Assembly (NCBI RefSeq): GCF_932294415.1
Contig: NC_065536.1
Span: 5,466,974 to 5,530,973 of the forward strand
From: Quercus robur
Taxonomy: Eukaryota; Streptophyta; Magnoliopsida; Fagales; Fagaceae
Direction of reading: 5' to 3'
Length of the DNA: 64,000 bases
Shown here: piece by piece, positions 1-64,000 of the stretch
How the letters are laid out: each line of letters opens with the position of its first letter
Numbering within the stretch: position 1 is the first letter of the stretch
Made by a program: the position numbers and the translations under genes
Notes under the pieces: generated by a model
What the model saw: the letters and a program-made list of their open reading frames with translations, nothing else
Databases searched by the model: none
What the model was told of the DNA's origin: nothing

Positions 1-108
1 TACATTCATTATTTACCACAAAAAAAAAAAAAAAAAACATTCATTTCAATAATAAAAAATAATGCTCAATCCAAAAGGAAAATGTAAAAATTAGAATTAA
101 AACCACAT

Positions 109-1759
109 TTATTCTTTCCATATACAATCAAGGTGGATATAAAAATTACACATGGCACATTGATAGATCAACTTTTTGCAAGGAAGACTACATCTGTGAC
201 ATGGATGGTGATCTTTAGCTTCCTCAATGAAAGTAAGGGGGTGTCGGTGACAATCAAATGTGTAAGTGCCTCCAAACTTCCAATTTGGGTATATCCCAAG
301 AATACATTTGGGATGTGCAAGATAAGTGCAATCTGCATAGTAGTAGAACCAATGGTTTGAGCTTCGTTCTTCTTCACAGATATCATCATAGTAATATTCA
401 CCAGAGTCATCTTCAGCTGCATAACTAAGAGTGAAGGGATGCTCATTTTGTTTGTACCTTATGGTTTGTGGTAGTGTTGCACATTTAAAGTCAAGTGCAA
501 ATTCACAAGTACTACAACGGAATACTTGATTTCTTCTATCACCACAACTACTACAACTCTGTTCAAAGCTTGTGTAGGAGAGGATGAGTTGGTGCTTATG
601 ACCTTCATGGGTAAGGATTTCTGGGACCAAACTACATTGAACATCAAGATCAAGGTTGCATGACTCACAAGTGTAGAAGAAGCCATTACAATCCTGGTTA
701 CAGGCGTCACACTTGGCGAGTGCCTCTCAGAGGGTGAGTGGGTGTTGATGAAGCGGGTGTTGCTTTTTCATTGGTAAATTAACACAAGAATTATGAAGAA
801 AGAAGCTAAACTTGACACAACTGTAAAAAGAAGGGAGAATAGCTCTTAACCACACGTCGCATTTTTCTTCGTTATTGTGAACCTCCTCATCTGTGAGTTT
901 TAAGTCATGCTCATGACTGAAGTGTTTAATTTATGTGGCTATTTTAGTTCCTTCCTCCCCTACTTTGATATTTTTGATTTTGTAAGCTTCTACTGACTCA
1001 ACAAATTGATCGAGCTCTGCATCTTAATTCTCCTCATCTTTAAGTTCCAGCAAATTTATGTCCTCCCTATTTCTCCCGTCTATAGCACAATAGAGATGAG
1101 CAACGAAATCGCATTTGGAGCAATAGTAAAGCGCATAGCGCATGTCCACCTTTTGAACACAAAGTTGACAAAATTGGGAGTCGGATTCACAGAGTTCAAA
1201 AGAAGAATGGGTTATGTGAAGGGGATGCTTGTGACGTACGACCTTGAGCCTGCATGGGAAAGAAGCGTGGCTTCTATGAATCTAGAAACAGCATATGGCA
1301 CACTGATTAGGCACACCCTTGTCTTCTTTGCCACAAATGTCGCAAGTGAATGTGATTGACTTGCCCATTGGAGTCAATAAGTGATTGTGGAATTGAGCTT
1401 CAAGTTGCAAAACAGCACATTTGATGTGAAGGCTGAAGTTGCAATGATAACACTGATAGGTGTATTCATCGCGAGATTCATTATAGACTTGGCATCTGCT
1501 CTTTTCTTTCTCAAGATAACCTTTTTTTTTTGTCAAAAATAATAAGAGGATGTAATGGGTGCAAGGGATGAAGCAACCCAAGGGGTAATTCTGCACACGA
1601 TTTATGATGATAATACCAATAACATGTTATACACCTATAGCTAGGACCATAAATTGATTCTTGGCACCCCTGACAAGTAGCTCCACCTCTGTTGTCTGGA
1701 ATGAAGACCAATGGATGCTTTGAATCGCAAAAATGTAGAAGTTGCTGTTGTTGCTCCAT
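109..1759 (-). pseudogene. DC1 (C1_2) zinc-finger protein pseudogene, nine domains
   Basis: The reverse strand encodes a cysteine/histidine-rich protein starting at the ATG at 1757-1759 (MEQQQQLLHFCDSKHPL). It has about nine consecutive DC1-type domains, each with an H-x-HPL start and paired CxxC and HxxC motifs; the last ends CNFYIHLDCIWKE before the stop at 109. DC1 domains are plant-specific relatives of the C1 diacylglycerol-binding zinc finger, and most family members have no defined role beyond stress or signalling links. The frame is damaged in four places. One extra A in the A-run at about 1521-1530 shifts the frame between domains 1 and 2. In-frame stops follow at 1282-1284 (a conserved Trp codon turned into TAG), 931-933 (TAA) and 727-729 (TGA). 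Otherwise the frame stays open for about 500 codons, so inactivation looks recent. Truncated expression of the last three domains cannot be excluded. Confidence 0.85.
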
Positions 1760-1989
1760 CTTCTTGTATCACATGCACAATCACAAACAAAATAACATCC
1801 AATTATTTTAGAGAAAAATAAAAATGTGACTCAATACAATAGGGCTAGTAAGCTGAATCCAAATCTATATATCATATATAGATGAAAAGAAACAAAGAAA
1901 TAGAAATAGGGGTGAGAATTGCTGCCTTTTTAGTTTTGTAAGCATTTTTTTTTATTGCTCGATTTTGATGTGAAACACCGATGTTTTAA

Positions 1990-2700
1990 TTTAAGAAAAG
2001 ATTGAGGGCTTCTTTTGGTTGGGATCAAACGTTTACGAAGAAGGAGAATGTACAGAAATTAAGCGTGAATGAGAGCAAGTAAAGAAGTTTGGATTTTGAA
2101 TGAAAATTGGATTTGGGCCTGATTGTTTAAGAGGAATGAGCGTGGCCTAGGTGGAGATGAATAATTTTATGAAAGATGTTGAAATCATCTCTTGTAAAGA
2201 TATAGGCAACACAATCTGTAACTTTCTCTAGTTAAAGATATTATTATTATTATTATTATTATTTTTTATTTAATTTTTAATTTTTTTGCAATCTCAAAGT
2301 GGAAGGCAATGTTAAACTTAAAAGTCTGGAGATAGAGACTATTTTTTTTTTTTTTTGTATTATTGTTTTCTTTTTTTAAATATGATTTTTTTTTTCAAGA
2401 AATGCACTTAAAAAGTTAAGAACAAATAATAAGAATACTTTGACAACAAAAGTTCCAACCATGTCTTTACTTCTTCCCCCAATTCTTGAGACTAATTTTT
2501 TTTTTTTTTTTTAATTTACTTTGTTTTGCTTATGTCAATTCTTACCATTCATTAAAAAGTATCTAACCCAAGTCTAAGTTTTCCTTTATTCTATATATCA
2601 AGAAGGGAGTGCATCTAAGTTTGCTTTCATATTTGATATGGTTAGTTCTTTATTATGCAACTTTTTACTTAAGTTAGGTCAGTCACTACAGTCTACAGCT
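1990..2700. repeat. Duplicated block, copy 1 (proximal part)
   Basis: This stretch matches 9160-9360, 9640-9722 and 10836-11215 in order and orientation, with scattered substitutions. Shared landmarks include the segment around 'gaaatcatctcttg', the segment around 'caaaagttccaaccatg', and the segment ending in 'atatggttagttcttta'. No coding potential is seen. It serves as a pre-insertion reference for the retroposed insert and the MITE found in copy 2. Between this block and the DC1 pseudogene (1760-1990) I see only the pseudogene's likely 5' flank. Confidence 0.75.
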
Positions 2701-3289
2701 CATTAACTCCACACATACAAAACATTGACAACAACAACAATGTGCTCTCGAGCCTAGAGTCTAGACAATCTATGGAGACACAGTATAATAGTAAATTCTT
2801 TTTTTTTTTTAGTAATGTATACTCATCTCTAAAGGAGTTACTTTTGTCTCCCGAGATTTTTTTTTAAACGTTTGATTTAGCTACTAAGGTGTATATATTT
2901 CTATCTCAAAAAAAAAAAAAAAAAGGGCTACTAAGGTGAAGGGAATATTTTCTACCCAAAAAAAAGAAAAAGAAAGGTGAAGGGAATATGAGATAAGTGT
3001 CACTCTTCCAAAGGACAAAAAGAAAGAACAAAAACACAAGCAAGCAAGAAATATATTCTTGCTTGCCAACAACTTAGAGTTATATACTTTTCTTTCTCTT
3101 TTATCTAATCTTTTATATTTTTTAATCTTACTTATCCATGTCATGACTTCTTACTACCATTTCTTTTTTCTAAACATTTCCATGCTAAAATGTTATTTTT
3201 TCATTCATTTGTGAGATTTTGTTATGTTTCTCTAATTAGGCTTTATACACACATAAAGTTTATCTCTTAGGTATGATGAATTTTGAGGT
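2701..3289. other. Non-coding A/T-rich spacer
   Basis: No gene, RNA or mobile element is recognised. The sequence has several long T and A runs (for example near 2798 and 2910) and no open frame with protein-like composition. Confidence 0.5.
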
Positions 3290-3770
3290 GGAATTTACTC
3301 AAAATTGTACTTTGTAAATTTCATGTGGGCATATTGCAAGTTTTCCTCATTTAGCTTAGGGAGGGAGACTACGAGAGTTTTTAACCTATAAGAGTTGTAG
3401 TCCATTCCTAGCCATAAGTCATGTGCCCTTCTTGATATTAAACTTTAAAGCCTACTAAGCACTAAGCACCCAACCATAGAAAGGGTGGTGGTTAGAGTTT
3501 GGGCCTGTGGACATTTGTAATAAGGTGTTTCAAATTAGTGATGGCTCAACTACTCTGATACTTGGGCTAAATCACCAAGTTTTTCAGCCCATTTTACACT
3601 GTCTGTATATTTTCTCACTCTCTGGACTAATCGGTGATGGCCAATGTAAGGTTCAATATCTATATACGCACTTCAATCATAACTTCCTTTATAACTTCTA
3701 TTTTGAAGGGATTTTGCATGTGATAAATCTAAAGATTCGAACAAATTTTACAATTTTTTTTTAATAATTG
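3290..3770 (+). repeat. Dispersed non-coding repeat, copy A
   Basis: A diverged three-copy repeat, also at about 24860-25110 and 26940-27350. The shared core is 'gagtttgggcctgtggac', followed by sequence around 'acttgggct' and 'caccaagtttt'. Copies A and C also share an upstream part containing 'cccattcctag'. No terminal repeats or coding sequence were found, so the repeat type is unknown. Confidence 0.6.
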
Positions 3771-4599
3771 TTGATGTTGTTTGTTGTGATTGATGTATCA
3801 TAAAAATAATGTTTATAGTGAGTTAATATGAAAGTGGTATTGATCCAATAATAACTTACCACTTTAACAAATTTTGGGAAGATGTTGTGATAACTTTTAT
3901 AACTATTCCCCTAAAAGAAATTGTAATTGTAGAATTTTTCAATTTCAAATGTGCACTAGAATTAATTGGGAGAAAATGATGCAAAAGATTTCAAATTATC
4001 AATCATGGTTTTTAGCAAAGAATAAAAAGAGTTCAACCAAATCCAACCCTATAACGCTATAACTCAATGTGCATGATGAACATCAATAAAACTTAAAAAA
4101 TCATTGAGAAGATTTAAATAATAATAAAAAAAAAAGCAGAATAAATATAAGATTTATGCTTTGTGGCCTGAAAAAGAAAAAGGGACAAAGCATCTGCAAG
4201 ATTACTTCACTTGGGAGTAATGCTAATGAAAGAACTTGGTGAAAAAAATATTCAGTAGACTTATTGCTTCAATAGTAACCTGTACTGTTATTGTATTGTG
4301 ATTGTTGGGAAAACAACAGAGTAGGGAATGAAAAAAAGAAATTTCCCCAAGTACAGAATGAAAGAAAGAAAAACTATCTCAAGCAAGGCATAATCACACA
4401 AGATGATAATGCTTCCCTTTGTAGAGCATATGCAAAACTTCATGTTATAGTATACTATTGAGTTTTACTTTATCAACTAGCCAATGCAATACAAAGATTG
4501 GTGCCAAAGCCAAAGAGATCTACGCAATTAATGGTGTTGATAATTTCAAGACAACATATATATATATATATATATATCTTATGGTGGCCTAAAAAACAA
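3771..4599. other. Non-coding spacer with a short (TA)n run
   Basis: No gene recognised. A short TA microsatellite lies at about 4556-4577. Confidence 0.5.
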
Positions 4600-5080
4600 G
4601 TAATCATCATTTTCATTGCATTGTAATCATTCTTATTGTAATAATAATTCTTTTGAGCAAGAAACAATCGACCTTGTGCCCTATGAACATAATTATAAGG
4701 ATTTGATTATATATAGTACTTAGACATGTGTTAGTTGAAATATCAAGCAATTTGGGCCTTATATAAAGCCTTGTGCTTTACAATTAGTCAAACAATGTAA
4801 TTTTTATATGGGAAGGTCAATAATATTCCTAGCGTGCAAAGAATTAAATTGAAACCACTAGACAAATCAGATTTTTTTATCAATTAGTATCTTGATCTTC
4901 TTGTGATCTTACATGCAGTCTACTATGCTTTATTTATTGATTCCTTTGGAAAATAATATGATTATCAAGCTCTATACTTATGGACTCCATTATCTAATAG
5001 ACTAATACTAATACTGCAAAATAAAATTTGAGATCTGCTCCATTACAAGAAACTTTTGTTTTTGTTATTTTAGGATCTAT
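4600..5080. repeat. Duplicated block, copy 1 (distal part)
   Basis: Matches 12226-12613 and then 13129-13190 in the same orientation. Shared landmarks include 'gagcaagaaacaat', 'gggccttatataaagcctt' and 'aaaccactagacaa'. Copy 2 carries a 515-bp insertion that this copy lacks. Confidence 0.75.
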
Positions 5081-5778
5081 TTGAGAATTGAGATTCGCTT
5101 ATTTTGTTGAAACTGAAAATTGTTTACTGAAAATACTGTAGATAAAGGTAAAAGTTAGCTGAAACAGTACAGTAGGACCTATGAAAAGTATCAAAAAGTG
5201 CAGTTGGACCTATAAATAGTAGCAAAAATAATTCATGCCAAACGCACACTTAGTTAGCATGCATATGGATAAGAGTGCAAGCATGTTCCATATACATTGT
5301 TTTAAAAAAATATTTTCAAAGTAAATCACTATACTCACGTAATTTTACCCTGATTATTCTGGGTTTATGCTTTTGATTTAAAGGGTTTCTAATTTTATCC
5401 CTTTTTAGTTTCCTCACTCATCATTTGGGACTTCACCTTTAATTTGTGTTGGGTTTGTGACATTGATATTTGGGCTCTTTTCTTAGTGGTTTAATTATAA
5501 TAATATTCTTTTTTAGCCAAACCTCAAGACCCATTGGTCATTTCAGTTTGCTTCCCCATTTTTTTTTTAGAGATTTCTTATCTGAATTTTTTATTGAGCT
5601 TTTAAGTCTCCTCAATTTGGGTTTTCTTTGGGGAAATGTTTTTCAATTCTGTTGCATTTGTTTAAAGTTTTGGGTATTTATTTAATATTTCCAATTTTAT
5701 TAGTCTGCTTTGTTTGTCATTTTGTGTTGTGTGTTTGTTCTTTAGATTAATGTTTCTTTTTGTTTGTTGTTTTTTCAG
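5081..5778. other. Spacer with a MITE-like stretch and a probable old intron
   Basis: About 5090-5260 resembles the common short plant repeat carrying 'cgcttattttgttgaaact' and ending in 'gccaaacgcaca', but no clean terminal repeats or target duplication could be set. The T-rich stretch up to 5778 ends in a good splice acceptor (ttttttcag) directly before the GATA exon, so it may be the remains of that gene's intron. No first GATA exon was found upstream. Confidence 0.4.
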
Positions 5779-6111
5779 TCACTGTGTAATGCCTGTGGGA
5801 TCAGGGACAGAAAGAGGAGGAATTCTATGTGGGTTTGAGTCATGTATCATATAGGAAAAAAATATAGATCAAATGCTCGTGCTACTGCCACTACCACCAA
5901 ATCCAATTCCAATGCGACAACCACACCCACTGCTAAAGCTCTTGGCAATGGTGGCAGAAATCTGAGAGAGCCTTTGAAGACAAAATTAATGGCTTTTGGG
6001 AAATGATTTCTTGCTGCAAAGGTTACCATCAGTGACGAAGAAACAGAGGTGTCGGAGGAGCAAGCTGCAAACTGTTTGATGGCACTGTCCTGTGGTACTG
6101 TTTTTGCCTAA
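5779..6111 (+). pseudogene. B-class GATA transcription factor (LLM-domain type) pseudogene, last exon
   Basis: A 111-codon frame follows a splice acceptor at 5776-5778. It opens with SLCNACGIRDRKRR, the second half of a plant GATA zinc finger (normally preceded by the CxxC of exon 1, which is absent). It ends with EEQAANCLMALSCGTVFA and a TAA at 6109-6111, closely matching the C-terminal LLM (leucine-leucine-methionine) domain of GATA15/16/17-like proteins. These nuclear factors bind GATA-core DNA and act in greening and growth. Two in-frame TGA codons (5836-5838 and 6004-6006) and the missing first exon make this a pseudogene. A related 3' fragment lies at 25539-25688. Confidence 0.8.
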
Positions 6112-6144
6112 AGGTGGAAACACACAACAAAATGTTGATAAGAT

Positions 6145-6916
6145 CAGGGACAGACCCCGCTGGGGGCATGGGCCCCTGGGTCCAATTTTTATTTTTCAAG
6201 TTATAAAATTTTTCATTTTGTAGTTAGACCCTCTTCTAAAATTTTAGGCCACTTTTATTTCATAATAAGCCTAATTCGTCTCACTCAAATAGTAACTATC
6301 TAACTAAAAAACTTAACAAAAACAATAAAAACATTTATAATAGTGATTGTATTTTAGCAAAAAAAAAAAAAAAAAAAAAACTATTTTACCACTAAAGAAC
6401 TAAAAAATTATGCGTTATTGGAGAAGTTAAAACTAAATTTTTATAGCAAGTTGTTAAAAATAAAATAAAATATTTTATTAAGGTTATATCTCTTCATTCA
6501 ATTAAAAAACTCAAATTCTCTCACTTCCTTTATTATTTTAATGAATTGTTTATATTATTTTAAATGAAGTTATAAAAAAATAGAACATTTAATATTTGGT
6601 GTATTGTAAAGTGAGATAGTAAAATAAATAAAGTAACTTTTTGAAATGCTAAAAGTTAAAATTTTTAGCACCATCAATATGAATGCTCTAACTTCCAAAA
6701 AAAAAAAAAAAAAAAAAATCATAGCCAGCCTAATATTAAAAAAAGACATTATTTTTTTTTATTTGTCTTTGTTGGTAAATAATTGCATCATAATGTATTT
6801 AAAAACAACGATTTTGAGTATTTGTAATATTTTGATACCATATGGATTCTTATTTGGATGATTTTTTTTCTTCATATTCCGGCCCCCGTTAGTTTAAAAT
6901 CCTGATTCTATCTCTG
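6145..6916. mobile_element. hAT-type non-autonomous DNA transposon
   Basis: A 772-bp element is flanked by a perfect 8-bp target duplication (gataagat at 6137-6144 and 6917-6924). Its ends are short imperfect inverted repeats, CAGGGACAGA and, read inward from the right, CAGAGATAGA. An 8-bp duplication with CA-starting termini is typical of the hAT superfamily. The interior is A/T-rich and has no transposase frame. The related sequence at about 25700 reads through the site without the element, confirming the insertion. Confidence 0.85.
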
Positions 6917-7350
6917 GATAAGATAAAGAAGACCCTAACCACTTAGTAACCCCAACCAACAAGTATACCTTTTAATATTGTCCTTTTAGCTTACTTTAAA
7001 AAAAAAAAAAAAAAAAAAAAAACTTTTTCTTTGATTAAATGAAATGAAAATGAGAGGAAATGGAAATACCCGTGTGTATGTGTTATTTGGGTTTTTCCAA
7101 GATAGAAAAGAAACAAGGGAATGCTCAAGGACAGCCAAAAAAAAAAAAAAAAAAAAAGGGAATGCTCAAGGAAATTGAAAGAGAATTGATAGAATGACAT
7201 TCCTGTTTTTGGTAACATTTCTTAGTATATTGTACATGGAATTAATGATATATCACCTTTTTTGGTTGTATGTGCTGTTTTTTTTGGTTCGTGATATGCT
7301 GTTTGTAGAAATTGTTGGATGACTTTATAATAGAAATTGAGGTGTCCAAA
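6917..7350. repeat. Flank shared with the 25.7-26.1 kb region
   Basis: From the hAT target site onward this sequence matches about 25704-26120 ('agaagaccctaaccact', 'aagtataccttttaatatt', 'gacattcctgtttttg'). With the GATA tail, the duplicated segment covers at least 5990-6144 plus 6917-7350. No coding sequence is seen; long A runs lie at 6998-7022 and 7138-7157. Confidence 0.7.
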
Positions 7351-9159
7351 AAAAAGCACTCAGAGATGAAAATTGTAACCTTGTCCAACGTATTGGAAAG
7401 AGAGAGCAATCAGTAATGAAGATAACAATTATTTATATTAAGATAGCTTACACAAAAGCTTTTGAGGAGATTCCTCAAATTTTTTTATTTCCGCAATCGT
7501 CAAACAAGTTTCCTACTGAAGTTTCATTGGCTATGTTGTCTTGTTGTTCTAATATATCTTTTAGATTATCATGTTACCTATCAAGCAATCAACTAAGCAA
7601 CTACTGTCATCAATTTTCTACAATGTCGGACCTACTTCATTTACTAGTTAGCTGTTACTACTCCACTTCACAAGGTAGGGAATAGTTACGTGTAGTTTCA
7701 AGTTTCCTAGTGCCTTGCACATTCCATCTACAAGGATATTATAGATTAAAATATTGAGATCCAACTTAATATTTTCCAATTTTTGAAATGAGTAACCTCA
7801 CCATGTACATTGGAACACAAGCCTGCAATATTTGGAATAAATATACCGCACAAGTACACCTTACTTGTCTTGCATTTCTTGAGAGAGGCTAAGGCACGTT
7901 GGATAGAGCATCTTATACACATGTTTTCAATTTTTAAATAACATTACAAGCATTTTCACACACATTTTCATCTACACGTATTTAAAAAAAATACAAATAA
8001 TGTTACTCCTTTACCAAAAGGACCCTAATTTTCTCATTAATTCTTTGTCTTACAATGAACAAATCATGAAACTTGGAAAATAAGAGAAGAACACTTTCAT
8101 AGATCAAACTAAATATTTTTATTACAATTTTATAAACAATTATCATCAACTAGCATCATAATTTCTTCTATGCAAATCCATAGACCCTCATTCTTCTTTT
8201 CTTCTGCATGCAAATCCATACACCCTCATTCTTCTTTTCGTCTACTTGCTTGCAAATCTCTTTCTTTTCTTTTTTTTCTTGGCTTCCAAATCCTTTTTTC
8301 AAGAAAAGACATAATCTAATAGTTATTTTTCTTGGTTTTCAAATCCAAATTTTTTTTTACTTTTTGGATCTTTCCTTACATAAACTGTCAATGATAATAT
8401 CCTTACATAAACTGTCAATGATAACGTTATATATCAAAACATAACATCAACAGTTTATCATCTTCCATCCTCCTAAGCAACCAAAACTTAGGAGAAAAGC
8501 TTGACATGATATTTACCAAGACAGAAAGCAACAACTAATCTATTTCAAATGGCAGAAGCAATTAATCAGCACATTTGAAAAAAATAAGTTGAAGGCAACA
8601 TTTAAGATTCAAATCTTTATACAAAGTAATCACGGTCGAATAATACTTTATTGCTGCAATTGCAAAATATAAACTAATGAAATCTATAATTGCAGGCAAA
8701 AGGTTCAGATGAAGCCGTTTATCAAACGGATCCAAACCATGATCAAAGTCTCTGTATCGAATTCTCACATAATTCATGAACGGATCTGGGTTTTCGACAT
8801 TATAACTACTAGCAATAGCAAAATTTGTACAAGTAGTACTAGCAGAACAAGTAGGAACATACATAGATCTGGTGGGTAAAGATGGACACGCATTTCTCCA
8901 CATCATAGGCTGCCGCCGCTTCCTTTCTCTCAACAAAAATTGTAAAGCACTTTAACCTAAAAATGCTGCTTATATGATCGAATATGGACTCATTTTCTTT
9001 CATGGGCTCAAAAACAGGCCCAAGCTATTAAGCAAACTTGGAAACGTGAGTCAATGCGTGTCCCTACCGCACCGCACGGGACTCACAAATTGGGTGTCAA
9101 AAAGCTGCGAAGGGGTGTGTACAGACTTTGGGCGTAATATGTTTGATTTTGTGTCTAAG
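7351..9159. other. Non-coding region, nothing recognised
   Basis: No supported gene. Short direct repeats occur ('ttcttcttttcttctgcatgc' type, about 8185-8240, and 'cttacataaactgtcaatgat', about 8373-8420). An open stretch on the minus strand at 8562-8936 lacks an ATG start at its head and has no recognisable domain. Confidence 0.4.
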
Positions 9160-9722
9160 TAGCAAGTAAAGTTGTTTGGATTTTAAATGAAAATTGGATT
9201 CGGGCCTCATTGTTTAAGAGGCATGAGCGTGGCCAAGGTGGAGATGAGTAATTTTATTGTTGTGTCAAAAAACCACGGTTATGATAGATGTTGAAATCAT
9301 CTCTTGAAAAGATATAGATCATCTCTTGTAAAGATACAAGCAATACAATCTGTAAAAATTTTGAGTGGATGGCAGTGTTAAACTTAAAACTTTAGAGATA
9401 TAACTTATTTGAATATAGTTTATTTTGTTGAAATTAAAAATTTATTATTAAAAATAAAATGTAAAAATTAATTTAAACAATACAATAAAATGCCCATAAA
9501 TAATAAAAAATACAATAAAACTCATAAAAAAAACTAAATAGTATAATAATTTATAACTTTCATTGCTGCATAAATAATACTGTAGGCTAATTTTTAAAAT
9601 TTTTTTTCTTTTTTAAATATGATTTTCCTTTTTTTTTTTTTTTTTTGAAGAAACGCACCTAAAAAGATAAGAATAAATAATAAAAATACTTTAACAACAA
9701 AAGTTCCAACCATGTTTTTAAT
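9160..9722. repeat. Duplicated block, copy 2 (proximal part)
   Basis: Two parts match copy 1: 9160-9360 (to about 2080-2225) and 9640-9722 (to about 2390-2475). The intervening 9361-9640 is A/T-rich and not shared. The match breaks at 9729, where a poly(A)-tailed insert begins. Confidence 0.7.
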
Positions 9723-9729
9723 TCTTCCC

Positions 9730-10801
9730 TCAAGAAAGGATGTATTTCATGGCATGAAATGAAAAGCACAAACCTTTTCTTCTTTTTCCCCATCTGCGTT
9801 TTCCTTCTTCTTCCTCTTTTACCGTTTTGCTCCTTTCTTCTTCTATCACCAGACACCAGTCACTAGTACCCAAAACCAAAAGCCAAGTTCTTTTCTTTTT
9901 GAAAGAGTTGTCTGTCACTATGGCATTGGCTGGCAGGCACTACCCTTTCCCCATGTGAAGAGTTGGACATGTGGCTACCTCTCCACCTTTCTTTTGGTTT
10001 GTAATTTTTTTTTTTTAAATTTATTTGATTTGATTTGATTGCTTCATTTTTTTACATGTGATTCAGTCTTTTTTTATACAGCATACATACGGTAAAATCC
10101 CACCAAATCCCACAAATTTATTTACTGCCTCTGTACTGTCAATGTAAATGTAATAGTAGATTAAAAAATGCACAAAGCATTGTATATATTTATAAAAAGT
10201 GTACAATATTATACATATTTACATGAGAGTGTACAATTTTGTAAGTATTTGTTTAATTTATAATATAAATCTTGCTTTGATAGTATATTTTAAATAAATA
10301 ATTTTCTTTTATTATTATTATTATTATTATTATTTTGTTTAACAATTGATAATATTGCGTTAATTTTTGATACACTATAACAAAAGTTGTGACATGAAAA
10401 ATACATTTGAAAGATGGTCTTTATATTTATTTGGTTTATTTTAGTCAAATTTTCACTTATACTAAATTAATATATTTATTTATATTTTAAATAATTATTA
10501 AATTAATTATGATGTCATCACGGTTGAACCTCAGTCCGACCTTAAAAATCTTGAATCTCTTCCTTTAACGGTTCGATAAACGGTTCGGGTTTGGAAAACT
10601 TAGCGGAAGAGTTGGAAACTATAAATATAAACAACAAGGAAGCAGAGATTCTCCCAAAAGACCTCCGAATCCAAAAGAGAATGTTTCAAAGTCTACAAAT
10701 CAAAGTTGCTCCTGAACCTATATTCCAAGAAGTCCATCAATTGGCGAAGATGGCAACCTAGTCCTTTGTGCACACTCTTTTGCACTAATTTTTCATTGTT
10801 A

Positions 10802-10835
<34 letters not shown>
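9730..10835 (+). mobile_element. Retroposed insert with long poly(A) tail (unclassified)
   Basis: Relative to copy 1 (near 2480), about 1.1 kb is inserted here. It is flanked by tcttccc (9723-9729 and 10836-10842) and ends in about 33 A residues at 10803-10835. A 3' poly(A) tail with a short target duplication is the mark of target-primed reverse transcription, either a LINE fragment or a processed transcript. No reverse transcriptase is recognised. A short stretch near 10680-10765 looks mildly protein-like (ending in QEVHQLAKMAT), but the source gene is unknown. Confidence 0.55.
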
Positions 10836-10839
<4 letters not shown>

Positions 10840-11220
10840 CCCCCAATTTTTGAGACTAATTTTGTTTTTTGTTTTTTGTTTTTGTTTTTTTTTTTCTTTG
10901 TTTCGCTTATGTCAATTCTTACCATTTATTAAAAAGTATCTAACCCAAGTCTAAGTTTTCCTTTATTCTATATATCAAGAAGGGATTGCGGGTGCGTTTG
11001 GATATCGCTTATTTTGCTAAAAATTGAAAACAATAAAAATAATAATAAAAGAGGCGCTAGTTTCAAAAAAAAAAAAAAAAAAAGGAGGAGGAAAACGTAG
11101 ACGCTAGCATTTTCATTCGTATCCAAACCAACATTGCATCTAAATTTGCTTTCATATTTGATATGGTTAGTTCTTTATTATGCAACTTTTTACTTAAGTC
11201 AGGCCAATTACTACAACTCA
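10836..11220. repeat. Duplicated block, copy 2 (middle part)
   Basis: Resumes the match to copy 1 (about 2475-2700) after the retroposed insert: 'ttgagactaatttt', 'aaaaagtatctaacccaag', 'ttgatatggttagttcttt'. It is interrupted by a short MITE at 10990-11132 that copy 1 lacks. Confidence 0.75.
10990..11132. mobile_element. Short MITE (hAT-like)
   Basis: A 143-bp insertion has inverted ends GGGTGCGTTTGGATA and, read inward from the right, GTTGGTTTGGATA. It is flanked by attgc (10985-10989 and 11133-11137) and absent from copy 1 at about 2610. The visible 5-bp duplication is shorter than the usual 8 bp of hAT, so the superfamily is tentative. Confidence 0.6.
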
Positions 11221-12225
11221 AAACAAAACCAATCCAACAAAACTTCCAACAATAAATTTAGTAGTCACTATAGTTTGAGGATACAAAAATGAAAGAGCAA
11301 AGCCTTTTGCTTTCAATTTTATTATTTTAAGTAAATTTAGTAATAATTGTATTTGCATATTCTTAATTGAATATAGGGCCGGCCTAAGGTATTTTGAGGC
11401 CTTAAGCGAAACTTTTAAATGGGGCCTTTTTTACTGTTTAAATATCTACTTTATATTATTATTTTTATATAAATTTTATTTTTCTTGCTTGTTAAGATGC
11501 AAAATTATTAATTAACTTTTTGTATTCAACTTCTTTTAGAATATTTTAATTGATAATAAGTGCAATTATTTCATTATTATCTTCTAACTCTATTTTATAA
11601 ATTTATTGTTCATTTGTAAGATTTTTAACTGAATTTTTAGTTATATATTTTTTTTATTGCTAGTGACAAATTAATCTAGAGATCTGTTTTTAGATTTGGT
11701 TTTTAAAAAAATTTAAATTTCTTTTAAACCAAATTCACATATTTATTTAATAAAATCAAATAGAATAAAGACTTTTCAAAAAATAAAGATTAAATAACGC
11801 CTAATTGGACCAAGAAACAACGAATTATGTAGCTAGTGTTAGACTTTTCTTTATATTTTAAAATAAAAATCTATGAATAAAAAAAATAAAAGAGAACAAA
11901 ACGATAAATCTAGAGGAGTCTTTACTCTTTACCAAACATTTGCCTCAAAAACCCAGAGAACCTCTACCATGTTCTTTAAAAAAAGAAAAAAATATTGTCT
12001 TCTTTTTCCCATTCTTTTCTAAATAACCTAAAGAAAGTAAAATAAGAAAGCTATGTCACAAAAAGGTAGAAAAATTTTTATAAAAGGAGAAGCTTTGTTT
12101 TACCTCTTCAAGGGACTGTTGATTGCCGAGGGAGCTGCTTATAACTGACTACCATTTTAGGTAGAGACGGAAGTTCTAGCGTCAATTTTTAATTATTTGG
12201 GGGAATATTTCAACCTCTTTAGATT
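11221..12225. other. Non-coding region, possible old repeat
   Basis: No gene. A stretch starting 'gggccggcctaaggtatt' (about 11376) resembles the ends of common plant repeats, but no matching terminus or target duplication could be set. The rest is A/T-rich. Confidence 0.35.
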
Positions 12226-12613
12226 ACAATGCAATGAAAAAGATTTACTAGTAATTCTTTTTGAGCAAGAAACAATTGACCTTGAGCTCAGTGAACATAA
12301 TTACAAGGATTTGATCAGATTATATATAGTACTCAAACGTGATAGTTGAAATATCATGCAATTTAGGCCTTATATAAAGCCTTGCGCTTTTACAAATTAC
12401 AATTAGTCAATTAATGTACTTTTTTTTGGGAAGGTCAAGAATATTCCTAGCATGCAAAGAATTCAATTGAAACCACTAGACAATCATATTTTCTTTGTCT
12501 TGATTTTCTTGTGATCTTACATGCGGTCTGCTATGCTTTATTGATTCCTTCGAAAAATAATATGATTTTCAAGTTCTATACTTATGGACTCCATTATTAA
12601 TTGCTAAGAGTAA
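12226..12613. repeat. Duplicated block, copy 2 (distal part)
   Basis: Matches 4600-4985 of copy 1 closely, including 'ttatataaagcctt' and 'attgaaaccactagacaa'. It continues at 13129-13190 after the MITE. Confidence 0.75.
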
Positions 12614-13128
12614 GAGCATTCACATCAGCTTGTGTAAATTTTTTTGTTTATTTTAATATAAGAACATACTTGTTTTATTTTACATACTCACTTTTCAAAA
12701 CACCCTACATCAGATTTTCTATTTTACACTTCATTTCTTTTTTTCTTTTTCTTTTTTTGAAAAAGTTTTAACCTATAGCATCCGCTTCTTATGATAGCTC
12801 TTTATCATTAGACCAAAACACCAATTGGTTTTTAGTGTAGGTGGGGATTGAATCTCAAATCTCTTATTCAACCATCAGAGACTTTACCAGTTGAGCTAAC
12901 TGAAACTCACTTACACTACATTTCATTATAATATAAAAAATTTCTTATTATTTTTTAAATTTTTTCTCTTTCTTCACACATAATAATCACCATCCAATCT
13001 CTTCTGTTGTCCTTGAGATACATAAAGAAATAATTAAAAATTAAATGCAAAATGAATTGTATTAGTGCAAAATGAATTGAATAAAATGTGATATTTTTTC
13101 TATTATACAAGCACTGATGCGAGTGCTA
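12614..13128. mobile_element. MITE with TAA target duplication, carrying a nested SINE
   Basis: Terminal inverted repeats are GAGCATTCACATCAG and, read inward from the right, TAGCACTCGCATCAG. The flanking target duplication is taa (12611-12613 and 13129-13131). Copy 1 of the duplicated block (about 4998-5015) lacks the insert. Three-base TWA duplications suit PIF/Harbinger, but the terminal sequence is not a classic Tourist end. Without the nested SINE the element would be about 330 bp. Confidence 0.7.
12738..12910 (-). mobile_element. tRNA-derived SINE nested in the MITE
   Basis: Read on the minus strand, the element begins with a pol III A-box-like TAGCTCAACTGG, followed about 40 bp later by a B-box-like AGATTCAATCC, and ends in an A-rich tail. 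It is flanked by 14-bp near-identical target duplications, ttacacttcatttc (12724-12737) and ttacactacatttc (12911-12924). These features define a SINE driven by an internal tRNA-type promoter and mobilised by LINE machinery. It inserted after the host MITE. Confidence 0.75.
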
Positions 13129-13599
13129 TAATATGACAAAATGAAATTTGAGATAAAGCTCCATTACAAGAAACTTTTGTTTTTGTTATTTTAGCAAGGC
13201 AACTTCGTGATCACATATAGCAACAATTTTGTTAAAATTGTCTTTAATTCCTATCATATTGAAAAATAACTATATATCAAGTATTATAGCCATGAACAAG
13301 ATTCTAGATAACTCAACTAATAAAAAATTGTTGTCATCAAATAAGAGATTTGATACACAAAAAATTAATTGGCATCTTAATTTAATAATAAAGAATAATT
13401 ACCATGAATTTAATTTCTTTCTATTTATTTTGGAGTCTATCAAAATTGATCTATTTAATTCATTACATGACTTTTATAACATAATTTGCCAATGCATCAC
13501 ATGGATTAGTGATTTATTAACCAAATAAATATGATGAGAAGTAAGAACTACACTTTTTCTGGGACCCACCACATATAGACTTTGCTGATATGGCATGAG
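13129..13599. other. Spacer, end of duplicated block then nothing recognised
   Basis: The first about 60 bp continue the duplicated block (matching near 5015-5080). The rest is A/T-rich and non-coding as far as I can see. Confidence 0.4.
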
Positions 13600-13760
13600 A
13601 ATTGGAAAAGTATGTCCACAATATTTTCACAACAAATCCTAGGTGATAGGTTGTTATAGATGGGCAAAAAAGTAATTTAAATAGTAGATTTAAATTAGAA
13701 CCAATAGCAACTTACCACCTATGATTTATTGTGAAAATATTGCGAAAATGCTATAGACGT
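13600..13760. mobile_element. Palindromic MITE
   Basis: The left arm (caatattttcacaacaaatc, then aggtg) pairs with an inverted right arm (cacctatgatttattgtga and aaatattg). The whole about 150-bp stretch therefore folds into an imperfect hairpin. Exact ends and target duplication could not be fixed. Confidence 0.5.
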
Positions 13761-13792
13761 AGAACTCCTAAAAATGTAAATTACAAAACCTG

Positions 13793-13985
13793 GAGAAATT
13801 ATACATTACTCACATCATTTGTCCACCATTCCACTAAAAGACTCCCTCTTGTTGAAAATTGCTGAGTTATTAATCAATTTATGTTTTAAAAAAAATTTTG
13901 ACTCAACAATTTTGAACAGGTGGGAGTTTTTTAGTAGAATGGTGAATCACATCACTTGTCCATCATAAGGACCTTATAATTTCTC
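13793..13985. mobile_element. Mutator-like (MULE) MITE
   Basis: A 193-bp palindromic element has ends GAGAAATTATA and TATAATTTCTC. It is flanked by a perfect 9-bp target duplication, caaaacctg (13784-13792 and 13986-13994). The inner arms also pair (ccaccattccactaaaa against ttttagtagaatggtg). Nine-base duplications are typical of Mutator-like elements. There is no coding capacity. Confidence 0.8.
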
Positions 13986-14358
13986 CAAAACCTGAGAGGT
14001 GTTGAACCTAGATGGGGCATCATTCATGGATCCGAAAGCTTAGGTTGGAAGTTGAAACCTGAAAAGTTAAATTATTTTCCTTTTTTTTTTTTTTTTCCTC
14101 GTACCATTGTTTTCTTACAATCACAGTTTTTTCTCTCACAAAAACTCTTATCTGCATAAGCCATCCGAAATAAAATCTCTTTCTCACTTTCTCAGTATAG
14201 AATATCACATTTCAAATCTCATACAAATCCGCTTGTTTTTTGGGTTTTAATCTTAATAGTTACCAGGCATCTCTCTCTTATTGGTTGTTTAGAAAAATGA
14301 AGTGAGAAAAAGAAAATATGAACTAGGAAATGATTTTTGTTTCTGTTTATTCTCTATG

Positions 14359-15291
14359 TGTTAGAGATATATTAGCCCATTAGCATAAGCCCAAACCTAA
14401 TTCTACTTTGTGTGCAAGCCAAGTCTCCTACTTGTACTAGAAGTTTATTAGTCCAGGGTTTAGTCTATTATATATACACATGTTATGATTCATTGTAACA
14501 CAGGATTGGTACGACATTCTAATATATTATTGATGTAGCCCTTTAGGGTTTCCTCTGTGGATATAGGCCGTTAGGCTGAACCACGTAACTCTTGTATGTT
14601 ATTGTATTCTATACTTTATGCTTTTGCTTTCGCATCCATACTAGTATATTCAACATGGTGTATCAATGCTAATATTTAACATGGTATCAAAGCCACCTTC
14701 CTGTGGCCATGATTTTCTGTCCTTACGATATATTTAAGAGCAATATTTGTCTTCCTCAGTGTTTTTTTTCGCTACGTTTATCTTCTTTGGCTTCCTACTA
14801 CTGCCGTCAAATCTCTCCGGTATAGTCAAGCCACCGTTAGAAGTCGCATCAACACTACAAGACCATTGCCTTCCTCAAACCATCGTCACAGAGCCAAACT
14901 TCATTCAAGGGATCTTTTCAACCTTATCAAATCTCAAGATTTCATCAAGTTTCGATCTTGAGTTTAAGAAGGGGTGTTAGAGATATATTAGCCCATTAGC
15001 ATAAGTCCAAGCCTAATTCTACTTTGTGTGCAAGCCAAGTCTCCTACTTGTACTAGAAGTTTATTAGTCTAGGGTTTAGTCTATTATATATACACATGTT
15101 ACGATTCATTGTAATACAGGATTGGTACTACATTCTAATATATTATTGATGTAGCCCTTTGGGGTTTCCTATGTGGATGTAGGCCGTTAGGCTGAACCAC
15201 GTAACTCTCGTATGTTACTGTGTTCTATACTTTTTGCTTCCGCATCCATACTAGTATATTCAACATGGTGTATCAATACTAATATTTAACA
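14359..15291 (+). mobile_element. TRIM-like miniature LTR element
   Basis: The two LTRs, 14359-14681 and 14975-15291, both begin TGTTAGAGA and end TTTAACA. They differ at roughly 5% of sites by eye. A target duplication, ctatg, flanks the element (14354-14358 and 15292-15296). Directly after the left LTR, tggtatcaaagcc (14682-14694) matches an initiator-methionine tRNA primer site with one change. A purine tract (aagaagggg) precedes the right LTR. The 293-bp interior has no gag or pol. Structurally it looks whole. It could be a true TRIM or an internally shortened Ty1/copia element, whose interior ends look alike. Confidence 0.85.
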
Positions 15292-15389
15292 CTATGAAAT
15301 GAAACCAAATCAAACTGAACTTAGCAATACTGTTTTAGCATAATTTTTTTTTTCTTTTTTTCTGTTTGTCTGTGTCAGAAAAGAGTACT

Positions 15390-15516
15390 GGGTTTTCATT
15401 AAAATTTTTAGTTAGTTCTATCAAAGTTAATCACTTTATGTGGGTTATGAGTATGAGTTATTTAATCAAATGGGGTGTTTCATTTTTTTTGTAATTTTGA
15501 GGATTTCATTGTACCT
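15390..15516 (+). repeat. Left part of a locus split by the LARD-like element
   Basis: Matches about 23465-23600 ('gttctatcaaagttaatcac' type, 'atttaatcaaatggggt', 'tcattgtac'). After the large LTR element, the sequence at 23291 onward continues the same locus. The two flanks and 23460-23730 are therefore tandem copies of one sequence. Confidence 0.65.
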
Positions 15517-16742
15517 TGTGAGAGTGCCTTTTTCTTTAACACACAGGCCCAAGGATCTTGGGCCAAATAGTTGTATTTTGGTGGACTGAGCTTGGTTCAC
15601 CGCAGCTAAAGGGGCTGTTTAAGAACCAAGTGGTGCACAAGGCAAGCTTCCTACAATACACATAAACTAGCAAACGAGAATATTTGTATTGAATAACAAT
15701 GAAAACATGCAAAAGGAATGCAAAGTAATTAGGAAATACACAAAACAATTGTTAGGGATCCTCAAATTAATAAGAAATACTTCATTAGTTTTTCTTAATT
15801 GTGGATTACAAATGTGCTCACTAAGACGTGATACAAGGTTCAAATAAGCTCAAAAATTACAGACTTTGATGGCTATCCAAGCCTCTAAGACTTGCAAAGT
15901 TTAAATAATTTTGAATCCAAGTATGTGCTATAGTGGTTGTTTCTGGGATACCGAGAGACGTTCCTCTGTTTTTCTTAAATTTTACGGAGTTCTAATGATT
16001 CTGTTATGATATTCTTCCTACTAAAAATCGATCCCCTCAACAAGGGTTTTCTCTTCCTTTTATAGTGTGTTTTCTAGGGCTCCGAGGTACTAGTGATTTC
16101 TCTCTTTTGCCCTTCAGAGCTCGTGCTGTGACAGTTGCCCAGGGGCTGGTCTCTTCCCTTTTTTCTCATAATTTCCTCCTTTTGGTACAACCAAGCTGAA
16201 AGTCTCTAGCTGGCTTTACATTCCAAGATCCCCTCAGGCTGCTGATCTTAGCTATTTGGTCTTCTTCACCTTTTTAGCTTTTTGGCTGCCCTTCATTCTT
16301 GTCATTATTCCCAAATAGTTGGAATCTTTTACTGCTGGGTTGAAAGTTCCCTTCCAGTTGCTTCTACTTATGGTTTTCTCATTCTTGGTTCCTTGTGATA
16401 CAGCTCCTTTGTTCATGAATGTTTGCTTTATACTTTCTGATTCTTTGCTGCACCACTGGGTATTTGAGAAGGACATATCTGTTCTTCATTTTTTGTATTT
16501 CGTGGTACCTCTCTTGAGCTGTCTCAATCCCACATTAGCTGTGCTGCACGTCTCGAAGATCCCGGGCCTCTGGCAGCCTTTGGCCTAGTTCTTTTACTGG
16601 ATTTTGTTGGATTTTTTAATGGTCTTTTTGCTGGAAATCTGAACATAAATAGGGCTTTAATGTTGATTTTTCTTGCTGCTTGAATTGAGCCTTCTTTACT
16701 TTTCATGGAATGGGCTTTCTTGTGAAATTTTGGCCTTCAACA
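15517..16742 (-). repeat. LARD-like element, 3' LTR (left)
   Basis: On the plus strand it begins TGTGAGAGTGCC and ends GGCCTTCAACA. It matches 22060-23285 over the full length with no net length difference. Termini follow the TG...CA rule. Confidence 0.9.
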
Positions 16743-16756
16743 TTAGCCCCCCGAGC
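16743..16756 (-). other. Polypurine tract of the LARD-like element
   Basis: Read on the minus strand, the sequence ending GGGGGGCTAA abuts the start of the 3' LTR (TGTTGAAGGCC). This is the expected position of the plus-strand primer and fixes the element's orientation. Confidence 0.7.
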
Positions 16757-18189
16757 TCGTGGGTTACCTGTAGCCCACGCGCGAGAAAATAAATTGTTTT
16801 TGGACACTTTCCTGGTTTGTAGAACCAATGTGTAAATCAAATAATTCTTGAGGGAAACTCCAAAGGAATTGCTACACTTTCTTCATGGGATGAACTAACA
16901 TATTGCGAAAGATTAGAATTCACCTTCATGTTAGTATTAAGCTGTAGATTGGTATTCAATGAATAACTTTGTCAAACTGACAATAATATATGCAGATATA
17001 TGTGTATAACCAAATTATATTGGTATCGCATTTGATGCTAAGAGTATATTTCTAGCACTAATGTTTTTGCTAGCAATTCTAGGATATGCTTTTTTGAAAG
17101 TAGCATACAAAAATCATGTTGAATGCATATTAAATCTTAATATAAGATAGCATAGCTTTGTCAACAAGATTTTGTTTGCTTTACAAAATAGGTCGAATGA
17201 GGGGAGCCCCCATGAACTTTGCCAAAGATATTCTATGCATTGTAGTACATGCCTGCTATGGCTAAGGTGAATAACACCAAGATGTTTACCCCATGAGATT
17301 TTTAGTCCATGAATGGTGACTTAATGGGACCATGATATCATAAATCATTGAATCATAAAAACATGCTGATTTAGAGTCTAATCAAGGTTAGCTATTCTTC
17401 TCAAAATGTATTAAGAGATAGAAGCTTCCCTGAGGATATGACTTAGAAGGCTTAAGAACATCTCCAAGCCTTGCTTTAGCTAAAGACCTTGCTCTTCTGG
17501 TGGATGCTCTTGATCTTTGCCTCATTCTTTTTCCAGATTGTGAGAGATTGTATAATATTGCAGATTGCAGCAAATTATTCACATACCATGCCACCGATTA
17601 TATTGTTGTTGAATTGCTATATATCATATAGTTCATGAGCCAAAGAAAATAACAGTGGTTGAACTTATGTATAGTAAAGTTTGCATTAGACTTCTCAAAT
17701 TTTATCAAGTGAAGGATATATCTAAAGAAAATTTTTAATCTTATTTTAGCCCCCAGTGTAAGCACTGGAAAAGCCAATTGCCAAATAAGATATAGCAATA
17801 AAAATTACTTCATGTATATGAAACCATGTGAGGATTTCAACCACACAAGAATTCCAAATTTGATTTTTGATACTTGGTCAAGTAAGAAGACCAAAATATT
17901 AGAATTTTCGTTTTAATCTACATGAATAAAATATTAGTGCATGGGTGATACCTCTTGCACAACATTTTGCAGTGTTTTGATATATTCAAACATGGTATTA
18001 ATGAGTGGGCTTACCGAAAGGGTACCTTTCTTTTGTTGAGTCGAAGAACCTCCAAGCCTTTGGTGAGTTTGCACCTTGTAGGAGGAGGGAAATGTCGCTA
18101 GCTGGTTTGCAATGTCATTGACTAATCTCTTTGTATAGAGACTTGCAAAAGTATCCATGCTTGTGCGGCTTCGAGTGATGTACTCTTAG

Positions 18190-18245
<56 letters not shown>
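18190..18245. repeat. Long poly(T) run
   Basis: About 55 uninterrupted T residues inside the LARD-like element. Its exact length is likely unreliable in any assembly. It could be the tail of a degenerate poly(A)-bearing insert on the minus strand, but no element body is recognisable. Confidence 0.8.
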
Positions 18246-18247
<2 letters not shown>

Positions 18248-18629
18248 TTACGCCTTCCTTGCTTCCTTAGGCTCCCTTGAACCAATTCCTTTCAAGGAGG
18301 TCAATCTTGTGTACTTTACACACCCACTTTTGAGTTTTTATACCCACTCGAGGCTCTTTCTCTTTGTACCCCTCGTTGGGCCTTACTTTACAATTTGCAT
18401 CCTGTGCTAGGATGTGCTACGGCTTGTACCTATTGCTGGTATGTGCTTCAGTTTGTACCCATTGCTGGTACGTGCTACAAGTTGTAGCCATGAATGGGAT
18501 ATGCTTACAATCTGCACTTTTACCTATTACTAGTACGTGCTATAGCTTGTACCCATAAACTTTTGCTTTTGACCATTTTCTTGGTCGTACTTAGAAACTT
18601 TTGCTCTTGGCCAATTTCTAGGCCATGTA

Positions 18630-19115
18630 TTTAGAAAAATTGTTTTAGGCCAAGTCTTGGGCCAGGTACATGGAAAGTTTGCTCTTCCTAAGTCCTAGGC
18701 CATGTCACTTGGAAAAATCTGTTTTGGTCAAGTCCTGGGCCACGTACATGGAAAGTTTGCCTTTTCCCAAGTCCTGGGCCATGCCACTTGGAAAAAATTC
18801 TGTTTTGCTCAAGTCCTCGACTAGGTACATGGAAAATTTGCCTTTTCCCAAGTCCTGGGCCATGCCACTTGGAAAAAATTCTGTTTTGCTCAAGTCCTCG
18901 GCTAGGTACATGGAAAATTTGCCTTTTCTCAAGTCCTGGGCCATGCCACTTGGAAGATTTCTATTATGATCAAGTCCTGGGCTAGGTACATGGAAAATTT
19001 TCCCTTTCCTAAGTCCTAGGCCATGCCACTTGAAAAATTTCTTTTTTATCAAGTCCTAGGCTAGGTACATGGAAAATTTGCCCTTTCCCAAGTCCTAGGC
19101 CATGCCACTTGGAAA
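18630..19115. repeat. About 81-bp tandem repeat inside the LARD-like element
   Basis: About six imperfect copies of a roughly 81-bp unit are seen, each with 'aagtcctgggccatgccac' and, about 40 bp later, a 'ctaggtacatggaaa' half. Spacing between successive 'gggccatgccacttgg' motifs is 81 bp where measured. Open frames here on both strands only reflect the repeat. Confidence 0.8.
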
Positions 19116-21029
19116 ATTTGTTCATGACCATTGAATTTTTCAATCTTAAGAAAAATTTCCTTCGTAGCCCCTCATTCTCAAGTGGGCTCATTGAACTGAT
19201 TTCTTTTCTTTTCTTTAAAGGGTTGAGGATTTGTTTTCTTCTCTGAGGATCTTCTAAAATATCCTTTCTTGGCTGTGAACGAATTCTTTATGGAAATAAT
19301 CTTCTTTTATGAGTCATCTAAGGTTGCTCTCACTGGTGAACTGGTGGCCAGGAGCTCCACCGAAATGATTTTGTCATGGTGTTTTCTTCAAGTGGGGGAT
19401 CTTGGAAGAGGATGGTTTCCTCTATGCATGCTCGTTGAAGGCTGTCTTCGAAAACTCATAGTCTGTTTCTTTATAAGGATCTCTATCGCTACTACTTTTT
19501 TAGAGATCTTCTCACTTAATAAGTACTTCTCTTCTTCAGGGAACTGGGCCAGTGAGTTTGTTACAGCTTAGCTCTTGATAGCTCTGGGGATCCTTCAGAC
19601 CTGTGTTGTATTGAGAAATTAATATTAACCACTGGGCTATTCTTCAAGATCGTAAGGGCTGATTGAGGAGGGCTTTTATTTGATGAGAGCTTGTCACCAA
19701 TAGGATTTGGTGGGATGAAAAGAAATGATTCAGTTGTTGAAATGCATGACTGCCATACATGCCCTTTCTATGTTGGGATACCTCATTTCGGTGTCCTTCA
19801 ATGCTTTGTATGCTTGGGATCAATATCTCAGGTACAACAATAGTGATTTTGCCATGGACTAGTACCCATATGGTAGGCAAATGACTCATGATCTGTTGAA
19901 GCTTTATGAAAGACATTTGGTTGCTCAACTCCCCATATGAAAACATTCCCCTTTTTCAACAGTTTGGATAGTCCACTAGTGACCAAGGCTGGTCTTGGTG
20001 TGAACTTTATAATGTAAGAAACTTTTTTGAAGAAGCTCTTGAGTTTCCTGACCGTAATATGCCTCTTCATGGTTGATATTGTTGTTGCCTTAGCTGGATC
20101 TATGAGGAGATTGATGTTTAGGCAAAGGAAATTTATCTTTTGGACGTGCCTTATTTAATTTGAAAGAGTTCACGCCAATAAATCTTCATATTTTTTCAAT
20201 AGCTCCACCAATTGCCTTTTTTTTTTTTTTTTTTTTTTGTACTGATAACTGACTGCTGATTAGGATAGGCCCTAGGTTCCTTGGGTCAGCCCCCAAGTTC
20301 ACCTCTTCTAGTTTTTTCTTTGGTAGGATTTATGCCTTCCTTTCCATATCCATAAGTTTCTCCGAGACCTTCATAAGCAGTATATTAGGCTTCCTCCTTC
20401 TGTCTTTTTCTGTCCAGGGGATCCCTCAAACCATGGGTATTGCTTCCTTCTTCTGGGATGGGAGCCCCCTGGGATCCTAGAGATGGGAGCCTCCTGGGAT
20501 CCTAACAATAGGATATTCTTCAGCTGGAGCTGATTCGCCATAAAATATATTTTTCACAAAGTTTACTTTGTGCTGGATGAAAGGACTAAGATTGGCAGTG
20601 ACTTTTGTGGGCTTCCCATTCAATCCCTCTTTCACATGCTAGTGGTACATTGAGAGGATCAGGCAATACTTGTGATGTTGTGGTTGGCCTTTAGAGCTAG
20701 TTGTAGGTGTTCTCCAGTGGCCTCTGTATCTCCTCCAAATTCTGTTATTTCCATGGGTGAGCCCAGTTATTGAGCTGCAAAAAATGATAGATGCATTGTA
20801 TAGTTGTTGAACTTTCAATAATGTTGATTTTGCTGCTGACTTGCAATATAGTGTTTCTTTTGATTTTTCTTCAAAATATATTCAAGGTCCACCGCACAAT
20901 AGGCTTTAGCCCCCAAGACATGAGGCGGTTGTTGAATCATGCTTGATCCACCTTCTCTTGATGCTATTATGGAACTTTTATCCATTTTCCGGATGCCTCC
21001 ATTTTTTTTAACCATTTTACTTTGCTGGA

Positions 21030-21480
21030 TCTGTGGAAATACTTCGTCTTTACTGGAACCAACGATCTTTTAGGCTTTGCTGGAATTGAGGGTGTACTCA
21101 GCCTTGCTGGAGTCAAGGATCTCCCATGCTTTACTTTCCTGGAGTCAAGGATCTCCTAGATTTTGCTGGAATTAATGATGTACTCAGCCTTGCTGGAATA
21201 AAGGATCTCCTCAGCTTTGTTGGGATCAAGGATCTCCCAGGCTTTACTTTCCTGGAGTCAAGGATCTCCTAGACTTTGCTGGAATTAACGATGTACTCAA
21301 TCTTGCTGGAATAAAGGATCTCCTCAGTTTTGTTGGGATCAAGGATCTCCTAGGCTTTGCTGGGATCAAGGATCTCCAAGGCTTTGCTGGGATCATGAAA
21401 CTACTCCATTTTGCTAAATCCATGGGTGGAGCCAAGAAACTTGTCCATTTTGTTAACCTGCACCATATGATATTATTATC
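21030..21480. repeat. Short tandem repeat field inside the LARD-like element
   Basis: Many imperfect copies of a roughly 27-30-bp unit built on 'aaggatctcctaggctttg' and 'ctgggatcaa'. Larger composite units also repeat (compare about 21110-21180 with 21230-21300). Confidence 0.75.
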
Positions 21481-22038
21481 AAGTTGCTGCAAAATTATTT
21501 AGCCCCACAACGTGAGGCGATTGCTTTGCTATGTAATTTACATTTCATCAAGCCTCTTTGATTCGCTTACTTCTCTTTTTTTTTTTTTTTTTTTCTTTTA
21601 TAAAAGAAATGAAACAATATTATGAATTTTTTTTTTAAAAGAAAAATAAATCAGCCCCCAAGCGTGAGGCAATTGCTTTACTATGTAGCTCATACAATCT
21701 TCATTTCATCAATATATTTTATTTGTTCACTTCTCCATTTTTCTTTAAAGCAATGAGACAATATTATGATTGTTTAAATAATACTACATGACCCCCTGTT
21801 TTTTTTTTAAAAAAGCAGGGCAATGATCCATTATGTTCAAATTGTAAAGTAGAGAAAATAATGACGCCTAAAACTTATCTTGTGTTGGGAGGTTCCCCAA
21901 AATTCCATATAGAGTCTCTTGGTGGGATGTTCTTTGGAAGAACCCGCACTTTAAAAAGAACTTTCCTTCCTTTTGGTGTTTCCTAGCTTTGGAGCCATGC
22001 TTGCGAAGGGACTGCTTTTTCCCTTTCCTTTTTCCTAG

Positions 22039-22056
22039 TCCCCAGCGGAGTCGCCA
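22039..22056 (-). other. Primer binding site of the LARD-like element
   Basis: On the plus strand it reads tccccagcggagtcgcca, the form of a tRNA 3' end with the CCA tail. On the minus strand the complement lies three bases after the 5' LTR. This primer site is, from memory, typical of TAT/Ogre-type Ty3 elements (arginine tRNA). The lineage is an inference. Confidence 0.75.
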
Positions 22057-22059
22057 AAA

Positions 22060-23285
22060 TGTGAGTGTGCCTTTTTCTTTAGCACACAAGCCCAAGGATC
22101 TTGGGCCAAATAGTTGTATTTTGGTGGACTGGGCTTGGTTCACCGCAGCTAAAGGGGCTGTTTAAGAACCAAGTGGTGCACAAGGCAAGCTTCCTCCAAT
22201 ACACATAAACTAGCAAACAAGAATATTTGTATTGAATAACAATGAAAACATGCAAAAGGAATGCAAAGTAATTAGGAAATACACAAAACAATTGTTAGGG
22301 ATCCTAAAATTAATAAGAAATACTTCATTAGTTTTTCTTAATTGTGGATTACAAATGTGCTCACTAAGACGTGATACAAGGTTCAAATAAGCTCAAAAAT
22401 TACAGACTTTGATGGCTATCCAAGCCTCTAAGACTTGCAAAGTTTGAATCATTTTGAATCCAAGTATGTGCTATAGTGGCTATTTCTGGGATATCGGGAG
22501 ACGTTCCTCTGTTTTTCTTAAATTTTACAGAGTTCTAATGGCTCTGTTATGATATTCTTCCTACTGAAAATCGATCCCCTCAACATGGGTTTTCTCTTCC
22601 TTTTATAGTGTGTTTTCTAGGGCTTCAAGGTACTAGTGATTTCTCTTTTTTGCCCTTCAGAGCTCGTGCTGTGACAATTGCCCAGGGGCTGGTCTCTTCC
22701 CTTTTTTCTCATAATTTCCTCCTTTTGGTACAACCAAGCTGAAAGTCTCTAGCTGGCTTTACATTCCAATATCCCCTCAGGTTGCTGATCTTAGCTATTT
22801 GGTCTTCTTCACCTTTTTAGCTTTTTGGCTGTCCTCCATTCTTGTCATTATTCCCAAATAGTTTGAATCTTTTACTGCTGGGTTGAAAGTTCCCTTCCAG
22901 TCGCTTCTACTTATGGTTTTCTTATTCTTGGTTCCTTGTGATACAGCTCCTTTGTTCATGAATGTTTGCTTTATACTTTCTGATTCTTTGCTGCACCACT
23001 GGGTACTTGAGAAGGACATATCTGTTCTTCATTTTTTGTATTTCGTGGTACCTCTCTTGAGCTGTCTCAATCCCACATTAGCTATGCTGCACGTCCCGAG
23101 GATCCTGGGCCTCTGGCAGCCTCCGGCCCAGTTCTTTCACTGGATTTTGCTGGATTTTTTAATGGTCTTTTTGCTGGAAATTTGAACATAAATAGGGCCT
23201 TAATGTTGATTTTTCTTGCTGCTTGAATTGGGCCTTCTTTACTTTTCATGGAATGGGCTTTCTTGTGAAATTTTGGCCTTCAACA
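22060..23285 (-). repeat. LARD-like element, 5' LTR (right)
   Basis: Begins TGTGAGTGTGCC and ends GGCCTTCAACA on the plus strand, and is followed by the target duplication tacct. It pairs with 15517-16742. Confidence 0.9.
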
Positions 23286-23290
23286 TACCT

Positions 23291-24166
23291 AAAAAAATTA
23301 AGCATTCTGTGACTAGGATTGATTTGAAAATGTTGATGATAATGGCTTGGTATGTTTTTGGGGATAAAGTTTTAAATTTTCGATAATAATATTCCTTTAT
23401 TTTATTTTTTGTGATTACAGATTGCTTGCTTGGGATTTTTAAGTACAGGGTACGTGGTCTTCTTTTTTTAAATTTTAGCTAGTTCTATTAAAGTTGATCA
23501 CTTTGTATGGCAATTGTATGCAGGTTAATGAGTTTGATTTATTTGATCAAATGGGGTATTTTATTTTGTTGTAATTTTGAGTTTTCATTGTACATAAGAA
23601 GATTAAGGCATTGATTACTTCCACTTTTGGATGATTCTGAGTCACATTATGTGACTAAGATTGGTTTGAAACTGTTGCCGATAAAAGGTTGGTATGTTAT
23701 TGGGATAAAGTTTAAAATTTCATTGATGGTATTTTCCCTCCCTGAAATTGAGTCCATTTTTTGAGGCTATTGCTATTGGAATAAGCATTAAGTTATGTTT
23801 TTATATTAAGGTATATTTTTATACTTTTTTGGTATCATTTTGTTATTTATCGTTGGAGCATTTTTTGTTAAGGTAGAAGTGGAAATGTGGAATTAATTTA
23901 TCATTGTGTATGAAATTTGTGAGGACTTTCTTAGTGACTTCTCCACTATAGAGTTATGTACATTTTTTGTAGGTACCCTTTGTTTGCCTTTTATTATGGT
24001 TTTTCTTGGGTTTGAAAGGTGGTTTGGTCCGGTAACAGACACATTGTTAATTGGCTTATAGTATGCATCTTAGAGTTTGATTGGCTTCATATTTTGGATG
24101 ATGTAAGTCACATTGTTGGGCTCTTCTACTTTAATGAAGATTTGTAAATTTTTTTGGGGAGAATAC
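23291..24166. repeat. Locally duplicated non-coding sequence
   Basis: About 23310-23440 and 23610-23730 are diverged copies of one unit ('gtgactaggattgatttgaaa' and 'gtgactaagattggtttgaaa', each followed by 'ggtatgtt' and 'gggataaagttt'). The upstream part (23465-23600) matches 15390-15516. No coding sequence is recognised. Confidence 0.65.
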
Positions 24167-24169
24167 TAA

Positions 24170-24424
24170 GGGTGTGTTTGGATGACATGATTTGGGTATT
24201 TGAATTTGGATTTGGGTGATTAAAATCCAAATAATATATCTGGAAAGTTCAAAAAAAGTCAAGAATTTTGATTTGACAAATCCATCAAGGATTTTAAACC
24301 TTTAAAATGTTTGGATTTGAAATAACTGCTAAAATCAATGGATTTGAAATCCCTTTATTTCAAATCTATCAATTTAAAATCGAAATCGAAATCGAAATAG
24401 AAATAGAAGTTCCCAAATGCAACC
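24170..24424. mobile_element. Tourist-like (PIF/Harbinger) MITE
   Basis: A 255-bp element has inverted ends GGGTGTGTTTGG and, read inward from the right, GGTTGCATTTGG. It is flanked by taa (24167-24169 and 24425-24427). The interior is rich in 'aaatcc' and 'gatttg' words and holds a short (GAAATC)n run near 24378-24405. Three-base TAA duplications are typical of Tourist MITEs. Confidence 0.75.
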
Positions 24425-24427
24425 TAA

Positions 24428-24859
24428 AAAAATCAAGTGATCTGCTGGACCCTCAGTGTAAACCGAGCAACATTGGGCATAAAATTTTAGATAGAGTGGT
24501 TTTGAAAAGTGATACATTTAGTGTAAACAAGACATAGATTAGTCAATTTCAAAATATTGAATACTGTGATATTCAACAAAAGATTGCCGAAAATAAGGAC
24601 CTAGTAAAGCCTCAACGCCATGTGAGTTTTCTGCAAGGAGGATAGACAGTTGAGCACATGCGCTTGGTGAGGAGAGTAGGGATAACCATTGATCTGAGCT
24701 GGAGGAGTTAGACGTGGGCTAGAATAGGCATTGTTGGGCCTTCTACAAAGAGTCAATGGGCCTTCTGCAAAGTTTTCCAGATTTTGCTTAGAGAATCTAA
24801 AAGAGTTTTTAAGTTATAAAGATTTTGCTGGGACGCTGGGTACACATCCACATATTGAG
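24428..24859. other. Non-coding spacer
   Basis: No gene, RNA or mobile element recognised. Confidence 0.4.
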
Positions 24860-25110
24860 GATTTCGCTATATAAAAGGTGGTTGGGGTTTGGGCTTGGGG
24901 ACATTTGTGTTAAGATATTCCAAATTAGGGGTGGCCCACTCACTCTATACTTGGGCTGGCTCACTAAGTTTTTGTTCACTTTAGTCTTTATCGCTTTCAT
25001 ATTTCTCATTCTTTGGGCCAAAAAATCATAACTTCCTTTCAATTTTTTTTTTTTTTTTTCCTTTTTAAACCAACTTCCTTCAAATTTCTAAATGAAGGGG
25101 TTTGGCACTT
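24860..25110 (+). repeat. Dispersed non-coding repeat, copy B
   Basis: Shares 'gggtttgggcttggggac' and the downstream 'tacttgggctggctcacta' region with 3485-3600 and 27160-27260. Confidence 0.6.
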
Positions 25111-25538
25111 GAACCAAATTTCAAACAATAATTTGGTGACACAAATTTTTTCAATTGTTGATGTGAATTTTTCTAAGATTACTGCATAAAAAAAGTATTA
25201 TTAATGATGAATTCATTTGAAAATGATATTATTTAAATTATAACTTTTCAGCTTAATAAGTTGTGAAATTTTTTTCTCTAGTATTGCTCAATTTCATATG
25301 TGCTCTTGAATTAATTTGGAAAAAAATGGTATGACTGACCCAATAACTTGTGTACAGGATGAACATTAGTAAAACTTAAAAAAAAAAAAATCATTAATAA
25401 CATTTAAATACTACAAAAATAAATAAATAAAGGAACAACAGTGCCAAAAACTTTTTTTCCCGGGAAACTCAACAAAATTGATAAGTTTTCTGCTTTATGG
25501 CTTGAAAAAAAGAAGAAAAAAAAGAAGAAGGAAAATTA

Positions 25539-25688
25539 ATGGCTTTGGGAAATGATTTCTTGCTGCAAAGTTTACCATCGGTGATGAAGAAACAGAGGTG
25601 CCAGAGGAGGAGGAAGTTGGAGGAGGAGGAACGTTAACAAGGTGCTGTGTGTTTGATGGTACTGTCTGGTGGTTCTGTTTTTGCCTAA
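25539..25688 (+). pseudogene. B-GATA (LLM-domain) 3' fragment
   Basis: A 49-codon frame plus stop encodes MALGNDFLLQSLPSVMKKQR, then KLEEEER, a stop, and QGAVCLMVLSGGSVFA before TAA at 25686-25688. This matches the end of GATA15/16/17-like proteins, including the LLM domain, better than the pseudogene at 5779-6111 does. One internal TAA sits just before the LLM motif. The zinc finger is absent, so this is a fragment. The downstream sequence is shared with 6100-7350, so the two GATA remnants are paralogous segments. Confidence 0.7.
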
Positions 25689-26939
25689 AGGAGGAAACAC
25701 GACAAAATGTTGATAAGATAAAGAAGACCCTAACCACTTGCCAATAACCCCAAACCAACAAGTATACCTTTTAATATTGTCCTTTTAGCTTACTTTTTTT
25801 CTTCTTCTTCTTTTTCTTTGATTAAATGAAAGTAGATGGAAAACCCTTGTGAATGTTATTTGGGTTTTCAAAGATGGAAAAGAGAGAAGGTAATAGTCAA
25901 GGAAATTGAGAGAGAATTGATAGAATGACATTCCTGTTTTTGATGACATATCTTAGTAATATTGTACATATACTTGGAATTAATGATATATAGTTTTTTT
26001 TTTTGGGTTGTATGTTATGCGCCATTTTTTCTGGTTCATGATATGATGTTTGTAGAAATTGTAGGATGACTTTATAATGGGAAACTCTCTGCAGGAATTG
26101 TCAAAAAAATGCGCTCAAAGATTGAATTGTGTATTATGCTTTTTAGGTTAAAAGAAAAAAGGACATTATAAGTGACAGAAAAATTTTCTACATTTTTTAA
26201 AAATTTGTCAAGGTTTTTGTTAATAGGTGCATTGGAGATTTGCCTATCCGGTAAGGATTAAGGAGAAATTTAATGTACCTCACCGCATTAGAAAGCAACG
26301 AAAAAGTAAAATAAACAAATACTTCTTTAATTGATATATTATAACAAAAAAAATTAACCTTACCACTGGCTTCTAGAACTTTTAATTATTAACATGCTGT
26401 TATGATTCTTTTTTCATTTTAATTTTGGTCTATTATTAATGTTATTTTTATTATGTACTACTAATTACATTGAAAAATGTTTTTTTCCTGTATTTATTAA
26501 GCCCAAAAATAGAATAATGATGGCTGAAAATTTTAAGATTATGGTTTCAATTCAGGCTTCTTAAGTGTCTTGTAGTTGTAGCAAAGTGGTCTTAAGTCAG
26601 TACTGTAGGGCACGATGTCCAAGGGGCAAGTAGACGGCACAAGATGTGACGTTAGTCTTATTTGATAAAAGAAAAAAAAAATTAGGAACTCAAACCTCTT
26701 GAATCTAATAAATTTGGAACCAATCTAATCTATTTAACTCTAAATATTAGACCATCTATGGCGATGCTATATAATAGCAAATTCCTTTGTTTTAGTAATA
26801 TATACTCATCCCTATGGTGATATTGTCTATATTTTATTTAATGGTTGAGATTGAAAATTGCTTTTTCAACTTTCAATCTCAGCCATTGATTACAATTGCA
26901 TCAGGTGCAATACCCTAAGTATTCCACCTTATCTGAATC
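25689..26939. other. Duplicated GATA flank, then non-coding spacer
   Basis: 25689-26120 matches 6112-6144 and 6917-7350 and preserves the hAT element's empty site (gttgataagataaagaag). From 26120 to 26939 nothing is recognised. Confidence 0.6.
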
Positions 26940-27350
26940 CATAAATGTCACTCCAAAGTATTTGGATTGGTGGTATAGTGAATGACTAAAGTTTTCCACA
27001 TTTTCCTTAGTCTAAAAGAGTTATTACTTATAAGGTGTAGCCCATTCCTAGGTAGAAATCTAGAGCCCAAGCTTCTGGATATTGAACTTTCAGGCCTAGT
27101 TAAGGCTTGGTTGGGAGGGGTACTCAACCACACACTGAGCATATCACTATACAAAGGATGATAGGAGTTTGGGCCTGTGGACTTTCGTGGTGTTAAGATA
27201 TTACAAATTAAGGGTGACCACTCTAATACTTGGGCTAGCTCACCAAGTTTTCAGTCCACTTTACCCCTTCCATATTTCTTACACACTGAGCTAAATAGTC
27301 ATAGCCAAGCACATATGTAGGACTCAATAGCCATGCAAGCCCAACAATCA
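26940..27350 (+). repeat. Dispersed non-coding repeat, copy C
   Basis: Matches 3290-3620: 'cccattcctag' upstream, then 'gagtttgggcctgtggact' and 'aatacttgggctagctcacc'. Confidence 0.6.
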
Positions 27351-27371
27351 AAACTTCATTTATTTTTTCTT

Positions 27372-28100
27372 TAAACCAACTTCAAAATTCCATAAATTGA
27401 GATACATGTCAATGGTTGTATAGAGGTTGTTATCACACTGTTGATAATCTTTTGGCATTGCTTTTGCAAGTGACTGAAAACTTATAGCACAAAGGTTCTC
27501 ATGCCTTGCAACTAGCATAAGATAACCATCTATAAATCTTCCAATAGTAAATATTTTTGGTGCAGGTTTGCTTGAAAGAAAATAAACATAAGATTCAACC
27601 ACCCTTATAACAGTGCCCACAACATAACCACTTTCACTGTCTCCATAATTCTTAACCAAGAGATCTGGAAGATGACACTACTCCAACATGGAATCAATTC
27701 TTTCTGGCATAGGTGTAGAGAAAATTGCAAAAAACAAAAATTTCTGCCACATGGAGCACACTAAACAAGCATTTAGTTGTAACTCTTTGTAATTGTGGGT
27801 TTAGATGTTTGGCAGCCAAATTGTGAAGCCCAAAAGTGATTTAGGAAAGCCATTTTGCAATCTAACTTGCTCTTCATGATCCTACAAACTGTGATTTCAT
27901 CCCTTTACTTTTAATAGTTTGAATGACTTCATTAAATTGATTTGTTCAAAGAAATGAAACATCTTCAAACCACCAATTATCAAGTTCGTCTTCAAGTTTT
28001 GAGTTCATAGCATTATTCGCTAGAAAATTCAAGTCTTGTACATAATCATCACCAAAACTATGGTCTTCAGGATTTATGCAGGCATTCTAGGCAATTGCTT
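27372..28100 (-). pseudogene. NPH3-domain (BTB/NPH3 family) pseudogene fragment
   Basis: The minus strand encodes parts of an NPH3 domain: DNWWFEDVSFL, NEVIQTIKSKGMKSQ, and the run VKNYGDSESGYVVGTVIRVV followed by IDGYLMLVARHENL and LAKAMPKDYQQCDNNLYTTI. These align with the conserved start of the NPH3 domain ('WWVEDL', 'YGDSETLYDV', 'IDGYLAE', 'LYRAIDIYLK'). Intact proteins act as adaptors for cullin-3 ubiquitin ligases in phototropism and auxin transport at the plasma membrane. Here the BTB domain and the C-terminal half are missing, and stops occur after SFL and before CHLPDLL. The 5' side is cut off at the CACTA-like element beginning near 28100. Confidence 0.75.
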
Positions 28101-29270
28101 TTAAGTCTATAGCTGCGTTCAAAAAACGTGGCTATAGGTAACACAAAAAAAAAAAAAAAAACCTAAAACTGAATCATAATTCACGCCAGGTTCCCACTTA
28201 CCCCCACTTTCATCTTTTCTTTCTTTGCTCATCCTTTTTTTGCTCCTCTCTTCTGCAAGTCACGCCAGGTTCTTCTTTCTTTCTCTATTTTTTTTTTCTT
28301 CATCACTCCAGCACAACTCTTTTCTTCTTTTTTTTTCTTCATCTCAAGCACATTGATTTTTCTATAGATCTAGTTTTTTTTTTTTTTTTTTGTTTTTTTT
28401 ACTCCAGCACAAACTTTTTTTTCTTCATCTCAAGCACACTGATTTGTTTATAGATCTTTTTTTTTTTGGTTATTTTATGTTTAGTTAGTAAGAAAATGGA
28501 GGAAATGCTGAAAATTTGAATGAAGTGGATATTCTAGCAATATTTGTGTCTATGTCTTGATTTGGATTTGAGTTTTGATTTTGAATTTTTTGGATCTGTG
28601 CTTGAATTTGTGCTATTGTGTTGCTGATATTGTGCTTATGTTTAAATGGGTTTGTGTTCTTGAGCTTGTTCTTTTGTGTTTCAGAGCTTGTGCTTTTGTG
28701 TTCCTTGAATGGATTTGGTGTTAGATTTGGGTTGGTTTTGTTGAATGAGAGGAGATTCATGAGTTTGTGTTCTTGTATTTTGGAGCACGTTGTGTTTGTA
28801 TTGTGAGTATATTGTGTTTGATTTTGAATTTTCTAGGTGTGTTTGTGCTGTGAGTATGTTTTGTTTGATTTTGAATTTTTTGGGTTTGTGTTTGATTTTG
28901 AATTAGCTGGAAAAAAAACCCAAATTAAAAAAAAAAAAACCTATATCCACATTTCAAAAACACAGCTGTAGGAGGCTTTAGCCGCGTTTTTAAAATGCAG
29001 CCAAAACTGTACCTATAGCCGTAGTTTTAAAATGCAACCCAAACATGGTCTATAACTGTGTTTTTAAAAACGCAGCTATAGGTCTTAGTCCATATCTGCA
29101 TTTAAAAAAATGCGGCTATAGACCTATTGGACCTATTGTCGGTGATTAGGCCGCGCGTGTAAATGCTGCTATAGAAAACGTAGCTATAGACCGAAAGGGT
29201 CTATAGCCATGTTTTTAGGGTCTATAGCCACGTTTTAGAAACGCGACTATAGCCCTAGTTTTTTGTAGTG
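28100..29270. mobile_element. Small non-autonomous CACTA-like element
   Basis: The right end is ttttttgtagtg (29259-29270), the inverse of a CACTACAAAAAA terminus. Both edges carry the subterminal motif seen in the large CACTA element (gcggctatag, aaacgcg and relatives), densely from about 28960 to 29255 and once or twice at 28105-28135. The middle is T-rich, with word repeats such as 'gtttgtgttcttg', and has no transposase. The left CACTA terminus is not visible and may be eroded. The large element at 38-54.7 kb, or a relative of it, could have supplied transposase. Confidence 0.65.
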
Positions 29271-29491
29271 CATCCACCTCTTGGACGCCAGTAGCTAGGA
29301 CCATAAACTGATTCTTGGCACCCACAAAAAGTAACTCCACCTTTGTGGTCTTGCCAGTAGTCCAAGGGATGCTTTGAATCGCAAAAATGTAGAAGCTATT
29401 GTTGCTCCATCTTCTTGTATCTCATGCACAGAGTCACAAACAAAATAACATCCAATTTGTTTAGAGAAAAAGAAAAGCATGACTCAATACT
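29271..29491 (-). pseudogene. DC1 protein 5' fragment
   Basis: This copy of 1640-1840 holds the start codon region (MEQQ, then an in-frame TAG, then LLHFCDSKHPL) and part of the first DC1 domain, plus about 70 bp of 5' flank. It is wedged between the small CACTA-like element and the Ty1/copia remnant, so it may be all that survives of a second DC1 gene or a duplicated piece of the first. Confidence 0.75.
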
Positions 29492-32400
29492 GTTGAAGGT
29501 TACAAGTATTTCCTTACAATTGTTGATGATTTTTCTAGATGTACATGAATTTATTTGTTAAAGGCTAAATCAGAAACTCAAGATCTTTTGCCACAGTTCT
29601 ATGTTTATGTTGAAACTCAGTTTAACAAGAAAATCAAGTGCATTAGAACTGACAATGGCATTGAGTTTTTTTTAAAGGAATTTTTCAAGTCCAAAGGCAT
29701 TATCCATCAATTGAGTTGTGTTGAAACCCCTCAACATAACTCAATTGTGGAAAGAAAACATCAACATATTCTAAATGTGGCTAGAGCACTTAAGTTTCAA
29801 TCCAATGTTCCTTTGAGTTTTTGGGGAGATTGTGTGCTCACAGCTATGTACCTCATCAATAGGTTGCCTAATTCTGCTATTGACAATAAAACACCCTATG
29901 AGGTCCTTTTTGGTAAGTTGCCTACCTTTTCACATCTTAGAGTGTTTGGTTGTTTATGTTATGCATCCCCACTTGCACATAACAGGCATAAGTTTTTACC
30001 TAGAGCTACTAAATGTGTGTTTCTTGGTTACCCCTTTGGTGTTAAAGGTTACAAAGTGATGGATTTAACCACACATTCAGTTTTTATTTCAAGAGATGTG
30101 CACTTCTATGAGTCACTATTTCCTTTTCAATCTCCTGATTTTCCTCAATATCTTGATCCCTTTGATTCCAACACCTTATCCTCATCTGTTCCTTCAAATC
30201 CTATTCCCTTGCCTACTGTCTCAAATGAACCTATTCTGCTTGATTTTCCAGATTCTGCAGCAAGCACTTCTGTTACTCCAGAATGTGTTCCTTTGGATTG
30301 TTCCATTGATACTTCTAGTCCCTCATCTCTTGCATTTGACACTATTACTGTTACAGCCTTACCTCATACTTCTCCACCTCAAATTAGGAAGTCTACTAGG
30401 ACTCATAGACTACCTACCTATTTACAAGATTACTCTTGTTCCTTGCTTACCACCAAACCCTCACCAGGTAGTCCCTATGATATCAATGATCATCTTTCTT
30501 ATGCTAACCTTAGTTCTTCCTATCAAGTTTTTGCTCTTGCTACTAGTGCTGAAGTTGAATCTAAGTATTACCATCAGGCTGTGCTTTCAAAGGCTTGGTA
30601 GGGAGCAATGGACAAAGAGATTGGTGCTTTAGAACTTAATCATACTTGGGATGTAGTTCCTTTGCCTCATGGGAAGTTTCCAATAGGTTGCAAGTGGGTT
30701 TATAGGATTAAATATAATCCAGATGGCTCTGTGGAGAGATACAAAGCCAGATTAGTGGCTAAAGGGTATACACAGCAAGAGGGGCTAGACTATTCTGAGA
30801 CATTCTCACCAGTTGCCAAATCAGTGTCTGTGAGGGTGTTGCTGTGTATTGCTGCTATCAAGGGTTGGCCTTTACATCAGTTGGATGTTAACAATGCCTT
30901 CCTCCATGGTGATTTAGAGGAGGAAGTGTACATGTCCTTACCACAGGGCTATCACAGCAAAGGGGCTGTTCAACAGATGCTAGACCTCTTGTATGCAAGT
31001 TGAGAAAGTCACTTTATGGATTGAAGCAGGCCAGCAGGCAATGGCATGCTAAACTATCCACAACAATCACTGAGATGGGTTTTGTTCAATCAAAATCTGA
31101 TTATGCCCTATTTGTACATTCAAAAGGCTCTAATTTTACTGCCCTTTTGGTCTATGTAGATGACATATTGATCACAGGTAATGATGCTCAATGTGTAGCA
31201 GATTTAAAAGAACTCTTGGATGCTAAGTTTGGGATAAAAGACTTAGGAGCGTTGAAGTATTTTCTGGGGTTAGAAGTGGCAAGGAGTGACAAGGGCATTA
31301 CTCTTAATAAGAGAAAATATGTCTTAGAAGTGTTGACAGATTTAGGTATGATAGGTTGCAAGCCTATGAAAACACCTATGGAGCAGCACCTTAGATTGTC
31401 CAAGGATGAAGGAGATTTAATTGATGATCATTCACAGTACAGAAGGCTTATAGGCAGGTTGATGTATTTAACCTTGACAAGGCCAGACATTTGTTATGCA
31501 GTGAACAAGCTAAGTCAATTTTTGAGCAAGCCTAGGCATCCTCACATGGTGACAGCACTAAGGGTTTTACAATACATCAAGGGTGCACCAGGGCAGGGGT
31601 TGTTTTTTTACAGCCAACTCAGATTTTCAGTTGAAGGCATTTTGTGATGCGGATTGGGCAGGATGCCCTGACACTAGGAGATCTTTGACAAGATATTGCA
31701 TTTTCCTTGGTGAGAATTTAATATCCTGGAGGTCCAAGAAACAAAACACTGTATCAAGATCCTCAGCAGAGATTGAGTACAGATTAATGGCTTCAACATG
31801 CTGTGAAATCACTTGGCTGCTATATCTACTTGAAGACTTCAAGATTGAGCACTCCAAGGCTGCACTCCTCTATTGTGACAACAAGGCAGCCTTGCACATA
31901 GCTGCAAACCCCATGTTCCATGAGAGAACAAAACATATAGAAGTGGATTGTCATTTAACCAGGGAAAAAATACAGGTAGGTATAATTAAGACTTTCCATG
32001 TTAGGACCAATTTACAACTAGCTGATGTGTTTACTAAAGCACTTGGTGCACCTGCATTTCTGGATTTGATTAGTAGATTAGGTTTACTCAACATTTTCAG
32101 CTCCAACATTACTTATCCACAACCATGACAAGACTCAGAAGCTATTTCCACAACAGAAGCAGCTCTGGTCTTGAGGGGGGTTGTTAAGAAGATTAGTCAA
32201 AAGAGTAAACCTGAAGCAGTGATGAATAAAGAAAGATTGACTCGTGTAAGAAAGACTAAAGAGGAAAAGAAGAAAAAGGGATTAAATGACAGTAGCATTA
32301 GTGTATTATTGAGAAAGCTACTTGTAGCATTAAAAGGGTAAGTTAAGCACGAGAGATGCACATGGGAGTGTCTGTGGAGCTGTTAGTGGACAGATGGCTA

Positions 32401-32676
32401 AATGTTATTGGAGGCGTATAATTTGGGAAGTTGTTATAGGTAGTTAGAGGTAGTTATTAGATTTCCCACTCTTTTTATCTTCTGGTAGAGTAGTGATTTG
32501 CGGTATAAATGTAAAGGTGTACATTGTAATTCATTCAACTTTTGTAATCACAATTCTGAGCAATAAAATTTTCTCTCTCATTCAGAAAATTCTCTCTTGG
32601 TTTTTGAAGTTTCTCATAGTTTCTTTGATATTTTGCTTGGTTATAACACTCTGTTTTTCGTTTCTGATCTTTAACA
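29492..32676 (+). mobile_element. Ty1/copia LTR retrotransposon remnant (broken)
   Basis: Parts in order are the integrase core (about 29.5-30.1 kb; VDDFSR, TDNG), a variable linker, reverse transcriptase (about 30.65-31.5 kb; VYVDDIL), RNase H (about 31.6-32.1 kb; [10 protein letters not shown]), a purine tract (ttgagggggg) and one LTR (32182-32676). The integrase-before-reverse-transcriptase order marks Ty1/copia. It is a broken fossil whose reading frame is interrupted about three times, and no gag region or second LTR is seen. With one LTR its age cannot be read from LTR divergence, but the protein remains easy to recognise, so it is not ancient. Confidence 0.92.
32182..32676 (+). repeat. 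LTR of the Ty1/copia remnant
   Basis: 495 bp, beginning TGTTAAGAAG directly after the purine tract and ending CTTTAACA. A TATA-like 'ggtataaatg' near 32500 would be the LTR promoter. Confidence 0.85.
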
Positions 32677-32677
32677 G

Positions 32678-32701
32678 CCCCCCCCCCCCCCCCCCCCCCC
32701 C
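32678..32701. repeat. Poly(C) run
   Basis: About 24 C residues directly downstream of the Ty1/copia LTR, unusual in this A/T-rich sequence. The length may be an assembly estimate. Confidence 0.9.
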
Positions 32702-32829
32702 AAAAACCAAAAAAGGAAATAAGGTTATTCTTTTTCTTTTCTTTATTATTAATTTTCTAGCAACCAATCAAACTTTGAAGAAAAGGAGCTCAAAATTTGA
32801 ACTTCACACGCTGCATTGAAAGAAGCATT

Positions 32830-33570
32830 TGACTTTTTTTTTTTATGCAATATAACTTTATTAGAACAAAGGAGATACCACATAAAAGAATGAAAAATTA
32901 CAATTGGAAAGAAAGAAAATCAATAAAATTTACAACATAATATGTATATCACTTGTGCCAAGCATACAGGACCACTCAAACAAAAAGCTAATTTCAACTC
33001 GATAACAGAGCTCCATACCGTTAAGAATTCAGTTATTTATTTCCTCCATATTGTCCAATAGTAATAGAGTAGTTAGCAGCTCACAGAGCTGGGGAGGTCA
33101 GGACGTCACCACTTGAAGCCATCGCTGCCGAGGCTGCCTGGAGCTGCCGCCGAGGTTGCCTAGGTTCGTGGGGGGTTTGGGTTTGGGTTCACAAGAGCCG
33201 ATGGGTCGTAAGAGTTTGGGTCTGGGTTCAAACATGAAATCAGAGCTAGGGAGGTTTGGGTCTAGTTTCACCACCGCTGGAGCCTTTGCTGCCGGAATGA
33301 ATGGTTTGGGTTCGTGAGGTTTTAGTTTGTGGAAACTCATAAGTTTTTTGTCATATGAGGTTTTGTTTTTAGATTTTAAAATTTTGGCTGAAATTGTGCC
33401 ATCTAGGGGAGGTTTTTGTTTTAAGTTTAGCCTTGAAACTACGTAGTTTTGATTCATGTCAGCTCTTTGCTTGGTCATTACTAAAACAATGTAGTTTTGA
33501 GGCTGATTTGTTAAAAATAAAACACATCAGCATGATGATATATCACTTAACAGCAGAAATTAACCATGGT
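32830..33570 (-). other. Possible retroposed transcript with a 126-codon open frame
   Basis: Read on the minus strand, an ATG-initiated frame (33478 to 33098) encodes a basic, proline/lysine-rich 126-residue product (for example KLKPHEPKPFIPAAKAPAVV). I cannot place it in any family. About 230 bp downstream the same strand shows AATAAAG and then an A-run (the T-run at about 32836-32846), resembling a poly(A)-tailed cDNA end. It could be a retrocopy fragment, a young gene, or chance. The low-complexity composition argues for caution. Confidence 0.25.
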
Positions 33571-34805
33571 GAATGAAATGCGCACGAAACCAAACTTCAA
33601 GATGTAAAATCAAGTTTTCGAAACTTTAGAGTGTAAAATCTAGTCAACCCAAATTTCAGGGATGTAATTTAGGGAGATAATTTATGATTTAAAATCCCGT
33701 CATTCTCAAGAAAAATTCTCTATTCTTTTAAAATTGCATGCGTGCTTTAAAATTGATACATGAAAATTATTAGCCTTTACAAAAAAAAGAAAAGAAAAGA
33801 AAAAGTCTTTGCTTTGAGGCTAGTAGTTTTAAATTTCATAAGAAAAATTGTAATTATTCTATCTTTGAATTAAAATAGATAGTTAGCTAAAAAATAGTGT
33901 ATATTTTTTTCTTTTATCAACGTTAGAGAAAGATGGAGTGGGAAAAAAGAAGAAAATATTTAATTTATTTATAAAAAAAAAAAGTTGTAGTATAATCAAA
34001 TAGCTGTTATTTCTTGAAAAAACTACTCATCCTCATCCAAATCCCCTTTAAAACCCACTATTAAGCTGTTAACCAACTCAAACTTCTCCACTAACAAATG
34101 GTTATAACAATTACTACTACGAGAAGGCAAGCACGCTGCCTCCTCGTTGTATCATGATACTAGTGCACACAGTGTGTTGCACTGCAAAAAAAATACACTG
34201 AAAAATGTGACTTACGTTTCTAGTGTGTACGATAAACACCGCCTATGGTGTTATTCTTGCTAAACCCTACGAAAAGTTTACAGAGTTTCTTGAGCTCGGC
34301 TTTTTGTTAGCTCAATAGATATTAGTGAGAGTTTAGGGAGGTCTTCTGAACTAGTACGCGAATCACTCTGTATAAAAAATAAGCATTTGCTACAATCAGA
34401 AACAATTGCAAGTTACAATTTAGGCTTAATGAATTAAATGCAAATTCAAAATCTTAAGATTCTATAAAAATAACATGACTAGGCTTCAACCAAATATCTA
34501 ACTTGATCAATATACTCTGTTAATTTTTTTGTATTTATGAGAATCAAACCTCGTTTTATTTCCTAACCAATTAACAAACATTAATAGATTTAGTAACAAG
34601 TCGTTTAATCAATAATGAATATCTCAGATCAAGTGTTGAATTAATTTATTTCGCTTCATCCCAATCTATAAAACCAAAAACAATAGCACACAAAAAACAT
34701 AGAGACTCATTAGCATACAAAGAAAGAGAAGAGGGGAATGAAACCCCAGGACAAGTAGTGATACAGGTTGTGTGGGGTACGGGTATAATTGTGAGGAACA
34801 GTGAG
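33571..34805. other. Non-coding spacer
   Basis: No gene, RNA or transposon end recognised. Confidence 0.4.
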
Positions 34806-35717
34806 AGCTAGTCACGCTCTTTTATTCCAGTAAACGTGGAAGACTAAGACGTTGATCACTCGACAAAAGTAAAGCTATCTAAAAGACATTTTTATAGTCT
34901 TTCTTTATTGGATACCTCAGAATTTGTCCGTGTGCATGGGTTTGAGAAATTGCGGTGTGATTGTGAGCGTTTTAGGGAATTTTTACTTTATTTCATTAGT
35001 CTTTGCCTTTTTATTGTTAATAGTAAAGACGAGGAAGCCATTGCTTGATTTGAAGAATACTGTATTTCTCACTTTTTTTTTCTTCGTAGAAGCTTCACTA
35101 CCGGGCAGACTAGACAACCAGAAGCCACGGTGCAGTTGTTGAAGGCATTATACTGTGACTTGGGAAATGCTGAACGGAAATGTTGAAAGTTGCATTTTTA
35201 AAAAATAGCTTTTTTTTTTTTTTAAATGTATTTTTTGAAAACATGATTTTGAAATCCACGTACACTTAAATGTTTCGTAAAACATGTAGAAATTGTTATT
35301 TGAAAACTCTAAAATTTTTGTTGTGGATGTAAATTATCAAAGAGATTTTTTTTTTTTTTTTTTGAAAAGGTAACAAAAAGATTCTTTTTGTGTGTGTGTG
35401 TGTGTGTGTGTGGAGAAGAACGTACCAAAAAGACTTAATTGTGATGTCCATGCTAATAATAATAGGAGTAATAATTATTAGTATTTGCTAAACACGTTAA
35501 CACACGGTCACTTCCTCCGTGCTCCACTACAGAGCTTTTTTTTTTTTTTAATTTATTATTATTACTTTTTTTTTATATGATCCCCACTACAGAGCTAAAC
35601 ACAGTAATATTATATATGTGGCTTTTCACTTTCCCTTTCCCAAGTCTTAGTCAATATATTCAGCAAAAAAAAAAAAAAAAGTCAGTCAATATCAATATCA
35701 ACCAAAAAAAAGAGAAG

Positions 35718-35750
<33 letters not shown>

Positions 35751-36885
35751 GTGTGTCTCTTTTCAACAAAATAGTTTGCAGAGTTCACAATTGAACTTGT
35801 TCTTCCATTGCAGCGTTTGGTGTGTGTCGCATGACTTCTTCCCAGCAGCACAGCTTGTGCCAAGAAGTTGCAGGCACTGGAGAGTCAAACGCAAGTGAGG
35901 ATTTTATTATAGGCTGATAGTTTTTTTATTAAGCAAATACTTCAGGTTATTTTAGGTATTGAGTGCCCTAATACATCCATGTTGCCAATATGCTATGAGT
36001 TTTAAACTAGTATTTTCATAAAAAGCTAGTCAGATGTACGATTTTAAAACGTGACTTCTTGGCATTTTGAAAAATGTATTTTCCTAAAAATCACGAGGCT
36101 AAACGCATGTTGTTTCGTGTTTTCTTCTAAAAACATGTGTTTACTCTGTGCAAATGCTTATCCATACAAGCTCATAGTCTTAATAAAAATAATTGAACAC
36201 CAACCAATCAGTTGGTGGATTTTGATGGACTCTCACTAAAGAAGAGCCTTACTCATTTAAGGGTGCTAGCACCTAGTGAGCTATAACTAGCAAGCTAGCA
36301 GCCCCTTCCTTATTATTGGTAAGATAGGTTCGGAATCCTTATTATTAGAGAAAGGGGAGTGTAGCTAATTTCATTTTCAATTCGGATTGAAATTATATGC
36401 AATAGCTCTCAATGACTGAGATTGAGATTTGAAAAAAAAAAAAAAAAAAAAAAAAAACTTTCAGTCTTAACTATTGAATAAATAAAGTGAAGAAAAAATA
36501 AAAGTGAAAGTAGTAAAAAAAAAGAGCGATGAAACCAGCCTTACACACATGACAGATAATCAAAAACAAATACAAAACCCTTATCTATTTAATTAAAGAT
36601 CAAATTAACTAGAATGCTGGCAATAGCTGTTGTCGGATTGCCAATAAGAATACTAACAATGGTCTGGAGAATTACTTTCACCATCTTCAACAACTTTTCA
36701 TCCATCTCACTATTTCTCTTCAATTGTTGACGCTGAATAGGCAGCTCCAAATTCTCCAAAGGCAAATCGTCAATACTAATAGACTTTCCCTTCTTCTTTA
36801 TTAACTCAAACAACATTTCCCATGTGCAATAAACATGAAAATTAAATTTGCCACACTCCGACACATAAGACCACCCTTTAAATAA
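34806..36885. repeat. Host segmental duplication, copy A (no CACTA insert)
   Basis: Colinear with 37190-38019 and 54698-55600 combined. The shared start is 'gagctagtcacgctctttta'. The copy ends inside the last DC1 exon, after the codons for KGWSYV. It contains the site where copy B carries the 16.7-kb CACTA element: 'gtgtgtcgcatgac' at 35823-35834. A (GT)n run (about 35389-35411), a (GA)n run (about 35720-35748) and several T-runs differ in length between the copies. Confidence 0.85.
36589..36885 (-). pseudogene. DC1 protein C-terminal fragment (paralogue of the Hsp70-DC1 end)
   Basis: The minus strand encodes the end of a DC1 protein: KGWSYVSECGKFNFHVYC, then a hydrophilic linker, then the hydrophobic tail ILIGNPTTAIASILVNLIFN and a stop at 36589. 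It is about 85% alike to the tail of the Hsp70-DC1 gene at 55308-55600. This copy keeps the correct frame across CGKFNF, where the other has one extra base. Everything upstream of WSYV is missing because the duplication ends here. Confidence 0.8.
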
Positions 36886-37189
36886 TATATATTTACATGG
36901 GATTGGGTTAAATTAGTAAATTTGAAAATATTACCATATTAAAAAACAAATTGGGTGCAATGGGAGTTTTATTTATTTATAATTTTATATATAGATTATA
37001 AGTTTACACACCAAGTAGGTAAGAGTGCCTAATTCCATTACATCCCATAATAATGCTTTAATATGGTAGAAACTTCATTTTGCGACTCTTATTTAATCTT
37101 GTTTGTATCTCATGTGCAATGTGCATATCATCATCACACCGCATCACAGGTATTTCAAATTATAACTCAAATATCATATAGTCAAATCA
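36886..37189. other. Spacer between duplication copies
   Basis: About 300 bp of A/T-rich sequence, not shared with either copy; nothing recognised. Confidence 0.5.
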
Positions 37190-38019
37190 AAGAGCTAGTC
37201 ACGCTCTTTTATTCCAGTAAACATGGAAGACTAAGACTTTGATCACTCGACAAAAATAAAGCTATCTAAAAGACTTTTTTATAGTCTTTCTTTATAGGAT
37301 ACTTCAAAATTTTGCCGTGTGCAGTGGGTTTGAGAAATTGCGGTGTGATTGTGAGCATTTTAGGAAAATTTTATTTTATTTCATTAGTCTTCGTCTTTTT
37401 ATTGTTAATAGTAAAGACAAGGAAGCCATTGCTTGATTTGAAGAATACTGTATTTCTCTCCTCTTTTTTTTTTTTTTTTTTTTCTCTTCGTAGAAGCTTC
37501 ACTACCGGGCAGACTAGACAACCAGAAGCCACGGTGCAGTTGTTGAAGCTATAAATACTGTGACTTGGGAAATGCTGAATGGAAATGTTGAAAGTTGCAT
37601 TTTTAAAAAATAGCTTTTTTAAAAAAATGTATTTTTTGAAAACATGATTTTGAAATCCACGTACACTTAAATGTTTGGTAAAACATGTAGAAATTGTTAT
37701 TTTAAAACTCTAAAATTTTTGTTGTGGATGCAAATTACCAAAAGAGATTTTTCCTTTTTTTGAAAAGGTAACAAAAAGACTCTTTTGTGTGTGTGTGTGG
37801 AGAAGAAGGTACCAAAAAGACTTAATTGTGATGTCCATGCTAATAATAATAGGAGCAATAATTATTATTTACTAAACACGTTAACACACAGTCACTTCCT
37901 CCGTGCCCCACTACAGAGCATTTTTTTTTCTATATGATCCCCACGACAGATCACTTTCCCTTTCCCAAGTCTTAGTCAATATCAATATTAACCAAAAAAA
38001 GAGAAGTGGAGAGAGAGAG
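37190..38019. repeat. Host segmental duplication, copy B, left part
   Basis: Matches 34806-35750. The match stops at 'gagagagagccg', where CACTA subterminal repeats begin. About 77 bp present in copy A (35751-35827) are missing at this junction. Confidence 0.85.
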
Positions 38020-38400
38020 CCGCGTTTCCTATGGCCGCGTTTATAAACGCGGCCTAAAGTCCGCAGCTCAAAGCCTATAGTCGCGTTTTTTGAAAACGCG
38101 GCTAAAACCAGACCTATAGCCGCGTTTACTAAAAACGCGGCTCCAGGACAGCTTCGAGCTGCGTTTCAAACGCGGCTATGGCTGCGGACCTATAGCCGCG
38201 TTTTTAAAAACGCGACTATAGGTATTCCAAACGTCTGTAGCCGCGTTTTCAACGCAGCTGAAACGGAACCTATAGCGGCGTTTCTAAGAAACGCGGCTAT
38301 AGACCCAGCGGGAGCGGCGTTTCAAACGCGGCTATAGCTATTTCCCAGCAACATTGATCACACTATAGCCACGTTTTAAAAAACGCGGCTATAGGTTTTT
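38020..38400. repeat. CACTA subterminal palindromic repeats, left edge
   Basis: About a dozen copies of a palindromic motif, gccgcgttt, a short A/T centre, then aaacgcggc, often followed by tatagg or tatagacc. In Spm-type elements subterminal repeats are binding sites for the second (TNPA-type) protein. The CpG-dense motif stands out against the A/T-rich surroundings. Confidence 0.9.
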
Positions 38401-38495
38401 TTTTTTTTTTTTAATTTTTTTTTCTCTGCTTTCTGAACTTCCTGCTATACACACAACTCCCTTCTTTCACAACTTATTACGTCCCAAGAATCACA

Positions 38496-38960
38496 TATTC
38501 CATAAACATCACAAGGGAATTAAACAACTTCCATTCCTACATCACAAGTTCCATATACATCAAACAGAAAATAAACAAGTTCCATAAACGTCATTACATC
38601 ACAAGGGAATTAAACGATCACCCATTCCTACATCACAAGTTCCATAAACATCACAAGGGATCTAAACAACTTCCCATTCCTACATCACAAGTTCCATATA
38701 CATCAAAAAGAAAATAAACAAGTTCCATAAAGGTCAATACATCCTTGGGGTCACAAGTTCCGTAAACATCACAAGGGAATTAAACAACTTCCCATTCCTA
38801 CATCACAAGTTCCATATACATCAAAAAGAAAATAAACAAGTTGCATAAACGTCATTACATCCCGAGATCACAAGTTCCATAATAAACATCACAAGTTTCA
38901 TGAACATCACAAAGGAAATACACAAGTTCGCATTCCTACATCACAAGGATTTTTGTACAT
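38496..38960. repeat. Tandem repeat near the CACTA 3' end
   Basis: Three to four imperfect copies of a roughly 125-bp unit, containing 'cattcctacatcacaagttc' and 'agaaaataaacaagtt' followed by 'cataaacgtca'. Non-coding. Confidence 0.8.
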
Positions 38961-39005
38961 CACAAAAAATATACCAGAATGATTTTTGTACATTCTAAAT
39001 TGCTC

Positions 39006-42000
39006 TCAAACAGCCACAGGCAGCAACCAGTTTGCTTTGTTGTCCACTTCAAAATAAGTCTGCACAAATTATTCTGGCGGGAGTTAAATTTGCCAAATTT
39101 TTGCCCCCAATACATAATACTCTAAACATGAATTTGAAATTGTAATTCCGCAATGCTTAGATGCACAGTTGTATCAAAAGGCCTCACAATGGAGCAATTT
39201 GGGAGACTAATGTTATGAGGGAGAGAGCTCATTTGGATTAAAAAAAAAAAAATACAAAGAGTAACATGAGAGGAAGACTATGCAATAGTTCAACTATTCG
39301 TTAAAACAACCTAGTCAAAACTTCGAATTCAATCAAGTTCAGCAATACTTTATCCATCATAGAATGGTATGTTTATATGAAGGCTACTGTTTGTAGAGAA
39401 ATTTTTAGAGAAATTTTGTTTTACCTCAGGATTCACAGTTCCATTCCCATCAAGCACTGTCATCCTAAAATATATTAAAGGCATCGTATTAATATCACAT
39501 ACCAATGCGTGTGCAAGATATTAAGTTCTTGGCTAAATAAAATTTGTTTAGTACCTGAGAATGACCCCAATTATGTATCCCCTGGCTAAGTGAAGCAAAC
39601 ATGGTTTTCATCGACGCCATCATTTCAGCCATCCGTGCTTGGGCCCTCGCCTCAGCTTCAGCCATTTCCTCCCTATGCCTCGCTTCGGATTGAGCTACTT
39701 CCCCCCTACAAATTGCTAGTTCCTCCCTAGATTTAGCTAGTGCCTCCCTTAGCTCTTCATGACTCGTCTCCAAGTCTGACATCCTTTCGTGAGTTCTGCT
39801 TGACAATGGAGTAGTAGTCGAGGTAAACTGTGATGCGTTTCTGGCACTTCTTCCTGATGGGGTGATCCCAAAGCCTACCCCACGTACACGACCTAGGCGC
39901 TCATCAAGACCTATCACCCGAGCATATGCGTCGTCCTTCGACCAAAGGATTCTATTACCAATCTCTCCGTGTAGTCGTATGTCCTATTCATTCAAAAGTA
40001 CTGCCATCCTATCTTGTTTTCCCACAAAAACCAAACAACATATTACACACCAGAATTAATACAAACACAAAATACACTAAAATTCAATTCGATTAAATTG
40101 TCCTTACCATCTGATCTTGCACACGGTCACTAACAGCAACCCCATCTTTCGTACGGTATACTTTTTGAAATACATCCGCGCGTTCGACTGTCGCCCCTTT
40201 ATCTTTCGCCTATATGATGAACAAACATAATTACAATAAACACTAACTATATAATGTTGTTATGCCACAATTAACACAAGTCCACAATGAGATAGTCATA
40301 ACATAACAAAGTTACTGAAATAAAGATAAAGCTGAGAGAGTAGTAACATAATGAGAGGATTTAGCTACCTTCCAAATACACATGGGGTTGTTAAATGAAG
40401 AGATTAAAAATAAAAATGACATGGAGAGTTAGAAAATAGGCATCATAGACTTTCTATAATAACACTCTATTTGAGATAAGATTGAGATGCGCATCTCAAA
40501 TTACCCATGAGTAACCTAAAATGTTTGGACTTAGTAAAATTACCCATGGGTGATGTATACATTAAGAGGATTAACAACGTCATCTCTATATATTACAAGG
40601 ATGCATAAAGCTATGTATTGCATTTTTTACTTACCAAAAAACCTATAATTTAATTAACTTATCCTTATTCCTAAAACATATGAAATGAGATTAAGTTGGT
40701 AAATTTGACCTCAAAATATCAGGGGACATCATGTAGGCATTTATGAATTCTAAGTTTACTTATTACCATTTCAGCAGAAATTTGAGCAAAACTTTTGGCC
40801 CCACATCTTGCTATGTCTTTTTGCTTGTCTCGACTCACCTTGTTTTTGAGACTTAATGTCTGCAACCACATTACCATCAAAAAAAGAAAATTTAAAAAAA
40901 TCAAAACATCTCTTCACTAAATTACCATGAACATGAGTAAGACGAAGAAAGTAGCAATACCTCAGTTTTTTCATTGAACCAATAATCAACCATCTCCTTC
41001 CACTGTGCTGGGATAACCCCAGGCGGTTCAATAGCCAATACTTGTTCACGTGACAGCCCAGGTTTTTTGTGATCCTTCTTCAACTTGGTCCTGCGATTCC
41101 TCCTTAGTTCTCCTAGCTGACTCATTGCCCATCCCATTTGATTGGGTGGTTTGACAATAGTGGGATCAATTATATACCGTTGCTGAAATAAGACAGTAGA
41201 GTTAGCAAAATGTAGTATTTTAATTAGGACAGCAGGTGTAAATAAAAATAACTAATATTTCATTTTCATACTACCTTAATCTCCGTCCAACAATCATTTT
41301 TAAACTTTTGAGGGACACTTGGCCACCCAGCAGGCGTAAGCGGGCATAATAGGCCATTCTCGCAAAACGAGCCCAACCATCGAACGAACAATTCCCCGTC
41401 ATCGCCAATCGGTTGGCCTTCATCATTTAACGGCAACTGAATTTTGTACTCACCAGTCATTGCCCATATGTCAGTCAACCTTGTTTTTCCACGTTTTCCA
41501 GGCTTATTTTCTGATGCTCGATTTTGTTCCGGTGCTGGATTTTGTACTGGTGTTTGGGTTTGAACATAATCATCTGTATCTACAAGACCAGCAATATTAG
41601 AACTGATTTAACAAAGCTTAGAACTAGTGAAAAATGTCACACCACGCAAAAATTATGCATCTACCAATTGAAATAATAAAAGGTTTACGATTTCATGGTT
41701 ACAAAACATAAGTAAATTTAGGCCTTTCTCCCACGCATTCATGTAACCCACTTACGTAGCTTTCTGAAAAGACGAGCAACCATGCTTCGTCACGGGTTGC
41801 CTTCAATTATCCTTAATAAATTTGGATTTAGAATATATAATTTCAACCCGATCTTCTCTTTGATCATTCAACTTCAGCAAATTTGTTTACCAATTTCCTA
41901 AAGTTAACTGGTAATTGGAAATTGCTAGCTTAATTAAGCAAGTATAACAATAATCTACAAGAACATATCACATTTTTTTTTAATCTCTCTCCGGATAGAA

Positions 42001-42740
42001 TGATACCCAAGATGGAATAGATCCTACATACTTGGAATTGATAATCAAGGTTTTGCATTTTTCCACACTTTGTTAATTTGGAAATACAGAGGGAATGTCT
42101 TGGTTATACTTTACTGCATATAGTTGGCTTCGAGTCAAGTATATAACATGTCAGGAACATCCCAATTGAAAAACCAATGCCATGAAATTGGACTGAAGTG
42201 ATCGAATGGACCATAGTGGACCCAAAGGACCGAGGTAGACACTGTAGGACCAAAATAGACTGAGCAGAAATGAATGGACTGAGCAGACCAAATTGGACCA
42301 AATTGGACCAAATAGACCAGAACCGACTGAATTGGACCCAAAGGAAATTAATGGACCAAACGGACCAAAGTCAGCAGAATATACTCAATATACCTTGATA
42401 TTTTAATTATATTATGAAATGATGTAAACCACTAACTCATAATTGAAATTGCAAAACATAAATTAATCCTACAATATTAAAAAACTGTGAACCAAATGAA
42501 TTCCTATATGTATTAGCTAGAATTGATCTAAGCATCCAATAATAAACATCAAACCTTACATTCGAAAACATGACCAATACCTGGAGCTAGTGTCTCATCA
42601 TCGTCACTTGCCACCGGTGTTGCCACCGGTCTTGCATCCTCAGAAATGTGGGGTTCCTCATCAGTTGCCTCCACCCGTTGTCGTGACTGTGATGATCCTT
42701 GCCCAACGTAAACAAGTCGCAACTGACGTTTCCTCCCCAT
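39006..42740 (-). CDS. CACTA second gene, TNPA/Transposase_24-like protein
   Basis: A spliced minus-strand gene with ATG at 42738-42740 (MGRKRQLRLVYVGQG). Splice-consistent exons lie at about 42583-42740, 41277-41583, 40962-41183, 40768-40861, 40107-40211, 39556-39983, 39422-39466 and 39006-39064, ending ANWLLPVAV and TGA. The second exon carries RLTDIWAM, then GQPIGDDGELFVRWLG and GLLCPLTPAGWPSVP, the hallmark of plant Ptta/En/Spm (Transposase_24) proteins. Exon 4 has KNKVSRDKQKDIARCGAKSF. Exon 6 ends in a long charged coiled coil (EELREALAKSREELAICRGE and onward). In Spm the equivalent protein binds subterminal repeats and helps transposition. No stop was seen within these exons; junctions are inferred by eye. 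Tandem 'ggaccaaattgg' repeats fill one intron. Confidence 0.75.
42175..42375. repeat. 'GGACCAAA'-type minisatellite in an intron
   Basis: Irregular 8-15-bp units based on 'ggaccaaattggaccaaa' and variants. The same kind of repeat recurs at 52565-52830 in the element's 5' region. Confidence 0.8.
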
Positions 42741-43616
42741 TGTTGCGTCCAACACCTTTTACAACACAAAGAGGAAAAATGGTTAAGAAGCACGGCCAAT
42801 AATTGTTAACTGTAGTAAAGATAATTATGTATGTTAAAACTATTATTTCTTAACAACACGAAAATATAACAGTTATAACATATATATGCAACAACATGAA
42901 GAAGTAACAGTTTCACCTAATAATTATATATGAGTATCAATCCGATTCTTAAGTCATGAGGACACATATATCCTATAACAAAGACACAAGTGTAACTAGA
43001 GTCTTCATTTCAAAGTAAGAAAAAAAAAAAAGACAACTCAACCCCATACCAAAACCATGTTGAATGTTTTTCCCTACAATTTTCTCTTTTAGTATAGGTA
43101 AAGATTTAGTCTCGTTTGTAGCAACTTTGTTATGTAAATGAAGTAAGTTTTATTTTAGCCTATTAATTTCCTACTAAAATTATGTTCACACTTCCCACTT
43201 TGTTTGAGTTAGCTTAATCACATATTAGTCATGCTCAATCACAATTAAATCATGTACATACTACATACATCCGTAGGCAAATTGTGAAAGAGGATAGGGT
43301 CATAGACTGATAGGGAGGAATTCACAATAACAACCCTTTCAAACGTCTAAATCCTTCTAGGTTGTGCTTTTCAAGTCATACGCAGAGTCATAGTGACTCC
43401 AGAGCCCTGAACGAACCAGAAAGATATGTCTATGTTATTAGTGATTATATGTTAAAACTTTTATTTTTTAACAATTTTGACAAAATAACAGTTTGTACAT
43501 ATATATGCAACAATGTCAAACTTTGCACGCAATATGCCTTTACAAATGAGAACTTATAATTTCAATAATAATTAACTATAACACAATTACGCATACCACA
43601 ACAATATCCTATTACA

Positions 43617-46600
43617 CTACTCATCATCACTGTAATCAACTTCGTTGTCATCTTCATCGTTGGAGTCATCATCAATGAACTCACACTCATCCAAGTCGTC
43701 CATTTCAGGAAAATCTCTTGGGCCAATGATAGAGGCATCAATTGTCATTCCCTCCACATCATCTCGACCCCAACGAAGGTCATCCCTACCAACATCAGGA
43801 CTAGTGACAGAGTACGGGATATTCTCAAGAAACTCATTCGTGTCATCCTCATTACAATGGGGCCCAATACCTGCATCAAATACATCTCTGGCTTTCGTTT
43901 TAACGACAACATACCAATCTTTCTGCCTTTTATCTTCAACATAAAAAACTTGTGTAGCTTGAGACGCCAACACATATGGTTCATGCACCATTTCCTCCCC
44001 ACCATGTACGGAATGATTAAAATTCACCATAGGAAACCCAAACTCATCAGTCTTATATCCCCTCCTATTTTGATCATCAACCCATTTACACTTGAATAAC
44101 ACATGTTTGATATTGCCAGAATAATTCAACTCAATGATATCTGTCAACACACCATAGTACATATTGCCACCTTCAGTGGCAACACTAACTCCACTATTTT
44201 GCGTTTTTCTATTTCCCTCGACATTCGAACTCCTAAATTTTAACCCATTTATGACATAATGTTTCAGCCGATTTACTGAAGTATATGGCCCTTTCGAAAG
44301 CGTGACAAGTGTATCACTAAGTCCAGTTCTTTCCCTATCAGCAGCAGTCATTGACATCACCTAATATAATCAAACAAATTAACTGAGTCTAATTAGTACC
44401 GTCCTTCTACTTATGGGAAAGTTGCAATGTTAAAAAGTTGAATATATGACACGTACGTGAGATCTAAACCAGCCACAAAAGTTCTCCATGTGGTGCTTAT
44501 GAATAGTAGCATTGGATATACGACAGTGGCCCTTTTGAAGTTCATCCTTCGTCAAACTTTTGTGCATCCTACATGAGATGGCAATTGTATTAGTGTTAAT
44601 ACACGGAGCGCACATTGGATTCTCGTGCAATTATATTGATGTCCATAATACTTACTCACGAAACTGGTAAATGTTCTCGGAATTGAATAGCACATAGCGA
44701 TGAGCTTGGGTCAATTCCCTACTTTCTAGTGCCACACTTAAAACCACCCATGTTGACTCCTCCATCGTCCTTGTGGGTCGTGAGAATATAGTTTCGACTC
44801 CTTCCATATACCGTGAACAAAACGTTAAACATTCCTCCACTATGTAGCCTTCGGCAATACACCCTTCTGGAGCAGCCCTGTTTCTTACATAAGACTTAAG
44901 GCGTGAGAGGTACCTATAATGCGCATGACAAGGTTAGTAATTGACACTAGCTATTACAAAGCACACATGAAACCTCATACTGTACATGTATTACCTATGA
45001 CTTACCTCTCAATGGGGTACATCCAACGGTACTGAACTGGACCACCAATCTTGGCTTCAGTAGCCAAGTGCATGACCAAATGTACCATCACAGTGAAGAA
45101 AGATGGAGGAAATATCTTTTCCAATTCACACAACGTCACTGCAATGTCAGCCTCAGCACTCGCAATATCAAACACCGTAAGGGTTTTCGAACAAATTTTC
45201 CTAAAGAAATAAGCTAACTTTATCAAAGGCCTAATAACATGCGATGGCAAAGATCCTCGTAAAGCAATTGGAAGGAGTTGTTGCATCAGGATGTGATTAT
45301 TGTGACTCTTTAAACCAGAAATCTTACGTTCTTTGAGGTTGACACGGCGGGAGATGTTGGAAGCATATCCATCGGGCACTTTTACGTCTCGCAAAACTTG
45401 CAAGAAACCATCTTTCTCCAATGCAGTCATATGAAAACACGCAGGCGGTATCATATACTTATCATCACCTTTTCGCTGTAGGTGGAGTTCTCTCCTTATT
45501 CCCATTTCCGCCAAGTCAAGGCATGCCTTGTAATTGTCCTTTGTCTAGTCCTTCACGTTCAACAAAGTGCCAAGTATATTGTCCATCACATTCTTCTCTA
45601 TATGCATCACATCAAGATTGTGTCGCAACTTGTGATCCTTCCAATAAGGCAATGTGAAAAAAATACTTCTCTTCTTCCAAACACACTGGTTTGCCTCACC
45701 TCTCTTTCTTTTGTTGTATTTTTCTCGACATTTCTTTCCCAGACAACGTGTAACTAAAGTTTCAGTGTCCACAATTATGTCTGACGCAACTGGTGGCACA
45801 GGAGCCACTCGCATATCAGTGAATCCATCAAATAAAGTATCTTCTTTCCGAAATTCGTGGTCACTACCCAACCATCGCCTATGTCCCATGTAACAGAATT
45901 TGCAGCCATTTTTTAAATATTTGGAGTCGGTCTCTGAGGCACAACAAGGACACGCAAACTTACCCTTCGTACTCCAACCCGACACATCTGCATATGCAGG
46001 AAAGTCATGTACCGTCCACATCAATGCTACATGCAATTGGAATACATTTTTTGAAGATGCATCGTACGCTTCTACTCCAACATCCCATAATTCCCTCAAT
46101 TCTTCTACTAAGGGTTGCAAGTACACATCTATTGCAATCCCTGGCGATTTAGGTCCAGGAATAACTAGTGATAAAATCAAAGATGACCGTTTCATGCACA
46201 ACCAAGGCGGGAGATTGTAAGGGACTAGCATGACAGGCTAAGTGCTGTGAGTAGTACTCAGCATTTCGAAGGGGTTGAATCCATCCGCAGCTAATCCAAG
46301 TCTGACATTACAAGGCTCAGACGAGAACTGTAAATGCGTAGTGTCAAACATTTTCCATGCATCCGAGTCAGCAGGATGCCGCATTACCCCGTCCTCTGTA
46401 CGACCATTAGCATGCCATTTCATAGAGGTTAACCAGCGTAGGATCTTTGCAGCTTTCTTCTTTCCCTTACTAGATGAGGCATTATTATTTGTAACAGATG
46501 CCTCATTCGGTTTCCACCTACTTTCTTCGCAACAAGGACATGCCTCGAGGTTAACATTCTCCTTCCAAAATAGCATACAATCATTGGGACAAGCATGGAT

Positions 46601-47245
46601 CTTCTCATACCCCAAACCCAAATCTCGAACTATTTTCTTAGCCTCATAATGGTCCTTTGGCAACTTAGCGTCAGAAGGGAGCATATCCATCAAGAGTTGA
46701 AGCAACATAGTAAATGACTTGTTCGTCCAACCACAAAGAGTCTTCAACTGGAACAACACAACGATGGCTGAGAATATGCTAAATTTTGTACACCCAGCAT
46801 ATAAAGGTTTGTCCACATCATCTATCATTTTGTAAAACTTTTGTGCACCATCATTTGGACCTTGAGCCGGTTGTTGCACAGTTTCCCCTTCGTCGATTGG
46901 TTCAGGTGGCATTCCATGCATGGGGCACAAATCATGCAACATCCCACGAAAGTCACCGTATTGTTCTAAGGACTCTTGGACATGACTACTCCCACATTCA
47001 GTGGCAGTTGGCACAGCCGCCGATTCCCCATGCCATTTCCAAAGTGTGTAATTTTGAAGCATCCCCTTACTCCAAAGATGTTCACGTGCCACCCCTGGCA
47101 GTACCAAATTCATATTCACACATTTGGTACAAGGACAAAAGATTTTCCCATCGCTTGCATGTTTTGATGCAAATTCCACAAATTTAAGTACACCTTCAAT
47201 ATATTCCCTTGAACCCCTCTGCTTCTTCATCCAACTTTTATCCAT
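43617..47245 (-). pseudogene. CACTA TNP2-type transposase with two in-frame stops
   Basis: The ATG at 47243-47245 starts MDKSWMKKQRGSREYIEGV, the usual N-terminus of plant TNP2 transposases. The tnp2 catalytic region follows (YNLPPWLCMK, FPAYADVSGW, FACPCCASET), then the DUF4218 region (SHNNHILMQQLLPIALRG, MYPIER) and, after introns, the DUF4216 region (NRLKHYVINGLKFRS, LFKCKWVD), ending in an acidic tail at 43617. The intron at about 44914-45005 has good splice sites and is in phase; the later junctions are approximate. TAG codons interrupt the long exon at 46238-46240 (a Trp in 'HSTWPVMLVPY') and 45545-45547. The product would be truncated after 335 codons, so this copy is probably inactive. 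Spm TNPD/TNP2 proteins cut at the CACTA ends. Confidence 0.88.
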
Positions 47246-50200
47246 GACTATACAAGATAAACAATATCTGACCTACAACAACATTTGGTAATGCATAGCC
47301 AATAAACCGTCAAATTAAATTCAGAGGTGATCTGAGACTTATTACTGATTTGTAAAGAACAAACATACCCAACTATGCATAAATTTTCATAGAACATATA
47401 TATATATATATATCACTACATCAAGAATAACCTATACTTTCAATTTTCTAAATAGTAACACTAAATGAAGCATAACTTAATGTGATAACTATGTCCAACA
47501 AATCACATATGCATGCAATTGTAATAATTATAACCTCCAGAATACCAAGATAACTATGTCCAACAAAGAAGTCGTCTCCTACATGTGATAATCTAAGCTA
47601 AAATCATTTTCCTGTTTGTATGTTTCTCAATATGTACCGAATAACCCCTGTGGATTCAATAGTGGTGATTCAACCTAAAATGGCTAATTACTATAATACT
47701 ACTTTCACTTGCATCTGTAAATATGACATTTACACAAATATTAAATACTGTTATTATGGAAAGAGGAAGAAAACATTTACTGACATATATAGGAACTATG
47801 AAGTGTTGTCATGTTCATAAATTACAAGTAGGTTGTTAAGAAGGTTGTGCATTCCTCACAAGTCACAACATACATGTAGCAATAACGCAAATGTAATAAC
47901 TATTTCCATTAAGAGTAATGTATCATAATTTTTTTTTTCTTTCTATTAAATTATACAACGAAATTAAGATTTTGTGTTGTGAATCTTCAAAATTTATAAA
48001 TTAAATACAAAGATTGACTGTGTTGGGTGATTTAAAGTTTTTAAAGCCTCACTTATTGTAACTATAGTCGTATTTGTAACATACAGAGAAGACAGTCAAA
48101 ATGAATGCAGCTATGATCATGTGAAACTTTGTACTTCTTACAAAGGATACCTATAGCTACGTTTTTAAAAACACTGGTATTTGTGGTGGGTTTTAGCTAC
48201 ATTTATAAGGAACGCGACTATAGGGCAACTATAGCTAAATTAGGGAATAAGTATTAATTGTAATCAAATATTACACCCAGATGCATTTCCCAGAAGGCAA
48301 GTCATGAAAAGAAAGCTACCTTATCTTCAGCAAGCTGTGGAAGATGAAAAATCACAGATGGCTCAGTGTCTTCCTACCTGAAACCCCCATTACGAAGCAA
48401 AAATGAAGCTCAAGAATTCTTAACATAATAGAAGATTGGACCACATGTACACAATGTAGTACAATCATGTAAACATGTAAGATGTATAAGAAAGCTATAT
48501 ATTATATTACACACCAACTATGAGTACTTTTATTTTTGTTTGTAAGAAAAATCTGCAACTACATACTTATGTCACCGCTAACCTCACGGACTTCATTTTA
48601 ATTGTTATTTTATTCGAACTCATTTTCAGGGAACTGATGTTTGGTTAATGACAAAATATAATAGAAAAACGATTATCTTGCTTACACAATTGATATTCTA
48701 TAGAATTGTAATAGAGCGCATATACTAAATGCTATGTATGATGATATTGTAAGTCCAAAATAGAATATATTGTTGCCCACTCCTTTGAGGTTCCAAGAGT
48801 TGGTCTAAGTGAATTGTTACGAACAAATCGATATGATTTGTTGATTCTATATTAGCAGGAAAGAACCGAATGCATCCATGTAATTAGTTATTACTTGTTG
48901 GGAGTCGATTGTCACATTTTGTTATGGAGTTTAAAGTTTATTTAATTTATGAAAAGCGTTAGTCAAGAAGAAAGTTGTATGAAGGGTTGAAAATAATTTA
49001 ATTTATGAAAATTTATTTCATTTATGAAATAAGTTAGTCAAAAGAGAAGATGTATGAAGTGATAATATCTATATTTAGGTACTTCCCAACTTATTAAATT
49101 AAGAGGAAATTGAAGTTAATTGCATATACACACACACACACTCAGGCATCTCTTCATGCAATTAATATGAAGAGCGAGATATTCACCCATTAAAATATAA
49201 AACCACTTCCCTTTCCAATACAATACTACACGTTGGGTATGTTCCAACTGTGTTTGTTTTACAAGTATCTTTTCAAAATTTGTATCATACGGCTACGTAT
49301 GTCTCAGATACAGCCCTATGATACAAATCTTAATCTATATAATTAAAAGAAAAGAACAATTACAACAAAAAGAGTTACAAAGATGCAAGGACGCATCAAA
49401 TTAAGAAAGATAGTAAGCACAACGAAGAAAAGGCGTGGGAATTGGGCGGGTACCAAGATAAAATGAAAGAAAATGAAGGTGAATGGCTTTTGAGAGGCGT
49501 CTGGATTTTCTTGCACAGTGACCGGAATTTTTTGTGAACTTTGTGCCTCTGACTATAATTTCAAATCTTTACGAACAACATCACCTGTGAAAGACATGTA
49601 AGGAACATGTTAATTAATAGATACATGTACACGTGCTCAACAATAGTAGCTGCTTATCAGTTGCAGTTTCATGCAAATTAGAGTGGATTGTGCATACAAG
49701 TACATAGTTAGAAACCTTTCTCAAAGCTAAACAAGTCCATTTGGCAAAGCATTTTTCCTTTAGTTTTGAACTTATTAAGTATAGATTTTTAAAACCTCTT
49801 TCTTTTTTTTCCTTTTTTTTTTCTGGATATAAATTAACAATACTTTATCCAACTTTCATAAAAAAAGCTTTTAGTAAATAACTACATCCAAATGCACTAA
49901 TGTGTTTGACATGAAATTAGACGTTGGATCAGCTAAAAAGGGCAGAACCCAATTATTACGTTATTGAGAGAAAGCAATGCCTAATGTGATCAATATGGGC
50001 ACTAATAATTCTACCTAATCAGAATTATTATATATTTATTATTTTGTTTTGAAGATCACTAGCTATAATAGTCAAAATAGCTACAAGTTACAAGTTTTGT
50101 TTTTGTAATGAAAAAAGTTCTACTTGAACTTGGAAGCAAATAAGATATTGAAACCTCGACAGTAATACACAGTTAAAGAAAATCAAACATACTGAAATCT

Positions 50201-50892
50201 CCTTTCTTTCCCTCTATCAGCTTCACAAACACCCAATTTCGTAAATAAATATATACACAAAAACTTATTAATATCGTAGGTTTCCTGTTTTTTGGCAACA
50301 TTGAATAGATATCTTCTAATGTTTTTGTGCCACAACCTAGCCATATCCTGATGTGGTAAATATGTCAGCATTGTTTGCGCTTCATAAAAGTTCCCAACTC
50401 ATTTACGTAGCCAAGACAGTCAAGAAGCATCACTGCTACACCCATCACTACAATGTAGACATTCTTATTCTAAGAACTTCCTAAACTATATCTTCAAACC
50501 CAACACCAAGTAACAGGTTGTGATGGCAGTCAAGCACACTTTGTTTTACACCTTTTTTTTAAGACACAAAAACTGACTATGCACGCAATAAAGAGGCTAG
50601 AGGTTTTAATAAAAATAAAATAAAATTGTTTTATTCTTTATATTGAGTTTGGTTTTTTTATATATAAAAAAAAATTATTAACTTATCTATATAAAGCCTT
50701 TTAAAGCATCCGTTGTTTCTATGTACAACTACATTTATACACCCATTTTTAATAAATCAACAACGCAACAAATAAGTCAATCCAAACACACATATTTTAA
50801 CAAGAGAATTGGTACCATATATGTAATTATGAATATTAAGAAATTCTAACTCCTTCGATAGAAGAACATATTCCTAGAACATTAAAACCTCA

Positions 50893-50936
<44 letters not shown>

Positions 50937-52564
50937 ATAATTAAAAATAAATAAATGATTTGTTACCTCCTTCAAGAATTAAAAAATAAAGTACTAACAA
51001 AATCCCTTGAAAAAATATAAGAATATCTTACTGAAATTCACACATATATTGCTAAAAAAAAAATAATGACAAATCACATATAAATAGTCATCTTAACTAA
51101 TCACGAAAGAGAAATTGATACAACAGGCACTACAAGTGAGATATGCCCTTCATCCAAAACACGATACATCTAGATGTGAGCTTTCATGAGTACCAAAAAG
51201 ATAGGTGCTTTCGTCTTGGAACAATTGTTGCGATGCTTACTTAATTTTATTTTGTAACATAGCAATGAGATTTATTCCTTTCTTTTAGATTATTTTAATA
51301 TATTTTATACCAACATAGAAAATATAATATAAAGTATATTGTTAACCTTATCAACTGAACCAACTCCGTAAACAAACACTATCAAATTTCACAACTACGA
51401 TAAGACATCAATAATCATAGTAAAATAAGACAAACTAGTCAGTAAAATTTTCATAATTAAAATTAAAAAAAAAAAAAATCCACTTCAGGGTCCACCAATA
51501 GTTGTACCATCTAGAAACTTAACAAAAATTTTTCCTACTTTGTAGTTTGTACCAAACCAATCTAATACGATTAATCAATCACTATGCATTTCATAAACAA
51601 ATGTACTTAAACTGTTGGCCATTTTGTACCAAACCACAGTTTGCAGTTCAACCAACTGCCACTCTCTACAATAATACCTTCAAAATCAAAACCAATCTAA
51701 AACAAAGTCACAAATAAAAATTTGATTTCCTTAGGCCCCAAATTTTGTTGGGCCAACCCTATTTCATTCCCTTTTCACTCAAACCAAACAAAAAAAAAAA
51801 AAAAATTAAATTTTTTCTCGTATTTCCCAATCAAACATCAAGAATAAAGTGTGTGTTTCGCAAAATAAAAAATTAAAATTAGAAAAAGAAAGAAAAAAAA
51901 AAAAGACTAGAGGGTGAAAAGGCATAAGGAAATGACATAAAATAGTTCTAAATGACTTGTTTTTCATTGACCATGTATAACATTTGTTATTGGATAACAT
52001 GAGTTTAAAAATTAAATTAGTGCACTTTACCTCCCTAATGGATTGGTTATTATCATAACTAGTTGTAGGTCTATGCAATGCATGAGGCATTTACAATTTT
52101 TTGTATCGATATATATATGTTCAATAAAAAGTCTGTGCTTCTTCCAACCACATAATAAGAGTCTTGAACATAAAAAGCTACTTTGTATGGCTTTGTTTTA
52201 TCATATTAACTAGTTTGTGTGATTGTATGAAAATATTAACGGCGTTTATTGTTAGAGAATGAAGAGGGCAATAAATTTATTTACAGATGAATTTCTGCCA
52301 TGATATGTTATATAATTTATACATTGTAAGATGAGCTTCACAATCTTCATATGAAATAGAATTCCATTGAATAACTTATGCATTACACGATTGTAGATTA
52401 TGATACTAAATTTAATACCATAATCTTTAAATTTCTTACCCCTATAAAAAAAAATAATAATAATAATATCATGTAGGGGGAACATAAACAAAGATAATAA
52501 ATAATACCACAAATAATTAAATTAAACAATTAAAAATAATTATGTTACTTTTTGTCATTTTCGA
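47246..52564. other. CACTA 5' non-coding region
   Basis: Over 5 kb upstream of the transposase start with no recognisable gene. It holds (TA)n runs (about 47395-47413 and 50893-50913), a (GTAT)n run (about 50913-50935), a (CA)n run (about 49129-49141), and a short cluster of degenerate subterminal-type motifs at about 48150-48235 (agctacgtttttaaaaac, aacgcgactatagg). It may include the promoter and 5' introns of the transposase, but no promoter could be placed. Confidence 0.5.
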
Positions 52565-52830
52565 TTGAACTGGACCAATTAGATCGAGTGGATCAAAGGG
52601 CCAAATTGGACCGAAAGGACTGAAGTGGACTAAAAGGACCGAATTGGACCGAAAGGACCAAAATAGACTGAATGGACCAAAATGACCGAAGTGAACTGAA
52701 TGGACCGAAAGGACTGAAGTGGACTAAAAGGACCGAATTGGACCGAAAGGACCAAAATAGACTGAATGGATCGAAGTGGACCAAAAGGACTAAGGTAGAC
52801 TGAATAGACCGACATGGACCGAATTGGACA
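52565..52830. repeat. 'GGACCGAA'-type minisatellite
   Basis: About 20 imperfect units such as 'ggaccgaattggaccgaaag' and 'gactgaagtggacta', with a longer roughly 88-bp duplication (52613-52700 resembles 52702-52790). Related to 42175-42375. Confidence 0.85.
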
Positions 52831-53167
52831 AATTATCAATAATTCTGAAATGTCATTATTAGTTTATTACCATCTGCATATTATGTGACAAAATATGTAC
52901 TTCAATAATAATAAAAATTCTAACAAAGCATTTGAGTTATCACACCTAACATAAATGAGATAAGTTGTTCAAATCAAGGTTCTAAAACTTGTTTAGCAAA
53001 AGAAAAAAAAAAGTTATTACCGCAATAGTTATTCCTTGAAACCTTGGTGATTTAAAGTTTTTACCCTAAAACTTTTGAAAGCTTCAACCAGCTTTAAAGT
53101 GGTAATAATATCATTGTCAATAGGTTTAACGGTATAGTGGGCGGAGATTATCTCTGAAGTTAGAAAT

Positions 53168-53250
53168 ATGTCTGATAATGACAGTGATGCAGAAGAAGAT
53201 GATTTCTGGATGCCTCCAGTGGGAGATCGTTGGGATTTTGATGATGGAGC
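53168..53250 (+). other. Protein-like 27-codon stretch in the CACTA 5' region (origin unknown)
   Basis: Starting at an ATG, the plus strand encodes MSDNDSDAEEDDFWMPPVGD followed by RWDFDDG. It is acidic and tryptophan-containing, unlike the surrounding A/T-rich DNA, and then runs straight into a CA/CAG microsatellite. It reads against the transposon genes. CACTA elements are known to pick up host gene pieces, and this could be one, but I do not recognise the source. The opposite strand is also open here, so chance is possible. Confidence 0.3.
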
Positions 53251-53375
53251 ACACACACAGCAGCACACACACAGCAGTAGCAGCGCGCGCACACACACAC
53301 AGCAGCAGCAACAACACACACACACACACACACACACAGCAGCAGCAGCAACACACACACACACACAGCAGCAAC

Positions 53376-53422
<47 letters not shown>

Positions 53423-53555
53423 CAGCAACAGCAGCAACACACACACACACACACAGCAGCAACAACACACACAGACACACACAGCAGCAATAGCAGCAAC
53501 ACACACACACACAGAGCAGCAGCACAAGCAACACACACACACACACACAGAGCAG

Positions 53556-53594
<39 letters not shown>

Positions 53595-53860
53595 AGCAGC
53601 AGCAGCAACACCAACACACACACACACACACAGCAGCACCAGCAACACACACACACACACAGCAGCAGCACACACACAAACACAGAGCAGCATCAGTAAC
53701 AACACACACACACACAGAGCAGCAGCAGCAGCAACAGCAACATACACACACACAGAGCAGCAGCAGTAGCAATAGCAACATACACACACACAGCAGCAGC
53801 AGCAGCAACACACACACACACACACACAGAGCAACACCACACACACACACACACAGATAT
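53251..53860. repeat. Compound (CA)n/(CAGCAG)n microsatellite, about 600 bp
   Basis: Alternating (CA)n blocks and CAG/CAA triplet blocks ('cacacagcagcagcaacac' type) repeat about 20 times. All six frames are open over long stretches, giving apparent 180-270-codon proteins of His/Thr/Gln or Cys/Val/Leu that are artefacts of the repeat. Confidence 0.95.
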
Positions 53861-54199
53861 CAAAAACCCACCAAGCAAAAATGACAAACATGAATAAACC
53901 CAATATGAATTCATCGATCAAACATCTCCAAAACCAAATATTGAAATATTGAAATATAAAACCAAATATTGAAATTGAACATTTATACCCAAAATCAAAA
54001 CCCTAGATCGACGGCCGAAACCCTAAACCTAAAATCGAAACCGTAAAGCAAAAATAGGAACCCCAAAACAGGAATCAAAACAAAAAATTTTGAAAAACTT
54101 ACTGCTAGTCGGCCTTGCGAGAATGGGTGTGTGCCAGCGATCGATGAGAAGGAAACGAAGAGGAGGAAGAGCGGAGGGAGGAAGGGGATTCACATAGGG

Positions 54200-54430
54200 T
54201 GGAAGTGAGGTAGCTTGAGATCGGTGAGAGTGGGCTGAGATCGGTGAGGGGAGTGTGAGATCGGTGAGAGTTGTCTCAGATCGGTAAGGGGAGTGCGTTG
54301 GAGCGGTGAGAGTTGTCTGCAATCGGTGAGGGGATGTGCGAGCGGTGAGGGGACTGTGTTGGAGCGGTGAGGGGAGTGTGCGATCGGTGAGGGGAGTGTG
54401 GGCGATTGGTGAGGGTTTTGTGCGATCGGA
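54200..54430. repeat. 'GATCGGTGAGGGGAGTGTG' minisatellite
   Basis: About eleven imperfect units of 18-22 bp built on gatcggtgaggggagtgtg. On the minus strand they yield a 145-codon open frame (TLPSPLQHSPLTART type) that is best explained by the repeat. It lies just inside the right CACTA end. Confidence 0.85.
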
Positions 54431-54489
54431 GAGCCAGTTTTCTGTTTTGATGGTGAGGGGTTTCATGTTTCTTTTTTTTTGTTTTTATA

Positions 54490-54697
54490 CTGAAACTTGA
54501 AGCTGCGTTTTAAACGCAGCTCCAGACTTGTACTGAAACTTCAAGCATTTCTGAAGCTGCGTTTTTTAAACGCAGCTCAAGCTACAATTAAAAAAAAAAA
54601 AAAAATTTAGCCAGACTGGCCTGAAGCCGCATTATTGAGCCGCGTTTTTGGAAAACGCGGCTCCAAAACGCGGCTGCAGACCGCGTTTTTTGTAGTG
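54490..54697. repeat. CACTA subterminal repeats and terminus, right edge
   Basis: Palindromic motifs (gctgcgttttaaacgcagc, gccgcgtttttggaaaacg) lead to the terminal ttttttgtagtg. The flanking triplet CGC (54698-54700) is also present at the empty site in copy A, as expected for the 3-bp target of CACTA elements. Confidence 0.9.
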
Positions 54698-55600
54698 CGC
54701 ATGACCTTCTTCCCAGCAGCACGGCTTGTGCCAAGAAGTTGCAGGCACTGGAGAGTCAAACACAAGTGAGGATTTTACTATAGGATGATAAATTTGTTAT
54801 TAAGCAAATACTTCAGGGTATTTTAGGTATTGAGTGCCCTAATACATCCGTGTTTAGTCTATGCAAATGCTTATCCACACAAGCTTATAGTCTTAATAAA
54901 AAGAATTGAACACCAACCAATCAGTGGTGGATTTTGATGGAGTCTCACTGAAGAAGAGCCTTATTCATTTAAGGGTGCTAGCACCTAGTGAGCTACAACT
55001 AGCAGGCTAGCAGTCTCTCCCTTATTTTAGTAAGATAGGTTCGGAATCCTTATTATTAGAAAAAGGTCCTTATTATTAGAGAAAGGGGATTGTAGCTAAT
55101 TTCATTTTCAATTTGGATTGAGATCATATGCAATAGCTCTCAATGACTGAGATTGAGATTTGGGGAAAAAAAAAAATTACTTTTAGTCTCAACTTGAATA
55201 AATAAAGTGAAAAAAAAAATAAAAAAAAAATAAAAGTGAAAGTAAAAAAAGAACGATGAAACCAGCCTTGACAGTTAATAAAAAACAAATACAAAACCCT
55301 TATCTACTTAATTAAAGACCAAATTAACTAGAATGCTGGCAATAGCTGTTGTTGGATCGCCAATAAAAATACTAAGAATGGTCTGGAGAATTACTTTCGC
55401 CATCTTCAACAACATTTTACCCATCTCACTATTTCTCTTCAATTTTTGACGTTGAATAGGCAGCTCCAAATTCTTCAAATCGTCAATACAAATAGACTTT
55501 CCCTTCTTCCTTGACTCAAAGAACATTTCCCATATGCAATAAACATGAAAATTAAATTTGCCCACACTTTGACACATAAGACCACCCTTTCTTTTGATTG
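54698..55600. repeat. Host segmental duplication, copy B, right part
   Basis: Matches 35828-36885 ('cgcatgacttcttcccagca' and onward), including the 3' end of the DC1 coding region. Unlike copy A it continues into the full gene at 55308-58614. Confidence 0.85.
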
Positions 55601-58224
55601 CACATTGCGCACTGATCTGACTCAGTCTTACGAAGGTGAAATTTCATACCATCATATTCAAGTTCATTCTTGAGGTTGCAACAGCAAGGGTGCAAAACCA
55701 AGTCTTTTTCATGGCAATGGTAGACGAAACCTTTGACTTGTTTCCCACAAGCGTCACAATCCCTCTTGCATTCGTTGCACTTCCAAGGGAGCTGATCGTA
55801 GAATTTGAAAGTGGAGTCTTTGAAGAGCTTGTGAGTTGTGGTGGGTGTGCTATGCATGCAAGCTATGTGAAGATCATAGTTACACTCGTCACATCTGTAT
55901 CTCTTTCCAAAGCCATCTAACTTGCATCCATTACACGTGTACTCATCTACCTCGCATTTTTTGCAGTTGTTCTTTAGCACGAGCTTATGGTTCTTGGGGC
56001 AAGTACGATTTTTCTCCGTACTACTGCTTTTTGGCGGATTCTGCACCAAAAAAAAAAAGTCATATATATTAAAAGATCTAACATTTTTTCACAATTTTTT
56101 TCAAGAAACAAAAATGGAGTTTGAAAAAAAGCAAACAAATACAGAGAATAGAAGCGTGAAAGTTCCTTTAACAACTTAACTTCTATTCTTTATCAAAATA
56201 GGGATTTTACATAATTCAATGCTGATAGATGGTGTTTCATGCTATATGAAAATTAAAGTACCTGGTTTTTGTAATTGATGGTGATCCTCATGTTGTCTGA
56301 TTGGTTCTCCAAAGCATTGTTGGCCATGATCTTCTTCTTGTGCTCCTCATCCTTAGCCTTGTACTTCTCCGCCTACTGAACCATCATCATAATTTCTTTC
56401 CCAGCATCTCTTCCCCTGTCGATGGTGATTGTGATATTTTTCTTCTGGCCATTGTTCTTGACCTTAGCAGAGACAACATTTAAGATACCATTGGCATCAA
56501 TTTTAAAGCAGACAGTGATCTGAACTTCACCCTTGAGAGTTGGAGGAATGCCAGAAAGCTCAAACTTGCCTAGCAAGTTGTTGTCCCTGGTACTTGTTCT
56601 CTCACCTTCATAAACCGGGATGAAGGTACTAGAATGGTTGTCAGAATAGGGGAACTCCCACTCCACCTCCATAGTGGGGATGGTGGTATTTCTTCGAATC
56701 AAAACAGTCGTCTTATCTTTGGTACCCATTCTAAGTGACCTAGGGATGACATCCGATAACACCAGATCCCGAACCTTCTTGTTACGCTCACCAGTCAAGA
56801 TAGCAGCCTGAATAGCAGCGCCATAGGCAACAACTTCATCTAGGTCGTCGATGCTCTTGCAAAGCTTCTTTCCTTCGAAGAAGTCCTGCAACAGCTGCTG
56901 CACCTTGGGAATCCTAGTAGAACCTCCAACAAGGACAACATCATCGACATCTCTCTTGTCCATCTTAGCATCCCCCAAACACTTTTCAACAGGCTCCATA
57001 CACTTTTTAAAGAGTTCCATATTTAGCTCCTCAAAACAAGCACGACAAATTTTTGAATGAAAGTCAACACCCTTATACAATGAGTCAATGTAAATGGTGG
57101 CATTTTTAGCGGATGACAGTGTCTTCTTTGCCCCTTCACAAGCACTCCTCAACCTACTAAGGGCTCTGGGGTTCCCACTAATATCCATCTTGTTCTTTCT
57201 CTTAAACTCCTTAACAAGGGAGTTCACCATTATGTTAACAAAGTCCTCCCCTCCAAGGTGAGCGTCACCAGCTGTGGCCTTCACTTCAAATTTACCATTT
57301 TTAATTTTAAGAAGTGAGACATCAAGAGTACCGCCACCAAGATCAAAAATCAAAACATTCTTGCCAACACTGGCCTTCTTCTTGTCAAGACCATAAGCAA
57401 TGGCTGCAGCAATGGGCTCACTGATGATACGCATCACATTGAGACCAGCAATGACCCCAGCATCCTTAGTTGCCTTGCGCTGAGAGTCATTAAAGTAAGC
57501 TGGAACGGTCACAACCGCATTCTTGACTTTCGTACCAAGATAGGCCTCAGCAGTCTTACGCATCTTTCTAAGGACCATGGACGCTATTTGCTCAGCTGTG
57601 TACTGCTCCTTCCTGCGTTTGTAGTTGACCTCAATCTTGGGTTTATCACCAGGATCAGAAGTGACCTTGAATGGCCAAAACTTCATGTCACTCTGAACCG
57701 AGGCATCACTGAATTTCTTACCAATCAGACGCTTAGAATCTGTGAACGCCAGAGGATAGAACACAAGCATCCAATAGACAAAAATATCACATAATGTCAT
57801 AATCATTCAAATCTAATAAAGCAAATAAGTATTGATGACTACCCAAAAAAAAAAAGGACCAAAAACCAACTCCAAATAAAACTACGACACTATATTTGTA
57901 TTTCTCATTGACCGAAAATGCAATTTTATTTAAGTACAGTAAGACTTTCCCATCAAAAAAAAAAAAAAAAAAAAAAATACAGTAAGACTTCCAACTTCAT
58001 AAATAATTTAAATTATTAGATTACAAAACAACATAAATCTAGCAATTTTTTTTCTCTAATTAATCTAAAATTGTCGCATCTAATTCTAAAAAATAATATA
58101 ATAATAATAAACCCAAAAATGAAAGAATTTTTGTTACATAACTTCTACAGACTCATAGAAATAGCTCTCTTTTCATCTAATAAGAAAGCAAAAAATACAC
58201 ATGAAGCAAAAAGGTAAAAAGGTC

Positions 58225-58258
<34 letters not shown>

Positions 58259-58614
58259 TAAAACCTACATAACCATTCTAAAATCACAGTTTCCTTGACA
58301 TGACCACCCTCTACAAATCGAATCTGACTACATCAAAACGACCATCGTCGTTTTCTAATAAATAAATTTTTTTTTAAAAAGGTCATATTAGAAACTTTAC
58401 CGTAGACAGTGTTGCTGGGATTCATGGCGACCTGGTTCATGGCCACATCACCGACCAAACGCTCCTCATCAGTGAAAGCGACATAAGACGGTGTCGTCCT
58501 GTTCCCTTGGTCGTTGGCTATGATCTTCACACGGTTTTTTTTCCACACAGCCACGCACGAGTAGGTCGTGCCAAGATCGATTCCAATAGCAGGGCCAACT
58601 TCTCCACCGCCCAT
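55308..58614 (-). pseudogene. Hsp70-DC1 fusion gene (one TAG, one frameshift)
   Basis: Exon 1 (58401-58614) starts [20 protein letters not shown], the Hsp70 N-terminus. A 661-bp intron lies at the conserved Hsc70 position, splitting a GAT codon after phase 1. Exon 2 (56262-57739) carries the rest of the ATPase domain ([31 protein letters not shown]) and the substrate-binding beta domain ([14 protein letters not shown]), and ends NALENQSDNMRITINYKNQ inside the lid. The donor there joins an acceptor at 56041-56042 in exact phase 0 to exon 3 (55308-56040), which encodes DC1 zinc-finger domains (CPKNHKLVLKNNCKKCEVDE, RCDECNYDLHIACM) and a hydrophobic tail. A TAG at 56373-56375 (codon 527, Glu in normal 'MVQEAEKY') and one extra base near 55562 in the last DC1 domain interrupt the frame. 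The sequence is also diverged at usual Hsp70 positions ('[11 protein letters not shown]' for 'NEPTAAAIAYG'). A cytosolic chaperone role is expected for the Hsp70 part only. It may be a decaying gene or express a truncated product. Confidence 0.8.
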
Positions 58615-58619
58615 TGTTG

Positions 58620-58760
58620 CGAGCAAAAAAAATATCAAATTCTTCGAAAATAGAGAGAGAAGTTTGAGCTTGAAAACAAAGAGATGCTAGGATTGTTGCG
58701 AGCAAAGAAAAAAGAATTTTCGAAAATAGAGAGAGAGTTCAGCTTGAAAGAAAGAGACGA
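58620..58760 (-). promoter_or_regulatory. Tandemly duplicated 5' leader with heat-shock-element-like cores
   Basis: Directly upstream of the Hsp70 start, a roughly 75-bp unit is repeated: 'gttgcgagcaaa', then 'ttcgaaaatagagagaga', then 'gcttgaaa' (about 58616-58680 and 58694-58755). Each unit has an inverted GAA/TTC core (ttcttcgaaa at 58640, gaattttcgaaa at 58714) resembling a heat-shock element. Whether these lie in the leader or the promoter is not known. A TATA-like aataaatt lies further upstream near 58828 on the minus strand. Confidence 0.4.
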
Positions 58761-58769
58761 GGGAGGGAA

Positions 58770-59091
58770 TGAAAGGTGTTGTAATACAAAGACAAGGCCA
58801 CTAAAGAAGTGCCTGAGTGAGTCAAGGAATTTATTGTTGGGTACTGCTTATGTCCAGTGACCAGTGGTAACTTTCACCGACACAATTTGTTATCAAGATA
58901 CTCATTGTACAGTTGTGCAACGTTATCACATGCGTATGGCCCACGCCTTTTTATAATTATTATCATTCATCGCGTTTATAAGAAAGGATCGTTCTTCTCG
59001 AGTTTTTCAACTCAGAGAATATATATATATATTATTAAAAAAAAAAAGAATATATATATATTTTTTATTATTAAAACTCACTTATAGAATA
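58770..59091. other. Upstream region of the Hsp70-DC1 gene
   Basis: No gene. A/T-rich with TA runs near 59023-59060. It probably includes promoter sequence for the gene reading leftward. Confidence 0.4.
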
Positions 59092-59094
59092 TTA

Positions 59095-59736
59095 GGGGCT
59101 GTTTGGATTGACAATTCTCATCACTCAATTCTCAGTTTCCATAACTCAATTCTTAAAAATGGTGGGACCCATGTCAATTTTCAAAAAATAGTTTGTTTGG
59201 CAAGCCATAACTCAGTTTCCAATTTTTTGTTTCCATAACTCATAACTCAATGATATTTTTGTAATTAAACACACATGAGGGACCCACTTAGCAGCAACTT
59301 TTGACCAACTGACTTTTTTTTTTTTCTTCTTCTTTCTCACTGGTTCGGTCTTCACTGGGGTTTTTTTTTTTTTCACTGTTTTTTTCCTTTCTTCTTCACT
59401 GGGTTCGGTCTTCACTGGGTTTCTTTTTTCTTTTTTTTCTTTTTTTTCCTTTCTTCTTCACTGGGCTTTGTTTTCTTCATTGTTTTTTTTTTTTTTTTTT
59501 TTTTTTTTTTCACTGGGTTCGGGTTTCTGAGTACTAGAAAAAAAAAAAAGTTGCACTGTGACAGGCGTGGGCCCCCCAAATAATGTGAAAAATAGTGAGT
59601 GATGGAAACTGAGTGATGAAGGCAAACGGATGTAAAAAATTGAGTGATAAGTGATGAGTGATGAGTGATGAGTGATGAGTGATGGAAATTGAGTGACGGA
59701 AATTGAGTGATCAAATTTTGTTGGCCAAACAGGCTC
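59095..59736. mobile_element. Tourist-like (PIF/Harbinger) MITE with internal tandem repeats
   Basis: A 642-bp element has inverted ends GGGGCTGTTTGG and, read inward from the right, GAGCCTGTTTGG. It is flanked by tta (59092-59094 and 59737-59739). The subterminal regions are also inverted copies ('atcactcaattctcagtttc' on the left, 'gaaattgagtgat' on the right). The interior is pyrimidine-rich, with repeated 'ttcactgggttcggtcttc', and the right side has a (GAGTGAT)n run. No transposase. Confidence 0.8.
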
Positions 59737-59939
59737 TTAACATTCAACCAAGCAAAAAGGTTAATCTTTTTTAAATTTTAACAAAAAGGTTCATCCGAAA
59801 AGTACATCTGTGGGGAAGCACGTGAAGAAATCACGCTCTTTAAAGGGCGGTCGGCTGGGTGAGGCAACAGCTAGCAAGCAAGATACAATCCCCTTAATCA
59901 TATTGTGATGCTCCACTAGAAAAATAAAAATAAAAAAAG

Positions 59940-60520
59940 AGAAGAGAGAGAGGGCATCGGGCACGGTGCACAAAGGAATATTCGAATTTTATTAGATTGA
60001 GCTATAAATTACCGTTAAAGAATTGAAAAACGGAATGAATACCGGTTCTTTAGTCCAACAAGTGATTGAACCGCCCCAGGAGGGGTGGCCCAGTTGGGAG
60101 AGATCCCACGTGCAAGCACAAGGTCCCTCGTTTGAGTCGTGGCGGGTACCGTGTGGGAGGAGGGTTCCTAGCTTGCATTGTGCCTCTCCTGCTAGCTCTC
60201 TTGGGGTGTTAGGGAGAGGTCTGTGGTGCCCCGGTCACAGTAGCTATAGTTCAATCCAACATTCTGTAGCATGAGGTGCCCCTATTAGATCACGCCCTGG
60301 GGGGTTAGTCACAAATGGTCGCCTCTGCCCCCCTTTTATCCATCAAAAAAAAAAAAAAACAAGTGATCGAACCGGGAACATCTTAAATGAAGAATTAATA
60401 ATTTTAAAGTTGTATAAATATATAATAAGTTTATAATTAATAATATAAAAAGGAGAGGGCGTCGGCCATAGTGCATAAAGGCATATTCGAATTTTATTAG
60501 ATTGAGCTATAAATTGCATG
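59940..60520. repeat. Local repeat interrupted by a SINE
   Basis: 'attcgaattttattagattg' followed by 'agctataaatt' occurs at about 59980 and 60485. 'tggaatgaatactggttctt' and 'ttaataattttaaagttgta' type sequences occur at 60030/60395 and again at about 61290/61660. These mark two or three diverged copies of an unclassified repeat. Confidence 0.6.
60074..60359 (+). mobile_element. tRNA-derived SINE
   Basis: The 5' part has an A-box-like TGGCCCAGTTGG and a B-box-like GTTTGAGTCGT about 35 bp apart, the internal pol III promoter of a tRNA-derived SINE. A G/C-richer body follows, then about 15 A residues. Flanking 15-bp target duplications are caagtgattgaaccg (60059-60073) and caagtgatcgaaccg (60360-60374). 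The family differs from the SINE at 12738-12910. Confidence 0.85.
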
Positions 60521-60525
60521 GTTTT

Positions 60526-61256
60526 TGTAGGGACACGATTTTCAGCCCAGGCCCAAAATGTATGGGATACTGGCCCAGTGAACCCAGTACAATAAATTTG
60601 TAGAGAGTGGGTAGAAGAACTAGGCTTTAGTGAATGTGATAGCAGTTATAATGAGTCTCCAAGGTAATCAAACGGAAACAAACCAAGTTTATATAAGAAA
60701 GTTTGTCCTCGGCACAATCCGAGGAGCTCTGTTCTAGTATATATTGGATGATAATGGTTACAGGAGTTCTTGAGATTGCTATAGTACTTTCTCTCTTAAT
60801 CCCCGGGCCCCTTCTCCATGGTGAGTCTCTCCTATTATATAGTCCCCTTTGAACGATCTTGGTCTTCCACTTGTTGATCATCCAAGCCTATACTTGAGTG
60901 CCTGTCCCATCAGACACCCTCTCTGGCGTTCTGTGAGTTGCGGTAACCGAGATAGCACTGTTCAAGGGTCTTGTCCACATAAATGCGGTGTTATCAACTT
61001 TCCCTTAAATATTCCTGAGTTCCTATCCTTTAGAACTTCCTAGAAGGTCACTCTGACTATTTAGGACTTATATCTGACCATGCTTTAGCTGGTCCGAGGA
61101 TATATTCCTCCTCGGACTTGGACTACCACGCTCTCGGCCAAAGCCTCACGCCCCATTGTATATGTCCGAGGATATATTCCTCCTCGGACTTGGACTGCCG
61201 CGCTCTCGGCCAAAGTCTCACGCCCCATTGTATGATTTTGGGCCCATAACCCCACA
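60526..61256. mobile_element. Solo LTR
   Basis: A 731-bp sequence begins TGTAGGGACACG and ends AACCCCACA. It is flanked by a perfect 5-bp target duplication, gtttt (60521-60525 and 61257-61261), with no interior. A single LTR with intact target duplication is the usual product of recombination between the two LTRs of an element. It contains a 70-bp tandem duplication ('gtccgaggatatattcctcc' at about 61093 and 61166). Its start resembles the LTR at 61914 (TGTAAGGACACG), so the two elements are probably related. Confidence 0.85.
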
Positions 61257-61375
61257 GTTTTAATAATAGATACTATTAAAAAATCGAAAAATGGAATGAA
61301 TACTGGTTCTTTAGTCCGACCAGTGACCAAACCAGTAACATCATAAATAAAAAATTATATATATATATATATATA

Positions 61376-61622
61376 TTAAGAATACTAAGTATTTAACACA
61401 CACGGGAAGAGAGAAAAAAAAAAAAAAAAAAAAAACTGACAGTAATATATATCCAAAAGAGTCTAACTCTTGGATACACAACACAGACTTTAAACCTCTT
61501 TAACTCACTGTCAGTTTTGGATATATATATATATATATATATATATCACTGTCAGTTTCTTTAAGACCTTCTCCTCTCTCCCCTCTCCCCGTGTGTGTAT
61601 GTTAAATACGTAGTATTCTTAA
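61376..61622. mobile_element. Palindromic MITE between (TA)n runs
   Basis: The left arm ttaagaatactaagtattt continues into aacacacacggg. It is mirrored on the right by cccgtgtgtg, then gttaaatacgtagtattctt. Inner arms pair as well ('actgacag' and 'ctgtcagt'). The total is about 247 bp. Flanking duplications cannot be told apart from the neighbouring TA run. The sequence either side (61270-61345 and 61645-61720) matches the unsplit repeat at 60375-60460, supporting an insertion. Confidence 0.6.
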
Positions 61623-61913
61623 AAGAAAAAACATCGAATTAATCTCACATTAGAAAAAATTAATAATTTTAAAGTTATACAAATATATAATAAGTTCATA
61701 ATTAATAATATATCTAGTTATAATACATAATAATTTAAGTGGGTTTTCTCCTCTTAAATTTAAAAGAAAAAAAAAAACGTTACTAAATATATTAACATTA
61801 TAGTATCATCCTTAAATCAAAACAATTAGTGGCATAGCCTTCTTAAGTGGATTATAAGGCCATCACTATAAGAAAGTTGGATTCAACTAGCATCTTGAAA
61901 GCTTGTATAGAAG
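61623..61913. other. Non-coding spacer
   Basis: Contains part of the local repeat (about 61645-61720) and otherwise nothing recognised. Confidence 0.4.
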
Positions 61914-62523
61914 TGTAAGGACACGATTTGCGTTAAACCGCAGTTGAGTTGGGTTCGCACGTAAAAGGGCCCATACAATATCATTTGTAGAGAGTGGGAT
62001 CGAAAGGCTAAGTCATATTTACCCGGCTGTGGTTTTGTTAAGATCTTTATGCATGGTTCCAGTATACTTGCCTCTAAAACCCTTTTTCCTTTCAGTGGGA
62101 CTGGAGGAACCAGTCCCTCTTTAGGTTACATATTTTTTCTTTTATACTCGCATGCGTTCAATTTCCTTCGTCCACGTGTAGGGTCGACCCTTTCAAGACT
62201 GATACTTGTCCCATCAGTCTCAGACCTAAGTCGTTGAGAGTTGTTGATAAAGTTCATGGATAAGGCTCTGTTAGGCGCAGAGATATATATGGGGAAGGTG
62301 GCAAAGGGAGCCTCTCTTAGATATTTTAGATTTCCCCTTCGAGCACTCCCCTTTACCGTTCTGCCCTTTTTCTTGGGTCAGCCGAGGACTGCACTGTCCT
62401 CGGCCGCTTCTCCGGGCCAATTGGGCCACCTTATTCTTGACTCTGGCCATGACCTTTTTAGGCTTGGGCCTTTGGACCCTTCATCAGCAAACGGGCCTGG
62501 CCCGTTGATTATTGGACCCCACA
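61914..62523 (-). repeat. 3' LTR of the right-edge element
   Basis: TG...CA termini with the adjacent purine tract fix the borders. The partner LTR is outside the window, so no divergence can be measured. Confidence 0.75.
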
Positions 62524-64000
62524 ATAGCCCCTCAAAACCCTGCTGTCCGGCCTCTTGGTTGGAGAGGGGGGTTTTGGTAACTCCGAGCCTTCATTACTGC
62601 TCATTTAATTCGGCCCTTGATCAACGTTGGCGACTCTTCACTTCCCCGAGGAATGCGCCGGTCTACAAGATGTTTCCCTAGGTTTACGCGTGATGCGCTT
62701 ATACCGTTTGGTTATCCGTGGCACGCCTTTAATTTCTTCCTTTTACGAGACCTCCCAAATCTTACGGTTACTGATAACGTGGGGGAACGAAACGGATGCG
62801 CATTTATTCGTAGATTTCCTTGGGGATCAGAACGTGTTACGTGCCCTTGTCTTACTCCCTTATATAAAGAGAGAAAACTAGAGGTAATTCTTTCATATCT
62901 GAATCCCTTAGGCCCTTCTTATAGTTTACTTCTTCCGTCTGGTTACTCCTAATCCAATAATACATCCACCATAGTGGTCGGCCATGAATGAATCCTTCCT
63001 TTTCCAGAAACGCCATGCCCTAATAAAGCTTGAGATGGCTCGGTCGGGGCAAGGATGGCGAAGACTCAAGATGTGCCTCCCCCCTCTTTTAGTCAAAATC
63101 CGAAGCAGGGACTCGTCACACCCCACTTCCGGTGTGACTGAGTCGAAAACCTCCCTTGTCATCTCCATTCGCTCTTTCATGAGCATACCTAATATGGCTC
63201 CCCTTCTCCCTCTTTTGCTCCTTTTACTTTCTTTTCATTGCTTCTCTCTTCTTCTCCTCCTTCCTGCTCATGTCCTCCATCTTCTTTTTCCCTTACTTTC
63301 TTCAGCAACAAGAGCTTGCTGAAGTGCTTCCATGTGTTCCAATTCTTCTTCCTTGTCCTTTATTTTTTTTCTAAAAAGGTTCGTCTCCTGATATGAGTAG
63401 CACTGAGGCAGAGATTGGAAAAGCTTTGAAGGCGAGTTTAAAAGGCAGCTGATTATTTACTTATCTGTACTGCGGATGCTAGTGTTATTTTGACAGTTCA
63501 TTTTTGTATAGGCTTGTTTAAGCCCTTCTTTGTACGTTGTAACAATTTTCCATATTAATAAAAGTTGTTATTCATTTATTTTACGTGTTCTATTTTCATG
63601 TTTTATAAATTTACACACGCTGCTCGGCACAATGATATAGCATCTGAATTGATGGTAGCTAAGGCTGAAATATTTGTTAATAAAAAAATGCCACCACGAC
63701 TTTAATAAAATTATTATTATTCGACATAACAATCCGACCAGTAAGAAACGAGGCTTACCTTAAATTAGCCGAGATGGGGGCTAAGTGCTAGATAAGGTGT
63801 AAGAAGTAACTGTCCGAGGATATGTCACCTTCCCAATGAGTAGTTTCCTTGGGCTAACGATCATCAGGCCATTTCGTCATCTCCTGAGCATACTGGCCTT
63901 AACCTTTTCCAGTATTTGAGCCGAGAAACTTCTCCATCCGAGCAGTTGATCTCCCAAAAGGCTTGAGTCCGAGGACTCCGTAGCGCCTAGGTTCTGCCTT
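61914..64000 (-). mobile_element. LTR retrotransposon, 3' part, running off the window
   Basis: An LTR at 61914-62523 (610 bp; TGTAAGGACACG to GGACCCCACA) is followed by atagcccctcaaaac, which on the minus strand is a purine tract (gttttgaggggctat) directly before the LTR. The element therefore reads leftward and its 5' LTR lies beyond 64000. The 1.5 kb of interior visible has no recognisable gag or pol domain. It shares 'gtccgaggatat' words with the solo LTR at 60526-61256. It could be a LARD-like element or the untranslated 3' region of a Ty3-type element. Completeness and age cannot be judged. Confidence 0.75.

Follow-up and report, generated by a model that had tools for sequence, protein, structure and literature searches.

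The assembly of Quercus robur contains a real chimera in which two exons of a cytosolic-type Hsp70 gene are joined in phase, through an intron, to an exon encoding DC1 zinc-finger modules. It lies on contig C3 of the 785.7 Mb genome, on the minus strand of the window (the whole stretch of 64,000 nucleotides that was analysed, to which all positions given without a contig refer). From comparison with its paralogues, we consider it probable that this was a chimeric gene born by recombination, that it stayed open for much of its life, and that it is now disabled.

Exon 1 of the Hsp70 half (58401-58614, 214 nt) begins with the ATG at 58614 and supplies 71 codons and one base. Intron 1 (57740-58400, GT/AG) interrupts the Asp-72 codon, which we take to be the usual intron position in plant Hsp70 genes; the position is identical in the Hsp70 loci L003, L004 and L005, and three stretches of the intron can be aligned with intron 1 of the canonical gene L005. 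Exon 2 (56262-57739, 1478 nt) encodes the remaining ATPase domain, SBD-beta and the beginning of the alpha lid, and ends with codon 564, the coding total of 214+1478 = 1692 nt being exactly 564 codons. Both exons belong to the Pfam HSP70 family (PF00012; 1.7e-27 for exon 1 and 7.4e-169 for exon 2). Intron 2 (56041-56261, 221 nt, GT/AG) separates them from exon 3, which begins at 56040 in phase 0 with a seven-residue linker, NPPKSSS (56020-56040), followed by an ACG (56017-56019) in the place where the DC1 genes L031 and L030 have their ATG start codon. The DC1 modules occupy the open frame that follows (55564-56016), with the conserved Cys and His residues kept; Pfam C1_2 matches exon 3 at 35.8 bits (cut-off 26), accompanied by a marginal ZZ match (22.4 bits, cut-off 21.4). 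The C-terminal part of the DC1 protein lies in a shifted frame (55308-55643), with the tail GDPTTAIASILVNLVFN, and no Pfam family was found in this piece. A preliminary description had proposed two Hsp70 exons of 564 codons with a conserved intron, joined in phase to an exon of DC1 domains by way of a donor at 56261 and an acceptor at 56041; the coordinates, codon count, intron position, GT/AG boundaries and phase 0 of the junction all held.

Searching the oak's own genome at the DNA level identified a separate nearest relative for each half. With positions 55300-57800 as query, the Hsp70 half was closest to the canonical cytosolic Hsp70 gene L005 (C37:61181841-61183364, 82%), which has a full lid and an EEVD tail; Ks between the two is 0.396, and exon 2 is 73% identical. 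A codon tree of 22 sequences (21 paralogues and the chimera copy, with L016 left out) makes the Hsp70 half the partner of L005 with a UFBoot support of 89 and separates it from the divergent arrays of Hsp70 genes on C37 and C1; its placement was not resolved in the protein tree. The DC1 half and its intron match a separate DC1 gene, L031 (C37:61256679-61257623, 70%), with Ks of 0.451 (83 synonymous sites) and Ka of 0.195 over the DC1 exon. Judged by Ks alone, two further DC1 loci are as near, namely L030 (C35; Ks 0.41, Ka 0.25) and L032 (C3; Ks 0.36, Ka 0.31), and L031 is our preferred candidate for the DC1-side relative because it has the lowest Ka and shares the intron, being the locus that shows it among the DC1 loci compared. 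Since the nearest paralogues of both halves are separate genes, the fusion is the derived state.

The joint itself is sharply defined. Local alignment to L005 stops at 56266 and local alignment to L031 starts at 56267, and base-level alignments place the switch inside an A-rich tract (56265-56271) where Hsp70 homology gives way to DC1-gene homology; an extra 3-base gap relative to L005 lies at the breakpoint itself. From the switch onward the sequence is DC1-gene-like: six exon bases, the whole of intron 2 with its donor and acceptor, the DC1 exon, and 3' flank as far as 55271. Intron 2 matches the predicted intron ahead of the L031 start codon (189 nt, JC 0.22), with 81% identity over 183 aligned columns and with the donor (13/13 nt) and acceptor (16/16 nt) identical. 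A phase match on its own is expected one time in three by chance, but the alignment of intron 2, splice sites included, with the L031 intron takes the in-phase joint beyond chance. When L031 is spliced at its predicted intron, the 24 codons of the upstream frame that lie between its nearest stop and the donor include no ATG. Intron 2 and the seven-residue linker are thus sequence inherited from upstream of a DC1 start, and the rearrangement is resolved to a few bases.

We propose that a cytosolic Hsp70 gene was broken near codon 562, early in its alpha lid, and that recombination at the short A-rich tract joined it to a DC1 gene, within the upstream exon of the latter and about six bases ahead of the splice donor of that exon. 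The upstream intron of the DC1 gene would thereby have become intron 2 of the chimera, and the linker would derive from 21 nt of formerly upstream DC1 sequence. Transcription from the Hsp70 end, followed by splicing, would then yield a 564-codon lid-less Hsp70 with DC1 fingers behind it; as the former DC1 start reads ACG, the complete DC1 part is now readable only through Hsp70. The similar Ks values of the two halves to their paralogues, 0.40 and 0.45, support the chimera reading, as does the presence of both paralogues in one region of C37. The origin previously suggested, a duplication or deletion that set a truncated Hsp70 in phase before a DC1 gene, was essentially right given the separate nearest paralogues, with the refinement that intron 2 came with the DC1 gene and that NPPKSSS is sequence from upstream of the DC1 start. 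The part that did not stand is a plain deletion on C37: L005 and L031 lie about 73 kb apart, and on the minus strand the DC1 gene comes first and L005 second, an order reversed relative to the fusion, so that a simple deletion there would not produce it. Duplication followed by recombination would give the order seen in the fusion. The possibility that L031 has an Hsp70 gene of its own in front was rejected, as no Hsp70 match was found within about 6 kb upstream of it.

The junction has GT/AG boundaries, correct phase and splice sites common to a paralogue; the reading frame is interrupted at two places, both of which had been noticed earlier. The in-frame TAG at codon 527 is present at 56373-56375, 111 nt 5' of the exon 2/3 junction, and would leave at most a 526-residue protein of ATPase domain and SBD-beta. 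As a general rule, a stop codon more than 50-55 nt ahead of an exon junction exposes a transcript to nonsense-mediated decay; with the TAG at this distance, the mRNA of the chimera is a likely target. The extra base reported near 55562 corresponds to a frameshift at which the DC1 frame stops, ahead of its C-terminal tail, and beyond which the C-terminal part is read in a different frame. A partial duplicate within the window (36187-36879, minus strand; 84-85%, best stretch 90%), made up of the DC1 3' end and sequence beyond it, is open across the corresponding place (36879-36589). Besides the frameshift, the two C-terminal copies differ by indels of 3 and 6 nt, and their divergence is 0.084 in Ka, 0.042 in Ks (2 changes) and 0.088 in noncoding sequence (363 columns); since Ka is about the same as noncoding divergence, the tail has been drifting about neutrally since the local duplication. 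The view that this copy is decaying is thus borne out by the TAG, the frameshift, near-neutral substitution and C-terminal drift. The local duplicate as a whole covers the 3' end of the fusion and sequence downstream of it, in two blocks (36187-36879 and 35813-35983, 84-92%), and no Hsp70 match lies beside the block at 36187-36879.

Changes on the chimera branch were assigned by parsimony with L005, L003, L002 and L004. Over 561 Hsp70 codons, a set that includes the stretch with the TAG and is therefore the fair one for counting stops, the branch carries 177 nonsynonymous and 72 synonymous changes and a single stop, where 8.83 stops would be expected under random placement (P(<=1)=0.0007). Over 452 codons, from which the TAG stretch was left out and in which 11 unresolved sites were set to the L005 base, the corresponding counts are 143 and 60 (omega about 0.84, indistinguishable from neutral, P=0.14), as against 5 and 39 in L005. 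The linker and SBD-beta part changed fastest (37 nonsynonymous to 8 synonymous changes in codons 384-452), and the interdomain linker went from DLLLLD in L005 to DLVLSD. Four clear indels separate exon 2 from that of L005, each of 3 nt, with no net frameshift; two single-base gaps, offset from each other, cancel and may be an effect of alignment. The Hsp70 frame has therefore remained more intact than expected under drift, while its amino acids were almost free to change, a pattern that fits a frame kept open over much of its history with weak constraint on the protein sequence. Open frames are no proof of upkeep as a fusion, since the halves may have undergone part of their divergence before they were joined.

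The DC1 exon has no stop in 146 codons where 2.68 are expected (P=0.052), a deficit that on its own is weak evidence of constraint, and its 34 nonsynonymous and 17 synonymous changes give an omega of about 0.60 (P=0.07 versus neutral), compared with counts of 29 and 10 in the unfused paralogue L031. All 16 of the Cys/His columns conserved in at least six of seven paralogues are kept in the chimera. By a broader count, 19 of 20 Cys/His residues were kept compared with 55 of 70 other residues, a difference that is not significant (P=0.079), and unfused L031 likewise keeps 19 of 20.

The Hsp70 half resembles a group already described in plants. According to excerpts of one paper (PMC10687569), truncated cytosolic Hsp70s of the T1 lineage are widespread in plants and are defined by high similarity to full-length cytosolic Hsp70, lack of the EEVD and an SBD-alpha and C-terminus that are deleted or atypical; these regions vary, with SBD-alpha and C-terminus deleted in some members, the genes form tandem clusters in some species, and they are scarcely expressed in the species examined, their transcripts being hard to detect. 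The chimera likewise has a cytosolic-type ATPase domain, SBD-beta, a truncated SBD-alpha and no EEVD, and its lid truncation and 73% identity to L005 in exon 2 agree with the structural definition of T1. It differs in having an in-phase DC1 exon behind the truncation, and the T1 account, as excerpted, makes no mention of a fusion, zinc or an additional domain (PMC10687569). Nor does it group with the tandem-array Hsp70s of this genome, which we take to be T1-like, given that the codon tree places it with L005. Relative to full-length cytosolic Hsp70, its lid homology ends at about 56266 and no EEVD precedes the DC1 exon. Relative to the DC1 (CHP/CHR) proteins L031 and L030, it has the same DC1 modules, with a C1_2 match and the Cys/His pattern, and it shares with L031 the upstream intron and the same kind of C-terminal tail (GDPT in L031); unlike both, it has lost the DC1 start codon, the DC1 5' end is replaced by Hsp70, and a frameshift precedes the C-terminal tail. 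Its Hsp70 extent is nearly that of a two-domain Hsc70 construct of 554 residues (PDB 1yuw), although that construct is a fragment of a highly conserved chaperone whereas many SBD and linker residues are changed here. Caenorhabditis elegans Hsc70 without its lid reportedly keeps ATP hydrolysis and cofactor binding and loses all folding activity (PMC3315512, in excerpt); by that measure, any lid-less product of the chimera would not qualify as an ordinary folding chaperone. A literature search found no described case of an Hsp70-DC1 fusion, and Hsp70 goes unmentioned in the excerpts of two surveys of DC1 proteins (PMC10707348, PMC13033517).

Several other explanations need to be weighed against that of a once-open and now disabled chimera. 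The fusion might never have worked, having arisen when a defunct piece of Hsp70 happened to be joined in phase to a DC1 gene, and having drifted from birth. The one-in-three odds of a phase match, the near-neutral omega of 0.84 on the Hsp70 branch, the DLVLSD linker and the noncoding rate of drift in the C-terminal part since the local duplication would all suit such a history; we nevertheless regard it as unlikely, since it sits poorly with one stop where 8.83 were expected in 561 codons (P=0.0007), with codon-sized indels in the Hsp70 half at a Ks of about 0.4 to the nearest Hsp70, and with the 3 and 6 nt lengths of the further C-terminal indels, frameshift aside. A different possibility, which we rate as distinctly improbable, is that the working product is the 526-residue lid-less Hsp70, T1-like, and that the DC1 part is untranslated debris. 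The frame is open up to the TAG, and truncated Hsp70s of the T1 type are widespread in plants, but by the same partial account their transcripts are hard to detect (PMC10687569); moreover, substitution is near neutral and fastest in the linker and SBD-beta region (37/8 in codons 384-452), the stop would be expected to trigger decay of the spliced mRNA, and the lid-less C. elegans protein lost all folding activity (PMC3315512, in excerpt).

The gene could also be functional and open in other individuals or related species, with the assembly carrying a null allele. There are only two disabling changes, the Hsp70 start codon, the splice sites of both introns and 16 of 16 conserved Cys/His are intact, and the DC1 counts (34/17) are no higher than the 29/10 of the unfused paralogue; against this, no intact second copy of the chimera was found among the matches listed from its own genome, and the recent C-terminal drift looks neutral, and we see only a slim chance that this is correct. 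We are similarly doubtful, if marginally less so, that a true Hsp70-DC1 protein, with zinc fingers in place of the lid, was present during much of the period after the halves split from their paralogues (Ks of about 0.4) and is still intact in relatives or other alleles. That the joint is an assembly artefact is the least credible of the alternatives, to the point of being highly improbable. It is known from one assembly, but the two halves stand at similar distances from their closest paralogues, and the top matches in the rest of the genome reach just 82% (Hsp70 half), 70-73% (DC1 half) and 90% (DC1 3' end only), which makes a mis-join of copies from elsewhere unlikely.

The disabled chimera that we favour offers a view, at close to base resolution, of how a new domain combination can arise: when the break falls in the upstream exon of the second gene, the intron of that gene supplies a ready donor and acceptor, and one in-phase frame results. 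Should relatives keep the frame open, this would be, as far as we are aware, the first chaperone to have zinc fingers in place of its lid, and a natural test of the lid's role; should they not, it would stand as a well-documented dead chimera.

The genome is rich in Hsp70, with at least 74 exon-level matches. No second fused Hsp70-DC1 pair was found among these, at least 18 DC1-exon matches and the 150 scored of 823 C1_2 candidates; the last of these is a weak control, as the chimera's own DC1 exon was not among the 150. With distances computed for C37 and the nearest C3 matches, and other contigs judged by eye, the nearest other Hsp70/DC1 pairs among the matches listed both lie on C37; the members of one, on opposite strands, are separated by 10.2 kb, and those of the other, which share a strand, by 15.3 kb. 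Two kinds of candidate were rejected as further fusions. The long Hsp70s of the C1 array (727-798 aa) owe their extra length to K/E-rich sequence and a second lid-like segment in the four examined, rather than to DC1 modules, and a truncated Hsp70 on C40 at 3.998 Mb (L021) has a short tail without DC1.

These loci have features of their own. The C1 genes (L010, L016, L017 and L018, C1:32.34-32.45 Mb) are double-lid Hsp70s in tandem, with frames of 727-798 aa in which a lid is followed by K/E-rich sequence, including repeats such as EIKDKGQEAEKNIAQDKEDKK in some, and then by the second lid-like segment. L021 (C40:3997626-3999047) is cut in the early lid and ends in a short, largely hydrophobic tail, HVVNGIATVAGLYFMGAGKIKFK. 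A large tandem array of divergent Hsp70s with tails lacking EEVD occupies C37:61.30-61.64 Mb (L006-L009, L011-L015 and L019), near the canonical L003 and L005; DC1 genes lie to either side of it, at 61.257-61.281 Mb and at 61.704-61.753 Mb. Contig C3 has many C1_2 matches; two neighbouring DC1 copies there, L032 and L033 (C3:5574561-5576370), carry a TGA at the same codon, and their duplication may be later than this common stop.

Upstream of the chimera, the 5' flank (58600-59300) had no match to the other loci compared at E 0.01, and a promoter scan, which picked out several TATA-like sites and a single HSE-like core at -106, was uninformative. A tandem duplication (58613-58757, 83%) lies immediately ahead of the Hsp70 ATG, in what is presumed to be the 5' leader. 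Elsewhere in the window, another DC1-like frame of 205 aa, judged by eye, lies on the minus strand at 109-726, and a long CA/GCA-type repeat block of low complexity at 53250-53855 has open frames on both strands.
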